Source: Syntrophobacter sp. SbD2 (lineage in GTDB: Bacteria > Desulfobacterota > Binatia > UBA9968). From it: DNA of 52,394 nt. Position 1 is the first letter of the stretch, and the number at the start of each line of letters is the position of its first letter. This document shows, one piece after another, positions 1-52,394 of this stretch. The position numbers were made by a program, and so were the translations under genes. The stretch lies in assembly GCA_945889495.1 (NCBI GenBank), contig CAMDBU010000018.1:1-52394 (forward strand), read 5' to 3'. The notes under the pieces are model-generated. The model searched no databases, had not been told where the DNA came from, and was given only the letters and a program-made list of their open reading frames with translations.

Positions 1-43
1 CCTCGATCAGCTTGAACGGCAATAAACCTTCGCGTTGCGCCAT
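1..43 (-). CDS. 5' end of a gene leaving the window, possibly a transposase
   Basis: On the minus strand an ATG at 43 is preceded at ideal distance by a strong Shine-Dalgarno (AGGAGG, complement of 51-56) and opens a frame reading MAQREGLLPFKLIE up to the window edge. The 'GLLPFKL' start resembles, from memory, the N terminus of IS1380-type transposases, but 14 residues are far too few to assign a family. The ribosome binding site makes a real start likely. The function is a guess. Confidence 0.4.
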   Translation of the reverse strand, partial: MAQREGLLPFKLIE

Positions 44-253
44 CCTTTCACCTCCTCGGTGATGCCCGATGGCCGACTCTATCATCAAAAACACCCGCCG
101 TGTTTGAGAAAATCCGCCGCCCAACTAAATTACCTACGGATCAAGGCCGAGACTGGAAGCGGCGCTCGTCAATCGCGAGACCCGGCGAGAAACATTGCGT
201 GCCACGCCGCCGCCAGCATGGTAAAATATCCGCCGTGTCACTTTGAGCAATCG

Positions 254-1369
254 ATGAAACGCTGGCAAATAATCCTCTTCGCCGCGATCGCGACCGTCGC
301 TATCGCCATCGGCGCCGGCTACCGGCTCGGCGCCAAGTTACTCCAGGAACAAATCGTCGAGGCCCTGGGTCCCGGCAGCCACATCGGGACCCTCAAGATC
401 AACTGGTTTTCCGTCGAACTGCTCGGACTGACCATCGACGCCCCCAAAGGCTGGCCCGCGGCCCGGACATTGGAAGCCGAACGCATCGTCATCACGCCCA
501 ACCTGCGCACGCTATTCTCCGACCGCATGGAGATCTCCTCCATCATCATCGAAAAACCCTACCTGTCGATGCTGCGCACCCCGGGCAAAATGCGTTTCGT
601 GCCGAGTCTGACTGAAATCGGTCAGGGGAAGAAAAACAACGGCTCAACTCGGGCGGTGGCCATCGCCACCATCGAATTGAAAGATGGCCGCCTGGATCTT
701 TATGACGCCACCGTGCAACGACCGCCGCTCAAGGTCAGGATGGAACGCATCGCCGCCCGAATTCGCGACGTCACGGCGCCGGCCCAGGCGAGAACCCAAT
801 TTGAAATCACCGGTATCGTCAAGGGCGTTCGACGCGACGGCCAGGCGCAGTTGAGCGGCTGGATCGCGCCCGGCGGCCGAGATTCATCTTCGCGCATCGC
901 GCTCGTCGGCGCCGATATGGTCGCGCTGCAACCCTACCTGGTCAAGAAAAATGACACACCGGTGAGCCAGGGCACCATCGATCTCAACCTCAACTCCGAA
1001 GTGCGCAACAAAATCCTCGACGGCAAAGGCAAGGTGGTTCTCAAAGATCTCGAGTTTGCTTCGGGGCGCGGCTTCTTCGATACCTTCATGGGCCTGCCGC
1101 GCACCGCTGTCATCGGCTTTCTCAAAGATCACAACAACGCCATCGACGTCGACTTCACTCTCGCCGGCGACACCGATAACCCCAACTTCTCGCTCAACGA
1201 GAGTCTATCGACGCGCGTCGCGGTGGGGATGGCCGGCCAGCTCGGCATCGGCATCGGCAACGTCGCCAAAGGCATCGGCTCCCTCGGCCGCAAGGGCGTG
1301 GAAGGCGCCGGCAGTCTAGTCGACGGCGTCGGCTCGGCGATCAAAGGATTGTTCAGCGGTAAACGCTAG
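254..1369 (+). CDS. AsmA/DUF748-like membrane-anchored protein
   Basis: The 371-residue protein has one N-terminal membrane anchor (about residues 5-20) followed by a large periplasmic region. That region carries the AsmA/DUF748 pattern: 'GSHIGTLKINWFSVEL', then 'TLEAERIVITPNLRTL' and 'ISSIIIEKPYL'. AsmA-like proteins are envelope proteins linked to outer-membrane assembly and lipid transport between the membranes. The C terminus (about residues 310-371) is rich in Gly and small residues, with GIGIGNVAKGIGSLG-type amphipathic repeats. The frame stays open upstream to 35, but the ATG at 254 is chosen because the anchor follows at once. There is no clear Shine-Dalgarno. An alternative ATG lies at 218. 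It is a single gene flanked by repeats. The family call is fairly sure; the substrate is unknown. Confidence 0.75.
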   Translation: MKRWQIILFAAIATVAIAIGAGYRLGAKLLQEQIVEALGPGSHIGTLKINWFSVELLGLTIDAPKGWPAARTLEAERIVITPNLRTLFSDRMEISSIIIEKPYLSMLRTPGKMRFVPSLTEIGQGKKNNGSTRAVAIATIELKDGRLDLYDATVQRPPLKVRMERIAARIRDVTAPAQARTQFEITGIVKGVRRDGQAQLSGWIAPGGRDSSSRIALVGADMVALQPYLVKKNDTPVSQGTIDLNLNSEVRNKILDGKGKVVLKDLEFASGRGFFDTFMGLPRTAVIGFLKDHNNAIDVDFTLAGDTDNPNFSLNESLSTRVAVGMAGQLGIGIGNVAKGIGSLGRKGVEGAGSLVDGVGSAIKGLFSGKR

Positions 1370-1390
1370 TCGGAAAAGAGAAGATGGGCA

Positions 1391-1480
1391 GCCGCAAAGA
1401 ACGCAAAGTTCGCAAATAGAATTCGGACCTCGCACTCCTGAGAGAGTTCAAATCCGAAGTTACTTTGCGCCCTTTGCGTC
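1391..1480. repeat. CTTTGCG-family intergenic inverted repeat
   Basis: The left arm (1391-1416) is built of CGCAAAG/CGCAAA units. The right arm (1462-1480) reads ACTTTGCGCCCTTTGCGTC, so the two could form an imperfect hairpin after the AsmA-like gene. The same unit recurs at 4949, 25634, 31546, 43726 and 44908. A TCGAAGG-type repeat follows at about 1487-1515. No gene is visible between 1370 and 1536. Confidence 0.5.
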
Positions 1481-1536
1481 CCGACCGCTCTGAGCACCGT
1501 CGAAGGGTGCGGCTCATTCTCCGAATCCGACTCGAC

Positions 1537-2844
1537 TCAATACTCGACGCATTTCGCCATCCCCTGGCCCCACAGATCGGCGCCGCCGATCATGACATCG
1601 CGCGCTTCCAAGGGCAGCGCGGCGCCAGCGTCCACCGGCGCCGCGCCAGGAAAAGGAAAGATTTTTATCTCGCGGTAAGGCCCGATCACTTTGTCCATCG
1701 CCGGTAAATCGATGGGGCAGTCCAAACTTCCCGTGCTCACCGCCGCGTCGGCCTCGGCGACGTTGAACAGCACTGGGCTGTCGGTGCCCGCCTTGCCGCC
1801 GTTCTCGTAGGTCACCAGCGTCGCGCGCACGCCCTGGCGCTCGCAAGCGCGCAGCGTGAACATGACGTCGACGAAGGCGTTGCCGCCGCCGATCCAAGTG
1901 ACCAGCGCGCCATTGGCGCCCATGGATTTAGCCAAGCGCGCGGCGTTTAGCGCGCCGACTTCCTTGCCATGGGAAGTTTCGAAGCGGATGCGCTGCAACA
2001 CCACGCCGGCGAAGTTCAAGCTCTGGCCATGGGCGGCGTACAGCGCCAGCACCAGCGGATGATTCTGCCAGTCCCAGGTCGTCGGATAGTAGCCGCGCCC
2101 CGAGCGCGTCGTGTCCACCGTCACCGCACCGTCGAAAATTTCGTTGGGATGGACGAAGGTCGACAGCGAGCTGCGTAGCGACAGACCGTAGTAACCGACG
2201 CCCGAGTGGACATGCTGCGGGTCGGTGATCACGCCCTGGATCAGCATGACCGTCGGCAGCGCCGGATTCCGCTCCGCCAGATCGAAGGTTGCCAGCGCCA
2301 CCGGCGGCAAATCCGCCGTCACCCGGGCCAAGCGCTCGGCGACTTTGAACTCAGCCAGTTGAATCGCCGTATGCGCATCGAGCTCGGCCAGCCCCTCGGC
2401 AATTTTAAAACTGATGACCAAGTGGCACAGCGTACTGAAACGCGACACCGCCGCGCCCGGCCCCGACATATCGAGGATCGCGCTGCGCTGCACCGTCGTG
2501 CCGGCGCGAATCGTCCCTTCGTAGGCCGCCGCCACGACCACCGCCATGCCCGACAACCGGTGCGTCCGCCCAGCGCCGACATCGGCGACCTCGCCCAACG
2601 CCCCGGCAAACACCTGCCCGCCGCCGGAAACTTTGTAGCGCGGCTCAACGATATCGCGAATGCCGGTGATCCGTGTCTTCTCTCCCGGCAACGCCACCGC
2701 CAAGGACACATCCTCAACCCGCGAGTCCTCGCGCACCAAAGCGAGCAGCTCGCCTTCATCGACGTCGAGCACACCGTCAGCGTACTGAAACCGATGGCTC
2801 AAACGAATCTGCCTAACCGGATATTCCGCGATCTCTAGTTTCAT
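1537..2844 (-). CDS. GrdE-like glycine/sarcosine/betaine reductase component B subunit
   Basis: The 435-residue protein resembles the proprotein of glycine reductase component B (GrdE/GrdG; also related to PrdA of D-proline reductase). Recognisable stretches include 'LIQGVITDPQHVHSGVGYYG' (201-220) and 'TTWDWQNHPLVLALYAAHG' (255-273), plus the C-terminal half 'GANGALVTWIGGGNAFVDVM'. Clostridial GrdE is cleaved at a Cys near residue 242, which becomes a pyruvoyl group. In this protein residues 141-332 contain no Cys at all; the cysteines are at 140, 334, 376 and 432. Pyruvoyl formation by that route therefore looks impossible. No GrdB or GrdA partner is adjacent. The upstream gene on the same strand is a solute-binding protein. 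Family call good; activity uncertain. Confidence 0.72.
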   Translation of the reverse strand: MKLEIAEYPVRQIRLSHRFQYADGVLDVDEGELLALVREDSRVEDVSLAVALPGEKTRITGIRDIVEPRYKVSGGGQVFAGALGEVADVGAGRTHRLSGMAVVVAAAYEGTIRAGTTVQRSAILDMSGPGAAVSRFSTLCHLVISFKIAEGLAELDAHTAIQLAEFKVAERLARVTADLPPVALATFDLAERNPALPTVMLIQGVITDPQHVHSGVGYYGLSLRSSLSTFVHPNEIFDGAVTVDTTRSGRGYYPTTWDWQNHPLVLALYAAHGQSLNFAGVVLQRIRFETSHGKEVGALNAARLAKSMGANGALVTWIGGGNAFVDVMFTLRACERQGVRATLVTYENGGKAGTDSPVLFNVAEADAAVSTGSLDCPIDLPAMDKVIGPYREIKIFPFPGAAPVDAGAALPLEARDVMIGGADLWGQGMAKCVEY

Positions 2845-2954
2845 AGGTGCTCGATTTCATTCCGACAACGATTGGAACATTTGCAACCATTGGACGTCCG
2901 AATCCGTTCCGAACTCCTGACTACTGACTCCTCACTCCTGACTTCCCCTCCGAA

Positions 2955-4028
2955 CTACGGCGCCCCGACAATCTTGCGAAAGTCCTGAATATAGGTCGTC
3001 AGATTGGCGCCCAACTTGGGATTGACTACATAGTCGGGCTTGACCTGAAACTCTTTGAACTTGCTCTTCACACCTTTCAAAGCGACGCCCTTGCCCAAGG
3101 TAGCGGCGAGAAAATTCTGCGCTTCGTCAGAAAGAACCCACTCGGCGAACAGCAGCGCCGCGTGCGGATGCGGCGCGTTTTTCATGACGAAGAAACCTTC
3201 CGGCTTGACGATGGCCGGCGCGAGAACCTTGAAGCCCAGCGGCGCGCCCTTCTCGCGGATCGCCGCCGAAGTTTCGCCGTTGATGGCGATGCCGATGGGA
3301 TACTCGCCCGAGCTCACCACCTGAGTTGTCAGGGTGCCGCCGCGCCGGAAGCTCAAGTCTTGTTTCGCCAAGCGAGTCAGATAATTGACCGCCTTGTCCC
3401 GTCCCCAGGCCTCCTCAAGCGCCGCTAGGATAAAGCCCGCCTCGGGATCGAAAAGCATTTTGCCTTTCCACATTGGACTCAGTAACTCGTCGTAACTCTT
3501 CGGCGCCTGCTCGGGTTTCAACGACTGGGTGTTGTAGATCAACGCCGTGGTCAGCGAATACATGCTATGCCAATTGCCGGCGGGATCGAAGGTGCCGTCG
3601 AAGTAACGCGCCGCGCCGGGAATTTGATAGGCCTGCACCAGATTGGCGTTGAGCAACTGATAGCCGTAGCTCAAATCCACCTGCACGACGTCGACGGCAT
3701 GCCGCCCGGCCCGCGCCTCGGTCAACGCCCGGTTGAGTATCCCCTCCCGCGGCGAAAAATAATGATTGAGCGCCATCGCCCGGTAGCGCGAATTATAAAC
3801 CCGCGCCAACGGCAAAAACTCATCGATGGGCAACGTGCCGTAGTAAGCCAACTCGCCTTCGGCTTGCGCGCCTTTCAGCAGATGGGCGATGCGCTCGGGG
3901 GCCTTGAGCGATCTAATTTTCGCCGCCACTTCGGCGACGGTGGCGGCGCGGACAAGCGATGATGCGAGCGGGAAAAGAGAAGCCAATGAAACTACTAACG
4001 CAAAAAGCAATTTTGTCCCAAGTCGCAT
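2955..4028 (-). CDS. Iron-type (FbpA/PotD-like) periplasmic solute-binding protein
   Basis: The 357-residue secreted protein has a signal peptide (MRLGTKLLFALVVSLASLF..., Ala-rich end near residue 28). The body is typical of Fe3+/spermidine/putrescine-type ABC binding proteins: 'LLKGAQAEGELAYYGTL', 'DVVQVDLSYGY', 'YNTQSLKPEQAPKSYDELLSPMWKGKM' split over the hinge, and 'LLFAEWVLSDEAQNFL' near the end. The ATG at 4028 is preferred over upstream starts because GGAG sits six bases before it. The gene lies directly upstream of the GrdE-like gene with a gap of about 110 bases. No permease or ATPase is nearby. The ligand is unknown; iron or an organic acid complex is possible. A second member of this type is at 50821. 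Confidence 0.8.
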   Translation of the reverse strand: MRLGTKLLFALVVSLASLFPLASSLVRAATVAEVAAKIRSLKAPERIAHLLKGAQAEGELAYYGTLPIDEFLPLARVYNSRYRAMALNHYFSPREGILNRALTEARAGRHAVDVVQVDLSYGYQLLNANLVQAYQIPGAARYFDGTFDPAGNWHSMYSLTTALIYNTQSLKPEQAPKSYDELLSPMWKGKMLFDPEAGFILAALEEAWGRDKAVNYLTRLAKQDLSFRRGGTLTTQVVSSGEYPIGIAINGETSAAIREKGAPLGFKVLAPAIVKPEGFFVMKNAPHPHAALLFAEWVLSDEAQNFLAATLGKGVALKGVKSKFKEFQVKPDYVVNPKLGANLTTYIQDFRKIVGAP

Positions 4029-4255
4029 AGACCACTCCATCCTTATTCCTGCATAACGGCGCGAAGCTCCGAGCTCCGTTCTATAGAACGAACACCCGAC
4101 GGTCAAATGATAGCGACTGTGCAGCTACGACGAGAAATCTTGCGCCGCGTTCCCGGCAGGCCGCTGAAAGAAACGGAACATGCATCGACTAGCCCCTGAG
4201 CCATCTCGAAGGGCCCAGCATGAACGGATTTTTCTCGGCTAATTCAATTTCCTCT

Positions 4256-4283
4256 CCGTTCGGCCTGAGCTTGTCGAAGGCCT
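4256..4283. repeat. TCGAAGG/CCTGAGC-family dispersed repeat
   Basis: The sequence around 4256-4283 (CGTTCGGCCTGAGCTTGTCGAAGG) belongs to a dispersed family with further members near 1487, 4197, 6576, 6617, 22876, 26943 and 28126. Members appear in both orientations and differ by a few bases. Positions 4029-4313 otherwise hold no supported gene; CAGCAGCCTGCTGAG at about 4299-4313 matches the ending of another common intergenic element. Confidence 0.5.
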
Positions 4284-4313
4284 CCGAGAGGTCTTTGCAG
4301 CAGCCTGCTGAGA

Positions 4314-4895
4314 TTAACGAATCGGCGCGTTCCAAATCTTCAGCGCCGGAGTGTCATAGTAGTAGCCAAGCACATTGAGCGTCGCTGTATCGAGCAGCAA
4401 GTGTTCGCCGAAGCTCGCCGGCTGATCGATCCAGCGTGCGGCGAGCACCCGGAGGATATGGCCGTGGGCGAAGAGTGCGACGTCGCCATCGGCGGCGCGG
4501 ACTTTGCCGAGCACGCGATCGGCGCGGGCGGCGACTTCTTGCGGCGTCTCGCCGCCTGGACAGCCATGGTGAAACACCGACCAACCCGGCCGTGCCGACT
4601 GAATCTGCTTGGTGGTGAGCCCTTCGTACTCGCCGTAGTTCCACTCGATCAAGTCGGGCTCGACCGCGGCGAACTTGCGGAGTCCCACCAGCTCGCAAGT
4701 ATCGCGCGCCCGTTGCAGCGGGCTACTGAGAACGAGAGCGAACTGCTCACGCGCCAGTACCGGCTGCAATAGCTGCGCGGTCCGCCGCCCCTGCTCGGTC
4801 AGCGGCACATCGGTGACGCCGGTATGTTTGCCGGCGCGGCTCCACTCGGTCTCGCCGTGGCGGATCAGGAAGATTTTTTGCGCTGAGTTAGCCAT
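4314..4895 (-). CDS. Histidine phosphatase (phosphoglycerate-mutase-like)
   Basis: The 193-residue cytosolic protein has the phosphohistidine signature RHGETEW at residues 12-18, then 'TGVTDVPLTEQGRRTAQLL' and the proton-donor region 'IEWNYGEYEGLT'. A second catalytic His is in 'DVALFAHGHILRVLA'. This is the broad-specificity branch of the histidine phosphatase family (sugar phosphates, adenosylcobalamin precursors or other phosphomonoesters). The start ATG at 4895 begins MANSAQKIFLIRHGE, at normal distance from the motif. It lies downstream of the UbiD gene on the same strand, separated by a REP palindrome and CTTTGCG repeats, so it may be transcribed separately. Substrate cannot be read from the sequence. 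Confidence 0.82.
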   Translation of the reverse strand: MANSAQKIFLIRHGETEWSRAGKHTGVTDVPLTEQGRRTAQLLQPVLAREQFALVLSSPLQRARDTCELVGLRKFAAVEPDLIEWNYGEYEGLTTKQIQSARPGWSVFHHGCPGGETPQEVAARADRVLGKVRAADGDVALFAHGHILRVLAARWIDQPASFGEHLLLDTATLNVLGYYYDTPALKIWNAPIR

Positions 4896-4909
4896 GGGGG
4901 AAACAAAGA

Positions 4910-4977
4910 GGGCGGGTTTAAAACCCGCCCCTACGTCCGAATTTCTTCCTTTGCGTTCTCTGCGTACTTTGCGGTTA
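4910..4977. repeat. REP palindrome plus CTTTGCG repeat
   Basis: Positions 4910-4930 form a perfect palindrome, GGGCGGGTTT-A-AAACCCGCCC, followed by CTACG as in the other GTAGGGGC-type elements of the window. Immediately after (4949-4977) lies a CTTTGCG-type repeat. They fill the gap between the phosphatase and UbiD genes (4896-5060). Confidence 0.6.
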
Positions 4978-5060
4978 ATCCCCCTCCTTCATCCTCCCCC
5001 GCGAACGGGGGAGGAAAGAGGTCGGACTCTGTGTTCTCTGTGGTGAGAAATTCTTCCCGA

Positions 5061-6494
5061 CTATCTCCCCCCGACTTTCTCGTCGAGAAATCCCTTCCAA
5101 TCGCCGGCGACTTTATCCTTCAGCTCGCGGCTATGGCCGCTCGACTTGGGGAACTTTTCGCGCCATTCGTAGGGCTTGGTCGCGTCGATGATGGCCCGCG
5201 AGTTAAAGCCTTTTTTGTCCACCGGGATGCGCGGGTCGAGCGGGCCGCTCCAGCAGCGGCGCAGGATTTCGATGGACTCCGCCGGATCCGAGCGTGAGCT
5301 GATCGCCCAGATCACTTCTTCGGTGTTGGTGATGTCGATGTCTTCGTCTACGACGATGACGTAGCGACCGAGATAGGCGCCCGAGCGGCACTGGCTGGCG
5401 ATCATCGCCGCTTGGCGCGCGTGGCCGGGATAGCGCTGCTTGATCGCCAGCACGGTCATGAAACGGCCGCCCGATGGATGGGACCACACCGCTTGGACGT
5501 CAGGCACGCCGGCTTCGTCGAGCGCGTTCCAGATGAGAGCCGATAGCATCAAGGAGAAATGCAAATTGTCGCCGCTGGACGGTTTCAATAATGGAAAGCC
5601 GCACAGGATCGGATCGTTGCGGTGATAGACCGCCTTGACCCGGATCACCGGCACCGCCGGTTGATTGCTGGCGTAGTAACCGGTCCACTCGCCGAAGGGT
5701 CCTTCGGGCATGAAATCGTTGGGCGCCACTTCGCCTTCGATGGCGATCTCCGAGTCGGCCGGGATCGGCAAGCCGGTGAGCGGCCCCTCGACGATATCGT
5801 GCGGCTGGCCGAGGATGCCACCGGCATAAGCATATTCGTTCACGCGATACGGCACGTCCGTCGACGCGACCAGAAAATTAATCGGATGATGGCCGAAGGA
5901 CACCGCGATCGGCAGCGGCTTGCCGTCGGCGTGAGATTTATCGCGATGCACCCGGCCATGCTTGCCCGGCGACATGTGCAAGCCCATGTGATCGCGGCCG
6001 TGCAGCATAATGCGGTAGGTGCCGACGTTGACCCAATTCTCTTCCGGATCGCGGGTGACGACCAAGTCGTCGGTGCCGATGTAACGGCCGCCGTCGAGCT
6101 CATGCCACTTGGGCACGGGAAATTTGAACAGATCGATGTCGGCGCCCTTTTGCACGTTGTCGAACAGCGGCGAGGTTTTAACCAAGCGCGGCTCGATGGG
6201 CTGAATCGACTTCACCCGCTTGCGCCACTGCTGCACGAAGTCGAAGGGCGCCAGCTTCGGGTCCATGCCCATGGTCAGCGCCAAGCGCTGCAACGACGAC
6301 AATAGGTTAACCGCCACACGATGGCCGGCGGGATATTCTTTGATCTTATCGAAGACAATCGCCGGCCGGATCTTCGAGCGCTCGTTGATCAGTTCGGTCA
6401 AGGTCGACAACTCCAAGTTCCAATGAGCATCGTCGACGTTCATCAGCTGGCCGAGGTTGTCGACATCGTTTAACCAGGTTCTCAAGTCCGCCAT
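5061..6494 (-). CDS. UbiD-family prenylated-FMN decarboxylase
   Basis: The 477-residue protein is full length for the UbiD family, which uses prenylated FMN and Mn2+/K+ to decarboxylate or carboxylate aromatic and alpha,beta-unsaturated acids. Visible landmarks are 'NVGTYR' (156-161), the His-rich 'GLHMSPGKHGRVHRD' after it, 'SFGHHPI' (199-205), and the acidic active-site block 'PEGPFGEWTGYY' (263-274). That block supplies the glutamates expected to work with Arg161. The gene sits in a same-strand run with a bicupin dioxygenase, a diiron-type oxygenase and an enolase-superfamily enzyme, suggesting breakdown of an aromatic or hydroxy acid. The prFMN-forming partner UbiX is not in the window. 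Substrate unknown; it could also be annotated as a gallate/vanillate-type decarboxylase. Confidence 0.88.
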   Translation of the reverse strand: MADLRTWLNDVDNLGQLMNVDDAHWNLELSTLTELINERSKIRPAIVFDKIKEYPAGHRVAVNLLSSLQRLALTMGMDPKLAPFDFVQQWRKRVKSIQPIEPRLVKTSPLFDNVQKGADIDLFKFPVPKWHELDGGRYIGTDDLVVTRDPEENWVNVGTYRIMLHGRDHMGLHMSPGKHGRVHRDKSHADGKPLPIAVSFGHHPINFLVASTDVPYRVNEYAYAGGILGQPHDIVEGPLTGLPIPADSEIAIEGEVAPNDFMPEGPFGEWTGYYASNQPAVPVIRVKAVYHRNDPILCGFPLLKPSSGDNLHFSLMLSALIWNALDEAGVPDVQAVWSHPSGGRFMTVLAIKQRYPGHARQAAMIASQCRSGAYLGRYVIVVDEDIDITNTEEVIWAISSRSDPAESIEILRRCWSGPLDPRIPVDKKGFNSRAIIDATKPYEWREKFPKSSGHSRELKDKVAGDWKGFLDEKVGGR

Positions 6495-6575
6495 GATTTC
6501 CTTTCACTCACTTCTAGAAAACTTTCGTTCGATCCGATCAAGTCGCTGAAGCCCCCTCCTGTCATCCTTCCCCGG

Positions 6576-6645
6576 CCGTTCGTCCTGAGCCTGTCGAAGG
6601 ACGCGGGGGAGGAAATCCTGTCCTGAGTTCCATCGAAGGAACGTG
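6576..6645. repeat. Pair of TCGAAGG-family repeats
   Basis: Two copies occur back to back: CGTTCGTCCTGAGCCTGTCGAAGG (about 6578-6601) and GTCCTGAGTTCCATCGAAGG (about 6620-6639). Next comes GGAACTGCTGGAACGATTGGAACG (about 6659-6682), a low-complexity element similar to sequences at 2870 and 21610. They fill the gap 6495-6692 between UbiD and the bicupin gene. Confidence 0.5.
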
Positions 6646-6692
6646 GGGGTCGAACGATCGGAACTGCTGGAACGATTGGAACGAGTTTTTTT

Positions 6693-7790
6693 TTATTTCT
6701 TCCCCGCCGCCGGCACCGCCGGAATCGACATCGATCTGAGCGACACTTCCGGCTCCTCGCGATAATGGCCGAAGGCGCTGACGATCGGCGAATCGTTCAC
6801 CGAGAACAGCAACGCCTCTTCGGTCTTCGACCGATTGACATGCTCGTGCCAGGCCCAGTTGGGCACGGCGAAGCAATCGTTCTTGGTCCACTCCATCGCC
6901 TTACCGTCGACGATCGTCGTGCCTTCGCCGCCGGCGACGAAGTACACCGCGCTCGAAGTATGGCGATGTTTTTTCGTGTGCTCGCCCGGCCGCAAGAGTT
7001 GAATCCAGCAGCTGAGCGTCGGCAGCGTCGGCCCGCCGGTCATCGGATTGATATATTCCAAAGCGACGCCGTCGTAGGGGCTACCGGCTTGATCGGCCAA
7101 ACCGCGCAACTGCGGCTCGATCTCTTTCCAGGCGTAGCGCAGCGGCAGGTTTTCTTTCTGGGAATTTTCCCACGCCGGCCGCACCAGACCCGTGCGCCGT
7201 TGCAAGTGATCGCTCGCCTTGTCGCGCACCGCTTGCACCTTGTCGCCGGGATAGGGTTCGTAAAACGGCTGGTTGAGGCCGAGCATGAACGGCACGTCGA
7301 GGACATCGACCCACATGGCGGTCTCTTGGGTCGGGTTCTGATGATCGTGCCAGGTCCACTGCGGCGTCAGGATCAAGTCGTTGACTTCCATCGGACACTT
7401 CTCGCCGTTGACCACGGTAAAAACTTTGCCATCGCCCTTGGCGATGAAGCGCACCGCCGCCAACGTGTGGCGATGCGCCCAGGCGATCTCGCCAGCCTTG
7501 ATCATCTGAATGCCCATCAGCAGCGTGTGCGTGGTCCCGCCCATAGGCACGCCGGGATTGTTGAACAGCAAACTGCGCCGCGCCGTGACGCTCTCCTCAA
7601 GCACATCGCAAGCCTCAGCGAGCTTTTCGCCGACTAACTTCCAAGGCCAAAGATAAGCCTCGCCGCGTGGCTGCGGTCCGCCGATGCAGGCAGCCAGCAA
7701 ACCTTCGTACTGCCACTGGCCGGTGATAAATAATTGTTTCAGCTCGGCGTCGAACTGTTCGAGGCTTTTCTTCCCGTCAGAATTGGCCAT
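6693..7790 (-). CDS. Bicupin ring-cleavage dioxygenase (gentisate 1,2-dioxygenase family)
   Basis: The 365-residue cytosolic protein has two cupin domains. The first has the metal-binding pattern H106-R-H108 followed by W-T-W-H148-D-H150. The second has H275-R-H277 and W-A-W-H315-E-H317. This is the layout of gentisate, salicylate and 1-hydroxy-2-naphthoate dioxygenases, which use Fe(II) and O2 to cleave hydroxylated aromatic acids. Keeping ligands in both domains is notable, because the second domain is often degenerate in this family. The start at 7790 (MANSDGKK) is set by a perfect AGGAGG eight to nine bases upstream. It follows the diiron-type protein gene by 25 bases, so the two are probably cotranscribed. 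Exact substrate unknown. Confidence 0.85.
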   Translation of the reverse strand: MANSDGKKSLEQFDAELKQLFITGQWQYEGLLAACIGGPQPRGEAYLWPWKLVGEKLAEACDVLEESVTARRSLLFNNPGVPMGGTTHTLLMGIQMIKAGEIAWAHRHTLAAVRFIAKGDGKVFTVVNGEKCPMEVNDLILTPQWTWHDHQNPTQETAMWVDVLDVPFMLGLNQPFYEPYPGDKVQAVRDKASDHLQRRTGLVRPAWENSQKENLPLRYAWKEIEPQLRGLADQAGSPYDGVALEYINPMTGGPTLPTLSCWIQLLRPGEHTKKHRHTSSAVYFVAGGEGTTIVDGKAMEWTKNDCFAVPNWAWHEHVNRSKTEEALLFSVNDSPIVSAFGHYREEPEVSLRSMSIPAVPAAGKK

Positions 7791-7815
7791 CGTTCCTCCT
7801 TGGGTTCCAAGCGCT

Positions 7816-8523
7816 CTAGCGCCTTGCGTTAGAGCGACGAATCCCTTCATAGTAGAACCCATCGAAATAAATCTGCCAGGCCATCATCGATTCCTCCGCC
7901 GCGCGCAGCGCCGCTTGTTTCTCGGCATCGGTGGTCAAATATTTCTCGAGTAATTTAAGCGAGCCGTCGCCGTGGATCTGATCGACCGAATCATGCATCC
8001 ACCAAAACTCGGTGTCGTCCTTGGACAAACCCAACTGGCGCGTCCAGTATTCGGACTGATAGTGGGAGAAGTTGCCGCAGGCGGGATTGTTGGTGCGCTC
8101 CAGCACCGACTTGGCGGCGAGGCCTTCATACCAAGTGCGATTTTTCGTCAGCGCTTCCCAACAGCGCATCGAGACAACGGTGGTCGGCAGCGGCGTGGCA
8201 TTGACGATCTGATCGCGGCTCAAGCCCAGCGCCATGCCCATGCGCGCGAGAATCTCGAAGTGAGAATGGCCTTCCTGAGCTTCTTCCTCGTAGAGATTCT
8301 CCGTGACCACGAACTTGCGCACTTCGACATGGGGACAATTGCCGACGACGTAAGCCCAACACTGCCGGCTATGACGGGTGAAACTCGACCACTGTTCGAT
8401 GAGCACCCGCGCCGACTCCTTGGTCAGATCGTTCTTGGAAAACCGCACCCATTCGAGCCGGTCGTTACAATCGGCGACGATCTTATCCATCGCCGCGGCA
8501 AAATCAGACTGCTGTGCCGTCAT
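7816..8523 (-). CDS. Heme-oxygenase-like diiron protein (PqqC/CADD type)
   Basis: The 235-residue protein belongs to the TenA/PqqC/CADD all-helical superfamily. Likely iron ligands are present with the spacing known for the diiron (HDO) branch: E81 and H88 in 'YEEEAQEGHSHFE', H177, D181 and H184 in 'FWWMHDSVDQIHGDG' (HxxxDxxH), and an acidic residue in 'WYEGLAAKSVLE' (E133 or E142). Such enzymes use two irons and O2 for C-C or C-N scission, or for pterin/PQQ-like oxidations. True PqqC is cofactor-free, so the ligand set argues for an oxygenase. It sits between the enolase-superfamily gene and the bicupin in one direction with short gaps (42 and 25 bases). The reaction is unknown. Confidence 0.8.
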   Translation of the reverse strand: MTAQQSDFAAAMDKIVADCNDRLEWVRFSKNDLTKESARVLIEQWSSFTRHSRQCWAYVVGNCPHVEVRKFVVTENLYEEEAQEGHSHFEILARMGMALGLSRDQIVNATPLPTTVVSMRCWEALTKNRTWYEGLAAKSVLERTNNPACGNFSHYQSEYWTRQLGLSKDDTEFWWMHDSVDQIHGDGSLKLLEKYLTTDAEKQAALRAAEESMMAWQIYFDGFYYEGIRRSNARR

Positions 8524-8565
8524 GCTAATTCCTATTCATCCTTCCGCCTTCATCCTTCAAACTTT

Positions 8566-9633
8566 TCAGAATCCCCGCAAATTCACGCCCAACCCTTCGC
8601 CCTCGGGCACGCTGAGCGTGCCGTTGGTGACGGCGAGACCGAAGAACGGATCGCCGGTGATCACTTCGAACTCGCCCAACTCGCAGAGCGGTGAGATGCC
8701 CGGCGTGCTCGCCGCCAAGTGCAGCGCCGCCGCGTCGCCGACCACGCTGCCGGCGGTGTTGGACAGCGCGCAGCGGATGCCGTTGGCTTCGCAGAGCTCG
8801 GCGATACGCCTGACTTCGCCGATGCTGCCGACCTTGGGAATGCCGGTGTTGATCGAATCGATCATGCGGTTTTTAATCAGCACCTGGGCGTCGGCGAAGT
8901 TGCGGCAGGATTGATCCGCTTCAATTTTAATCGGCGAATGCTTTTTCACTTCCCAGAGCGCGTCGAACTGATCCCGCGGCACCGGCTGCTCGAACACTTC
9001 GACGCCCAAATCGGCCAGCGCTTTGGCCAAGCGAATGGCGGTCTTGGCGTCGTAAGCTTCGTTGGCGTCGATCTTGATGAAGACATCGTCACCCACCGCT
9101 TTGCGCACCGCCGCCACTCGCGGCAAATCCTTGTCGATGCGGCCGCTGACTTTGAGTTTCAACGCCAAACCTTCGTCCGCCAGCGCCTTCGCTTCCGCCG
9201 CCATCGCCTCGGGATCGCCAACGCTGACCATTTTGATCACTTTGATCTCGCTGCGGCACTTGCCGCCGAGCAGCACCGACAACGGCATGTGATAGCTGCG
9301 CGCCAGGGCGTCGTACAGCGCCCCTTCCAAAGTCGACTTGGCCCGTGGATGGCCGGTGAGCGCATGATCCATTTGGGCGCGAATGCTGCCCAAGTCTTCC
9401 AGCTCGCGGCCCAGCGCCTTGGCCTTCAACACCGTCTCGATCACATGCGCCGCGGTCTCCGGCGTCTCACCCGAGCGCGAAAACAGATCGGCGTAGCCGT
9501 AGCCCTCGACGCCGCCGTTGGTCGTCACCGTGACCAGCAAACCGCGTGCGACCGTGAAATTATTAGTCGCCGTCACCAGCGGTTTGGTGTAGGGCATTTC
9601 GAGTTTCTTGCATTCAATTTTGTCGATCTTCAT
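8566..9633 (-). CDS. Enolase-superfamily enzyme (muconate lactonizing / mandelate racemase type)
   Basis: The 355-residue protein has the complete catalytic set of the muconate-lactonizing-enzyme subgroup: K159-x-K161 on one side, metal ligands D189 (KIDAN), E215 (FEQP) and D240 (IEAD), and K267 (IPKVGS) on the other side of the barrel. An N-terminal capping domain precedes ('GLLVTVTTNGGVEGYGYAD'). Known members lactonize muconates, dehydrate sugar acids, make o-succinylbenzoate or epimerize dipeptides. It is the first gene of the minus-strand catabolic run. With a bicupin ring-cleavage enzyme downstream, a cycloisomerase role on a ring-cleavage product is reasonable but inferred. No Shine-Dalgarno of note; the start fits family N termini. 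Confidence 0.85.
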   Translation of the reverse strand: MKIDKIECKKLEMPYTKPLVTATNNFTVARGLLVTVTTNGGVEGYGYADLFSRSGETPETAAHVIETVLKAKALGRELEDLGSIRAQMDHALTGHPRAKSTLEGALYDALARSYHMPLSVLLGGKCRSEIKVIKMVSVGDPEAMAAEAKALADEGLALKLKVSGRIDKDLPRVAAVRKAVGDDVFIKIDANEAYDAKTAIRLAKALADLGVEVFEQPVPRDQFDALWEVKKHSPIKIEADQSCRNFADAQVLIKNRMIDSINTGIPKVGSIGEVRRIAELCEANGIRCALSNTAGSVVGDAAALHLAASTPGISPLCELGEFEVITGDPFFGLAVTNGTLSVPEGEGLGVNLRGF

Positions 9634-9731
9634 CGGCGGCTCCCAAAGTTGGCGCTGTTACTTCCTGATGCTTAACAAAAATCCGCCGCAGCCGCCACCG
9701 GTTGACTCACCGCGAAAGCGATTCATTTAAG

Positions 9732-9789
9732 GGAGCGCGGACATTCTTGTCCGCGACTATCTCAACGCGGGTTAGAAAACCCGCGCTCC
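9732..9789. repeat. REP element (double hairpin) at the 3' side of the RAYT gene
   Basis: Two adjacent hairpins are present: CGCGGACA/TGTCCGCG (9736-9755) and CGCGGGTT/AACCCGCG (9766-9785). The outer parts GGAGCGCGG (9732-9740) and CCGCGCTCC (9781-9789) are also complementary, so a larger cruciform is possible. The element overlaps the last codons of the transposase gene and closely resembles the copy at 10401-10456 in layout and orientation. Confidence 0.75.
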
Positions 9790-10472
9790 TTTGTGAATCG
9801 GTCGAAAACTATATACTGGTCGCTCGGCAACCTTGCTTTAATCGGATTGTCAAAAATATACTCGCGGCATTTGGCCCAATGGCTTTCATTCCTAATCAAC
9901 CTATCCCAGTAATCGTCTTGCCATAATCTCCCGCGTCGGCCCAAGCGCCGGTTGACCTCACGCGCTGTGAACCCCTTCCATCCTTTCAACACAGACTCGA
10001 GACGATACGGCGCCATAAGACGAAACAAGGCATGAACGTGGTTCGGCATAATTACAAAGCCATCCATCAGGTAGCGCTGGCCGTCGAAATGAAGCAATCC
10101 CTCGGCAACCACGCGAGCAGACACCGGATCGCGCAACACGCATGAGCCCGCGCCGGCGTCGAGCCATCGATCGATCGCCTCGGTAAAAGTCGCATGGAAC
10201 TCGGCCTCGGATTCCGCGCTCCAAGGCAGCGGATGCAGGCGAAGCCATCCATCCCGCTGTTCTTTCCATTGGGCTAACTTGCCCCCGGGCAATGCATCGG
10301 CCAATCTCCAGGTAACGAAACAGTACACCTCTCCTTGTTGCCAATGGGGCAATCGATGTTCATGTTGCGCGATGGGGGAAAACGGATCGAGGAATTGATG
10401 GGCGGGCGGACTTTCTTGTCCCCCTATTTTGATTGGCGGGTTAGAAAACCCGCCCTCCTTTGGTCCGCGCAT
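9762..10472 (-). CDS. RAYT: REP-associated tyrosine transposase (Y1_Tnp / IS200-like)
   Basis: The protein (up to 236 residues) carries the HUH nuclease motif H-V-H in 'VIMPNHVHALF' and the catalytic-Tyr region 'CREYIFDNPIKA'. It also has the RAYT-typical 'QGEVYCFVTWRLADALP' near the start of the conserved core and 'GRLWQDDYWDRLIRN'. RAYTs are domesticated single-copy relatives of IS200 transposases that act on REP palindromes. Here the ends of the frame lie inside REP hairpins: the N terminus 'KEGGFSNPP' and the C terminus 'KERGFSNPR' are translated from the two REP copies. The ATG at 10472 is the only early Met; the true start may be a later non-ATG codon near the conserved core. Looks intact. 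Confidence 0.85.
   Translation of the reverse strand: MRGPKEGGFSNPPIKIGGQESPPAHQFLDPFSPIAQHEHRLPHWQQGEVYCFVTWRLADALPGGKLAQWKEQRDGWLRLHPLPWSAESEAEFHATFTEAIDRWLDAGAGSCVLRDPVSARVVAEGLLHFDGQRYLMDGFVIMPNHVHALFRLMAPYRLESVLKGWKGFTAREVNRRLGRRGRLWQDDYWDRLIRNESHWAKCREYIFDNPIKARLPSDQYIVFDRFTKERGFSNPR
10401..10456. repeat. REP element (double hairpin) at the 5' side of the RAYT gene
   Basis: This copy matches the arrangement at 9732-9789: a GGAC/GTCC hairpin with TTTCTT loop (10408-10421) followed by GGCGGGTT-AGAA-AACCCGCC (10435-10454). Both copies point the same way and are about 670 bases apart, with the transposase between them. Stem sequences differ (GGCGGGTT versus CGCGGGTT) but pairing is kept, which indicates selection on structure. 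Confidence 0.75.
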
Positions 10473-10549
10473 CGGCCACCAGTCTTCTCGTGTTCGTTCA
10501 AGTCCATGCTATAGTCGAAACTCCAAGTGGAAGAAAGTATTCGAAGTTC

Positions 10550-12265
10550 ATGCGCGTCCTGCTCATCCAACCGCCGGTTGAAGATTTCTACGACACCGAG
10601 GTGCGCTTACAGCCCATCGGCCTGTGCTACTTGAAAGCGGCGGTTGCCAAGCATCTCCCCGAGGTCGAAGTAATCGTCAAAGACTTTCACGGCGGCGCCA
10701 GTCGCCAGACGGTGGCGATTCCCAAAGAGCTCCGTTACTTGCGCGACTACTACGGGGTCGCTGACAGGTCGCCGTTCTCGACCTTTCATCGCTACTATCA
10801 TTTCGGCTGCTCTTTTGACGAAATCGAACAAGAAATCGCCGCGCTCAAACCGGATGTCGTCGGCATCTCGTCGCTATTCACGCCCTATTTTCGCGAGGCC
10901 TTAGAAGTCGCGGCGCGGGTAAAGAAAGCTTCGAATGCCATCGTCGTCATCGGCGGCTCCCACGCCTCGGCAGTGCCGGAGTCGCTGTTAGCATCGCCCC
11001 ATGTCGACTACGTGATACGCGGCGAAGGTGAAAAGCCGTTGGTCGAATTTCTCCGCTGCCGGCAAAATCACCAAGCGGTCGAAGCGACCGCCAACCTGGC
11101 TTACAAACGCAACGGCGAATACGTCCTCAACCCCATCGAAGACAACTTTCCCATCGAAGAGCTGCCGAGCCCCGACCTGAGCGACTTCACGCCAGCGAGC
11201 TACAGCCTCGCCGGCAAGGCGCTGACCTTCATGATCACCTCGCGCAGTTGCCCGCACAAGTGTTCCTTCTGCTCGGTGCACACCACCTTCGGCACGGAGT
11301 TCCGCCGCCGTTCGTTGGAAAACGTCCTGGCGGAAATCGAACTGCGCTATCGCCAAGGCTACCGGGTCATCGACTTCGAGGACGACAACCTGACTTACTA
11401 TAAGCAGACTTTCAAAGAGCTGTGCCGCCGTTTGATCGCGCGCTTTCCCGCGCGCGAGATGCAGTTCGTCGCCATGAACGGCATCAGCTACCTGAGCCTG
11501 GACGACGAGCTGCTCGATCTCATGATGCAGGCCGGCTTTTCGCATTTGAATTTAGCCCTGGTCAGCTCCGACAAAACCGTCCGCGAAACCACCAAGCGGC
11601 CGCACACGCTCGAAGCCTATCTGAAAGTCGTCGACAAAGCCTCGGCGTTGGGCTTCAAGATCGTCTCCTATCAAATCCTCGGCCTGCCCAACGAGTCGTT
11701 GGACAGCATGGTGCAGACTCTGGCGTTCAACGCCCGCCTGCCGGTGCTGCTCGGCGCCTCGCCATTTTATCAAATACCCAACTCGCCCATCGCCCGCGGC
11801 CTGGAATTGACCGAAAGCGATTTCATCAAGGCCCGGCTCACCGCGCTGGGGATCGAGGCGCAAGGTTTTAGCCGCGACGATGTTTATACGCTGTTCGTGA
11901 CGACGCGCATCGTGAACTTCCTCAAGGGCTTGGCCGTCGATGGAGCGACAGATTTGCTAGAGCTCATGACCCGCAGCTGGTCCGACCCACGCACCCAAAT
12001 CGGTTTTGATTTACTGAAGCAGCTGTCAGAAACTGGCCGCTGGTATTTCTCGACCGCCCAAGGGTTAGTAGAGAATCGGAAATTTCGCGGCGAGCTTCTC
12101 GCGCGCGTTCTAGCTGAGATCGGCACGATCCGCTGTCAAAATGGCGCGACGATTTCCGTGGATGAGTTAAGTCAAAGGCTGCTATTCCCTTTCCAGCCGC
12201 AAACGCTGCCGGGGAGCTCTGGGCACCGCCAAACAGACACATTGACACCGACCCATATCTTATGA
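10550..12265 (+). CDS. B12-binding-domain radical SAM protein
   Basis: The 571-residue protein starts MRVLLIQPPVEDFY, the usual beginning of class-B (B12-binding) radical SAM enzymes. Its cobalamin-binding Rossmann-like domain includes 'KPDVVGISSLFTPYF', 'IVVIGGSHASAVPE' and 'YVIRGEGEKPLVEFL'. The [4Fe-4S]/SAM motif follows as C234-PHK-C238-SF-C241, then the barrel ('VIDFEDDNLTYY', 'MQFVAMNGISYLSLDDELLDLM'). Relatives methylate unactivated carbons or phosphorus, or rearrange rings (BchE, HpnP-like). The ATG at 10550 is chosen because homology starts there; open frame continues upstream into the REP element. The stop lies inside the vapB promoter region. Substrate unknown; no biosynthetic partner is next to it. 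Confidence 0.85.
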   Translation: MRVLLIQPPVEDFYDTEVRLQPIGLCYLKAAVAKHLPEVEVIVKDFHGGASRQTVAIPKELRYLRDYYGVADRSPFSTFHRYYHFGCSFDEIEQEIAALKPDVVGISSLFTPYFREALEVAARVKKASNAIVVIGGSHASAVPESLLASPHVDYVIRGEGEKPLVEFLRCRQNHQAVEATANLAYKRNGEYVLNPIEDNFPIEELPSPDLSDFTPASYSLAGKALTFMITSRSCPHKCSFCSVHTTFGTEFRRRSLENVLAEIELRYRQGYRVIDFEDDNLTYYKQTFKELCRRLIARFPAREMQFVAMNGISYLSLDDELLDLMMQAGFSHLNLALVSSDKTVRETTKRPHTLEAYLKVVDKASALGFKIVSYQILGLPNESLDSMVQTLAFNARLPVLLGASPFYQIPNSPIARGLELTESDFIKARLTALGIEAQGFSRDDVYTLFVTTRIVNFLKGLAVDGATDLLELMTRSWSDPRTQIGFDLLKQLSETGRWYFSTAQGLVENRKFRGELLARVLAEIGTIRCQNGATISVDELSQRLLFPFQPQTLPGSSGHRQTDTLTPTHIL

Positions 12266-12281
12266 TACATATACCCATATG
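12242..12281 (+). promoter_or_regulatory. Probable vapBC promoter/operator
   Basis: Just before vapB are a -35-like TTGACA (12242-12247), a TATG-ATA-CATA inverted repeat (12261-12271) that includes a -10-like TATGAT, and CATAT-ACCC-ATATG (12268-12281), which runs into the start codon. ACCCATAT also occurs twice, 22 bases apart (12251, 12273), about two helical turns. This is a typical layout for autorepression by a VapB-VapC complex. The exact -35/-10 pair is unclear because spacing to TATGAT is only 13 bases. Confidence 0.45.
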
Positions 12282-12524
12282 AAAACCACCGTAGAGATAT
12301 CCGACAACCTCTTAGAAGAAGCAAAGCGCCTAGCTGCACGCGAGGGAAGCACGGTCAAAGCACTGATCGAACAAGGCTTGCGGCAGGTGATATCCGCAAA
12401 AAAGAAACCAGGGAGTTTTCGTCTAAGGAAGGCCACTTTCAAGGGCCAGGGACTTCAACCGGGAGTTTCGACGGCGACCTGGGAGCAAATCCGTGACCTG
12501 GCCTACGAAGGCCACGGCGGATGA
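12279..12524 (+). CDS. vapB: VapB-type antitoxin
   Basis: The 81-residue protein starts MKTTVEISDNLLEEAKRLAAREG, a ribbon-helix-helix DNA-binding fold as in many VapB antitoxins. A basic linker (SAKKKPGSFRLRK) and a C-terminal tail that would wrap around the toxin follow. It overlaps the PIN-domain toxin by four bases (ATGA at 12521-12524), the standard coupled arrangement. It neutralizes the ribonuclease and, with it, probably represses its own promoter through the inverted repeats upstream. Confidence 0.85.
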   Translation: MKTTVEISDNLLEEAKRLAAREGSTVKALIEQGLRQVISAKKKPGSFRLRKATFKGQGLQPGVSTATWEQIRDLAYEGHGG

Positions 12525-12958
12525 TCGCGCTCGACACGAACATCTTGGTCTACGCCCATCGTGAGGATTCGCCCTGGCACGAGGCCGCTTACAAAGTTAT
12601 TGAACAACTATCGGAGAGCCGGGCGCCTTGGGCGATTCCATGGCCCTGCGTCCATGAATTTCTCGCCATCGTTACTCATCCACGCATCTACAATCCGTCG
12701 ACTCCTCTCGCCGACGCCATAGATCAAGTAGCTAGTTGGATCGAGTCGCCGAGTCTAACCTTGATTCGGGAATCCGAAGGATATTGGCCGCACCTTAAAA
12801 GCACCCTCGAACAAGGCCGAATCTCCGGCCCTAAAGTACATGACGCCCGCATAGCGGCGATCTGCTTACTCCACGGTGTGCGAGAACTGTGGACCGCGGA
12901 TCGCGACTTCAGCCGATTTCCCATGCTGACGACTCACAACCCGCTCGTGATGTCGTAA
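12521..12958 (+). CDS. vapC: VapC-type PIN-domain ribonuclease toxin
   Basis: The 145-residue PIN-domain protein has the expected acidic active site: D5 in 'MIALDTNILVYAHR', E46 in 'PCVHEFLAI', D108 in 'KVHDARIAA' and D127 in 'LWTADRDFSRFP'. These residues bind Mg2+/Mn2+ for endoribonuclease cleavage, in known cases of initiator tRNA or the sarcin-ricin loop. All four acidic residues are present, so it looks active. It ends 18 bases before the convergent creC remnant. Confidence 0.88.
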   Translation: MIALDTNILVYAHREDSPWHEAAYKVIEQLSESRAPWAIPWPCVHEFLAIVTHPRIYNPSTPLADAIDQVASWIESPSLTLIRESEGYWPHLKSTLEQGRISGPKVHDARIAAICLLHGVRELWTADRDFSRFPMLTTHNPLVMS

Positions 12959-12976
12959 TTTGCACTGACGACTTAA

Positions 12977-14595
12977 CTAATTCCCCGCCGCCGGAATCGT
13001 CACCGCAAACACCGCGCCGTTGGTCGCCGGGACCACTGCGATATCCCCACCGTAGGCTGTGAGCAGCGCGCGCACGATCCCCAACCCCAACCCAGTACCG
13101 CCATCGTCCCGGTGTGTCGTGAAGAACGGCGTGAAAATGTTTTCCGCGTTGGCCGCTGAGATTCCCGCGCCGTTGTCGGCGACGCGGATGCTGAGTTGGC
13201 CGTCACTGTGCTGTATCGTGATTTCCACCTGACTCGCGCCGTTCTGCCGGCTGTTATCGAATAGATTACTCAACATGGTTTCGACGATCTCCCGCGGCAC
13301 TCGTGCCCGCGCGGCGCTTGCTCCCGCTAGAGTTAGCGACAAACCGACGGCTTGGTAGCGCGCTCTTAACTGCTCAACCACCGGCGCAACTTCACACTCA
13401 CCCACCGCCGCTTCCATAACATCGGCGCGCGCCATTTCCAGCAGCCGGTCCACCAACCGTTTGAGCCTTTCGCTATCCTGGCCGATGTTGCGCAGAAATT
13501 GGCCGCGCTTTTCCGCGCTCATGCCCTCGGCATGTTCTTCGAGCAACTCGATGGCGCCCTGGATCGCCGCCAAGGGGGTTTTGAATTCGTGGGAAACATG
13601 GGCCGCGAAGTTGCGGATGTACTCCGAACGATGCTCCAAATTGCGCGCCATCTCGGAAAAGCTCTGCGACAATAACGCCACCTCCTCGGTCACCGGCTTG
13701 GCCAAGGGCTCCAAGGCTTTTTTGTCGCCGCCGGCGAAGCGTTTGGTTTGTTCGATCAAGCCATGCAGCGGCCGGGCGATGGCGTAGGACGTGAAGACGA
13801 CCAGAACGACGATCAAGAGCAGCACGATGGCCGCGGCCAAGGCGATTTTTTCCTGCTGGCTGTGCAGATGTTCGAGAATGCTACTCGGCGTGCGCGACAA
13901 CAGCATGGCGCCGTACAAACGATCGCCGGCGACGATCGGATAGGCGACGAACACGCGCACGCCGGTGCCGCGGCTAAACGATGCCAACGGCGGTTGGGAG
14001 CGGCGAATCGTGCGCTGGCGGATCGTGCTCGCGTAGTGGCCCTGGAGCGCCAGCTGCACTTCGCTGATATGCGCCAGCGACTTGCCGATATCCTCGCGCC
14101 CACCGATGACGACGCCTTGCCAGTCGAGCAGTCGAATGCCGGCCAAGTTGGTGCGCTGGGCATCAAGCAACACCGGTGTCAGCCGCGCGCCGACTTCCTG
14201 GGCGACCTTATCGGCGGACTTTTCCGTCACCGCGGCGTCCGCCGGCCGCGAGCGGATGCGATAGCTGGATAACGCCAACTGCGGCTTGACCGGCCGGTAG
14301 TATTCATCCTGTCCACCGTCGCTGCGACTTTACCGCCATAATCGGCGACCGCGCCGTCGAGCTTGAGCAAAGTCTCGACTTCTCTTTTGTAAACCGCCGC
14401 GATCAGCGCCGCCTGAGCGATCAACTCGACCTCGGTCTGCTTAACCAACTCGCCTTCGTAAAATCGAAACACGTAGACGCCGCCGAGCGGAATGATCAGT
14501 ACCGCCAAACTCACCGCGAGCAGAATCGTGCGCAGCTTGAAGCGCCAGGTTCGGGGCTTCGAGCTGCGATTAGGTTGTGTGTGGATAAGCGTCAC
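12977..14595 (-). pseudogene. creC: CreC-like sensor histidine kinase, split by a frameshift
   Basis: Two overlapping frames make one kinase. The N-terminal part (from about 14595 or 14637 down to about 14330) gives the first membrane segment ('TILLAVSLAVLIIPLGGVYVF') and the start of the sensor region. The rest continues in another frame from about 14345 to 12977. That part has 'DEYYRPVKPQLALSSYRIR' leading into the sensor domain, a second membrane segment, HAMP, HisKA with the phospho-His in 'HVSHEFKTP', and HATPase_c boxes 'NLFDNSRQNGA', 'DNGAGIS' and 'GGTGLGLGIV'. A one-base indel between about 14320 and 14350 explains the break; it could be a real mutation or an assembly error. GTG at 14595 is the likely start, because upstream codons fall in an intergenic repeat. 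Confidence 0.75.
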
Positions 14596-14619
14596 CTTTG
14601 CGGCACTGAAAAGTTCGAT

Positions 14620-14701
14620 TTCACCACGAACCCACAAAGGACAGGAAGGTTCCGGATAATTTGAACTCCGAACTTCGTGATCTTCGTGTACTTCGTGGTG
14701 T
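14620..14701. repeat. TTCACCACGAA / TTCGTGGTG inverted repeat between creC and creB
   Basis: Left arm TTCACCACGAACCCACAAAGG (about 14620-14640) and right arm CTTCGTGATCTTCGTGTACTTCGTGGTG (about 14673-14700) are imperfectly complementary. The element lies between two cotranscribed genes and reaches into the apparent 5' codons of creC, which is why the later GTG start is preferred there. Confidence 0.45.
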
Positions 14702-14741
14702 AAATTTCTTCACGTTAGACCTGAAGCAACCACACTTACGA

Positions 14742-15434
14742 CTAACGGCATGCCCCCAACTTGTAACCCACTCCATGCACGGTCTCGACCAGCTCCTTGC
14801 AGCCGGCTTTGGCATACTTCGCCCGCAGATTGCGCATATGGCTGTCGATGGTGCGGTCGCTGACGCTGACTTGTCCGACGTAGGCCGCGTCCATCAAGCG
14901 ATCGCGGGAAAACACCCGCTGCGGTTCTTGCAGCAAAGACTTGAGAATCGCGAACTCGGTCGCGGTCAACGCCACCGGCTTATCTTTCCAATAAGCGCCG
15001 TGACCGTAGAGATCGATGCGCACCGCGCCATGGGCGAGCTCCTTTACTTCGCCGCTCGGCGTCGGCCGTGCGCCGGCGCGTTTCAAGATCGCCTGCACGC
15101 GCGCGACCAATTCGCGCGGACTGAAAGGCTTACTGACATAGTCGTCGCCGCCGATTTCCAACCCCACCACACGGTCCACTTCATCGGTGCGTGACGATAA
15201 GAACAAAATCGGCACGTCGGAGCTCTTGCGAATCTCCCGGCACACCGCCAAGCCGTCCAGCTCCGGCATCGTGATATCCAAGACGATCAACGCCGGGTTG
15301 GACTTTTTGAACAGCGCCAAGGCCTTTTGCCCATCGCCGGCCTCGATCACTTCGAGGCCGGCTTTCTCCAGGGCGAACTGCACCACTTCGCGAATATGCC
15401 GGTCGTCGTCGACGACGAGAATCTGCTTGGCCAT
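14742..15434 (-). CDS. creB: OmpR-family response regulator (CreB-like)
   Basis: The protein has 230 residues from the ATG at 15434. The receiver domain has the acidic pocket D10-D11, phospho-acceptor D53 ('LIVLDITMPELDG') and Lys in 'DDYVSKPFSPREL'. The winged-helix DNA-binding domain includes 'VALTATEFAILKSLL', 'RVFSRDRLMDAAY' and 'RTIDSHMRNLRAKY...VHGVGYKL'. Its place between a CreC-like kinase and a CreD-like membrane protein identifies it as CreB-like. CreBC in enterobacteria responds to carbon source and growth conditions and controls CreD. Start: AGGCGG eight bases before the ATG at 15434; an upstream ATG at 15464 has less support. Confidence 0.85.
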   Translation of the reverse strand: MAKQILVVDDDRHIREVVQFALEKAGLEVIEAGDGQKALALFKKSNPALIVLDITMPELDGLAVCREIRKSSDVPILFLSSRTDEVDRVVGLEIGGDDYVSKPFSPRELVARVQAILKRAGARPTPSGEVKELAHGAVRIDLYGHGAYWKDKPVALTATEFAILKSLLQEPQRVFSRDRLMDAAYVGQVSVSDRTIDSHMRNLRAKYAKAGCKELVETVHGVGYKLGACR

Positions 15435-15477
15435 AATGTTACCGCCTAGGATAATGGCTCGCACGGAAAAACACCAA

Positions 15478-16722
15478 TCACGCGCTGGGCGATGGCACCG
15501 CCGCCCGGCTGGCGAATTTTTCCGACCAGCGGATGCGCCCGGTCAACTGCATGACCACGAACAAGGTAAGAATCGAGCCGATGGTCACCGCCAGGCCGCT
15601 GAACCCCTTGAAGAAGAACGCGTAGGAGAACAGCACCAGATAGATCAGCTGGGCGATGCCCGCCTCCACGGCGGCGAAACGAATGCCCACCACCAAGCGC
15701 AGATAGCTGATCACCAGCGCCAGCGAGACGATGGAACAGATGACAAACGCGCTGTGGATGGAAATATGATCGACCAGGTAGGCGAGCAGCAGATGAAAGG
15801 CGAAAAACGCGCAGGCGAGGAAGAAATAGTTCATCGGATGGAGCTCGATGCCGCGCAGCGCCGCGATGATAAAAAGAATGAAGAAGAAAAACAGTAAAGA
15901 TACCGGCGCGAAGTAGCTGATCCGGCCCGCCAGTGGACCCGGCTGCAATTTCTCCGGCATGATCATACCGATTTGAAATCCCGACAGGAGGTTTTTCGAC
16001 TCCCAGAGTAGTTCGTAACCATTCTTGGTTTCCTTCTTTTGCGCCGGCGCCAAAGTGTTGTCGGGAAAATCGATGTCTTTAAAATTTGTCGTCATCTTGA
16101 GCTGAAAGTTGCGCACCTGCGAAACCTCGTCGCCAAAGTGGTAACGCCAGCTGTCCAACCCCTGAGAGCGGTACTTCACCGTCAGCACCGCGCTGCCACC
16201 GCGAGCGATGCGCGTCGTGCCGCGCAACGTCGATTTTTCATTGACGAAGGCCACCGGCACGCCGTCAATGGCGACGATCATCTCGTCGAAACTCGCCTGC
16301 GCCGTTGGCAAGGTAATGACGAAATCCACGGTCTCAACTTCAGTGCTGTTTTTCAGTTCGTAGTCCGCCGCGAAGACGACTTTGTACGTGCTGTACCATA
16401 GAAGCCCATTTTGCCGGTGTTCGAGATCGAGGGCGACGTTCAACTTACTGCCCTCCAACTCCACCGGCGCAGTCACATAATCTTTCTCCGTCCGCATGAC
16501 GGTCTTGCCATTCTCCACCGCCTCGACCTTTCTCGTCACTTCCTTGGTCGTCGTCGCCTTGGGCGGCTTTTGCACATGGGGCGCGCCCCAGATCGACGCC
16601 ACCCGCCCCTTGAGCGATTCATCGAAGGAATAGGTGCGCGAAAAAATCGTCGTCCCCAGGATCGACCAGGCCACGGCGGTGAAACTGAAGATCACCGCGA
16701 TGGCGACAATTTGTTTAGTCAT
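15478..16722 (-). CDS. creD: CreD-like inner-membrane protein
   Basis: The 414-residue protein has one N-terminal membrane segment ('IVAIAVIFSFTAVAWSIL'), a large periplasmic domain (about residues 30-270) and a C-terminal block of about six membrane helices. That block begins at 'ISYFAPVSLLFFFFILFII' and includes the family motif 'RGIELHPMNYFFLACAFFAFHLLLAYL'. CreD (CET protein) is the main CreBC target in E. coli and is linked to envelope stress and colicin E2 tolerance; its molecular function is unknown. It is the first gene of the creD-creB-creC set, 43 bases before creB. No TTCAC-N6-TTCAC Cre-tag was found upstream. Confidence 0.85.
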   Translation of the reverse strand: MTKQIVAIAVIFSFTAVAWSILGTTIFSRTYSFDESLKGRVASIWGAPHVQKPPKATTTKEVTRKVEAVENGKTVMRTEKDYVTAPVELEGSKLNVALDLEHRQNGLLWYSTYKVVFAADYELKNSTEVETVDFVITLPTAQASFDEMIVAIDGVPVAFVNEKSTLRGTTRIARGGSAVLTVKYRSQGLDSWRYHFGDEVSQVRNFQLKMTTNFKDIDFPDNTLAPAQKKETKNGYELLWESKNLLSGFQIGMIMPEKLQPGPLAGRISYFAPVSLLFFFFILFIIAALRGIELHPMNYFFLACAFFAFHLLLAYLVDHISIHSAFVICSIVSLALVISYLRLVVGIRFAAVEAGIAQLIYLVLFSYAFFFKGFSGLAVTIGSILTLFVVMQLTGRIRWSEKFASRAAVPSPSA

Positions 16723-16877
16723 AGAAATTCTCCTCTGCCCTTTTAAGATAGCCGGAGTTTAGCCACGCCCTATGCAGAGCGGTTGAAGCATCCGTGGTCA
16801 TTGGCCGGAGTTCATGTGCAGAAGTTGTGCAGGGCCATGGGTCGGCGCGCGCGTTTGGACACGCGTTTGGATAAAGC

Positions 16878-16906
16878 TTGTCAAATTATTCGCCGTCGAC
16901 TATAAA
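16878..16906 (+). promoter_or_regulatory. Sigma-70-type promoter for the tctCBA operon
   Basis: TTGTCA (16878-16883), a 17-base spacer and TATAAA (16901-16906) form a near-consensus housekeeping promoter about 50 bases before the tctC start codon. This is the best promoter match noticed in the window. Confidence 0.6.
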
Positions 16907-16954
16907 TCCACCACGTGGTTCGACCTGCGAACCGATCAAAATTCAGGAGGCATT

Positions 16955-17911
16955 ATGCGCAAATGGTTTACCGGCCTGCTCGCCGCGCTAGCGCTCGCCA
17001 GCGGATCGTCGACAGCCCAGGCCCAGCCCACTATCAAAATGATGATTCCGGCCAACCCCGGCGGCGGTTGGGATCAGACCGGGCGCAACTTGGCTCAAGC
17101 GCTGATCAGCGCCAAGCAAGCGGTCGCCGTGCAGTTTGAAAATCGTGGCGGCGCCGGCGGCACCATCGGCTTGGCGCAATTCGTCAACGCCGCCAAAGGC
17201 GATGCCACCGCGATGATGATCGGCGGCATGGTCATGGTCGGCGCGATCTATTTGGAAAACTCGCCGGTCAATTTGAGCATGGTCACGCCGCTGGCTCGAC
17301 TCACCGGCGAATACGAAATCATCGTCGTGCCGTCGAACTCACCGCACAAAACCATGGCGGATCTGGTCAAAGCGTTTAAAGCCAATCCCGGGAGCGTCTC
17401 CTGGGGCGGCGGCTCCGCCGGCGGCACCGATCACATCCTCGCCGGCCTGATCGCCAAGGCCAACGGCGTCGAAGGCAACAAAGTTAATTACGTGCCGTTC
17501 AAAGGCGGCGGCGAAGCGATCGCCGCCATCGTCGGCGGCCATGTCACCGCCGGCGTGTCGGGCATCGGCGAGTTCGCCGAGCAGATCAAGGGCGGCCGCA
17601 TGCGCGCCCTGGCGGTCTCGAGTCCGACCAAGATCGATGGCTTCCCAACGCTGAAGGAGCAAGGCATCGACGTCGAACTGGCCAACTGGCGCGGCGTCTT
17701 CGGCGCCCCCGGCATCAGCGCGGCGGAGCGCGATGGCTTGATCAAAAACCTGCGCGCCGCCACCGAATCGGCGTCCTGGAAAGAAACGTTAAAAAAGCTC
17801 GGCTGGTCGCCAATCTATTTGGCCGGCGACCCCTACAAGAAGTTCATCGACGAGGACACCAAGCGCGTCGCCGGCATCATCGATTCGTTAGGCATCAAGA
17901 ATACCAAATAG
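16955..17911 (+). CDS. tctC: TctC: tripartite tricarboxylate transporter solute-binding protein (Bug family)
   Basis: The 318-residue periplasmic binding protein has a signal peptide ending near 'SSTAQA|QPT'. The TctC/Bug pattern follows: 'IKMMIPANPGGGWDQTGRNLAQAL', 'QFENRGGAGGTIGLAQF', 'VPFKGGGEAIAAIVGGHV', 'GRMRALAVSSPTKIDGFPTLKEQG'. It captures a carboxylate such as citrate or another tricarboxylate for the TctAB permease. The ATG at 16955 has an AGGAGG five bases upstream, and a good promoter lies at 16878. It heads the tctC-tctB-tctA operon; an 81-base gap with a strong hairpin separates it from tctB, a common way to make more binding protein than permease. Confidence 0.9.
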   Translation: MRKWFTGLLAALALASGSSTAQAQPTIKMMIPANPGGGWDQTGRNLAQALISAKQAVAVQFENRGGAGGTIGLAQFVNAAKGDATAMMIGGMVMVGAIYLENSPVNLSMVTPLARLTGEYEIIVVPSNSPHKTMADLVKAFKANPGSVSWGGGSAGGTDHILAGLIAKANGVEGNKVNYVPFKGGGEAIAAIVGGHVTAGVSGIGEFAEQIKGGRMRALAVSSPTKIDGFPTLKEQGIDVELANWRGVFGAPGISAAERDGLIKNLRAATESASWKETLKKLGWSPIYLAGDPYKKFIDEDTKRVAGIIDSLGIKNTK

Positions 17912-17940
17912 CCGCACAACGATTTGTCCCGCCATCCGAG

Positions 17941-17968
17941 GTAGGGGCGAAAAATCTTTCGCCCCTAC
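17941..17968. repeat. REP palindrome between tctC and tctB
   Basis: A perfect 12-base stem, GTAGGGGCGAAA (17941-17952) and TTTCGCCCCTAC (17957-17968) with loop AATC, lies in the tctC-tctB gap. It belongs to the same GTAGGGGC family as the palindrome at 42651. With no T-tract after it, it is more likely an mRNA-stabilizing or REP-type element than a terminator. Confidence 0.7.
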
Positions 17969-17992
17969 GGTCGCGGCACGATCGCACGATCC

Positions 17993-18493
17993 ATGAAAGC
18001 CAAACCCGCGGAACTAACCCTATCCCTGGGCATCTTGGCCCTGGGCATCGCCACCGCCATCGGCACGGCTCAGTTACCCAGAGCCGGCGGCTACGCACGC
18101 ATCGGCCCCAATGTCGCACCAGCGGTCATTGCCGGCGGCTTGATCCTTCTGGGAATTTGGCTGCTCTACGAAACTTTGAGCGGCGGCTGGCGCAATGCCG
18201 TCGCCGACGACCCGGCGGCGCGCGGCGAGCATCGCTTCACCCCCAGTGGATTTATTTGGGTCAGTCTCGGAGTCATCGCCCAGATCTTGTTGATCGATCG
18301 CGGCGGCTTTGTCCTGGCGCAAGCAGTGCTATTCACCGCGGTGGCGCGTGGCTTCGGCAGCGAGAAATTGCCGCGCGATTTCGCCATCGGCGTCATCCTC
18401 AGTCTGTCGATATTTTTGTTTTTCGTGAAATTCTTGAATGTCAATTTACCCGCCGGCTGGTTGAAACCGCTGCTCGGCGGCGCCGGCATCTGA
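17993..18493 (+). CDS. tctB: TctB: small membrane subunit of the tripartite tricarboxylate transporter
   Basis: The 166-residue protein has four hydrophobic segments (about residues 7-27, 42-60, 82-100 and the closely spaced pair near 120-155), as expected for TctB. The opening '[43 protein letters not shown]' region is typical and includes the family's 'GP.-.P' turn. It works with TctA to move the substrate delivered by TctC, driven by an ion gradient. The start codon follows the REP hairpin by 24 bases; the stop is seven bases before tctA. Confidence 0.88.
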
Positions 18494-18500
18494 GGTCATC

Positions 18501-19988
18501 ATGGGTGAAACCTTCGGCCTACTGATGCACGGCTTCAGTATCGCACTGACGCCGCTCAATCTGCTCTGGGGTTTCATCGGCACCATGTTGGGCACCTTCA
18601 TCGGCGTCCTGCCCGGCGTCGGCCCCGCGCTCACTGTCGCCATGCTCATGCCGCTGACGGTGAAACTCGATCCCACCGGCGCGCTGATCATGTTCGCCGG
18701 GATTTACTACGGCGCCATGTACGGCGGCTCGACGACGACGATCTTGCTCAACACGCCAGGCGAATCGGCCTCCATCGCCACCGCCTTGGAAGGCAACATG
18801 ATGGCGAAAAACGGCCGCGCCGGCCCGGCGCTGGCCACCTGCGCCATCGGCTCCTTTGTCGCCGGCACTATCGCAACCATCTTAGTCACGCTGCTGGCGC
18901 CGCTGGTGGTCGAAGTCGCGCTCAAGTTCGGCCCGGCGGAATATTTCGCCCTGATGGTCTTCGCCTTCACCACCGTCGCCGCGGTCATCGGCAGCTCCAC
19001 GGTGCGCGGTTTGACCAGTTTGTTTCTCGGCCTGTTGCTCGGCGTCGTCGGCATCGACAGCCAGACCGGCAAATCGCGCTTCGCCTTCGGTGTGCCCGAA
19101 CTGCTCGACGGCATCGACGTGGTCGTCCTCGCCGTCGGTCTGTTCGCCGTCGGCGAAGCGCTCTACGTCGCCGCCTACGCCAGCCGGCTCGAAGAAAAGA
19201 TGGAACAAATCAAAGGTTCATTATGGATGTCGAAGGAGGATTGGAAACGCTCCTGGCCCGCCTGGCTGCGCGCCACCGCCATCGGTTTTCCCTTCGGCTC
19301 AATCCCAGCCGGCGGCGCCGAGATTCCCACATTTCTTTCTTACGCAGTGGAAAAACGCTTGACGAAATATCCTGAGGAATTCGGCCATGGCGCCATCGAA
19401 GGCGTCGCCGGACCGGAAGCGGCCAACAACGCCTCGGTCACCGGCGCGCTGGTGCCGCTGCTGACCTTGGGAATACCGACCTCGGCCACCGCCGCGGTGC
19501 TACTCAGCGCGTTTCAAAACTACGGCATTTCACCCGGGCCGCTGCTGTTTCAAATGCAGCCGGATTTGGTCTGGGGTCTACTGGCGAGTTTGTATATCGG
19601 CAATGTCATGCTGCTGATTTTGAACTTGCCGCTGGTCGGCATGTGGGTGAAAGTGCTGAGCATCCCGCAACCGCTGCTTTACGCCGGCATTTTAGTCTTC
19701 GCCACCCTGGGCGCCTACAGCCTGCATCAATCGGTGGTGGATTTGATCACGCTCTACGTCTTCGGCTTGCTTGGTTTCGCCATGCGCCGCTGGGATATCC
19801 CGGTCGCGCCAGCGGTGATTGGCCTCATCCTCGGCCCGCTCGCCGAAACCCAAGCCCGCCGCGCCCTGGCGATCAGCCAAGGCGACGCCACGGTGTTTCT
19901 CACCCACCCGATCTCGGCGAGTATCTTAGCGCTGTCGTTTCTTTTGCTGGTCCTGCCATTGCTCTATCGACTGTTACGCCGAAGTTAA
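18501..19988 (+). CDS. tctA: TctA: large membrane subunit of the tripartite tricarboxylate transporter
   Basis: The 495-residue, strongly hydrophobic protein has about 11-12 membrane helices. Family signatures seen are '[23 protein letters not shown]' split around residue 40, '[20 protein letters not shown]', '[19 protein letters not shown]', '[19 protein letters not shown]', '[19 protein letters not shown]' and '[19 protein letters not shown]'. It forms the transport channel with TctB. It completes the only full transporter in the window; the many other binding proteins have no permease here. Confidence 0.92.
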
Positions 19989-20061
19989 CCAACGCATTGA
20001 CCGAATCCGAAAACGATTGGAAGACATCATCGACCGTGCGTGGCTAAAATCGGGCCAGCGG

Positions 20062-20170
20062 CTCAAAAAGATTCAGCTACGAGGCGCGCGAAGAATCTAC
20101 GAGCGGAGGCGTACTCCTGTACGTCGACGCGAGTAGATCGAGCGCAACGAAGTAGATGAGTCTTTTTCAG
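20062..20170. repeat. Intergenic element with GTAC hairpin and complementary ends
   Basis: The stretch between tctA and the Lrp-like gene has complementary ends, CTCAAAAAGATTCAG (about 20062) and GAGTCTTTTTCAG (20158-20170). In the middle is a small perfect hairpin CGTAC-TCCT-GTACG (20110-20123). It also has the related phrases GAATCTACGAGCG and GTAGATCGAGCGCAACG. It looks like a dispersed non-coding repeat; a related tail (CAGCAGCCTGCTGAG) is at about 4299. No gene seen. Confidence 0.5.
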
Positions 20171-20177
20171 TCGCTGG

Positions 20178-20462
20178 CTACGGATTTTCCATGCCGATGG
20201 AAAACATTCTTTCGAGATCATGGCGAGAGTAGACGCGGAAGGCGATCAGCGTTTCCGAACTAGTAATGCCGGGCACGGCGCGAATCCGTTCGGTGACCAC
20301 CTTAGCCAACTGATCGTTGTCGCTGGCGCGCACGATCGCCGCCAAGTCATAACGGCCGGCCACCGAATAAACTTCGGTGACGCCATCGAGATCGGCAAGC
20401 GTCTCGGCAACTTTGTTAGTTTTATCCCGTTCGGTGTTCAAGAGGACGATAGCAGACAGCAT
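20178..20462 (-). CDS. Stand-alone Lrp/AsnC ligand-binding (RAM) domain protein
   Basis: The 94-residue protein consists only of the alpha/beta RAM domain of Lrp/AsnC regulators ('MLSAIVLLNTERDKTNKVAETLADLDGV', 'EVYSVAGRYDLAAIVRAS', 'VPGITSSETLIAFRVYSRHDLE'). It lacks the helix-turn-helix. Such proteins form ring-like oligomers that bind amino acids and can modulate partner Lrp proteins. The start at 20462 has AAGGAG seven bases upstream; a longer form from 20483 is less likely. It is transcribed divergently from the NMT1-type binding protein at 20575. Confidence 0.85.
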   Translation of the reverse strand: MLSAIVLLNTERDKTNKVAETLADLDGVTEVYSVAGRYDLAAIVRASDNDQLAKVVTERIRAVPGITSSETLIAFRVYSRHDLERMFSIGMENP

Positions 20463-20520
20463 AGATGGTCTCCTTCTGGGCAAACACTAACCGACCCACC
20501 GCACCGACGTCAACGCCGCC

Positions 20521-20549
20521 TTGACCCAAACGGAATCCTTCTCTACTAT
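20521..20549 (+). promoter_or_regulatory. Sigma-70-type promoter for the binding-protein gene at 20575
   Basis: TTGACC (20521-20526), 17 bases, TACTAT (20544-20549): a good housekeeping promoter 25 bases ahead of the GTG start at 20575. Transcription would begin about 20556, leaving room for the GGAGG at 20561-20565. Confidence 0.55.
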
Positions 20550-20574
20550 CGTCGCCAACCGGAGGATAAAAATT

Positions 20575-21558
20575 GTGATCAAGTTTTTCCCCTTTGTGCT
20601 CTTTGCGTTCTTTGCGGCCATTCCCAATCTCCGAGCCCAAGAGAAGCTCACGGTCTCCTACAGCTCCATCGACGCACCGAGCGCCAACTGGTACATCGCC
20701 CAGGAAAAGGGCTTGTACAAGAAACATGGCCTCGACGTCGAATCGATCTTCATCCCGGCGTCCTCCACCAACGTCGCCGTGCTGGTCGCCGGGCAACTGA
20801 AATTCGGCAACGGCACCGGCGGCACCATCGCCAGCGCCGCGGTCAGCGGCGCGCCGCTGGTGGCGGTCGCCTGCTTCATGAACACGCTGCCCTACGAACT
20901 GGTGGTGCAAGACTCGATCAAAACCAAGGAGCAGTTGAAAGGCAAAAGCATCGGCATCAGCCGCATCGGCAGCTCGTCGGATGTCATCGCCAGGGTGTTT
21001 CTCCGCAATCTCGGCTTGGAGCCGGACAAGGACGTGGCGATTATCCAGGTCGGCGGCGCCGGCGAACGCGCCGCGGCCTTTCGCACCGGCCGCATCGCCG
21101 CCTTTCCCGCGCCGCCGGGAGTTTTGCATCTGAGCAAGGGCATGCCACAGCGGGTGTTGATCAGCAGCGCTGACTTTCAGAAGCCCTATCCGTTCCCCTA
21201 CATCTGCGGCACAACGACGAAAGCTTACTTGGCCGCCAATCGAGCGACGGTAAAACGACTGACCATGGCGCTCAGCGAAGGGGCGCATTTCTTCAAGACG
21301 CGGAAAGAGGAGAGTAAACAGATCCTGGCCAAATACTCGCGCCAAAACGACCCCGCATACCTGGAAGCCGCCTGGGAAATCAACGCTAAACTATTTGATC
21401 GCGTCCCCTGGGTCACCCGCGAAGGCATGGACATTCAACTCAAAGACGCGCTGACCAAGAAACCCAGCTCGACCGTCAAAGTCGACGACATCGTCGACGA
21501 CACCATCGTCGCGGAGCTGGAAAAGGAAGGTTTCTTCGACCGGCTATATAAGCCGTAG
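20575..21558 (+). CDS. NMT1/SsuA-type ABC solute-binding protein
   Basis: The 327-residue protein has a signal peptide (MIKFFPFVLFAFFAAIPNLRAQ) and then the NMT1/THI5/SsuA fold: 'NWYIAQEKGLYKKHGLDVESIFI', 'AVLVAGQLKFGNGTGG', 'LKGKSIGISRIGSSSDVI', and the C-terminal 'VAELEKEGFFDRLY'. Relatives bind sulfonates, nitrate, taurine or pyrimidine precursors. The GTG start has GGAGG nine bases upstream. The codons for the hydrophobic core contain the intergenic CTTTGCG repeat; 20601-20620 is identical to 20 bases of the non-coding repeat at 25635. No permease or ATPase nearby. Ligand unknown. Confidence 0.82.
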   Translation: MIKFFPFVLFAFFAAIPNLRAQEKLTVSYSSIDAPSANWYIAQEKGLYKKHGLDVESIFIPASSTNVAVLVAGQLKFGNGTGGTIASAAVSGAPLVAVACFMNTLPYELVVQDSIKTKEQLKGKSIGISRIGSSSDVIARVFLRNLGLEPDKDVAIIQVGGAGERAAAFRTGRIAAFPAPPGVLHLSKGMPQRVLISSADFQKPYPFPYICGTTTKAYLAANRATVKRLTMALSEGAHFFKTRKEESKQILAKYSRQNDPAYLEAAWEINAKLFDRVPWVTREGMDIQLKDALTKKPSSTVKVDDIVDDTIVAELEKEGFFDRLYKP

Positions 21559-21658
21559 GAGTGTAGAGTTTCGGGTCTAGCGTCTTGAGTCTGGCGTCGC
21601 CCGTGCCGCGACGGTTTGAACGTTTTGAACAGCTTGATCGTTCTGAATGCGTTCAGCC

Positions 21659-22699
21659 TTAGCGCCACAACTGCTCGAAGAACCCCGACCGTTTGACCTC
21701 GTCGACATAGCGGTTGTCGTAGTACGCCGTCACCGGCGTCGCGGCGGCGGCTTTGGCGTCGACCAAATTGCTCGCGACCATCTGCTTGGTCATGGCCCGC
21801 AGCGCCGCTTCGGGCGTGAAGCCCTCTTTGGCGTAGTTCTCGGTGGCGAAGCGGTAAAGGTCCTCGGCGATGTCGGCTTCCTTCATCGGCATCCACTTGG
21901 CCATGATTTTCTTGGTGCCATCGCGGTTAGTTTGGATGTATTTGATCGATTCCGCCGTGAGCTTGATCACCCGGTGCACCATGTCACGGTCCTTCTCCGC
22001 CACCGCGCGGCGCGCGACGATGCCGTTGGTGATGAACTCGGTGAACTTGGTGAGATCGTTGGGCGAGTAAAGTTCGTTGTAGCCCTGTTTCTTCAACTGA
22101 AAGTTATAGGGCGGCGAAAACACCGCGCCGTCCACCGAGCCGCGCAGGAGCCCCGTGTACGCCTCCGGCTGCCCGCCCATCTGTAAGATCGTCACGTTCT
22201 TGATGCCATGGCCGTCCAGCGCCGTCTGCAAAGCGAAATGGGTCACGGTGCCCAAGCGGCTCACGCCGATCTTCCGACCCGCCATATCTTCCGGCCGTTT
22301 GATCTCCGGCTTGACCATGATCGATTGGGTGAAGCGCGGCACCATGGAGGTGATGTGAATGATGTCGCCGCCGCGCAAGATGTTGGATATGATCCCCGGT
22401 CCACCGGAGCCGGCGAAATCCGCCGCGCCCGACAACATCGACTGAAACAGCGCCGACGACGCGCCTATGAACACCGGATCGAAGTCGATGCCATACTTCT
22501 CCCCGATGCGCGCCTCCTTAGCGACAAACCAAGGCAAGCAGTTGACCCCGATGGGCGAGAACGGAAACGGAACTTTTCTGAGCGCCTGCCCCCAGGCGGG
22601 CGCCAGGCAATTGATTTGCAGAGCGATTAGGAAAATCGCGCAGCCAAACCTGCATTGCCAAGCCGGACGAGAAGTCGGAACCCGAAACGAGCGTTGCAT
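21659..22699 (-). CDS. NMT1/SsuA-type ABC solute-binding protein
   Basis: The 346-residue secreted protein has a signal region 'CAIFLIALQINCLAPAWGQA', then 'PWFVAKEARIGEKYGIDFDPVFIG', 'LFQSMLSGAADFAGSGG', 'RPEDMAGRKIGVSRLGT', 'LLRGSVDGAVFSPPYNF' and C-terminal 'YVDEVKRSGFFEQLW'. The start at 22699 is supported by AGGAGGG before the ATG. It converges with the gene at 20575; the 100 bases between hold low-complexity GTTTGAACG repeats. It shares only the fold with its neighbour, so it probably has a different ligand. Confidence 0.82.
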   Translation of the reverse strand: MQRSFRVPTSRPAWQCRFGCAIFLIALQINCLAPAWGQALRKVPFPFSPIGVNCLPWFVAKEARIGEKYGIDFDPVFIGASSALFQSMLSGAADFAGSGGPGIISNILRGGDIIHITSMVPRFTQSIMVKPEIKRPEDMAGRKIGVSRLGTVTHFALQTALDGHGIKNVTILQMGGQPEAYTGLLRGSVDGAVFSPPYNFQLKKQGYNELYSPNDLTKFTEFITNGIVARRAVAEKDRDMVHRVIKLTAESIKYIQTNRDGTKKIMAKWMPMKEADIAEDLYRFATENYAKEGFTPEAALRAMTKQMVASNLVDAKAAAATPVTAYYDNRYVDEVKRSGFFEQLWR

Positions 22700-22875
22700 C
22701 TCGAACCCTCCTTTACTTCACCGCATGATCGCTTTAGTACGCTTCAACCTCCACTGTCAATGCAGTCTCATCTGGTGAATAACGAACATGCTGCTATGAC
22801 TTTGGCGCGATTCCGTTCATGGTTCGAGAACCTCACCACGAACGGAATTGCTATTTGGTGGGAACAAGCGCTCCC

Positions 22876-22906
22876 CGTTCGTCCTGAGGCTCTCGAAGGG
22901 CGAACG
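22876..22906. repeat. CGTTCGTCCTGAGG...TCGAAGGGCGAACG repeat
   Basis: The element has complementary ends (CGTTCG...CGAACG) around CCTGAGGCTCTCGAAGG, the palindromic form of the TCGAAGG family. The rest of 22700-22959, between the binding protein and dienelactone hydrolase genes, holds further low-complexity sequence (CCTCACCACGAACGG) and no supported gene. Confidence 0.5.
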
Positions 22907-22959
22907 CCTATTGCGACGCGGTCGCTTTCGGCACGGAAAACGAGATTGCACCGTCTGCG

Positions 22960-23667
22960 CTAAATCCCCTTCAGCTCTTTCCTGAAAAACCCAAACGTCC
23001 GCGGCCACGATGCTGCCGCCGCATGCTCCCGATAACCCGGCGAACCGAAGTTGGCGAAGGCATGGGCCGCGTTGGCGTAGGAATAAAATTCATGGGCTTT
23101 GCCGAGCCGGGTCATTTCCGCATCGAGCTTACTCATATCCGCCGGTGAGGGATTTTTATCGTCCTCGCCGAAGTGGCCCATGATCGGGCAGTGAATCTGC
23201 GCCGTGCGCTCGAAGGGCGACGGCCCAACGCCCCAGGCGTGAAACGTATCGCCGCCGTAATACATGACGCCGGCTTTGATATCGGCGTTGACCGCCGACA
23301 TCAGATATACCGCGCGCCCGCCCATGCAGAAACCGACAATGCCGATGCGCGCCGGGTCGACAGCGGGATGGGACTTGAGATGAGCCACGGTGGCATTGAC
23401 GTCGGCGATCACGGTAGCGTCGGTCAAGCGCATGCGCCGGGTCGGCGCGTCGTCTTTACAGTCGGGCGGATCGCGGTGATACAAATCCGGCGCCGCGCCG
23501 ACGAACCCTTCGCTGGCCACCAATCGCGCGAACTGGAGAAAGTCATCGACGCCCGTCTGGCCTTGAACGATGACGATGGCTGGAACTTTGGCCGAACTTT
23601 CCGGGGCGCTGACATAGGTGCGCATGTTCGCCCCGTCGACTTTAACGTTTTCCCAAGACGAACCCAT
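22960..23667 (-). CDS. Dienelactone hydrolase family protein
   Basis: The 235-residue alpha/beta hydrolase has the Cys nucleophile of the dienelactone hydrolase family (G112-F-C114-M-G-G), acid D169 or D170 in 'GHFGEDDKNPS' and H202 in 'ANAAHAFAN'. 'PAIVIVQGQTGVDD' forms the oxyanion side and 'GFVGAAPDLYHRDPP' is a family signature. Known members hydrolyse dienelactones in the modified ortho-cleavage pathway of halogenated catechols, but many relatives act on other esters. It is followed after 13 bases by the stop of the signal peptidase gene on the same strand. Role inferred as catabolic. Confidence 0.87.
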   Translation of the reverse strand: MGSSWENVKVDGANMRTYVSAPESSAKVPAIVIVQGQTGVDDFLQFARLVASEGFVGAAPDLYHRDPPDCKDDAPTRRMRLTDATVIADVNATVAHLKSHPAVDPARIGIVGFCMGGRAVYLMSAVNADIKAGVMYYGGDTFHAWGVGPSPFERTAQIHCPIMGHFGEDDKNPSPADMSKLDAEMTRLGKAHEFYSYANAAHAFANFGSPGYREHAAAASWPRTFGFFRKELKGI

Positions 23668-23680
23668 GGTTCACCTCGTT

Positions 23681-24505
23681 TCAGTGAATTCTAGTTCCAA
23701 TTCGAGACTTATCTCGAGCCCAGTAAATGTAGAGTACTTTGCCCTTGATCTTGTCAGCAGACACTGGAGCAAAAAACCGACTGTCGTAACTCATGTCGCG
23801 ATTGTCGCCTATCATAAAATACCTATCTGCTGGCACCACAGTCGGAAGTAAGTTGTCGCCCGGTACATCTGAACTCGTGCCCTCAAATATTGCCCAATCT
23901 TTCTCCAGCAGCCGACCATTGATAAAGACTTTCTTCTGTTTAATTTCAATCGTTTCATCGGGCAAGCCAATCACACGTTTGACCATCATTTTGGACGGGT
24001 CATCGGGATAGATAAATACAACAACGTCGCCCCGTCGTGGCGTTGCAGACCGGTACGCTGTTAAATCGACGACGACATGATCGTCGATCTGGAGAATTGG
24101 AAGCATCGTACTGGATGGAATTCTGTACGCCTTTGTCGGCTTCGGAAAAACATATTCCATCAACGGAAGAACTAACAAAAGATGCAAGGCCGCGATGCCG
24201 GCATAGACATAGCCTCGGTTATACTTTCGAAGTTCATACATACGCAGCTTTTGGGCATGTATCCACGCGTCTACGATCACTGCGATCATGATTAGAACGT
24301 CAACGATAACGAGGACTAATATCCCAAGGGGACTGAACCCAAGTGGAGTTAATGAAATGATTAGAAAGGCGGCAAGTGCGAGAAGATAAATAATAATCGA
24401 CCGTCGGGTTTGACCGTTGTACAGCTGTCCAAGGCCGGGGGCGCCAAAAGTCGCAAGTGCGGCAAGCCACGGCTTTCTAGGGTGTAGACAATCCGTTGCA
24501 CTCAT
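23681..24505 (-). CDS. lepB: Signal peptidase I-like protein with Thr at the nucleophile position
   Basis: The 274-residue protein has an N-terminal membrane part with 'KPWLAALATFGAPGLGQLYNGQ' and three hydrophobic segments (about 36-52, 58-80, 100-118). The S26 catalytic domain follows. Box B reads I129-P-S-S-T133-M-L-P, where a Ser normally precedes Met; the codon is ACG. The general-base Lys is K176 in 'MMVKRVIGLP', and box E 'GDNRDMSYDSR' is intact. It would cleave signal peptides at the outer face of the inner membrane if Thr can serve as nucleophile. Start MSATDC at 24505 is two bases from the upstream binding-protein stop, so coupled expression is likely. Confidence 0.83.
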   Translation of the reverse strand: MSATDCLHPRKPWLAALATFGAPGLGQLYNGQTRRSIIIYLLALAAFLIISLTPLGFSPLGILVLVIVDVLIMIAVIVDAWIHAQKLRMYELRKYNRGYVYAGIAALHLLLVLPLMEYVFPKPTKAYRIPSSTMLPILQIDDHVVVDLTAYRSATPRRGDVVVFIYPDDPSKMMVKRVIGLPDETIEIKQKKVFINGRLLEKDWAIFEGTSSDVPGDNLLPTVVPADRYFMIGDNRDMSYDSRFFAPVSADKIKGKVLYIYWARDKSRIGTRIH

Positions 24506-24507
24506 TT

Positions 24508-25539
24508 TTACTTCCCCAGCACTTTTTTCAACCGCTCGATGATCTCTGGCTTCTGCGCCATCATCTCTTTGGCCAACGCGTCCATCTCTTCACCGGGCGT
24601 GTATTCGGCGTCGAGTTTCTTGCTTTTCACCTCGTCAAGGAACGCGGTGTCCTTCAAGGTTTTCTGGAACGCTTCGCGCAGCGCCTTGATCTGCTCGGGA
24701 CGGACGCCGGGCGGCGCCATGAACGGGCGCTGAAAGATTTCCGACGCGGTGATCAGCATCGCCAAGCGCCGGCCGACTTCCGGTGTCTTATGTTTGTCCA
24801 TCAGCTCGCCCAGCGACGGCACATCGGGCAGGCGGCTATCGCGCTTGGCGCCCAGCTGAATCAGCGCGCGAACGAAACTTGTCTTGCGCCAGGTGTGAAA
24901 CGGCTCGCGGCCGAAGAACGCGGTCAGGCTAAACGCCCGGCATTGGATCTCGCCGCGCTCCACCGCCAGGTCGATTTCGTTGCCGCCTTTGTAGCCGGCC
25001 ACCAAGGTAAATTTCGCGCCGATGGTTTCTTCCAACAGTCGCGGCACCGTGTAGCCGGTGGTCCCGGTACCGGTGGCACCGCACTTGGGCGGCTCCTTGG
25101 CATTGCGCACGTCCTCGATGTTTTTAAACGGCGCGTCGCTGCGCATGTAGAGCAAGTCGGTGGTGCGCGACGCATTGCCGAGCCAGATGAACTTCGCCCA
25201 GTCGAATTTGATTTCCGGCCGGCCGACCAATTGGTCGATGTAAAGATTGGGATTGGGCGCAAGCAACGTCAGTCCGTCGGGCTTGGCGACGCTGTAAACG
25301 AAATTCGCCGCGACGATATGGCCCGCCCCGGTCATGTTCTGCACCAGAATATTCGGCGTGCCCGGAACATGCTTGGCCATATGCGTCGCCACCATGCGCG
25401 CATAGATGTCGTAGAGATCGCCGGTCTGACTGCCGGTGACGATGGTGATGGTCTTACCTTGGTAGAACGGGGTCTGAGCCGCGACGGGGGGAACTAACCC
25501 ATTCGCAATGAACAACACAATTAGCAATTCCCTACGCAT
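24508..25539 (-). CDS. Tripartite-type (TctC-like, divergent) solute-binding protein
   Basis: The 343-residue protein has a signal peptide ending 'PPVAAQ'. It belongs to a divergent TctC-like group with the pattern 'TPFYQGKTITIVTGSQTGDLYD', 'HVPGTPNILVQNMTGAGHIVAANF', 'YSVAKPDGLTL', 'GYKGGNEIDLAVERGEIQCRA', and a C-terminal 'LAKEMMAQKPEIIERLKKVLGK'. At least four clear paralogs are in the window (32781, 41472, 43851, 51999). None has TctA/TctB beside it. The conserved 'AVERGE.QCRA' segment includes a Cys not expected in classical TctC. It is coupled to the signal peptidase gene. Ligand unknown, probably a carboxylic acid. Confidence 0.8.
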   Translation of the reverse strand: MRRELLIVLFIANGLVPPVAAQTPFYQGKTITIVTGSQTGDLYDIYARMVATHMAKHVPGTPNILVQNMTGAGHIVAANFVYSVAKPDGLTLLAPNPNLYIDQLVGRPEIKFDWAKFIWLGNASRTTDLLYMRSDAPFKNIEDVRNAKEPPKCGATGTGTTGYTVPRLLEETIGAKFTLVAGYKGGNEIDLAVERGEIQCRAFSLTAFFGREPFHTWRKTSFVRALIQLGAKRDSRLPDVPSLGELMDKHKTPEVGRRLAMLITASEIFQRPFMAPPGVRPEQIKALREAFQKTLKDTAFLDEVKSKKLDAEYTPGEEMDALAKEMMAQKPEIIERLKKVLGK

Positions 25540-25580
25540 TCGATCTCCTCAAAAAAAATCCCCCAACCGCGCGCCCCACC

Positions 25581-25654
25581 GGGCGTATGCCATACGCCCC
25601 TACCTCGGATTTGCTGACTGAATTATTTTGAGTCCTTTGCGTTCTTTGCGGCCA
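25581..25654. repeat. GGGCGTATG palindrome plus CTTTGCG repeat
   Basis: Perfect stem GGGCGTATG/CATACGCCC (25581-25599) followed by CCTACCTCGG, then the CTTTGCG element 25634-25654. More of the same type (CTTTGTGCTCTTTGTGG) is at about 25687-25705. These fill the whole gap between the binding protein and the amidohydrolase (25540-25723). Twenty bases (25635-25654) match the signal-peptide codons at 20601-20620 exactly. Confidence 0.6.
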
Positions 25655-25723
25655 ACGATCCGAATCCGAAATCTCTTCCTATGTGAACTTTGTGCTCTTT
25701 GTGGTTAATTTCCGATTCCTGAC

Positions 25724-26869
25724 TCATCCCCGCCCCTGAAACACCTCGCCTGCCCGCACGGTCCACTGGGCGGCGATGCGTTGCTTGTGCACGCGCTCGG
25801 CACCGACGGAGTCTTTCAGCGTGACCGGCTCGTCGACGATCTTGAGCACCGCGATATCCGCTTCGCGGCCGACTTCGAGGCTGCCGATGCGATCCTGCCA
25901 GCCAACCGCTTTCGCTGCGTCGACGGTGCAGCTGGCGATGATTTTTTCCAAGCTCAATCCCATGGGAATAAATTTGGTCAAGGTCGTCGGCAGATCGCCG
26001 ACCGGACCGAAGCCCGGCTGTTTCAATTTGCCATGCAGATCCGAGCTGATGATGTCGGGAATAATTCCCTCGCCCATGGCCCGTTCCACGAGATTGAAAT
26101 CGAAATGGCCGCCGGCATGGCCGACGTCGAAGATCACGCCGCGCTCCTTGGCCTTGCGCACCAGCGGCAAGAGCTGCCCTTTGTCGTCCAAGATCGACGG
26201 CTTCTGCGGCGTGTAGCAGTGGGTGATGATGTCACCGGGCCGCAGCGTATCGGCGATCTCGTCCATGCCGATGACCGTGCTACCGACATGCACCATGATC
26301 GGCGTCCCCGACGCCTCGCCGGCCTTGATCGCCAAGCGCAACGCCGCGCGGCTGTTTTCGCCGATGGATTTTTTATGCAAGCGGACTTTGATGCCAACGG
26401 CGATGTCGCGGTTGTCGATCACCGCTTGCGCCGAACCGTCGAGATCGGCGAAGCCCAAATTTAGCAGCTCGCCCGGCTCGTTGAACACGCCATGCTGCGC
26501 CAAGGCGACAAAGCCGATCATGCGCGTCTTCGAGCGCTCGTAGACTAGCTTGCGAAAGCCGAGCAAATTAACCGGCCCCGCCGAGCCCGCATCCATGGTC
26601 GTGGTCACGCCGGAGGCGAGACAGTCCGCATCGAGATCGCAGCCGTAAGGATTGACGCCCAGGTAACTATGGACGTGAAAGTCGATCAGCCCCGGCGTCA
26701 CGTAGCAGCCGCTGGCGTCGATAACGCGCCCGACGTTCGTGCGCGGAAGATTCGCCTGAATCGCCGTCACCCGGTCGCCCTTGACGCCGACATCGAGCTT
26801 CTCGTTCGTCTTCGTGGCAGGATTCAGAACCGTGCCGCCGCTCAATAATAAATCGTATGTATCAGCCAT
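25724..26869 (-). CDS. Amidohydrolase/deacetylase family metallohydrolase
   Basis: The 381-residue TIM-barrel metal-dependent hydrolase is of the dihydroorotase-like branch (EF_0837-type amidohydrolase/deacetylase). Ligands: H65-x-H67 ('LIDFHVHSY'), probable carbamylated K161 ('VGIKVRLHKK'), H194 ('IMVHVGS'), H217 ('IITHCYTP') and catalytic D277 ('IISSDLHG'). The C-terminal 'IGSLEVGREADIAVLKI' is the family's small beta domain. It would open a cyclic amide or remove an N-acyl group in the cytosol. Neighbours are transport and amidohydrolase genes on the same strand but separated by repeats. Substrate unknown. Confidence 0.87.
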   Translation of the reverse strand: MADTYDLLLSGGTVLNPATKTNEKLDVGVKGDRVTAIQANLPRTNVGRVIDASGCYVTPGLIDFHVHSYLGVNPYGCDLDADCLASGVTTTMDAGSAGPVNLLGFRKLVYERSKTRMIGFVALAQHGVFNEPGELLNLGFADLDGSAQAVIDNRDIAVGIKVRLHKKSIGENSRAALRLAIKAGEASGTPIMVHVGSTVIGMDEIADTLRPGDIITHCYTPQKPSILDDKGQLLPLVRKAKERGVIFDVGHAGGHFDFNLVERAMGEGIIPDIISSDLHGKLKQPGFGPVGDLPTTLTKFIPMGLSLEKIIASCTVDAAKAVGWQDRIGSLEVGREADIAVLKIVDEPVTLKDSVGAERVHKQRIAAQWTVRAGEVFQGRG

Positions 26870-27006
26870 AAGACAACCTCCCGACTATCAAACTAGCAAC
26901 CCTCACCTTCGCCCGCTCCCGCTAGAGACTCCATCGCAATTCCCTCGGAGCCCTGCGACAAAGCTCAGGACAAGCTCCGGGAAAAATCTTTCCTACGTCG
27001 GCAACG

Positions 27007-27035
27007 AACACGAGCCACGATCACGAGCACGATTC
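27007..27035. repeat. CACGAGCC/CACGATCACGAG repeat
   Basis: ACACGAGCCACGATCACGAGCACGATT lies just past the stop of the amidohydrolase-2 gene. The same word family is at 35633-35687, 49258-49285 and 49418-49486. The upstream part of the gap (26943-26975) carries a CTCAGGAC/TCGAAGG-type repeat; no gene between 26870 and 27037. Confidence 0.55.
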
Positions 27036-27037
27036 TC

Positions 27038-28075
27038 TCAATCCACGTCCAGGCCGTAAAACTTCGCCGGATTATGGGTCAAAATTTTATCGATCACCTT
27101 GGGATCGATCTCACCGTTGTCTTTGAGCTTCGCCAAGGCGAGCAACTCGCTGGCGTTGTCGGCGTGGCCGTAGTCCGAACCGATCATCAAACAATTCTCC
27201 CCGGCATACTTGAGCACGTAAGGCAGGTCGTCGTCGGTCTGGCAGGCGACGAATAATTGATCGCTGCCGCTCAAGACATCGGGCCGCGCCTCTTTGCCTT
27301 CGAGCTTGGGGAATCGCAGATTCAAATCGTGAACCAAGTACGGCACCCACTGCGCCGCGACCTCAATGGCACCGACGCGCAGCTTGGGAAATTTCTCCAT
27401 GACGCCGCTCAAGATCATCGAGTGAAAGCCGCCGATGACGATCAGCTTGGCAACCCGAAACGGCTCGGCGCCGAGCATGTCGTTGACCGTGAAGTTGCCG
27501 ATACCGGAGTGAATGCCGATGGCCAGGTTCAAGCGGCTGGCCTCTTCGTAGAGCGGAAAGAAGTAAGGATCGTGCAAGGTATGATGGGTCTCGATGCCGC
27601 GGATGAACACCGCGCAGGCGCCGTTGCCCTTGGACCAGCGCAGTTCGTCCAACGCCGCGTCCATGGTCAACAGCGGCAGCTGCACCGCCCAGCGCATGCG
27701 CTTTTTGTCCTTGGACCAGATATCCGCCATCCAGCGGTTGTAGGATTTGCACAGCGCCAGCTCGATGCGCGGATTGTCGGTCACCGGCCGCAAGAACAAC
27801 GTCGGATAGAGCACCTGAATGCCGGTGCCGATCTCGTCCATATGTTTCAAGCGCGAGTCGATGTTGGCCATCTCGCGCGACTCTTTGGAGGTATCCTGGC
27901 CAATGTTATCGCGCCCGCCGATCAAGCGCCCGCCGATGATCCAAAAATTACTCTTCTTACCGTTCGGCATGTCGACCGCGATCGGCACCGGCCGATACTT
28001 CTTATCCGCGCCCTCCAAATAGTCCCAAGTCTTCTCGCACTCGATCACATGGGCATCAGCATCGATACTTAACAT
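27038..28075 (-). CDS. Amidohydrolase-2 family protein (ACMSD-like), copy A
   Basis: The 345-residue TIM-barrel metal-dependent hydrolase/decarboxylase is of the PF04909 group. The first motif is 'IDADAHVIE', so the usual HxH is D-x-H here, as in many soil relatives. Further metal and catalytic residues are in 'AIGIHSGIG' (His), 'GGFHSMI' (His) and 'GSDYGHADN' (Asp). 'IGTGIQVLYPTLFLRP' and 'YNRWMADIWSKDKKRMRW' are family hallmarks. Relatives decarboxylate aromatic acids (gamma-resorcylate, 5-carboxyvanillate) or hydrolyse lactones. It is a tandem paralog of the next gene (28178) with matching motif order. Substrate unknown. Confidence 0.85.
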   Translation of the reverse strand: MLSIDADAHVIECEKTWDYLEGADKKYRPVPIAVDMPNGKKSNFWIIGGRLIGGRDNIGQDTSKESREMANIDSRLKHMDEIGTGIQVLYPTLFLRPVTDNPRIELALCKSYNRWMADIWSKDKKRMRWAVQLPLLTMDAALDELRWSKGNGACAVFIRGIETHHTLHDPYFFPLYEEASRLNLAIGIHSGIGNFTVNDMLGAEPFRVAKLIVIGGFHSMILSGVMEKFPKLRVGAIEVAAQWVPYLVHDLNLRFPKLEGKEARPDVLSGSDQLFVACQTDDDLPYVLKYAGENCLMIGSDYGHADNASELLALAKLKDNGEIDPKVIDKILTHNPAKFYGLDVD

Positions 28076-28177
28076 CTGCGTCCTCCAATTATGTTTCTAT
28101 CTGAATCCGAACTTTGCGCCTTTGCGCCCCTTCGACGTTGCTCAGGGCAGGCTTTGCGGGAGAATCCGTTTCCCATC

Positions 28178-29197
28178 TCATAGTCCGTAAAACGCCGACG
28201 GATTGTCCTGCAAAATTTTCTCGACCACCCGCGCATCCACCTTGCCGTCGGTGCGCAGCTTGCGCAGGGCTTCGATCTCGGCGGCGTTGTCGGCATGGCC
28301 GTAGTCGGTGCCGATGACCAGATTATCGTCGCCGGCGTAGCGCAACACTTGATCGAGATCGTCGTCGGTCTGGCAGGTGACGTAAATGCGATTTTCCTTC
28401 AGCACATTCTCCGGCCATGCCCGGCCGCGCCGGGCAAAGCGCCGCGACAGATCATGTAGCGCGTAGGGAATCCACTGGGCGCTCACTTCGATGATGCCTA
28501 TTTTCAATTTAGGAAAGCGCTGCGGGATGGCGTGAAACACCAGCGAATGAAACGCACCGATCACCGCCAATTTGAACTTGGTGAAACCGGGATCGTCGGC
28601 GAAGAAATCATAGGTCGTAAACGCGCCGTTGGCCGAATGCACGCAGATCGGCAGATCCAGCGCGCTCGCCTGCTCGTACAAGGAAAAGAAGTACGGATCG
28701 CTCAAACTGCGCTCGCACTCCAAGCCGCGCATGTAGACGCCGCAGGCGCCGTTTTCCTTGCCGAATTTTAACTCTTCCGAAAGATGCTCGGTGCTCTGCA
28801 GCGGCGGCACCAACACCCAACGGAAACGGTCCGGCTGTTTCTTGATGATGTCGGCCATCCAGCGGTTATAGCTACGCGACACCGCCAGATCGACATCCGG
28901 CCGCCGGCTCACCGGGGTGATAAAAAAGGTCGGATAGATCACCTGAAAGTCGATACCCAGCTCGTCCATATGTTTGATCCGCGCCGACAGATCGCTCATC
29001 TCGCGCGACGCCACCGGCAAATCGCGCCCAACGTTGTTGCGCGGAATCACCCGGCCATCGACCATCCAATAGTCGAAGGCATCCTTGCCATTGGTCGCGC
29101 CGACAATCTTCGGCCGAAACGCTTTCTCCGAATCCAACATGTAATCCCAGGTCGACTCATTCTCGATCACATGGGCATCCGCATCGATAACTTTCAT
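28178..29197 (-). CDS. Amidohydrolase-2 family protein (ACMSD-like), copy B
   Basis: The 339-residue paralog of the gene at 27038 has the same plan: 'VIDADAHVIE', 'IDFQVIYPTFFITP', 'YNRWMADIIKKQPDRFRW', 'ICVHSANGAF', 'GAFHSLVFHAI', 'VTCQTDDDLDQVLRYAG', 'GTDYGHADNAAE'. The two diverge clearly outside the motifs, so the duplication is old and they may act on different acids. It lies upstream of copy A, with 102 bases between holding a TCGACG...CTCAGGGCAGG repeat (28126-28150). Probably one transcription unit. Confidence 0.85.
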   Translation of the reverse strand: MKVIDADAHVIENESTWDYMLDSEKAFRPKIVGATNGKDAFDYWMVDGRVIPRNNVGRDLPVASREMSDLSARIKHMDELGIDFQVIYPTFFITPVSRRPDVDLAVSRSYNRWMADIIKKQPDRFRWVLVPPLQSTEHLSEELKFGKENGACGVYMRGLECERSLSDPYFFSLYEQASALDLPICVHSANGAFTTYDFFADDPGFTKFKLAVIGAFHSLVFHAIPQRFPKLKIGIIEVSAQWIPYALHDLSRRFARRGRAWPENVLKENRIYVTCQTDDDLDQVLRYAGDDNLVIGTDYGHADNAAEIEALRKLRTDGKVDARVVEKILQDNPSAFYGL

Positions 29198-29243
29198 CTT
29201 TTACTCCGTAACCCTCTAATTTCCGTACTCTACCTAACTTACC

Positions 29244-30665
29244 TTACTTATGTTTGCGCAACATTTCTAATCCGAGCTTGGTCGTTCGATATTTCTGCTT
29301 CGAGCTACGCGGCTTGTCTGGGATGGTCATCTCGATCCACCCCGCCAACAAAACGGGTTTAAGAATCGCTTTCAAGAAGTGCTGGCGATGCTTGATCTTC
29401 GTAGCTGCTTGAAGCGCTTCACGAGTGCAAGGCTCTCGAGCCGCTTTCAACAGTGCCGCGACTTGTGCGGTCACTTGTGCGGTACTTGCTCGGTACTTGT
29501 GCGGTACTTGGTCCACTTGGGGGGTGACATGAGGGGTGACTTGGGGGGTACGCGGTCGGAAGGTTACTGTAAAGAAACCGTTGGCCTCGAACGTCGGTTC
29601 CGGACAGCCGGTTTTCTTTGCCTCCGCGCGCATGCGTCGTATCCCGGTTCCCGCTTTTTCGATGAACGATATCCGCTGCAGCAAGTCGGCGATGAGCGCA
29701 TTGCGGCGGATACTTCTCGTGCCAAATTCGGCTTGGGTCAATCCCTTCGGCAACCCTCCTGGATTGCTGATTTCGATGCGATCGTCATAGATTTCCACGA
29801 ATACATTCGCCCCGCCCTCGAAATAATCCCGGTGCATGACCGCATTCGTGATCGCCTCGCGCAGCGCCCGCATGGGATACTCGGGCACATCTTCGCGGCG
29901 CAATTTTTCGATGCGGTAGGCCGTTCTGGTGTTGCGCTCGATGAAGCGCAGGCTTTCCTCGATGTCACTGACCACGCCGCCGCGAAAGTCCTTACGATCC
30001 AAAACGTCGGCCTTGTCGCCACCTTTGGCGAGCAAACAGGTCACGTAAGCTTGAGGGAAGAAGGGGTACACATCCTTGGCGAAAAAAAGCACTCCTGCGT
30101 TGCGCATCACCAGCCGTCCGCCGGATCGCTCGGCCGCTTCGAGGTTCACCAGCACATCTTCCACCCGCCCTTTGCCGGTGATGCCGCTTTCCTCTAGCCA
30201 CGCGTTGTATTTATCCCGATCAAAATCTTGCGGATAGCGGAATTTGGCGCAGACCGCTAAATCAAACCGGACCGAGCCTTCACTGCGGAAAAAATCGCGG
30301 ATCTCATCCCGAGAAAGTTTCTGGCTCCCCGCGCCCTGGCGCCAGAAAAACCCCTCGCGGCATTGCACCGGTTTGCTCTCGCTCTCGCGGACATGAACCA
30401 CCACGACTTTTCCCAGCGGCTCGACCAAAACTTTTACCGGCGGATCGCAATTGCGCGCCACGTCTTGGACCTTGGCGCGCAGATCGTTGCTGTCATGGAC
30501 CCCAATCACTGTACCGTCGTCGCGAACTCCAAGAAGAATTTTACCACCCGCGCTATTGGCGAATGCCGCCAGCTCGCGCGCCAATGAGGGAGAGAACGAC
30601 TCCTTGTACTCCAACATGGAGCCCTCGCCCTCATGGAGTAGAATATCAAGGTCCGCCGACTTCAT
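29244..30665 (-). CDS. AlbA_2/ATP-binding domain regulator (RecG-like COG2865 type)
   Basis: The protein has about 473 residues. The N-terminal AlbA_2 (Schlafen AAA_4) domain is 'EGSMLEYKESFSPSLARELAAFANSAGGKILLGVRDDG' split around its conserved E and GG. A helical linker follows, then an ATP-binding (HATPase_c_4) region 'ALREAITNAVMHRDYFEGG', 'DRIEISNPGGLP' and 'IEKAGTGIRRM'. The tail has TPQVTPHVTPQV repeats and a winged-helix end. Such proteins are proposed regulators, some tied to phage defence or toxin-antitoxin modules. ATG at 30665 is chosen; an in-frame GTG at 30680 is possible, and neither has a good Shine-Dalgarno. It follows the SDR gene by about 40 bases. Confidence 0.8.
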   Translation of the reverse strand: MKSADLDILLHEGEGSMLEYKESFSPSLARELAAFANSAGGKILLGVRDDGTVIGVHDSNDLRAKVQDVARNCDPPVKVLVEPLGKVVVVHVRESESKPVQCREGFFWRQGAGSQKLSRDEIRDFFRSEGSVRFDLAVCAKFRYPQDFDRDKYNAWLEESGITGKGRVEDVLVNLEAAERSGGRLVMRNAGVLFFAKDVYPFFPQAYVTCLLAKGGDKADVLDRKDFRGGVVSDIEESLRFIERNTRTAYRIEKLRREDVPEYPMRALREAITNAVMHRDYFEGGANVFVEIYDDRIEISNPGGLPKGLTQAEFGTRSIRRNALIADLLQRISFIEKAGTGIRRMRAEAKKTGCPEPTFEANGFFTVTFRPRTPQVTPHVTPQVDQVPHKYRASTAQVTAQVAALLKAAREPCTREALQAATKIKHRQHFLKAILKPVLLAGWIEMTIPDKPRSSKQKYRTTKLGLEMLRKHK

Positions 30666-30707
30666 GACTTTGGTAGACACGCAGGCGTTTCAATCAACTC
30701 CCCGCGA

Positions 30708-31448
30708 CTACCCATCCCGCACCGTCTCATCCACCAGCTTGCCGTTCTCATAAGCAAAGCACTTGCCGCTCTGCGCCATTGGCAGTTCTGCGCACAACAC
30801 GAACCCCGCGCCCAAGACATCCGGACCGGGCAAACGCTGGATCGCTTCCGCCGGCGCGCTTTCGGTAGCGATCGGCACGCGCGGTGAAAAGGTCACGACG
30901 CAGACGTTCGCATCGCGCACTTCCTCGGCGACGTAGCGCGAGAAAGTACGAATACCGTCTTTAGTCACCATATAAGTGCCGGCGCCGCCGGGCCGCACGC
31001 CGCCGCCGCCGTACAGGTTAATGATGTGGCCAGTCTTGCGCTTGGCCATATGCGGGATCGCGTGTTTGGTGCCGAAGAAGGTGCCATAGAGATTGGTCTT
31101 AACCACGCGGTCCCAGAATTCCAAAGGCATATCGGCGATCAGCGGCCAGCGTGGAATGTTCCAAGCGAAGTGAGGAACGATCGCCGCGTTGTTCATCATC
31201 ACGTCGATCTGGCCGAAACGGCCGATGACTTGGTCGATTAGATTTGTAACGCTCTCTTCTTCGCGCATGTCGGCGGTCACCGCCATGGTTTCGGTCAACG
31301 CGCTCAGCTCGGTGGCGGTCTTCTGCGCCAACTCGGCGTTGAAGTCGGCGATCACCACCTTCGCCTTCTCTTTGGCGAACGTCGTCGCCGCATGCTTGCC
31401 AATCCCCTGGCCACCGCCGGTAATCACCACCACTTTGTTTTCCAACAC
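30708..31448 (-). CDS. Short-chain dehydrogenase/reductase with altered catalytic Ser
   Basis: The 246-residue Rossmann-fold oxidoreductase has a dinucleotide-binding motif TGGGQGIG (10-17), NNAA (86-89) and the catalytic pair Y159-x-x-x-K163 ('TYMVTKDG'). The catalytic Ser, normally 13 residues before the Tyr in 'N-[IL]-S', is replaced: the sequence is N144-L-Y146-GGGG. N118 of the extended tetrad may be that of 'VVKTNLYG'. D35 ('VVIADFN') at the end of strand 2 favours NAD(H). With Ser replaced by Tyr the usual mechanism would be impaired or altered. It is the upstream neighbour of the AlbA-type gene on the same strand. Confidence 0.85.
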   Translation of the reverse strand: MLENKVVVITGGGQGIGKHAATTFAKEKAKVVIADFNAELAQKTATELSALTETMAVTADMREEESVTNLIDQVIGRFGQIDVMMNNAAIVPHFAWNIPRWPLIADMPLEFWDRVVKTNLYGTFFGTKHAIPHMAKRKTGHIINLYGGGGVRPGGAGTYMVTKDGIRTFSRYVAEEVRDANVCVVTFSPRVPIATESAPAEAIQRLPGPDVLGAGFVLCAELPMAQSGKCFAYENGKLVDETVRDG

Positions 31449-31545
31449 GATCTACCTCCCAAACTACGACTGTATAATGAGCGAATATCGCAATCCCAGC
31501 ACCGATTCAAACCGGGTTCTTCAGGCCTGCAGCGTTGAAACCCCG

Positions 31546-31705
31546 GAAGACCTCGCGCCAAGGTCGCAAAGATCGCAAAGTGACGGGCCGAGGCCCGTCA
31601 TCCCGATGGGATGCGAGGGATATAAGAGAGATTTCTCCCTATGGTCGAAATGACAACACCTCCGAACTTGGCGTCCTTAGCGTGCTTGGCGCGAGGAATG
31701 TCCTA
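31546..31705. repeat. GCGCCAAGG/GCAAAG intergenic inverted repeat
   Basis: Left arm 'CTCGCGCCAAGGTCGCAAAGATCGC' (quoted in part; 31552-31580) and right arm 'TTGGCGTCCTTAGCGTGCTTGGCGCGAG' (31669-31696) form a long imperfect inverted repeat spanning much of the gap 31449-31725. Between them lies 'GGGCCGAGGCCCGTCATCCCGATGGGATG', which has small internal hairpins. No gene seen. It is a longer relative of the CTTTGCG family. Confidence 0.45.
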
Positions 31706-31725
31706 ATCCAAGATCGACAACGCGC

Positions 31726-32781
31726 TCAGCGCTGCCCAGCATATAACCTGTCGATGAATCCGCTGTCGTCCAGTTTGCGGACAAAGCGCGCATCGACTAA
31801 GTCTTCCACCTTGAGCGCGGCGATTTTTGGATTCTGCTGCGCCATCAATCTTTGCGCGCTGCGCAGGCCTTCGACGGACGGATAGGGTTTACGATTGAGC
31901 GTCGATAAAAGGTCCTGATAGCCCTCTTCGGCCGCCACCGGATCGTTGATGCGCAGATGCTTCATCATGATGCGCAGCGTCGCCGGTTTGTTTGCCGCGA
32001 CCTGAATAAACGCCAAACCCTCGGTCAGCGCCGTGACGGTTTTGTCCAATGTCGGCGTTTGCTGGTCGAGATAAGCGCGGGTCACGCCGACACCGAGGCC
32101 GGGAAAGCTGGCGTTGGTCTTGGCCAAATCGACCAACTGAGAAAATCCTTTGCCGATGAGCCGCCGGCTGAGCGGCGGATCGAGCACCGCGGCGTCGATG
32201 CGGCCGGCGTCGAGAGCTTGGCCGATGACCACCGGATCGCCGATCGGCAAAAACGAAATGTTGTCGCGCTTGGGCTCCAAGCCCAATTGCTCCAACCCGA
32301 GCATAGCGTACATCCAGGTGCTGCCGACGATGCTTTGCACGCCGAAGCGCTTGCCGCGCAGGTCGGCGGCGGATTTGATCTGCGGATTGGCGACCAACTT
32401 CCAACCGACCCGGCTTGAAATGGAAGTCAGCATCTTCACATCGACGCCCTGGGCCGCCGCGCCAAGCACCGACACGCCGGAAGTAAACGCCATCTGAATC
32501 TCGCCGGTCACCAGGCTCGCGACTAATGTCGAGCCGCCGCGAATCAGAATCAGCTGCGCATCGATGCCCTGCTTGGCGAACAGCCCCTGCTCCTGCGCCG
32601 CCCAGATGCTCAGCATGCTGCTGCTCACCGACGCCGCGCCGATATTGACCCGCACAGCCGCCGCGCCGGCTGGAATCGTTGGCGAAATCAGCAGCAAGAT
32701 GAAAAACGCTAGCGCAGGCACCGTGGGCTTTCCGAATCCCCAATCGGCAATCCAAAATCTAAAATCCAAAATCGCCCCCAC
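31726..32781 (-). CDS. NMT1/SsuA-type ABC solute-binding protein
   Basis: The protein has up to 351 residues. Signal-type segment 'VPALAFFILLLISPTIPAGAAA' precedes the binding domain: 'SMLSIWAAQEQGLFAKQGIDAQLILIRGG' (quoted across the fold), 'LVASLVTGEIQMAFTSG', 'DLRGKRFGVQSIVGSTWM', and the ending 'VRKLDDSGFIDRLYAG'. The first GTG at 32781 touches the stop codon of the upstream binding protein (TAGTG), but its first 18 codons come from the AATCTAAAATCC intergenic repeat ('ILDFRFWIADWGF'). GTG at 32721 is an alternative start. Ligand unknown; no permease nearby. Confidence 0.78.
   Translation of the reverse strand: MGAILDFRFWIADWGFGKPTVPALAFFILLLISPTIPAGAAAVRVNIGAASVSSSMLSIWAAQEQGLFAKQGIDAQLILIRGGSTLVASLVTGEIQMAFTSGVSVLGAAAQGVDVKMLTSISSRVGWKLVANPQIKSAADLRGKRFGVQSIVGSTWMYAMLGLEQLGLEPKRDNISFLPIGDPVVIGQALDAGRIDAAVLDPPLSRRLIGKGFSQLVDLAKTNASFPGLGVGVTRAYLDQQTPTLDKTVTALTEGLAFIQVAANKPATLRIMMKHLRINDPVAAEEGYQDLLSTLNRKPYPSVEGLRSAQRLMAQQNPKIAALKVEDLVDARFVRKLDDSGFIDRLYAGQR
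32756..32773. repeat. AATCTAAAATCC repeat at a gene junction
   Basis: An 18-base word (AATCTAAAATCCAAAATC) at 32756-32773 occurs again at 41517-41534. Both copies lie at the 5' end of a solute-binding-protein gene, inside its reading frame or directly at its start. Inverted forms (GATTTTGGATT) are at about 41413-41456. Confidence 0.65.
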
Positions 32782-33812
32782 TACTCCCCCATCACCTTGC
32801 GCAACAGCCCAAGCACCTCCGCCGGCTGGTTCATCACGTCCTTGGCCAGCGCTTCGAGCTCGTCGCCGTGAATCAGATCGGCTTCGAGATTTTGCTTCTT
32901 CACTTCGGCGAGCAGTTCCGGACTGGTAAGCGCTTTGGCGTAGGCGTTGCGCAGCGTTTTGACCTGCTCCGCGGGTATCCCTGGCGTTGCGAACATGGGC
33001 GCAGTACCGAATTCCCCCGAGCCCGACATGACCGCGACCAAGCGGCGGTGGATGTCGCTGGTTTTGTATTGATCCATCAGTTCGGTGAACAGCGGCGTGT
33101 CGGGCAGCCGCGGATCGCGCTTTTTGCCGCCTTGCACCAAGACCCGTACTTGGTTTTTACTACGCCAGGTGTGGAACGGTTCGCGGCCAAAAAATACTTG
33201 GATGGTGAACGCGCGGCACTGCACCTCGCCGCGTTCCACCGCCAGTTCAATATCGGCGCCGCCTTGATAGCCGGTGACCAGTTGAAACTTGGCACCCATG
33301 GTCAGCTCCAGCAGCTTGGGATAAAAATAACCGGTGTTGCCGGTGCCGGTGACACCGCACTTGGGCGGCTCCTTGGCCTTGATGACGTCGGCCATGGTTT
33401 TGTACGGCGCCGCGGCCCACATGTAGAGCAGCGAGCTGGTCGGCGTGGTGCTGCCGATCCAGGTGAACTTGGCCCAGTCGAATTTCGCTTCCGGCTTTTT
33501 TTGCAGCTGCTCAAAGTAGAGCGCCGCGTTGATCACGCCGACGCTCAAGCCATCGGGCTTGGCCACCCCGTAAATATAATTGGCCGCGGTCATCGAACCG
33601 GCGCCCGGCATGATCTGCACCACGGTGGCCGGATTGCCGGGAATATGTTTGGTCAACTGCGGCGCGATCATGCGCGCCCAAATATCATGGGAGCTGCCCG
33701 CCGGATAACCGACGATGACGCGAATCGTCTTGCCTTGGAAATACGGCGTCTGCGCCGCCGCCGCCACGGCCCAAAGCAGCGCCGCCAGTGCCAATAAACA
33801 AACCTTTCTCAT
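32781..33812 (-). CDS. Tripartite-type (TctC-like, divergent) solute-binding protein
   Basis: The 343-residue protein is a paralog of the gene at 24508. The signal peptide 'MRKVCLLALAALLWAVAAAAQ' is followed by 'TPYFQGKTIRVIVGYPAGSSHDIWARM', 'HIPGNPATVVQIMPGAGSMTAANY', 'YGVAKPDGLSVG', 'GYQGGADIELAVERGEVQCRAF' and the C-terminal 'LAKDVMNQPAEVLGLLRKVMGE'. The start at 33812 is set by GGAGGAAAG directly before the ATG. It reads away from the selenoprotein gene at 33982 across a 169-base divergent region. Ligand unknown. Confidence 0.82.
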   Translation of the reverse strand: MRKVCLLALAALLWAVAAAAQTPYFQGKTIRVIVGYPAGSSHDIWARMIAPQLTKHIPGNPATVVQIMPGAGSMTAANYIYGVAKPDGLSVGVINAALYFEQLQKKPEAKFDWAKFTWIGSTTPTSSLLYMWAAAPYKTMADVIKAKEPPKCGVTGTGNTGYFYPKLLELTMGAKFQLVTGYQGGADIELAVERGEVQCRAFTIQVFFGREPFHTWRSKNQVRVLVQGGKKRDPRLPDTPLFTELMDQYKTSDIHRRLVAVMSGSGEFGTAPMFATPGIPAEQVKTLRNAYAKALTSPELLAEVKKQNLEADLIHGDELEALAKDVMNQPAEVLGLLRKVMGE

Positions 33813-33981
33813 CTTTCCTCCGCCAATCGATCCGTTGCCCAAGCTAACCATAGGGTGAATTGAAACTGCCGGTCAAGTGTCGATAGCATAGTGCACGACG
33901 GTTTCGAACCTACCAAGTCGAGCTAGGAATCCGCTACCGACAATGATAATTCGGTGATAACGAATTTACGGAGGCGCATAT

Positions 33982-35631
33982 ATGTCCACGGAAAAACTCG
34001 CGGTGCTCAATCCAGTCGGCTACCCGCCCAAAATCACGGCCAAACAATTGGCGCCGCGCCTCGACAGCCTGGACGGCAAGACGGTTTACCTGGTCGATCC
34101 GCGCTTCGACGATTCGGGATTGTTTCTGCGCCAGCTGCAAAGCTGGTTCGCCGACAACATGCCGTCGGTGAAGACCAAGTTCATCGAGATGAACAACGTC
34201 TACACCAAGGACGATCCGGTTACTTGGGAAAAGATCAAAGCCGACGGCGACGCCGCCATCGTCGGTGTCGGTCATTGAAGCACCTGTGCGCCGGCGGTCG
34301 CCGCGCATGCAATGACCCTCGATAACAAGTACGGCGTGCCCACCGTGGCGCTGCATACTCATGTGTTCGAAAAAGTCGTCGAGTCGGTGAACCGCGTCCA
34401 CGGCATGCCGCGGGCGCCGCGCGCCTTCGTGCCCCAGCCGGTGATGGGCAAGACCGCGGCGCAGCTGCGCGCTTACATCGAAGGCAAGGACCCGATCACC
34501 GGCCGGCCGGTGATGCAGGAAGTCATCGAAGGCTTGACCCAGCCCATCGACGACGCCGAGATTCTCAACGAGAAATTGGCCTACGCTGCCACGCCGCGCC
34601 TGGTCGATGCCGACAGCGAAGACAACTTGCAGCAAATGTTTCTCGATAAAAATTGGACCGACAAGCTGCCGATCGTTTTGCCGACCGAAAAGCGCGTCAA
34701 GGAAATGCTCGCCCACACCAGCCACAAGCCCGACGAAGTGGTCGGCCATATGCGTTCGACCCATTTTCGCGACTACTGGGAATACACCGTGGAAAAAGTC
34801 GCGGTCAATGCGGTGATGGCCGGCGCCCGGCCGGAATATTTTCCGGTGATCCTGGCGCTGGCGTCCACTGGCGTCACCGCCCGCGGCAGCACGTCGAGCT
34901 CGGCGGCGGCCATGGTGGTGGTCAACGGACCGATCCGAAACGAAATCAAGATGAACAGCGGCACCGGCGCCATGGGACCGTTCAACCATGCCAACGCGAC
35001 CATCGGCCGCGCCTACGGATTGCTATCGCAAAACGGCCAAGGCAGCTCGGTGCCCGGCGTGACTTACATGGGTTCGCAAGGCAACAACTACGCCTACAAC
35101 AACGTGACGTTTGCGGAGAACGAAGAGCGCAGCCCGTGGACGCCGTTCCACGTCGAGCAAGGTTTCAAACCGACCGACAGCACGGTCAGCGTCTTCACCG
35201 GCTGCCGGTCGACGGCGTTTACCCTCGGCGTGCGCGAGACTTATTGGCGCGAGCATGTGCGCAGCATGCTGCGCGGCTTGGACGCCCACAGCCAGCCGAC
35301 TTTCCTGCTCGATCCGATCACCGCGCGCCAGTTCATCGACCGCGGCGGCTTCGATACTAAAGAAAAGTTGATCGAGTGGGCCTACGAAAACTCGCTGATG
35401 GCAGCGAAAGAATACTGGGATTATCAACTGATCCAGAACTACATCCTGCCACGCGCCACCTTCGGCGAAGAACCCTACGCGTCGAAGTTGAAAGCCGCCC
35501 CGGATGAAATGGTCCATATTTTCAAAGCCAAAGAAATCCACGTCATCGTCGTCGGCGGCGAGACCAATGGTTATTGGCGCATCATGGATTGTAACTATCA
35601 GAAGACAGTGTCGGTGGATAAATGGCGCTGA
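33982..35631 (+). CDS. UGSC-family selenoprotein (Sec at residue 99, motif U-S-T-C)
   Basis: This is a single 549-residue gene in which codon 99 is TGA (34276-34278). The frame before (33982-34275) and after (34279-35631) is the same, both parts are coding, and the join reads VGVGH-U-STCAPAVAAHAM. The region matches the UGSC family, where Sec is followed two residues later by Cys; here the motif is U99-S-T-C102. Upstream 'RLDSLDGKTVYLVDPRFDDS' and downstream 'VNGPIRNEIKMNSGTGAMGPFNHANATIGR' are typical of the family. A SECIS hairpin follows the TGA. Start ATG at 33982 has GGAGG seven bases before it. Thioredoxin reductase is encoded next. Reaction unknown; a redox or reductive role is inferred. 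Confidence 0.85.
34287..34307 (+). promoter_or_regulatory. Bacterial SECIS hairpin
   Basis: Left arm TGCG-C-CGGC (34287-34295), apical loop GGTC (34296-34299), right arm GCCG-CGCA (34300-34307). This gives eight base pairs with a single bulged C at 34291. The loop begins 17 bases after the TGA. E. coli fdhF has a GGUCU-containing loop 18 bases after its UGA and a single bulged base in the stem, so geometry and loop match what SelB needs. It lies inside the coding sequence, as bacterial SECIS elements do. Confidence 0.75.
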
Positions 35632-35632
35632 A

Positions 35633-35687
35633 CTCGTGGCTCGTGTTCGTGATTCGTGTTCGGTCGAGCACGAGCACGAGCCACGAG
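35633..35687. repeat. Long CACGAG hairpin between the selenoprotein and trxB
   Basis: CTCGTGGCTCGTGTTCGTG (35633-35651) and CACGAGCACGAGCCACGAG (35669-35687) pair over 19 positions with one mismatch, leaving a 17-base loop. It starts two bases after the selenoprotein stop. There is no T-tract, so it may be an mRNA-stabilizing or processing element as well as a dispersed repeat of the CACGAG family. Confidence 0.7.
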
Positions 35688-35727
35688 CACGATTCGCGGG
35701 CATTGAACCGGTAAAGAGCATAACATC

Positions 35728-36651
35728 ATGGCAAACTACGACATCATCATCATCGGCTCCGGCCTCGCCGGCCTTACCGCAGGTTTATTTTCCGCGCGCC
35801 AGGGACTCTCGACCTGCGTTTTCGAGTCGAACATCCCCGGCGGCCATTTGATCAGCATCGAGAAGATCGAAGACTTTCCCGGTTTTCCCGACGGCGTTTC
35901 GGGCTATGAGATCTGTCCCAACTTGCAGCGCCAGGCGTCGGACCATGGCGCGGAGTTTGAGCGCGCCGAAGTTGTGCGATTAGAAGCGCGGGACAAACTC
36001 TGGTCGGTGGTGACCGAGGAAGAAAACTATCATGCCAAGGCGGTCATCGTCGCCACCGGCTCGACGCTCAAGCACCTCGGTGTCCCGGGAGAAGAAAAAC
36101 TCATGGGCCGCGGCGTCAGCCACTGCGCCAGCTGCGACGGGCCGATGTACAACGAACAAACCGTCGGCGTCGTCGGTGGCGGCGACTCGGCGCTGCAAGA
36201 AGCGCTGACGCTGACCAACTACGCGGAAAAGGTATTGCTGTTTCATCAAGGCGATGGGTTCAGCGCCCAGCAAACCTATTTGCAACGAGTGCTCGACAAC
36301 CCGAAGATCGCGCCACGCTACCAAACCGTCATCGAAGAAGTCCTCGGCGACGAAGTCGTCACCGGCGTGCGTACGCGCGATTTGCGGTCCGGCGAAACTT
36401 CGCAGGTCGATCTCACCGGCCTATTCATCTACGTTGGCTTGCAGCCAAATACGTCGCTCTTTGGTAATCTCATCAAGCTCAGCGAAGCCGGCCATGCCCC
36501 AACCGACAACTGGATGAAGACCACGCGCGAAGGCCTCTACGCCATCGGCGATATCCGCCAAGACTCGGCGCGCCAGGCGATCACCTCCGCCGGCGACGGC
36601 GCCACCGCCGCGATCGCGGCATGCCGTTACATCAAGGAAACTTTTCGCTAG
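35728..36651 (+). CDS. trxB: Thioredoxin-disulfide reductase
   Basis: The 307-residue low-molecular-weight thioredoxin reductase has FAD-binding 'IIIIGSGLAGLTAGL' (6-20), redox-active C133-A-S-C136 ('SHCASCDGPMY'), NADPH-binding 'VGVVGGGDSALQEAL' and the second FAD motif 'GLYAIGDIRQDSARQAITSAGDG'. It passes electrons from NADPH to a thioredoxin-like partner. The second half of the dinucleotide domain lacks the usual HRR arginine pair near 'VLLFHQGDGFS', so NADPH preference or partner may differ. It follows the selenoprotein by 96 bases, suggesting it helps re-reduce the Sec-Cys centre. Glycine-reductase operons carry a trxB in a similar role. Confidence 0.88.
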   Translation: MANYDIIIIGSGLAGLTAGLFSARQGLSTCVFESNIPGGHLISIEKIEDFPGFPDGVSGYEICPNLQRQASDHGAEFERAEVVRLEARDKLWSVVTEEENYHAKAVIVATGSTLKHLGVPGEEKLMGRGVSHCASCDGPMYNEQTVGVVGGGDSALQEALTLTNYAEKVLLFHQGDGFSAQQTYLQRVLDNPKIAPRYQTVIEEVLGDEVVTGVRTRDLRSGETSQVDLTGLFIYVGLQPNTSLFGNLIKLSEAGHAPTDNWMKTTREGLYAIGDIRQDSARQAITSAGDGATAAIAACRYIKETFR

Positions 36652-36698
36652 GGCGCTGGGTGATAAACTTGAATGAGGAACGGCGTTGCACTATTCCG

Positions 36699-36778
36699 TC
36701 ATTCCCGTGAAAACGGGAATCCAGTCTTAGTCGTTACGTTATTTGCACAACCTGGATTCCCGCCTACGCGGGAATGAC
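36699..36778. repeat. CATTCCCG...GGAATCCAG inverted repeat pair
   Basis: Two hairpins, GTCATTCCCGTGAAAACGGGAAT (part; from 36699) and ATTCCCGCCTACGCGGGAAT (36756-36775), are also complementary to each other through GTCATTCCCG/CGGGAATGAC and CCAG/CTGG. The same structure is at 42754-42831, and a degraded half is at about 40348-40376. It lies directly before the first PF04392 gene. Confidence 0.7.
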
Positions 36779-36830
36779 ATGCACGACAGAATGCTTCTCG
36801 ATTCGAGACTTTGGAGCGCAAAGAAATGCT

Positions 36831-37802
36831 ATGAATAAAAAAATCCCTGTCTTTGCGCTTGGCGCTTTGCTCTTTGCGCTTTGCTTCCGTGCCGAGGCGC
36901 AGCAGCCAACGAAAATTCCCCGGATAGGATACCTAGGCGGCAGGGCCCTGGCCCGCATCGAGGCATTCCGTCAAGGCTTGCGCGAGCTTGGCTACGTGGA
37001 GGGGAAAAATATCATCATTGAGCGGCGAGATGCGGAGGGGAAAGAGGAACGGCAACGCGCCCTGGCAGCCGACCTAGTCCGTCTCAAGGTAGATGTCATC
37101 GTCACGGGCGGTGCGACTTCGACACGTGCCGCCAAGGAAGCAACGGTTACGATTCCGATTGTGATGACGCAGGATCCTGATCCAATTGGCAATGGGTTCA
37201 TCGCCAGCCTGGCGCGACCGGGCGGCAACATCACTGGATTGTCAAACCTTAACCGGGAGCTAAGCGGAAAACGACTGGAGCTACTGAAAGAGACAGTTCC
37301 CAAAATGACGCGCGTGGCCGTCTTCGGTACTTCGACCTTCCCGGGCACCGCAGAAAATTTAAAAGAGACGGAACGCGCCGCAGGGGCATTGAAAGTGAAG
37401 CTACAATTCCTGAACATTCTAGGCCCGATGGATATTGAGAGCGCGTTTCGAGCCGCGAGCAAAGGGCTCGCTGAGGGGGTCCTCGTGCTGGGGGGTGGTG
37501 TGCTCACCAATCTGCAAACACAGATTATCGAACTTGCGGCAAAGAGCCAGCTCCCGGCGATATACCACATCCGAGAATCCGTGGAAGCCGGGGGACTCAT
37601 GTCCTACGGCACGAGTGTTACCGACTTGGACCGGCGCGCCGCCACGTATGTGGACAAGATCCTAAAAGGCCGGACGCCCGCCGACCTACCCGTCGAGCAG
37701 CCAATAAAGTTTGAGTTCATCGTCAATCTAAAGACCGCCAAGCAGATCGGCCTAACGATCCCGCCCAACGTGCTGGTGCGGGCGGACCGGGTGATTCGGT
37801 GA
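36831..37802 (+). CDS. PF04392-type ABC solute-binding protein, copy 1
   Basis: The 323-residue secreted protein has signal peptide 'MNKKIPVFALGALLFALCFRAEAQ' (quoted over its cleavage zone). The PF04392 (COG2984) body follows: 'QQPTKIPRIGYLGG', 'FRQGLRELGYVEGKNIIIERR', 'VDVIVTGGATSTRAAKEAT', 'TIPIVMTQDPDPIGNGFIASLARPGGNITGLS' (split over two strands), and the ending 'LKTAKQIGLTIPPNVLVRADRVIR'. Relatives bind aromatic amino acids (TrpX) or other ligands. It is closest to copy 4 (40431), sharing the 'KIxVFALGALLFA' signal peptide and CATTCCCG repeats upstream. No permease or ATPase in the window. Confidence 0.85.
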   Translation: MNKKIPVFALGALLFALCFRAEAQQPTKIPRIGYLGGRALARIEAFRQGLRELGYVEGKNIIIERRDAEGKEERQRALAADLVRLKVDVIVTGGATSTRAAKEATVTIPIVMTQDPDPIGNGFIASLARPGGNITGLSNLNRELSGKRLELLKETVPKMTRVAVFGTSTFPGTAENLKETERAAGALKVKLQFLNILGPMDIESAFRAASKGLAEGVLVLGGGVLTNLQTQIIELAAKSQLPAIYHIRESVEAGGLMSYGTSVTDLDRRAATYVDKILKGRTPADLPVEQPIKFEFIVNLKTAKQIGLTIPPNVLVRADRVIR

Positions 37803-37857
37803 AAAACTGCAAAGCGCATAGGGCTAAGAATAATGGTAAAGAAACGGGTGAAAACTG

Positions 37858-38844
37858 ATGAGAAAGAAAATCTTTGTCTTTGTTCTGAGCGCTATTTTCT
37901 GGGCTCTTAATTGTCCATCCGAGGCGCAGCAGCCGACAAAGGTGTACCGCATCGGCATGCTGGCAACCGGCTCCGCCTCAACCCACAAGAGCCGAATCGA
38001 TGCTTTCCGGCAAGGGCTGCAAGAGCTGGGCTACATCGAGGGGAAAAACGTTGTGCTTGAACTCCGCTATGCCGAGGGTAAGCGGGAACGATACGCCGAG
38101 CTCGCCGCCGAGATAGTGCGGTTAAAACCTGACGTCATAGTCGTCGGTAGCGTTAGTTTCACGGCGGCCGCAAAGCAAGCGACTAGAACGATTCCGATTG
38201 TCGTAGGCGGCGCCGGCGATTTGGTTGGGAGCGGGCTGGTCGCCAGCCTTGCTCGCCCGGGAGGAAATGTCACTGGCTCCACCGATATTGGCCCGGACCT
38301 CAGTGGCAAGCGGCTGGAGCTTCTTAAAGAAGCCGTGCCAAAGACGCGACGGGTTGCGGTGCTTTGGGGCGATGTTGCGGGCTCTACTGATGTAGAGGAG
38401 ATCAAACAAACAGAAATTGCCGCTCGGGCGTTCGGAATAAACCTTCAGGTTGTGTCTGCCCAAGCGCCGGATCGTTTTCAAGATGCTTTCGCCGCAATCA
38501 CGAAGGGACGCGCCGATGTTCTGGTCATCCTCCAGGGCAGCTTCACCATCTTTCATAGTAAACAGCTCCTGGAACTGGCAGCTAAGAATAGGTTGCCAAC
38601 AATGTGCGAGGGGTCGAATTTTATCGAAGCGGGCTGTCTGATATCGTACGGACCCGACCAAATTTACCAGTGGCATCGTGCGGCCACGTTCGTCGACAAG
38701 ATCTTCAAGGGTAGGACGCCGGCTGACCTGCCCGTCGAGCAGCCGATGAAGTTCGAGCTTATCATCAATCTGAAAACGGCCAAGCAAATAGGCCTGACGA
38801 TTCCGCCCAACGTGCTGGTGCGGGCGGATAAAGTGATTCGGTAA
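37858..38844 (+). CDS. PF04392-type ABC solute-binding protein, copy 2
   Basis: The 328-residue protein is very close to copy 3: the shared features run through almost the whole length, for example 'SASTHKSRIDAFRQGLQELGY', 'VVLELRYAEGKRERYAEL', 'IPIVVGGAGDLVGSGLVASLARPGGNVTGSTD', 'AQAPDRFQDAFAAI' and 'MCEGSNFIEAGCLISYGPDQIY'. The signal peptide is 'RKKIFVFVLSAIFWALNCPSEAQ'. The 55-base spacer before it (AAGCGCATAGGGCTAAG...AAAGAAACGG) is also duplicated before copy 3, so gene and spacer were copied together. Ligand unknown. Confidence 0.85.
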   Translation: MRKKIFVFVLSAIFWALNCPSEAQQPTKVYRIGMLATGSASTHKSRIDAFRQGLQELGYIEGKNVVLELRYAEGKRERYAELAAEIVRLKPDVIVVGSVSFTAAAKQATRTIPIVVGGAGDLVGSGLVASLARPGGNVTGSTDIGPDLSGKRLELLKEAVPKTRRVAVLWGDVAGSTDVEEIKQTEIAARAFGINLQVVSAQAPDRFQDAFAAITKGRADVLVILQGSFTIFHSKQLLELAAKNRLPTMCEGSNFIEAGCLISYGPDQIYQWHRAATFVDKIFKGRTPADLPVEQPMKFELIINLKTAKQIGLTIPPNVLVRADKVIR

Positions 38845-38898
38845 TAGAACGCCAAGCGCATAGAGCTAAGAGCAATTGGAAAGAAACGGAGAAAACTC

Positions 38899-39885
38899 AT
38901 GAGAAAGAAAATCTTTGTCTTTGCTCTAAGCGCGTTGCTTTTGGCGCTTAGCTTTCCCATCGAGGCGCAGCAACCGACGAAAGTTTTCCGGATCGGCTCG
39001 CTGGCTTCCGGTTCCGCCTCAACCCACAAAAGCCGGATCGATGCTTTGCGGCAAGGTCTGCACGAGCTGGGCTACGTCGAGGGGAAAAACGTTGTGCTGG
39101 AAGTCCGCTATGCGGAGGGCAAGCGCGAGAGATTCGCCGATCTCGCCGTCGAGATGGTGCGGCTAAAACCTGATGTCATTGTCGTCGGAAGCGTTGGTTT
39201 CACGGCGGCCGCCAAGCAAGCGACCAGCACGATACCCATCGTCGTGGGCGGCGCCGGCGATCTGGTTGGGACCGGGGTCGTTGCCAGCCTGGCTCGCCCG
39301 GGAGGAAACGTCACTGGCTCCACCGACATTTCCCCGGACCTCAGCGGCAAGCGGCTGGAGCTTCTAAAGGAAGCCATTCCAAAGGCACGACGGGTGGCGG
39401 TGCTTTGGTACGATTTTGCGGGTTCGTCCGACGCAGACGAGGTCAAACAAACAGAAATTGCCGCTCGGGCGCTCGGAATAAATCTTCAAGTTGTGTCTGC
39501 CCAAGCGCCGGATCGTTTTCAAGATGCTTTTACCGCAATCAAGAAGGGCAACGCCGATGCTCTGGTCATCCTCCAGGGCAGCTTCACTAACTTTCATAGT
39601 AAACAACTCATCGAGCTGGCGGCCAAGAATAAGTTGCCATTAATGTGCGAGGGGTCGAATTTTATCGAAGCGGGTTGTCTCATGGCGTACGGACCCAACC
39701 AAATTTACGGGTGGCATCGCGCGGCAACCTTCGTCGACAAAATCCTCAAGGGTAGGACGCCTGCCGACCTTCCGGTGGAGCAACCGATGAAGTTCGAATT
39801 GATCATCAATCTCAAGACCGCCAAGCAGATCGGCCTAACGATCCCACCCAATCTGCTGGCGCGGGCGGCCCGGGTCATTCGCTGA
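38899..39885 (+). CDS. PF04392-type ABC solute-binding protein, copy 3
   Basis: The 328-residue recent tandem duplicate of copy 2 has signal peptide 'RKKIFVFALSALLLALSFPIEAQ'. Differences cluster in a few surface stretches, for instance 'LWYDFAGSSDADEV' here versus 'LWGDVAGSTDVEEI' in copy 2, and 'LMAYGPNQIYGWHR' versus 'LISYGPDQIYQWHR'. The frame is intact, so both copies are probably expressed. It is followed by an oppositely oriented YgiT gene, which separates it from copy 4. Confidence 0.85.
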   Translation: MRKKIFVFALSALLLALSFPIEAQQPTKVFRIGSLASGSASTHKSRIDALRQGLHELGYVEGKNVVLEVRYAEGKRERFADLAVEMVRLKPDVIVVGSVGFTAAAKQATSTIPIVVGGAGDLVGTGVVASLARPGGNVTGSTDISPDLSGKRLELLKEAIPKARRVAVLWYDFAGSSDADEVKQTEIAARALGINLQVVSAQAPDRFQDAFTAIKKGNADALVILQGSFTNFHSKQLIELAAKNKLPLMCEGSNFIEAGCLMAYGPNQIYGWHRAATFVDKILKGRTPADLPVEQPMKFELIINLKTAKQIGLTIPPNLLARAARVIR

Positions 39886-39962
39886 AGCAGAACCGGTAAT
39901 GGCAGGGATGAAAAAGCAACGCAGCAGTGGACAAGCCCTCACGCCGCTTCGTCGCTTGACTG

Positions 39963-40217
39963 TTAGCGCGCGACGGGCACGCGCACATGTTTGGTGATCC
40001 GACTTTTCGCCGCAGCGATCTGACGTATGCTTTTGAAAACCACAGCGCGATGGTAACGCTCGCCGCACTTGTTACACACCCACGCCGGCACGTTCTCGAT
40101 GATCACTAACTCGTCCTTGTGCCTGAAGTATTCCCGGCCACGCTTCGCCGCTAGGTGACCGGTGCAGCACCGCGTGCAAATCTCACCGGTTAAGTCAGCC
40201 ACTTTTTTAGCTTTCAT
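39963..40217 (-). CDS. YgiT-type zinc-finger (MqsA-N-like antitoxin) protein, orphan
   Basis: The 84-residue protein has two CxxC pairs, 'GEICTRCCTGHL' and 'AWVCNKCGERY', that form the zinc site of the MqsA/YgiT N-terminal domain, then a short helical tail ('AVVFKSIRQIAAAKSRITKHVR'). Such proteins are usually encoded beside a DUF4258 or BrnT/MqsR-like toxin. None is recognisable in the flanking spaces (39886-39962, 40218-40430). It is opposite in strand to the binding-protein row and looks like an insertion between copies 3 and 4. The start at 40217 (MKAKKVADL) is favoured over an upstream ATG at 40265. Confidence 0.75.
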   Translation of the reverse strand: MKAKKVADLTGEICTRCCTGHLAAKRGREYFRHKDELVIIENVPAWVCNKCGERYHRAVVFKSIRQIAAAKSRITKHVRVPVAR

Positions 40218-40430
40218 ACGCAGTAATAATAACCACAAGTTGACGGGTTTGAAATAGTTGCACAACCGCGGTCAGCCTCCATTGGAATTTCGTTTGCAAG
40301 ACGCAACCTTTTCGATCAGGTTGATGGAACGTGTTGACACTCCGGTTCCCGGTCATTCACCTGCGCGCGGGAACGACGTGCTACGCGCAAAATTTTGACG
40401 AGTGTAAGACTTGCGGTGCGGAAAGACTCT

Positions 40431-41414
40431 ATGGATAAAAAAATCTTTGTCTTTGCTCTTGGCGCTCTGCTCTTTGCGGTTAGCTTGACCGCCGAGGCAC
40501 AGCAGGCAACGAAAATTGCACGGATAGGATTCCTAAGTACAACCTCTCTCACCGCTGTCTCGGCGCGCATCGAAGCGTTCCGCCAGGGCCTGCGCGACCT
40601 TGGATATGTGGAGGGGAAGAACATTGTCTTTGAGTGGCGATCTGCAGAGGGAAAGGCTGATCTCCTCCAGGAACTTGCGGCTGAGCTGGTTCGTCTCAAC
40701 GTGGACATCATTGTCACGGCCGGCGCGGGGGACACGAAGGTCGCGAAGAACGCTACTAACACGATTCCCATTGTCATGGCGCAGGATGGCGATCCTGTTG
40801 CCAGCGGGTTCGTCGCCAGTCTGGCGCGCCCAGGACGAAATATCACTGGATTGTCCACGCTCGCGCCGGAGCTCAGCGGAAAACAATTGGACCTTCTGAA
40901 GGAGGTCATCCCTAAACTCACCCGCGTGGCCGTGTTCGCGACTTCGACCCGAGTAGGCAATGCGCAATCGTTAAAAGAGATCGAACTCGCCGCCGGCGCG
41001 TTCAAGGCGAAGGTTCAATACTTAGACCTTCTAGCTCCCAAGGATATAGAGACTGCATTCCGAGAGGCGCGCAAAGGCCGTAGTGAGGCACTCCTCGTGC
41101 TGCAGAGCCCCGTCTTTTTTGCTCAGCGAAAACAGATTGCGGACCTTGCGATAAAGAGCCAGCTCCCAGCGATATACCCACAAACGGAATATCCGGAAGC
41201 CGGTGGCCTCATGTGCTATGGCGCAAATACACCCGACTTATTCCGCCGCGCCGCTACCTATGTGGACAAGATCCTAAAAGGTCGGACGCCCGCCGATCTC
41301 CCCGTCGAGCAGCCGGTGAAGTTCGAGTTCATCGTCAATCTGAAAGCCGCCAAGGCGATCGGCCTGACCATTCCGCCGAACGTGCTGGTGCGGGCGGACC
41401 GGGTCATAAAGTAA
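40431..41414 (+). CDS. PF04392-type ABC solute-binding protein, copy 4
   Basis: The 327-residue protein has signal peptide 'MDKKIFVFALGALLFAVSLT' with cleavage after 'AEA'. The body has 'ATKIARIGFLSTTSLTA', 'FRQGLRDLGYVEGKNIVFEWR', 'VDIIVTAGAGDTKVAKNAT', 'DGDPVASGFVASLARPGRNITGLST' (split), and ends 'GLTIPPNVLVRADRVIK'. It is related to copy 1 more than to 2 and 3. The upstream gap holds a degraded CATTCCCG repeat (about 40348-40376) comparable to the full one before copy 1, so the pair 1/4 may derive from an older duplication. Ligand unknown. Confidence 0.85.
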   Translation: MDKKIFVFALGALLFAVSLTAEAQQATKIARIGFLSTTSLTAVSARIEAFRQGLRDLGYVEGKNIVFEWRSAEGKADLLQELAAELVRLNVDIIVTAGAGDTKVAKNATNTIPIVMAQDGDPVASGFVASLARPGRNITGLSTLAPELSGKQLDLLKEVIPKLTRVAVFATSTRVGNAQSLKEIELAAGAFKAKVQYLDLLAPKDIETAFREARKGRSEALLVLQSPVFFAQRKQIADLAIKSQLPAIYPQTEYPEAGGLMCYGANTPDLFRRAATYVDKILKGRTPADLPVEQPVKFEFIVNLKAAKAIGLTIPPNVLVRADRVIK

Positions 41415-41471
41415 TTTTGGATTTTGGTCCGCGGGGCCGCTTGCCGATTTTGGATTAGAGGAGGACGGCGG

Positions 41472-42575
41472 ATGCATGTATTTTCTCCGAAGCAGGTTTC
41501 CGATCTCCGTTCCGACAATCTAAAATCCAAAATCCAAAATCTAAAATGGGTGGGGCTTTCAGTCCTCGCGTTCGTGCTTGGGGTAGGCGGGGCGCTGGCC
41601 CACGCCCAACCCAACTTCTTCCAAGGCAAAACCATCCGCGTCATCCGCGGCGGCCAGGCCGGGGATCTTTTCGACCTCTGGACGCGCCACATGGCGACTT
41701 ATTTCGGCAAATACATTCCCGGTCATCCGAGCGTCATGGTGCAAAACATGCCCGGCGCCGGCTCTGTGATCGCGGCCAACTACGTCTATCGTCATGCCAA
41801 ACCCGATGGGCTGACGATTGGCTCGCTCAGCCCCGGCATTTACATGGATCAGCTGGTCGGCCGCAAGGAAGTGCAATACGACTGGTCCAAGTTCACCTGG
41901 ATCGGCACGCCGGAGCAGATCGAAGCGGTAGTGATTTTTCGCGGCGACAGTCCGGTCAAAACCATCGACGACTTGCGCAAGGCGGCGGAGCCACCGCGCT
42001 GCGGCTCGACCGGCACCGGCTCGACCACCTATCACATTCCCAAACTGATCGAGGAGCTGTTCAGCGCCAAGATCACCGTCATCACCGGCTATCAAGGCGC
42101 CGGCGACATCGACGTCGCTTTAGAGCGCGGCGAGTTGCAGTGCCGGCTGATCACCATATCCGCCTTCTTCGGCCGCGAGCCACATATGAGTTGGTTCAAA
42201 AGGGGTTTTGTCCGCGCCTTTGTCCAGACCGGTCGCAAACGCGACCCGCTGCTGCCCGACACGCTGACGCTCTACGAACTGCTGGAGCGCTATAAAAATC
42301 GCGAAGCGGACCGCCGCCTGGCGACCTTGGTCACCGCGCCCAATGAATTTGGCCGCCCCTGGGTGGCACCGCCTGGGCTACCGCCGGAGCGCGCCAAAAT
42401 ACTGCGTGACGGCTGGCTCAGCACGATGAAAGATCCCGAGCTCCTCGCCGAAGCGAAGAAACGCGGCTGGCCGGTGGAAGCGGTGGGCGGAGAGGAATTG
42501 GCAAAGTTAGCCAAGGAAGTGATCGCCCAGCCGCCGGAAGTGGTCGCTAGACTGAAAAAACTGCTAGCGGAGTAG
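41472..42575 (+). CDS. Tripartite-type (TctC-like, divergent) solute-binding protein
   Basis: The 367-residue protein has an unusually long n-region, because codons 16-26 are made from the AATCTAAAATCC repeat ('SDNLKSKIQNLKW'). The hydrophobic part 'VGLSVLAFVLGVGGALAHAQ' follows. The body has the paralog pattern 'NFFQGKTIRVIRGGQAGDLFDLW', 'YIPGHPSVMVQNMPGAGSVIAANY', 'YRHAKPDGLTIG', 'GYQGAGDIDVALERGELQCRL' and 'LAKEVIAQPPEVVARLKKLLAE'. ATG at 41472 has AGGAGG about ten bases upstream; a TTG at 41424 is less likely. Ligand unknown. Confidence 0.8.
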   Translation: MHVFSPKQVSDLRSDNLKSKIQNLKWVGLSVLAFVLGVGGALAHAQPNFFQGKTIRVIRGGQAGDLFDLWTRHMATYFGKYIPGHPSVMVQNMPGAGSVIAANYVYRHAKPDGLTIGSLSPGIYMDQLVGRKEVQYDWSKFTWIGTPEQIEAVVIFRGDSPVKTIDDLRKAAEPPRCGSTGTGSTTYHIPKLIEELFSAKITVITGYQGAGDIDVALERGELQCRLITISAFFGREPHMSWFKRGFVRAFVQTGRKRDPLLPDTLTLYELLERYKNREADRRLATLVTAPNEFGRPWVAPPGLPPERAKILRDGWLSTMKDPELLAEAKKRGWPVEAVGGEELAKLAKEVIAQPPEVVARLKKLLAE

Positions 42576-42943
42576 AAATGGGATTGCTTCGATCAGGTCT
42601 GCGTATAATAGAAGTCAGCGGGGGACCACGAAAGCACCGCGGTTGCGATCGTAGGGGCAAGGCACGCCTTGCCCCTACGGTTACGTGCTCTTGTGCTCCT
42701 TGGAAAACAAATGTGAGCGGATGATCAGCACAACGAAAAGTCATCCGGCATTCCGTCATACCCGCGAAAGCGGGTATCCAGGCTAATTCGGCGGTGAGCA
42801 AACCTGGATTCCCGCCTGCGCGGGAATGACGAATAGAGGAGAAACGCAGGTTCTGAGAATTCGCGCCATTTTTATGTCCTGTAGACGCGCGTAGAATCAA
42901 GAACACTTCGGGGTGAAACATTCTTGCGCCAATCGAGGCCTCT
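42576..42943. repeat. Gene-free stretch filled by two REP-type elements
   Basis: No gene is supported here. Positions 42651-42678 are a perfect 13-base stem, GTAGGGGCAAGGC/GCCTTGCCCCTAC with loop AC. Positions 42754-42831 carry the CATTCCCG pair, where CGTCATACCCGCGAAAGCGGG (part) and CCCGCCTGCGCGGGAATGACG (part) are mutually complementary through CGTCAT...ATGACG and CCAGG/CCTGG. The last 110 bases before the next gene show nothing recognisable. Confidence 0.65.
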
Positions 42944-43672
42944 ATGACAGAACAATCACACTCTAGAATCGGCTGGCTCGGCCCAAGTCTACCGTCGAGT
43001 TCGCATATCAAAAAGTTTCTCAACCTGGTGCCGGCCAACGTCGAAGTCGTCTACGAGCAATTGATCCTGCACGACGGCGTGTTGAAAGACGTCCAGGGCA
43101 AGCAGGAGCTGATCGTTAGCCGCGCCGTCCAGTTCGCCCTGCGCGATAAACTCGACGGCTTGATTTTCCCCGGCGCACCGCGCGAAGTATGGAACCCGAA
43201 ACTATTCGAAGCCTTCACCGCCGCGCTGAAGATTCCCGTTGCCACGGCGCTACGCGCCTCGGCGGCGGCGTTGAAAACTTTCGCCGCCAAGCGCGTCCTC
43301 CTGCTCACGCCCTTCGACCCGGCGTTGAACCAGTTGATCCGCGAGTTTCTTGGCCGGTTCGATCTGATCGCCACTTCCCCATCGGAAACTTTGCCGCACT
43401 ACACCGACGCACTCAAAATGACCGCCGCCGATGTCATCGCCTACGCCCGCCGGGCGATCGCCGAGCAAAGCCAAGTGGACGCGATCTATTTCCAAGGCGC
43501 CGTGCTCGATCCCATGGACTGTTTGGAACAGATGGAGCGCGAGTTGAACCTGCCGGTGATCGCCAGCAACCCGGCGATGAATTGGTACCTGCTCTCCAAG
43601 CTCGGCGTGAAACATCCGCTGGCCGGAGTTGGCAGGTTGCTATCGACTTGGCCGGCGCTGCCGGCTGGATAA
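42944..43672 (+). CDS. Asp/Glu racemase / maleate isomerase / arylmalonate decarboxylase-like protein
   Basis: The 242-residue cytosolic protein has the two-domain plan of this superfamily: 'SRIGWLGPSLPSS' at the start, 'LDGLIFPGAPREVWN' at the first active-site loop, 'PVATALRASAAALKTFAAKRVLLLTPF' (split) in the centre and 'VDAIYFQGAVLDPMDCLEQME', 'LPVIASNPAMNWYLL' at the second. Known members use one or two Cys; here the loop positions are Pro-Gly (76-77) and Gln-Gly (184-185), and the only Cys is C193. It may have lost racemase chemistry. It sits between two solute-binding proteins and may process their ligand. Substrate unknown. Confidence 0.75.
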   Translation: MTEQSHSRIGWLGPSLPSSSHIKKFLNLVPANVEVVYEQLILHDGVLKDVQGKQELIVSRAVQFALRDKLDGLIFPGAPREVWNPKLFEAFTAALKIPVATALRASAAALKTFAAKRVLLLTPFDPALNQLIREFLGRFDLIATSPSETLPHYTDALKMTAADVIAYARRAIAEQSQVDAIYFQGAVLDPMDCLEQMERELNLPVIASNPAMNWYLLSKLGVKHPLAGVGRLLSTWPALPAG

Positions 43673-43725
43673 ACGTTTTTTTAAATGAATCCTCAGCCGT
43701 TCCGATGACCCAGGGATCGGAGATT

Positions 43726-43815
43726 GCGCCGCAGAGGCGCTGAGGCCGCGGAGGAAAGAGTTTTTGAAAAACATTATTCCGAACTCTGTGAACTCTGTGC
43801 CTCTGTGGTGGTGAA
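43726..43815. repeat. CGCAGAGGCGCTGAGG / CTCTGTGCCTCTGTGGTGG inverted repeat
   Basis: Left arm CGCCGCAGAGGCGCTGAGG (about 43728-43746) and right arm ACTCTGTGCCTCTGTGGTGG (about 43792-43811) are imperfectly complementary. A matching element of the same type is at 44908-44990, so the solute-binding-protein gene at 43851 is flanked on both sides. Confidence 0.5.
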
Positions 43816-43850
43816 AACTTCTTTGTATGTAACCCAGAAAACACTTGAGC

Positions 43851-44894
43851 ATGAAACACCCGATTGCACTCACGGTCACCGCGCTGGCTCTAATTCTCAG
43901 CCGCGGCACTGCCTCGGCGCAAAGCGATTTCTACCGCGGCAAGACCATGACCTTTATCGTCAACATGGCGGCCGGCGACGCCAACGATCTGTGGGCGCGC
44001 GCCTTGGCGCGCAATCTGGTCAAATACATTCCCGGCAACCCGAACATCCTAGCCCACAACATGGCCGGCGGCGGCTCGATGATCTCGGCGAACTATCTTT
44101 ACAGTGTCGCCAAGCCCGACGGCCTGACCATCGGCCAGACCTCTTCGAGTCTGTATTTTCAGCAGCTCATCGGCCGGCGCGAAGTGCAATTCGATTGGCG
44201 CAAGTTCAGTTGGATCGGTTCGGCGGGACAGGCCGAGTCATTGCTGATGATGCGCAGCGACGCGCCGTATAAATCCATGGAAGATATCCGCACCGCCAGC
44301 GAGCCGCCCAAGTGCTCCGCCACCGCGCCCGGCGCCGGCACCCATATCAGCTTGAAAGTTTTGGAAGAAGCGCTGAACGCCAAGTTTCGCATCGTCACCG
44401 GCTACAAGAGCGGCAGCGATCAGGATCTCGCCATCGAGCGCGGCGAGGTGCAGTGCCGGGCGGTCACTTCGGCATCGTTCCTGGCCCGCGAGCCGTTCAT
44501 CGGATGGCAGAAAAAAAACTTCGTCCGCATCCTGGCTCAGAGCGGCCGCAAGCGTAATCCCAAGCTCGCCGAAGTGCCGACCATCTACGAGCTGATGGCG
44601 CGCCATCAAACACCCGAAGCCAAGCAGCGCCTGGTAGCGGTGTTGCTCGGCGCCGATCACTTCGGCCAATACCTCGCCGCCACGCCACCGGCAACGCCCA
44701 TGGAGCGGGTGAAAATCCTCCGTGACGCCTACGCCCGCGCGCTAAAAGATCCCGACCTCATCGAAGAAGCGGCGCGACGCAACTGGAGCATGGACTCGGT
44801 CACCGGTGAAGATTTAGAAAAAATGGCTAAGCAAGTCATCGATCAGCCGCCGCAACTGATCGGCCGGGTGAAAGAACTGTTGGGCGGCAATTAG
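43851..44894 (+). CDS. Tripartite-type (TctC-like, divergent) solute-binding protein
   Basis: The 347-residue protein has signal peptide 'MKHPIALTVTALALILS' ending 'GTASAQ'. Paralog pattern: 'DFYRGKTMTFIVNMAAGDANDLWAR', 'YIPGNPNILAHNMAGGGSMISANY', 'YSVAKPDGLTIG', 'GYKSGSDQDLAIERGEVQCRAV', 'MAKQVIDQPPQLIGRVKELLGG'. ATG at 43851 is preferred to a TTG at 43845; no clear Shine-Dalgarno. Flanking inverted repeats of the same class suggest the gene moved or was duplicated with them. Ligand unknown. Confidence 0.8.
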   Translation: MKHPIALTVTALALILSRGTASAQSDFYRGKTMTFIVNMAAGDANDLWARALARNLVKYIPGNPNILAHNMAGGGSMISANYLYSVAKPDGLTIGQTSSSLYFQQLIGRREVQFDWRKFSWIGSAGQAESLLMMRSDAPYKSMEDIRTASEPPKCSATAPGAGTHISLKVLEEALNAKFRIVTGYKSGSDQDLAIERGEVQCRAVTSASFLAREPFIGWQKKNFVRILAQSGRKRNPKLAEVPTIYELMARHQTPEAKQRLVAVLLGADHFGQYLAATPPATPMERVKILRDAYARALKDPDLIEEAARRNWSMDSVTGEDLEKMAKQVIDQPPQLIGRVKELLGGN

Positions 44895-44907
44895 GACGAG
44901 GAATCTC

Positions 44908-44990
44908 ACCACGGAGGACACAGAGATCGCAGAGTTCGGAACTTGTCTTAATCATAAAAATCTACTTTGCGTCCTCGGCGTCTCTGCGGT
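44908..44990. repeat. CTCACCACGGAGG / CTCTGCGGTGAG inverted repeat
   Basis: TCTCACCACGGAGGACACAG (about 44904-44923) and GTCCTCGGCGTCTCTGCGGTGAG (about 44971-44993) pair imperfectly. This is the partner of the element at 43726 and another CTTTGCG-family relative (CTTTGCGTCCTCGGCG). Confidence 0.5.
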
Positions 44991-45026
44991 GAGTCCTCCG
45001 ATAATTCTTATCGATCGCTGAACACA

Positions 45027-45056
45027 TTGACACCGATCGTGCCCATCCCATACTAT
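45027..45056 (+). promoter_or_regulatory. Sigma-70-type promoter for the cytochrome gene
   Basis: TTGACA (45027-45032), an 18-base spacer and TACTAT (45051-45056) precede the cytochrome start at 45077. The 14-base word ACATTGACACCGA(T/C) around the -35 box is shared with the vapB upstream region (12239-12252). Confidence 0.55.
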
Positions 45057-45076
45057 TCGCCGACAAAGGATCGCCG

Positions 45077-46675
45077 ATGCGTAAATTCATCTTAAGCCTG
45101 TTCATCGTTCTAACCTTGTGCGCCGCGCTCTCCGCTTGCGTTAATCAATTTGCATCCGGCGATCCCGCGGAACCGGCGGACGCAGCGTGGATTTCCCTGA
45201 GCATCGAGAACGGCAAGCCGGCCGGCGCGCTCACTCTCATCGCCGGTCAGGAATATATTTTTCAACGCATCACGCTGGCGGTGGACGACCGCGGCGTCAA
45301 GGACAGCCGCGATGCCCTCGACTGGCTGCGCAACCGGTCAAGCTTTCGCGCGCTCAATTGGGACGGCGTGCGCGAGAGCCGCGCCCATTGGCGCAACTAT
45401 CGCGAGAGCCGTCCCGACGCCGATCTTTTCAGCCATGTTTTTGACGGCGCCAAATGGATGAACGAAGCGAACGGGCTGGAGCTATCCGTGCTCGACGCCA
45501 GCGGCGCGGTCATCGGCGAACCGCTGCGCCTGACCAACAACGATTTTCTCAACCGCCAAAAGCAGCAAGACTTCGACACCGTCAAGGCGGAGTATCGTTA
45601 CGAGAACTTCGCGCGCCATAAGGACCGCGCTTCGGCCAAGACCAAGCGCGCCATCGCCAAGATCGTCTTCGCCGTGCAGAGCGATTTTTCCAAGCGGCTG
45701 GTGATTCCCGCCAACGCCCACGCGCTGCGGGTGGTCTGGGATAAGAAACCGCAGGAGCCCTATACTTTTCCCGTTCGCTTGACGCCGCCAGCCTACAACT
45801 ACGGCGGCAAACTCCATGTCACGGTGGAGCCCGACAAACCGGTTTACTATCCCGGCGACACCATTCGCGCCACCTTCACGCTGCTCGATCAGAAAGGCCA
45901 GCGGCTGAAATTCGCCGAGTTCGACAAGAACGGCATCCGCCAACTCAACATTCATCTCGACGGCCCGCTGCAAGATCCGACCTACTATCACGAAGAATGG
46001 CTCAGCGAATTCAAAGTCCGCTACGCCTATCATGTGCGCGCGCCAGCGTTGGGCTTCGGCACCGCGACGGAATCGCGCAGCACCGCGCTCAAGGGCCCGC
46101 CGCTCAGCAGCGACGGCACCAGCATCATCGTCGATCTGCATGTGCCGATGAATTTACCGAAAGAGAAATTCGGCAGCTTCGAGATCGGCGCCACCGCCTG
46201 GCGCAACTTCGCCAGTCAAAGTTGGATCGCCCGCCTGGATAAACATATCCAGGTGGGCCAAGCGGAACATACCCACTTCGAAAAATTCGGCTGCGAGAAC
46301 TGCCATGTACCGAACACGCCCATGGACATGGGCCTGTTGATCCCGCCCATGGTCGGCGTCGAGAAGTTAAAAGTCGACAGCATCGAAAGCTGCGTCATGT
46401 GCCACGACAACAGCCGCAACGGCTCGCGCCGCCTGGACAAATATTTGCACCTGATTCATCAGAATCGCGACAAGTTTCCCGCGGCGAAAAACAACTGCGC
46501 GGTGTGCCATTTGACCGCCGACAGCATCAAGAAGGTCCACTTCGAAGTCTGCTCCAACTGCCACGAGAATCTGCACAAAAACAATCAACCGAAATACACC
46601 GACGCCCAGTGCATCAACTGCCACCAGGACTACAACCGTGGCCATGTCGGCCCAGCATTGGCCGCAAAGCATTGA
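45077..46675 (+). CDS. Five-heme c-type cytochrome lipoprotein
   Basis: The 532-residue protein has a lipoprotein signal peptide with lipobox LSAC (Cys21), so it is anchored to a membrane after export. Residues about 30-400 hold no heme motif and look beta-rich, including an Ig-like stretch 'VTVEPDKPVYYPGDTIRATFTLLDQKG' (split). The C-terminal 130 residues carry five CxxCH heme sites at C406 (CENCH), C439 (CVMCH), C474 (CAVCH), C492 (CSNCH) and C512 (CINCH), with spare His residues for bis-His ligation. A periplasmic or surface electron-transfer role is likely. I do not recognise a named family. It has its own promoter at 45027 and stands alone between repeats. Confidence 0.83.
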   Translation: MRKFILSLFIVLTLCAALSACVNQFASGDPAEPADAAWISLSIENGKPAGALTLIAGQEYIFQRITLAVDDRGVKDSRDALDWLRNRSSFRALNWDGVRESRAHWRNYRESRPDADLFSHVFDGAKWMNEANGLELSVLDASGAVIGEPLRLTNNDFLNRQKQQDFDTVKAEYRYENFARHKDRASAKTKRAIAKIVFAVQSDFSKRLVIPANAHALRVVWDKKPQEPYTFPVRLTPPAYNYGGKLHVTVEPDKPVYYPGDTIRATFTLLDQKGQRLKFAEFDKNGIRQLNIHLDGPLQDPTYYHEEWLSEFKVRYAYHVRAPALGFGTATESRSTALKGPPLSSDGTSIIVDLHVPMNLPKEKFGSFEIGATAWRNFASQSWIARLDKHIQVGQAEHTHFEKFGCENCHVPNTPMDMGLLIPPMVGVEKLKVDSIESCVMCHDNSRNGSRRLDKYLHLIHQNRDKFPAAKNNCAVCHLTADSIKKVHFEVCSNCHENLHKNNQPKYTDAQCINCHQDYNRGHVGPALAAKH

Positions 46676-46722
46676 ACTGCGTAGATGGGGATGGACCGGA
46701 CGCTGGCTTGAGCGCCGCCGGA

Positions 46723-47100
46723 TTAGAACAACTCGGGCTTGGGCGTGAGGAGGATTTCATCGACCCAGTGGGCGATGGCTTTCGGCGGCGTCAAGCGGAT
46801 CGTCTGCGCGGCGGTCATGGCGGCCGCTTTGCCAGGAGCTAGGCCGAGGAGCTTAGCGTAAAGCGCCGGCGACGCTTCGATGGATAACGCCAATCCCATC
46901 TCGTCTCGATAAACCTTGAAGCCCGCCTGTTCGAGAAACCGCTGCACGCTGCCACGAACGTCATCGGAGGGACGGTAGGGAGCGAGATCGTCGGGCAACG
47001 GTCCTTGGGCCAACTCGCGATAGGAACGCCCGGAGACCGAGCGCAGGAAAACCTGGGCAACCAAAGTTTCCTTGCGCTTCGATCTTCCGGGCTGAGCCAT
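46723..47100 (-). CDS. Stand-alone protease-propeptide-like protein
   Basis: The 125-residue protein has no signal peptide. It resembles the N-terminal pro-region of the subtilase encoded just upstream: 'LAPYRPSDDVRGSVQRFLEQAGFKVYRDEMGLALSIEASPALYAKLLG' (compare in pieces) aligns with 'LAQHTPDDRTMQEVAKKLQEQGFQVFVDDG...ARGPYDLFEKMF' of the protease. This is the layout of a subtilase/sedolisin activation domain (a P-[ST]-D-[DE] start, 'F.V..D', then an exclusion of substrate). The start at 47100 has AAAGGTG before it and lies 14 bases after the protease stop. It probably acts as an inhibitor, chaperone or substrate adaptor of the protease. No named family recognised. Confidence 0.65.
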   Translation of the reverse strand: MAQPGRSKRKETLVAQVFLRSVSGRSYRELAQGPLPDDLAPYRPSDDVRGSVQRFLEQAGFKVYRDEMGLALSIEASPALYAKLLGLAPGKAAAMTAAQTIRLTPPKAIAHWVDEILLTPKPELF

Positions 47101-47114
47101 AGGACACCTTTACT

Positions 47115-48584
47115 TCAGGCAATCTGCCACGCACGTAGGGCGTTTACTAGGCCGGCACCGGTAGCGTTATCGACGCCCGGTCCCGCCGCCTCGCCCATCG
47201 AGCTGGTGCCGACCAAGACATCGGTCGCCGTGCCACGCAAAATCGCCTTGATTTGGCTCGGCGTCAACGTCGGCTGCTTTTGCAACAGCAACGCGCAGAT
47301 GCCCGCGATTTGCGGCGCCGCCGCGGAGGTGCCGCTAAAAACACCCCAACCGTCGTTGGTCGCGGTCTCGTCTTTATTCGGCTGAGGCACACCGCCCAGG
47401 CCAACGTCAATCGCCGACGATGGCGGAATCGGCAACATAATATAAGTCGCCGCCGGCTGCATGCCGACCAGGCCGCAGAAATCCGGCACCCGTCGTCCGG
47501 GATAAATCAAACTCATGAAGCTCGACGCGTAGTTAGACGCGCGCAGCGCCATGTTTTGATCGGCATGAACACCGCCCACGGAAATCACCTCGGGCATCAT
47601 GCCGGGAAAACCGACGTGACCATTGCCGGCCGAAAACACCACGGTGACGCCCGCCGCGACGATCGACATGATCCGTAGACGGAGCGGCACCAACGCCGCC
47701 GGCAATGTCGTCACACCCGGCAGGTGAAACCCCCAACTGCACGAGATCACCCGTGGGCCCATGGCCACCGCCCGGTCGAAACTCAGTACGGCGTTGCCGC
47801 CCATCTTGACGCCGAAGACCTGAGCGTCCGGCGCGCAAGCGAAAATATTCGCCACCTCGCCCGTGCCATGGCCATTGGGATCGAGGTCCGCCGGCGGAAA
47901 CGCATCGGCCGCCGCAATCGGATTGAGACGATAACCATGCATCAGATGGTAAGGATGCATGTTGAATCCGGTGTCGAGCATGGCGACACGCACGCCCAAA
48001 CCCGTCGCCCTCGATCCGGACAGATTGGTGCGTCGGTGCGTCGCCGATGCCTGCAAAATCCCGGCAACGTCACCGGGCACGCGCAGATGAAAGTAACGCA
48101 CCGGCGGCGGCAGCGGCGAACCAAAATATATTGGCGGCCGTTGGATGGTCGTGTAAATCGCGCCGGGAATATTGACCGTACTCGGCTCCGGTGCGTCTTT
48201 AACCGTGTCGAAAAATTCGAACGCATGCTCGCGCACGCCGGTCTTGAGGGTTCGGGCGCGCTTGCGCAACCGGGTCTGAAACATTTTTTCGAATAGATCG
48301 TACGGCCCCCGAGCCGAGACGCTCGTGCACCCATCGTCGACAAACACTTGAAACCCTTGCTCTTGGAGTTTCTTCGCGACTTCCTGCATGGTGCGATCGT
48401 CAGGAGTGTGCTGGGCTAAAGTGTCACTGCTCAGCTCACCCATCATTTGCTGCAAGCTTGCCCCGGAGCGCGGCCGACACACCACTTCAAAAGAGACCTG
48501 CTCCGCTCGCGCCGGGGTGAGCTCCCGATCGATTTTTTGCACGTCCGTAGCGACTTTCGCTGGCCTTCTATCTCGCGTTGCCAT
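47115..48584 (-). CDS. Subtilisin-like (S8) serine protease with N-terminal pro-domain, no signal peptide
   Basis: The 489-residue protease has catalytic D204 ('VAMLDTGFN'), H239 ('NGHGTGEV'), oxyanion N321 ('FSAGNGHVG') and S420 ('FSGTSAAAPQIAG'). Residues about 25-110 form a pro-domain like that of the partner at 46723. There is no hydrophobic export signal, so it seems to work in the cytosol or leave by another route. It is the first gene of a two-gene set with the stand-alone propeptide-like protein. Substrate unknown; cytosolic subtilases of this sort are sometimes tied to defence or peptide maturation, which is only an idea here. Confidence 0.85.
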   Translation of the reverse strand: MATRDRRPAKVATDVQKIDRELTPARAEQVSFEVVCRPRSGASLQQMMGELSSDTLAQHTPDDRTMQEVAKKLQEQGFQVFVDDGCTSVSARGPYDLFEKMFQTRLRKRARTLKTGVREHAFEFFDTVKDAPEPSTVNIPGAIYTTIQRPPIYFGSPLPPPVRYFHLRVPGDVAGILQASATHRRTNLSGSRATGLGVRVAMLDTGFNMHPYHLMHGYRLNPIAAADAFPPADLDPNGHGTGEVANIFACAPDAQVFGVKMGGNAVLSFDRAVAMGPRVISCSWGFHLPGVTTLPAALVPLRLRIMSIVAAGVTVVFSAGNGHVGFPGMMPEVISVGGVHADQNMALRASNYASSFMSLIYPGRRVPDFCGLVGMQPAATYIMLPIPPSSAIDVGLGGVPQPNKDETATNDGWGVFSGTSAAAPQIAGICALLLQKQPTLTPSQIKAILRGTATDVLVGTSSMGEAAGPGVDNATGAGLVNALRAWQIA

Positions 48585-48960
48585 AACGATATCCCCCTTT
48601 TTAGTTGGTTAATTTTTGGGATCCCGCGGGTTAGCAAGAGCAACCGCAGTGCCAATACCGTCGCCAGTAGGTAGGCCGCGGAATTTCTCGGCTTTCACTA
48701 GGGAGACCCATGGACGCGTGGCGAGAAGAAGGCGACGACGCAACATTTGGATACACTCGGTGTATACGTTGGGAGACGATCACCGATGCCGCGGCGCACG
48801 GGCGATGAGCATCGGCGTGCGGGGCGGCACGCAGGAATGGCAACGCTTGTCGCGAAGATTACCAAGCGAGGAAAGAGCGATCCTGCGCGCTTGCAAGATC
48901 GCCAAGCTTGCGCTTAAAGACATCTAGTCTGAATTTACTCAATGAAAGAAGGAAGCGCCC
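48585..48960. other. Gene-poor stretch with one operator-like palindrome
   Basis: No coding sequence is well supported; a short frame at about 48804-48927 (MSIGVRGGTQEW...) has no recognisable homology or ribosome site. A perfect 15-base palindrome ATACAC-TCG-GTGTAT (48751-48765) could be a regulator site between the divergent protease and monooxygenase genes. It sits about 170 bases before the protease start and 195 before the monooxygenase. Confidence 0.4.
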
Positions 48961-49254
48961 ATGATCCAAGAAGTTGTCATCCAACATGTCCAACCGGAGA
49001 AGCGCGACGAATACATCCAGGTGTTCGGCGATATCTTGAAGAAGGCCAACTACGCCGGTTCCCACGGGATTAGGTTTTTCACCAGCATCGAAGATCCGAG
49101 CCGGGTGATCTTGATGATCGAATGGGACAGCGTCGAGGCGCACACCCAGCACCGCGGCACGCCGGTGCACAACGCCATGCGCGAAGCGACGTCAAAGTAC
49201 CAGACGGTGAAAAGCGACGGCGCTCACTTTGTCATGCATGTGGTGAAAGAATAA
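48961..49254 (+). CDS. Antibiotic biosynthesis monooxygenase (ABM)-like protein
   Basis: The 97-residue ferredoxin-like-fold protein has 'MIQEVVIQHVQPEKRDEYIQVFGDIL', 'GIRFFTSIEDPSRVILMIEWDSVEAHTQHRG' (split) and 'SDGAHFVMHVVKE'. ABM-like proteins are small dimeric cofactor-free oxygenases or heme/flavin-linked enzymes; many have no known substrate. GAAGGAAG precedes the ATG by six bases. A shortened duplicate lies 48 bases downstream (49303-49412), showing a local duplication. Next is the Rieske oxygenase gene; cofunction is possible. Confidence 0.78.
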   Translation: MIQEVVIQHVQPEKRDEYIQVFGDILKKANYAGSHGIRFFTSIEDPSRVILMIEWDSVEAHTQHRGTPVHNAMREATSKYQTVKSDGAHFVMHVVKE

Positions 49255-49302
49255 AAACGTGATCGTGTTCGTGGTTCGTGTTCGTAAAGAAAGGTGCCGA
49301 AT

Positions 49303-49412
49303 ATGATTCCGGAAGTCATCATCCAGCATGTCCAACCGGAGAAACGCGACGACAATATCAGACCGCCAAAAGCGACGGCGCCCACTTCGCCATGCTTGTC
49401 GTGAAGGAATGA
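49303..49412 (+). pseudogene. Internally deleted duplicate of the ABM-like gene
   Basis: The copy starts like the intact gene (M-I-P-E-V-I-I-Q-H-V-Q-P-E-K-R-D-D), then jumps to its end: the bases CAGACCGCCAAAAGCGACGG up to TGA at 49410 encode QTAKSDGAHFAMLVVKE in the original frame. About 184 of 294 bases are missing and the join is out of frame (110 bases in total), so no functional product is expected. Confidence 0.8.
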
Positions 49413-49594
49413 AGTCGTGCTCGTGTTCGTGATTCGTGTTCGATCCGGAACTCTTCACGAGCACGAGCCACGATCACGAACACGAAAAATGCGGCTGAAG
49501 AGGCCGAGAGACGATCACAACACCGTAAGTCATCGAATCTATCCAGCGGCGCCAACCTTGAATTCAGCGCCCCATTCGCCTACAGAACTAAGCC
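49413..49594. repeat. CACGAG/TCGTGTTCG inverted repeat and spacer before the Rieske gene
   Basis: TCGTGCTCGTGTTCGTG (about 49415-49431) and CACGAGCACGAGCCACGATC (about 49457-49476) pair imperfectly; a further half-copy lies at 49258-49285 before the decayed ABM copy. These belong to the family of 27007 and 35633. Positions 49490-49594 show nothing recognisable apart from the 5' side of the oxygenase gene. Confidence 0.55.
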
Positions 49595-50797
49595 ATGGAT
49601 CGACAAGAAAACGACCTAATGACCCGCGTCGGCCCGGGCACGCCGGCCGGCGCAACCCTGCGGCGCTATTGGCTGCCGGTGAGTTTTTCCCACGAGATCA
49701 AGTCCGACGAGCCGAAAATCGTCCGCCGCTTGGGTGAAGACCTGTTGATCTTTCGCGACGAGCAGGGCCGCGTCGGCTTGACCGAACCGACCTGTCCGCA
49801 CCGCGGGACATCGCTGGAATACGGCTGGATCGAAGCCGGCGGCATCCGCTGCTGCTACCATGGCTGGGTGTTCGACGTGAACGGCAGGTGTTTGGAACAG
49901 CCGGGCGAGCCGGTGGGCAGCAACTTCAAGGACAAGATCGCGCTCAAGGCCTACGCCATCCGCGAGGTCGGCGGCCTGATCTTCGCCTACATGGGACCGG
50001 GCGCGCCGCCGCCCTTCCCGCGCTACGATTTTTTGTTTCGCCAAGACGGCGAGCGCACCTACGACGGCTATGTGCGCGAGTGCAATTTCTTAAACCAGCT
50101 CGACAACTGCCTCGACCCGGTGCACGCGACGATTTTACATGGCCGCGAAGTCAACGGCGCCAGGGAAAATCCCGAGCGCGCCGAGAACCCGGAGTTCGAA
50201 GTGTTGGCCGACGAATTGTTCGCCAGCTACGTCGCCCGGCGCCAAGGGCCGGTGGCCGGCAAGGAATGGCACCGCGAGGTTTCTTATACGCCGCCGGTGC
50301 TGGTGATCCACGACGGCGGCTCGACACCCGACGATCCCAACGGCTATTTCGCCGATGTCGCCTGGCGCGTGCCAGTGGACGACTACAGCACGCAGTCGTT
50401 TATTTTGAAATTCTTTCCGTTCAAAGATGGTCAATCGACCAAACGGCCCAAACGCGCTTCCAATCGGCCGGCGCCGCTCTTGCGCGGCACGCGCATGAAG
50501 TTCGACATGACGACGGTGAATGGCCAGGACGCCGCCGCGCAGATCGGCCAAGGGCGCATCGCCGATCGCGCCGCCGAACACTTGGGCTACTCCGACCGCG
50601 GCGTCATCCAGGTGCGCAAGCTCTGGATGGCGGCGATCCAAGCTGTGCAGCGCGGCGACGACCCGCCCGGCATCCTGCGCGATTTGACGGACAGCGAAAT
50701 GCTCCACTTCGACGTCGTCGGTTCTGGGCGGTTAGTCAACATCGGCGAGATGGTCGAGCACCGGCCGCGGGTGGTGCGAATACAGGGCATGGAGTGA
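49595..50797 (+). CDS. Rieske-type ring-hydroxylating oxygenase, alpha subunit
   Basis: The 400-residue protein has a Rieske [2Fe-2S] site, C67-P-H69...C86-C-Y-H89-G-W, and the mononuclear iron site of the catalytic domain in 'FLNQLDNCLDPVHATILHG' (bridging D174 region, H177, H182). The start 'ENDLMTRVGPGTPAGATLRRYW' is typical of phthalate 4,5-dioxygenase-like single-component-type alpha subunits. It adds O2 to, or demethylates, an aromatic acid with electrons from a separate reductase, which is not in the window. It overlaps the next gene's frame by one base (TGATG). Substrate unknown. Confidence 0.88.
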   Translation: MDRQENDLMTRVGPGTPAGATLRRYWLPVSFSHEIKSDEPKIVRRLGEDLLIFRDEQGRVGLTEPTCPHRGTSLEYGWIEAGGIRCCYHGWVFDVNGRCLEQPGEPVGSNFKDKIALKAYAIREVGGLIFAYMGPGAPPPFPRYDFLFRQDGERTYDGYVRECNFLNQLDNCLDPVHATILHGREVNGARENPERAENPEFEVLADELFASYVARRQGPVAGKEWHREVSYTPPVLVIHDGGSTPDDPNGYFADVAWRVPVDDYSTQSFILKFFPFKDGQSTKRPKRASNRPAPLLRGTRMKFDMTTVNGQDAAAQIGQGRIADRAAEHLGYSDRGVIQVRKLWMAAIQAVQRGDDPPGILRDLTDSEMLHFDVVGSGRLVNIGEMVEHRPRVVRIQGME

Positions 50798-50820
50798 TGG
50801 AGTATTGGAGTGGTGGAATA

Positions 50821-51939
50821 ATGGCAGGACAAAAGACCGAGAGAATTTTAACCGGCCTGCTGCTCCTCGCTTCACTCCTGTTTCACGGTGGTCTCCACGC
50901 CGCTCAACCGCCGGCCAATTGGAAAGCCGACTGGGACGCGACTCAACGCGCCGCGGAGAAGGAAGCCAAGCTGGTCATCTACGGTCCGCCGGGCAGCGAC
51001 CAGCAAAAACTTTACACCGAAATTTTTCACCAAGCCTTTCCAAAAATCCGCGTCAACTACACGCCGGGGCGGATCAGCGAAATCATCTCGCGCATAATGG
51101 CCGAGCAGCGCGCCGGCATGCGCCAGGCCGATCTGGTCCTCGGCGGCACCGACATTCTGCTCGGCACCCTCAAAGACAAAAACTTGCTCCAGCCGATCCG
51201 CCCCGCGCTCGTGCTGCCCGAAGTCGTCGATCATAACGCCTGGTTCAAAGGCAAGCTGTGGTTCGCCGACAGCGAGGACAAGTTCGTCGCCATGTGGCGC
51301 GCCGTGCCCTACACCGCGGCCTGCATCAATACCAATCTGGTAAAACCCGGCGAGCTAAAAAGCTACTGGGATCTACTCCAGCCTAAATGGAAAGGCAAAA
51401 TCGTCTCGCAGGATTTGCGCATCGGCAGCGCGCGCAACCAGATGTACACGGTCTATTTCCGTAAAGACTTGGGACCGGAGTATTTGAAACGGCTATATGG
51501 CGAGATGGACGTGACGCTATCGAGAAACTTGCCGCAGATCGCCGATTGGCTTGCCGGCGGCAAGTATGCCATCGCCATCGGCGGCGTCGACTGCGACGAC
51601 CTGGCAGCCAAAGGACTGCCGGTGCTGCCGATTCATTTCGAGGGCATCGCCGCCGTCGGCGCCGGCACCGACCCGGCCTCCTGGTTGGCGTCGAGTCCAA
51701 ATGTGAATACCGCCAAAGTATTTTTGAACTGGATCCTAAGCCGCGACGGCCAGAGTCAATTTCAAAAACTCACCAGGGAAAATTCTCTGCGCACCGACAT
51801 CGGCAAAGACGGCATCCCGCCATACTATGTTCTCGACCCGAAGAAAGAATATCTCTTCACCGGCCTCGAAGAACATAAAGACAAGATCAACGAGTTTCGG
51901 CCCTGGCTTGAGACGCTGGTAGGGAAAAAATCTCCCTAG
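50821..51939 (+). CDS. Iron-type (FbpA/PotD-like) periplasmic solute-binding protein
   Basis: The 372-residue protein has signal peptide 'MAGQKTERILTGLLLLASLL' ending 'GLHAAQ'. Body: 'AEKEAKLVIYGPPGSDQQKLYTEIF' (split), 'MRQADLVLGGTDILLG', 'YWDLLQPKWKGKIVSQDLR', 'AIAIGGVDCDDLAAKGLPV' and 'VFLNWILSRDGQSQFQKLTREN'. It resembles the protein at 2955. An in-frame ATG at 50797 overlaps the Rieske stop, but those codons come from a GGAGTGATGGAGTATTGG low-complexity repeat. The ATG at 50821 follows GGTGG. Coupling to the oxygenase gene suggests uptake of its substrate, as inference. Ligand unknown. Confidence 0.8.
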   Translation: MAGQKTERILTGLLLLASLLFHGGLHAAQPPANWKADWDATQRAAEKEAKLVIYGPPGSDQQKLYTEIFHQAFPKIRVNYTPGRISEIISRIMAEQRAGMRQADLVLGGTDILLGTLKDKNLLQPIRPALVLPEVVDHNAWFKGKLWFADSEDKFVAMWRAVPYTAACINTNLVKPGELKSYWDLLQPKWKGKIVSQDLRIGSARNQMYTVYFRKDLGPEYLKRLYGEMDVTLSRNLPQIADWLAGGKYAIAIGGVDCDDLAAKGLPVLPIHFEGIAAVGAGTDPASWLASSPNVNTAKVFLNWILSRDGQSQFQKLTRENSLRTDIGKDGIPPYYVLDPKKEYLFTGLEEHKDKINEFRPWLETLVGKKSP

Positions 51940-51998
51940 CTTTACAGCGATTTTCTAGTACAGTAGCCGACGCGATAGCGCGGTTTCGGAGGTGCGAG

Positions 51999-52250
51999 GT
52001 GAAAAAGCTTTTCTGGCTGTTTCTCTGGATTCTGCTCGTCGGCGTCAATTCCACGGCCCAAGCCCAGGCGCCGTTCTATCAAGGTAAGACCATCCGGGTC
52101 ATCGTCGGCACGCCGCCGGGCAATCTTTATGATTTCTGGGCGCGGCTGATCGTCGACCACTTGGGCCGTCATATCCCCGGCAATCCCAGCTTCATCGTCC
52201 AGAACATGCCCGGCGCCGGCCATGTGGTGGCGGTCAATCATCTTTACTGA
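51999..52250 (+). pseudogene. Tripartite-type solute-binding protein cut by an insertion
   Basis: GTG start at 51999 with GGAGG six bases upstream. The frame encodes a signal peptide ('KKLFWLFLWILLVGVNSTAQAQ', part) and the family start 'APFYQGKTIRVIVGTPPGNLYDFW', 'HIPGNPSFIVQNMPGAGHVVAVNHLY'. All paralogs continue Y-S-V-A-K-P-D-G or similar here, but this frame ends at TGA (52248-52250). The following DNA is unrelated and AT-richer, so about 250 codons are missing. The break coincides with an IS-like end. Confidence 0.8.
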
Positions 52251-52394
52251 TTCTGCTGAAAAACCCTATTGCAAATTTAGTATTCGCGCAACGAAAGCGC
52301 AGTGAGCATTGATAAAGGTAGCGGCAGACTTTAATTTGAATTCATGAGCGTACAACGGATGAGTTCACAGCGGAGTTTTTATCACACGGGTTTT
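52249..52394. mobile_element. Probable left end of an insertion sequence
   Basis: Right after the interrupted Tyr codon the sequence changes to GATTCTGCTGAAAAACCC, which looks like an IS terminal repeat; base composition shifts toward AT. An ATG at 52344 opens MSVQRMSSQRSFYHTGF and runs off the window, possibly a transposase start ('SFYHTGF' recalls DUF772/IS1182-like proteins). The right end, and so the target duplication, is outside the window. Family uncertain. Confidence 0.5.

Follow-up and report, generated by a model that had tools for sequence, protein, structure and literature searches.

A predicted selenoprotein with a U-S-T-C motif in Syntrophobacter sp. SbD2 belongs to a deep branch of the UGSC family

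The conservation of an in-frame TGA in relatives and the protein homology on both sides of it indicate that the apparent stop codon at 34276-34278 is almost certainly read as selenocysteine (Sec), giving one predicted selenoprotein of 549 residues. The gene lies in the window, which is the whole stretch of DNA analysed (52,394 nucleotides, contig CAMDBU010000018.1 of Syntrophobacter sp. SbD2). The evidence beyond chance consists of the in-frame TGA with homology on either side, its recurrence at the same codon, and conserved synonymous sites downstream of it. Sequence analysis establishes the conserved TGA, the presence of the Sec machinery, conservation of the top of the downstream hairpin at the RNA level, the UGSC ancestry of the protein, and its pairing with a partner domain.

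The reading frame and its features

A single frame runs from the ATG at 33982 to the stop codon at 35629-35631, and read-through translation gives the TGA at 34276-34278 as its sole interruption. The product reads MSTEKL...AAIVGVGH-U99-STCAPAVAA...VDKWR, with U99 and the final stop as the only TGA codons. A previous sequence-only reading had described two in-phase frames split solely by this TGA, and translation of 33982-35631 confirms the description. It had also foreseen that a normal annotation would give pieces of 98 and 439 residues, and ordinary ORF calling yields exactly those (33982-34278 and 34312-35631). The features are as follows.

33982-35631, + strand: predicted selenoprotein gene, 549 residues, Sec at 99, UGSC-type domain and partner domain (translation, Pfam, orthologs)
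33970-33974, + strand: GGAGG ribosome-binding site, 7 bases upstream of ATG 33982 (direct sequence reading)
34276-34278, + strand: TGA predicted to encode selenocysteine, residue 99 in GHUSTC (recurrence across ortholog loci)
34287-34307, + strand: putative SECIS hairpin with 8 Watson-Crick pairs, one bulge and a GGUC loop (reading, folding, synonymous-site conservation)
33982-34566, + strand: N-terminal UGSC-type domain, residues 1-195, alpha/beta fold (PF24696; model pTM 0.87; fold matches of residues 28-190)
34567-35628, + strand: C-terminal partner domain, residues 196-549, no named family (domain searches, gene pairing)
35728-36651, + strand: thioredoxin-reductase-like flavoprotein with a CASC motif, 96 bases downstream (PF07992, 137 bits)

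The motif is U-S-T-C and differs from U-G-S-C, as the sequence-only reading had noted. Its position is UGSC-like as claimed, but the description of Sec as two residues before Cys needs correction: two residues lie between U99 and C102, which makes the motif UxxC.

An antisense open frame of 351 residues (33934-34989, - strand) lies opposite the selenoprotein gene, and a comparable frame is found in 43 of 51 ortholog loci. Codon usage in GC-rich genes is the most likely cause.

Recurrence of the TGA in relatives

The TGA is present at the codon of residue 99 in all 53 loci that have at least 41% identity and cover this codon, the window's own included; the count was made without a TGA filter, and the loci are from metagenome assemblies, are mutually non-independent, and in many cases belong to close relatives. 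Three loci with less than 29% identity (L036, L041, and L045) show TGC or TGT through an alignment shift of three codons, and their TGA precedes GSC or GGC. A wider tally, in which identical 240-base contexts were merged and four of 173 rows gapped at the Sec column were set aside, has 70 distinct U-S-T/S-C loci including the window. All 70 have TGA, with 68 USTC and two USSC motifs. The tally also takes in 67 other members of the family, with TGA in 64, Cys in two (C-G-S-C), and another residue in one (T-R-S-G). Both the Sec and the Cys columns of UxxC are invariant in 34 aligned rows, all of which were chosen with TGA. According to the record titles, the holders of U-S-T-C are Rokubacteria, Chloroflexi (many of them Caldilineaceae), Latescibacterota, Binatia, Deltaproteobacteria, Acidobacteria, and Dehalococcoidia. 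These phylum labels may be wrong because all of the holders are metagenome assemblies.

The sequence-only reading had looked to homologs with Cys or Sec at position 99 in a single chain. The single chain across both halves is borne out, while Cys homologs are found only outside the U-S-T-C branch. No Cys member was found within the branch, so that the alignment of Sec with Cys in homologs is provided by two CGSC loci of the wider family (L115 and L116). These come from two relatives in one family of the same class; their C-G-S-C proteins have no TGA at the motif, and they are the only Cys members seen.

Selenocysteine machinery

The genome has all four of the genes expected where a bacterial selenoprotein is made, selA, selB, selC, and selD, which had been singled out beforehand as a check. 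The tRNA-Sec gene selC scores 73.1 bits (cut-off 47), and ARAGORN reports a tRNA-SeC(tca) in the same genome. SelB (411 bits), SelA (614 bits), and SelD (377 bits) are encoded by three adjacent genes on contig C26. The selD gene (C26:37215-38141) has an in-frame TGA of its own, which makes selenophosphate synthetase itself a likely selenoprotein. In a survey of 40 genomes with orthologs, reached through 41 of 45 ortholog loci, selA is present in 38; it was not found in the other two, whose assemblies are 3.3 and 2.1 Mb.

The putative SECIS hairpin

A hairpin with eight pairs, one bulged base, and a GGTC loop is read directly at 34287-34307, just as had been described. Its lower pairs are T34287-A34307, G34288-C34306, C34289-G34305, G34290-C34304, and C34291-G34303. 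Above the bulged C34292 are the pairs G34293-C34302, G34294-C34301, and C34295-G34300, closed by the loop at 34296-34299. Computed folds add one or two pairs at the base. The hairpin had been placed 17 bases after the TGA; this distance holds for the start of the loop, but the hairpin itself begins after 8. Rfam, run over the whole window, reported nothing at the gathering threshold.

The geometry agrees with the bacterial SECIS model, and the stability taken alone is ordinary. As set out in the accessible text of PMC13188914, the model has a loop of 3-9 bases, a stem of 4-16 pairs, G among the first two loop bases, a spacing of 16-37, and a minimum free energy of at most -7.5. The hairpin has a loop of 4 (GGUC, starting with GG), a stem of at least 8 pairs, a spacing of 17, and an energy of -14.2 kcal/mol. 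The SECIS geometry claimed earlier is thus upheld by the model, and it is accompanied by conserved synonymous sites. The fold stability is modest, with a z score of -2.22 and three of 200 dinucleotide shuffles equally good. Of 20000 synonymous recodings, which leave the amino acids unchanged, 2683 (13%) fold as well as the real hairpin, and 12122 have a SECIS-like geometry. Since synonymous recodings often fold alike, the hairpin of this one GC-rich sequence is weak evidence, and its energy was rejected as proof of a SECIS.

Conservation at synonymous sites points to a real SECIS. It was used in place of covariation, which was set aside as proof because the top of the stem scarcely varies. The sequences compared were drawn from the 53 frames with at least 41% identity, each with one TGA and otherwise free of stops; one row was kept per group above 95% identity, and four broken or partial loci (L026, L065, L085, and L090) were left out, giving 36 dereplicated sequences. 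Fourfold codons were defined as codons for A, G, P, T, or V common to at least 80% of the 36. Among 131 such conserved codons, the only five without a third-base change are codons 103-107 (GCG CCG GCG GTC GCC), which form the top of the hairpin. In 100000 random draws of five codons, none matched this frozen run. The hairpin core CCGGCGGTCGCCG is found in 67 of the 70 distinct loci, the exceptions being L086, L087, and L088, and in 69 of the 70 the 38 bases that follow the TGA have a folding energy of -7.5 or lower. The sequence CGGCGGTCGCCG is retained at an equal distance in L089, where the motif is U-P-G-C. The lower stem is not conserved in Caldilineaceae or in L066.

Relationship to the UGSC family

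The predicted U-S-T-C selenoproteins are a deep branch of the known UGSC selenoproteins and do not form a new family. The joined chain matches the Pfam UGSC family (PF24696) with 81.2 bits over residues 8-164 (cut-off 25). Each half alone also exceeds the cut-off, with 32.8 and 27.6 bits, and the second ORF covers positions 109-157 of the 172 in the model. The TGA therefore falls inside the UGSC domain, and the break does not separate two domains. The UxxC motif with Sec or Cys that belongs to PF24696 is found as U99-S-T-C102. PF24696 is the only Pfam family reported; PF07355 (glycine/proline reductase B) has no match at E up to 1. GrdB and PrdB share the UxxC motif (table 1 of PMC13188914) but differ from the window protein in belonging to PF07355.

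The NCBI equivalog model for UGSC (NF041046) gives the three tested members of the branch scores below its cut-off of 125. The window protein scores 51.9 bits, and two other members score 48.4 (L089) and 73.3 (L086). The U-G-S-C motif of this model is replaced by U-S-T-C in the window protein. A paralog from the same genome, on contig C38 and likewise a fusion, passes the model with 131.7 bits. The window protein had been called an overlooked selenoprotein. This is true of the NCBI model, but Pfam does reach the protein, and a UGSC fusion was already reported in 2008, as the accessible part of PMC2398784 attests.

A tree of 134 N-terminal domains groups all 67 U-S-T/S-C rows with the single U-P-G-C row, and the branch that sets this group apart has a length of 1.71 and support of 100/100; rows under 140 residues and duplicates were left out, and the program warns that several long branches elsewhere may be misplaced. 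The placement of the U-P-G-C row within the group is weak. A profile search shows a similarly sharp division: in 301 genomes of the phylum of the Caldilineaceae locus, of which 31 had a match, 13 matches exceeded 330 bits and all others stayed below 90. The genome of one relative has as many as 12 UGSC matches. On an Acidobacteriota contig (L088), two fusions, one U-G-S-C and one U-S-S-C, lie in tandem on the same strand (3198-4778 and 5013-6638).

As far as the accessible sources describe the family (PF24696; NF041046; PMC2398784), the branch has in common with it a homologous N-terminal domain, the Sec column, the UxxC spacing, and the partner domain. In contrast, the branch has U-S-T-C or U-S-S-C in place of U-G-S-C, scores under the NF041046 cut-off, is separated deeply in the tree, has a SECIS sequence of its own with the same core in nearly all loci, and has no Cys members among those seen. 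The table of a 2026 review gives U-G-S-C as the only motif of the family (PMC13188914). No paper naming the U-S-T-C branch was found in the searchable literature, which is mostly without subscription papers, and for Binatota with selenocysteine nothing was found there beyond one reference title.

Domains and structure models

The partner domain accompanies nearly all UGSC domains. In relatives it is either fused or encoded by a gene of its own next to the UGSC gene, on either side. Loci were picked by the N-terminal domain alone, and a partner within 1500 bases on the same strand was counted as adjoining. By this measure the partner is fused to or beside 76 of the 79 UGSC domains checked (20/20 picked by Pfam, 14/16 other UGSC, and 42/43 U-S-T-C loci), and the single U-S-T-C miss is a partial locus. 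A 2008 report describes a UGSC protein joined to a further conserved domain, Unknown_1 (PMC2398784). The window gene and the paralog on contig C38 have the same layout of a UGSC domain with an extra conserved domain. The accessible text of that report names the UGSC motif, unlike the motif here, and the likeness is one of fusion layout. Residues of the partner domain that are invariant in the alignment include N315, G316, P317, E379, E381, W386, and H390.

The AlphaFold models have a pTM of 0.87 for both domains, and in the model U99 lies between a strand (91-97) and a helix (102-116). The best fold matches of N-terminal residues 28-190 are a designed protein and CheY-like, B12-binding-like, and other three-layer folds, with Z up to 10.6. 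A thioredoxin fold has been suggested for UGSC in the accessible text of PMC2398784; no thioredoxin appears among the 50 matches listed, and the domain does not look clearly thioredoxin-like, though it may still have such a fold. Foldseek with the whole model gave one row below 0.001, with a TM-score of 0.15. For the partner domain there is no fold match at E of 0.001 or less, and the best Z is 6.0 over 75 residues. Weak fumarate-hydratase rows for this domain cover a common arrangement only, and no fold is claimed from them. A sequence search of solved structures gave nothing useful.

Gene neighbourhood

The neighbours of the selenoprotein gene vary by phylum, and a conserved operon across the branch was rejected. 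The product of the reductase-like gene at 35728-36651 scores 323.6 bits against TIGR01292, below the cut-off of 343.45. Of 51 ortholog loci, some with little flanking sequence, 4 have such a gene beside that of the selenoprotein. The neighbours in Caldilineaceae are PhyH-type, kelch-type, and unnamed genes. At L118 (G009:C44) a single gene separates a reductase-like gene from a canonical UGSC pair, and glutamate-mutase-type genes (MutE, B12-binding, MutL), ETF alpha and beta, and an ABC importer are also nearby.

A species of the same genus has a decayed copy only (L120, G002:C19, 4406-4795). The first ~80 and last ~70 residues are in different frames and the middle is lost. The copy adjoins a thioredoxin-reductase-like gene of 312 residues.

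Within the window, four substrate-binding protein paralogs are found at 36774-41411 (+ strand); the one scanned matches PF04392, and the other three belong to the same cluster. A small CxxC-rich, zinc-finger-like ORF (39963-40265, - strand) precedes the last of them. Importers and amidohydrolases are found near the window gene and at several related loci, and they suggest that small molecules are taken up and degraded.

Alternative interpretations

The predicted selenoprotein was weighed against three other readings of the TGA. One is that the stop is real and separates two genes, one for a protein of 98 residues and one, beginning at ATG 34312, for a protein of 439. Ordinary ORF calling gives just these two, and elsewhere in the family the UGSC and partner domains are separate genes. 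But the split genes of relatives break after the UGSC domain and retain the TGA, whereas the break in the window is within the domain and not at its border. Direct reading finds nothing like GGAGG upstream of 34312, the frame is open past the stop in 53/53 loci, and the third bases of the codons that follow are frozen. Two genuine genes are thus very improbable. Pseudogene decay or a sequencing error could be imagined from the decayed copy in the sister species and from the frames of L026, L085, and L090, which are broken elsewhere. The rest of the window frame is intact, however, and decay or error is already refuted because the TGA recurs at the same codon, in 70/70 distinct loci with several phylum labels; its probability is negligible. 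Nothing was found that favours reading TGA as another amino acid, such as Trp in a recoded genome, or as general read-through. Against it are the complete Sec machinery, the termination of the window gene itself at TGA, the replacement of TGA by Cys and not Trp in two family members, and the SECIS-like hairpin top conserved at synonymous sites, and it hardly deserves credence.

A further alternative accepts the selenoprotein and concerns its chemistry. Sec may act as a nucleophile on a small substrate, in the manner of GrdB and PrdB, with the flavoprotein gene a chance neighbour and no coupling to a reductase. The placement of UxxC at a strand-helix junction in a Rossmann- or CheY-like domain of the fold model is in accord with this, as are the importer and amidohydrolase genes and the small share of ortholog loci that a reductase-like gene adjoins. 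The lack of a PF07355 match argues against it, and so does the recurrence of a reductase-like gene near the UGSC pair of L118 and the decayed copy of L120. This chemistry is a serious contender, though it falls somewhat short of an even chance.

Proposed mechanism and significance

In the preferred reading as a selenoprotein, UGA at 34276-34278 would be decoded by a ribosome with SelB, tRNA-Sec, and the downstream SECIS hairpin. The predicted active site would be U-S-T-C, placed where a strand ends and a helix begins in the UGSC-type alpha/beta domain, fused to a partner of ~350 residues. U99 and C102 may form a Sec-Cys redox pair, or U99 may be a nucleophile with C102 as its resolving Cys, and the partner domain would provide substrate binding or the remaining part of the active site. 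Redox coupling to the downstream reductase-like protein is plausible; reduction of U99-C102 by this flavoprotein is the least certain step and is proposed tentatively. It is conceivable, although rather doubtful, that the U-S-T-C branch represents a distinct selenoenzyme, a fused two-domain catalyst present in several phyla that would use a small organic substrate in a reductive reaction unlike those of characterised selenoproteins.

The existing UGSC family takes up much of the surprise of the finding. What is new is the motif, the frozen top of the SECIS, the clear branch, and the low score with the NCBI model. The branch appears to be missed by that model, since the three members tested reach 48 to 73 bits and the cut-off is 125. 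Recognition of the branch would mend gene models that are split at the TGA, and it adds a case in which selection on a SECIS can be read at synonymous sites. A two-domain enzyme family is indicated as well, and its chemistry is now open to tests.
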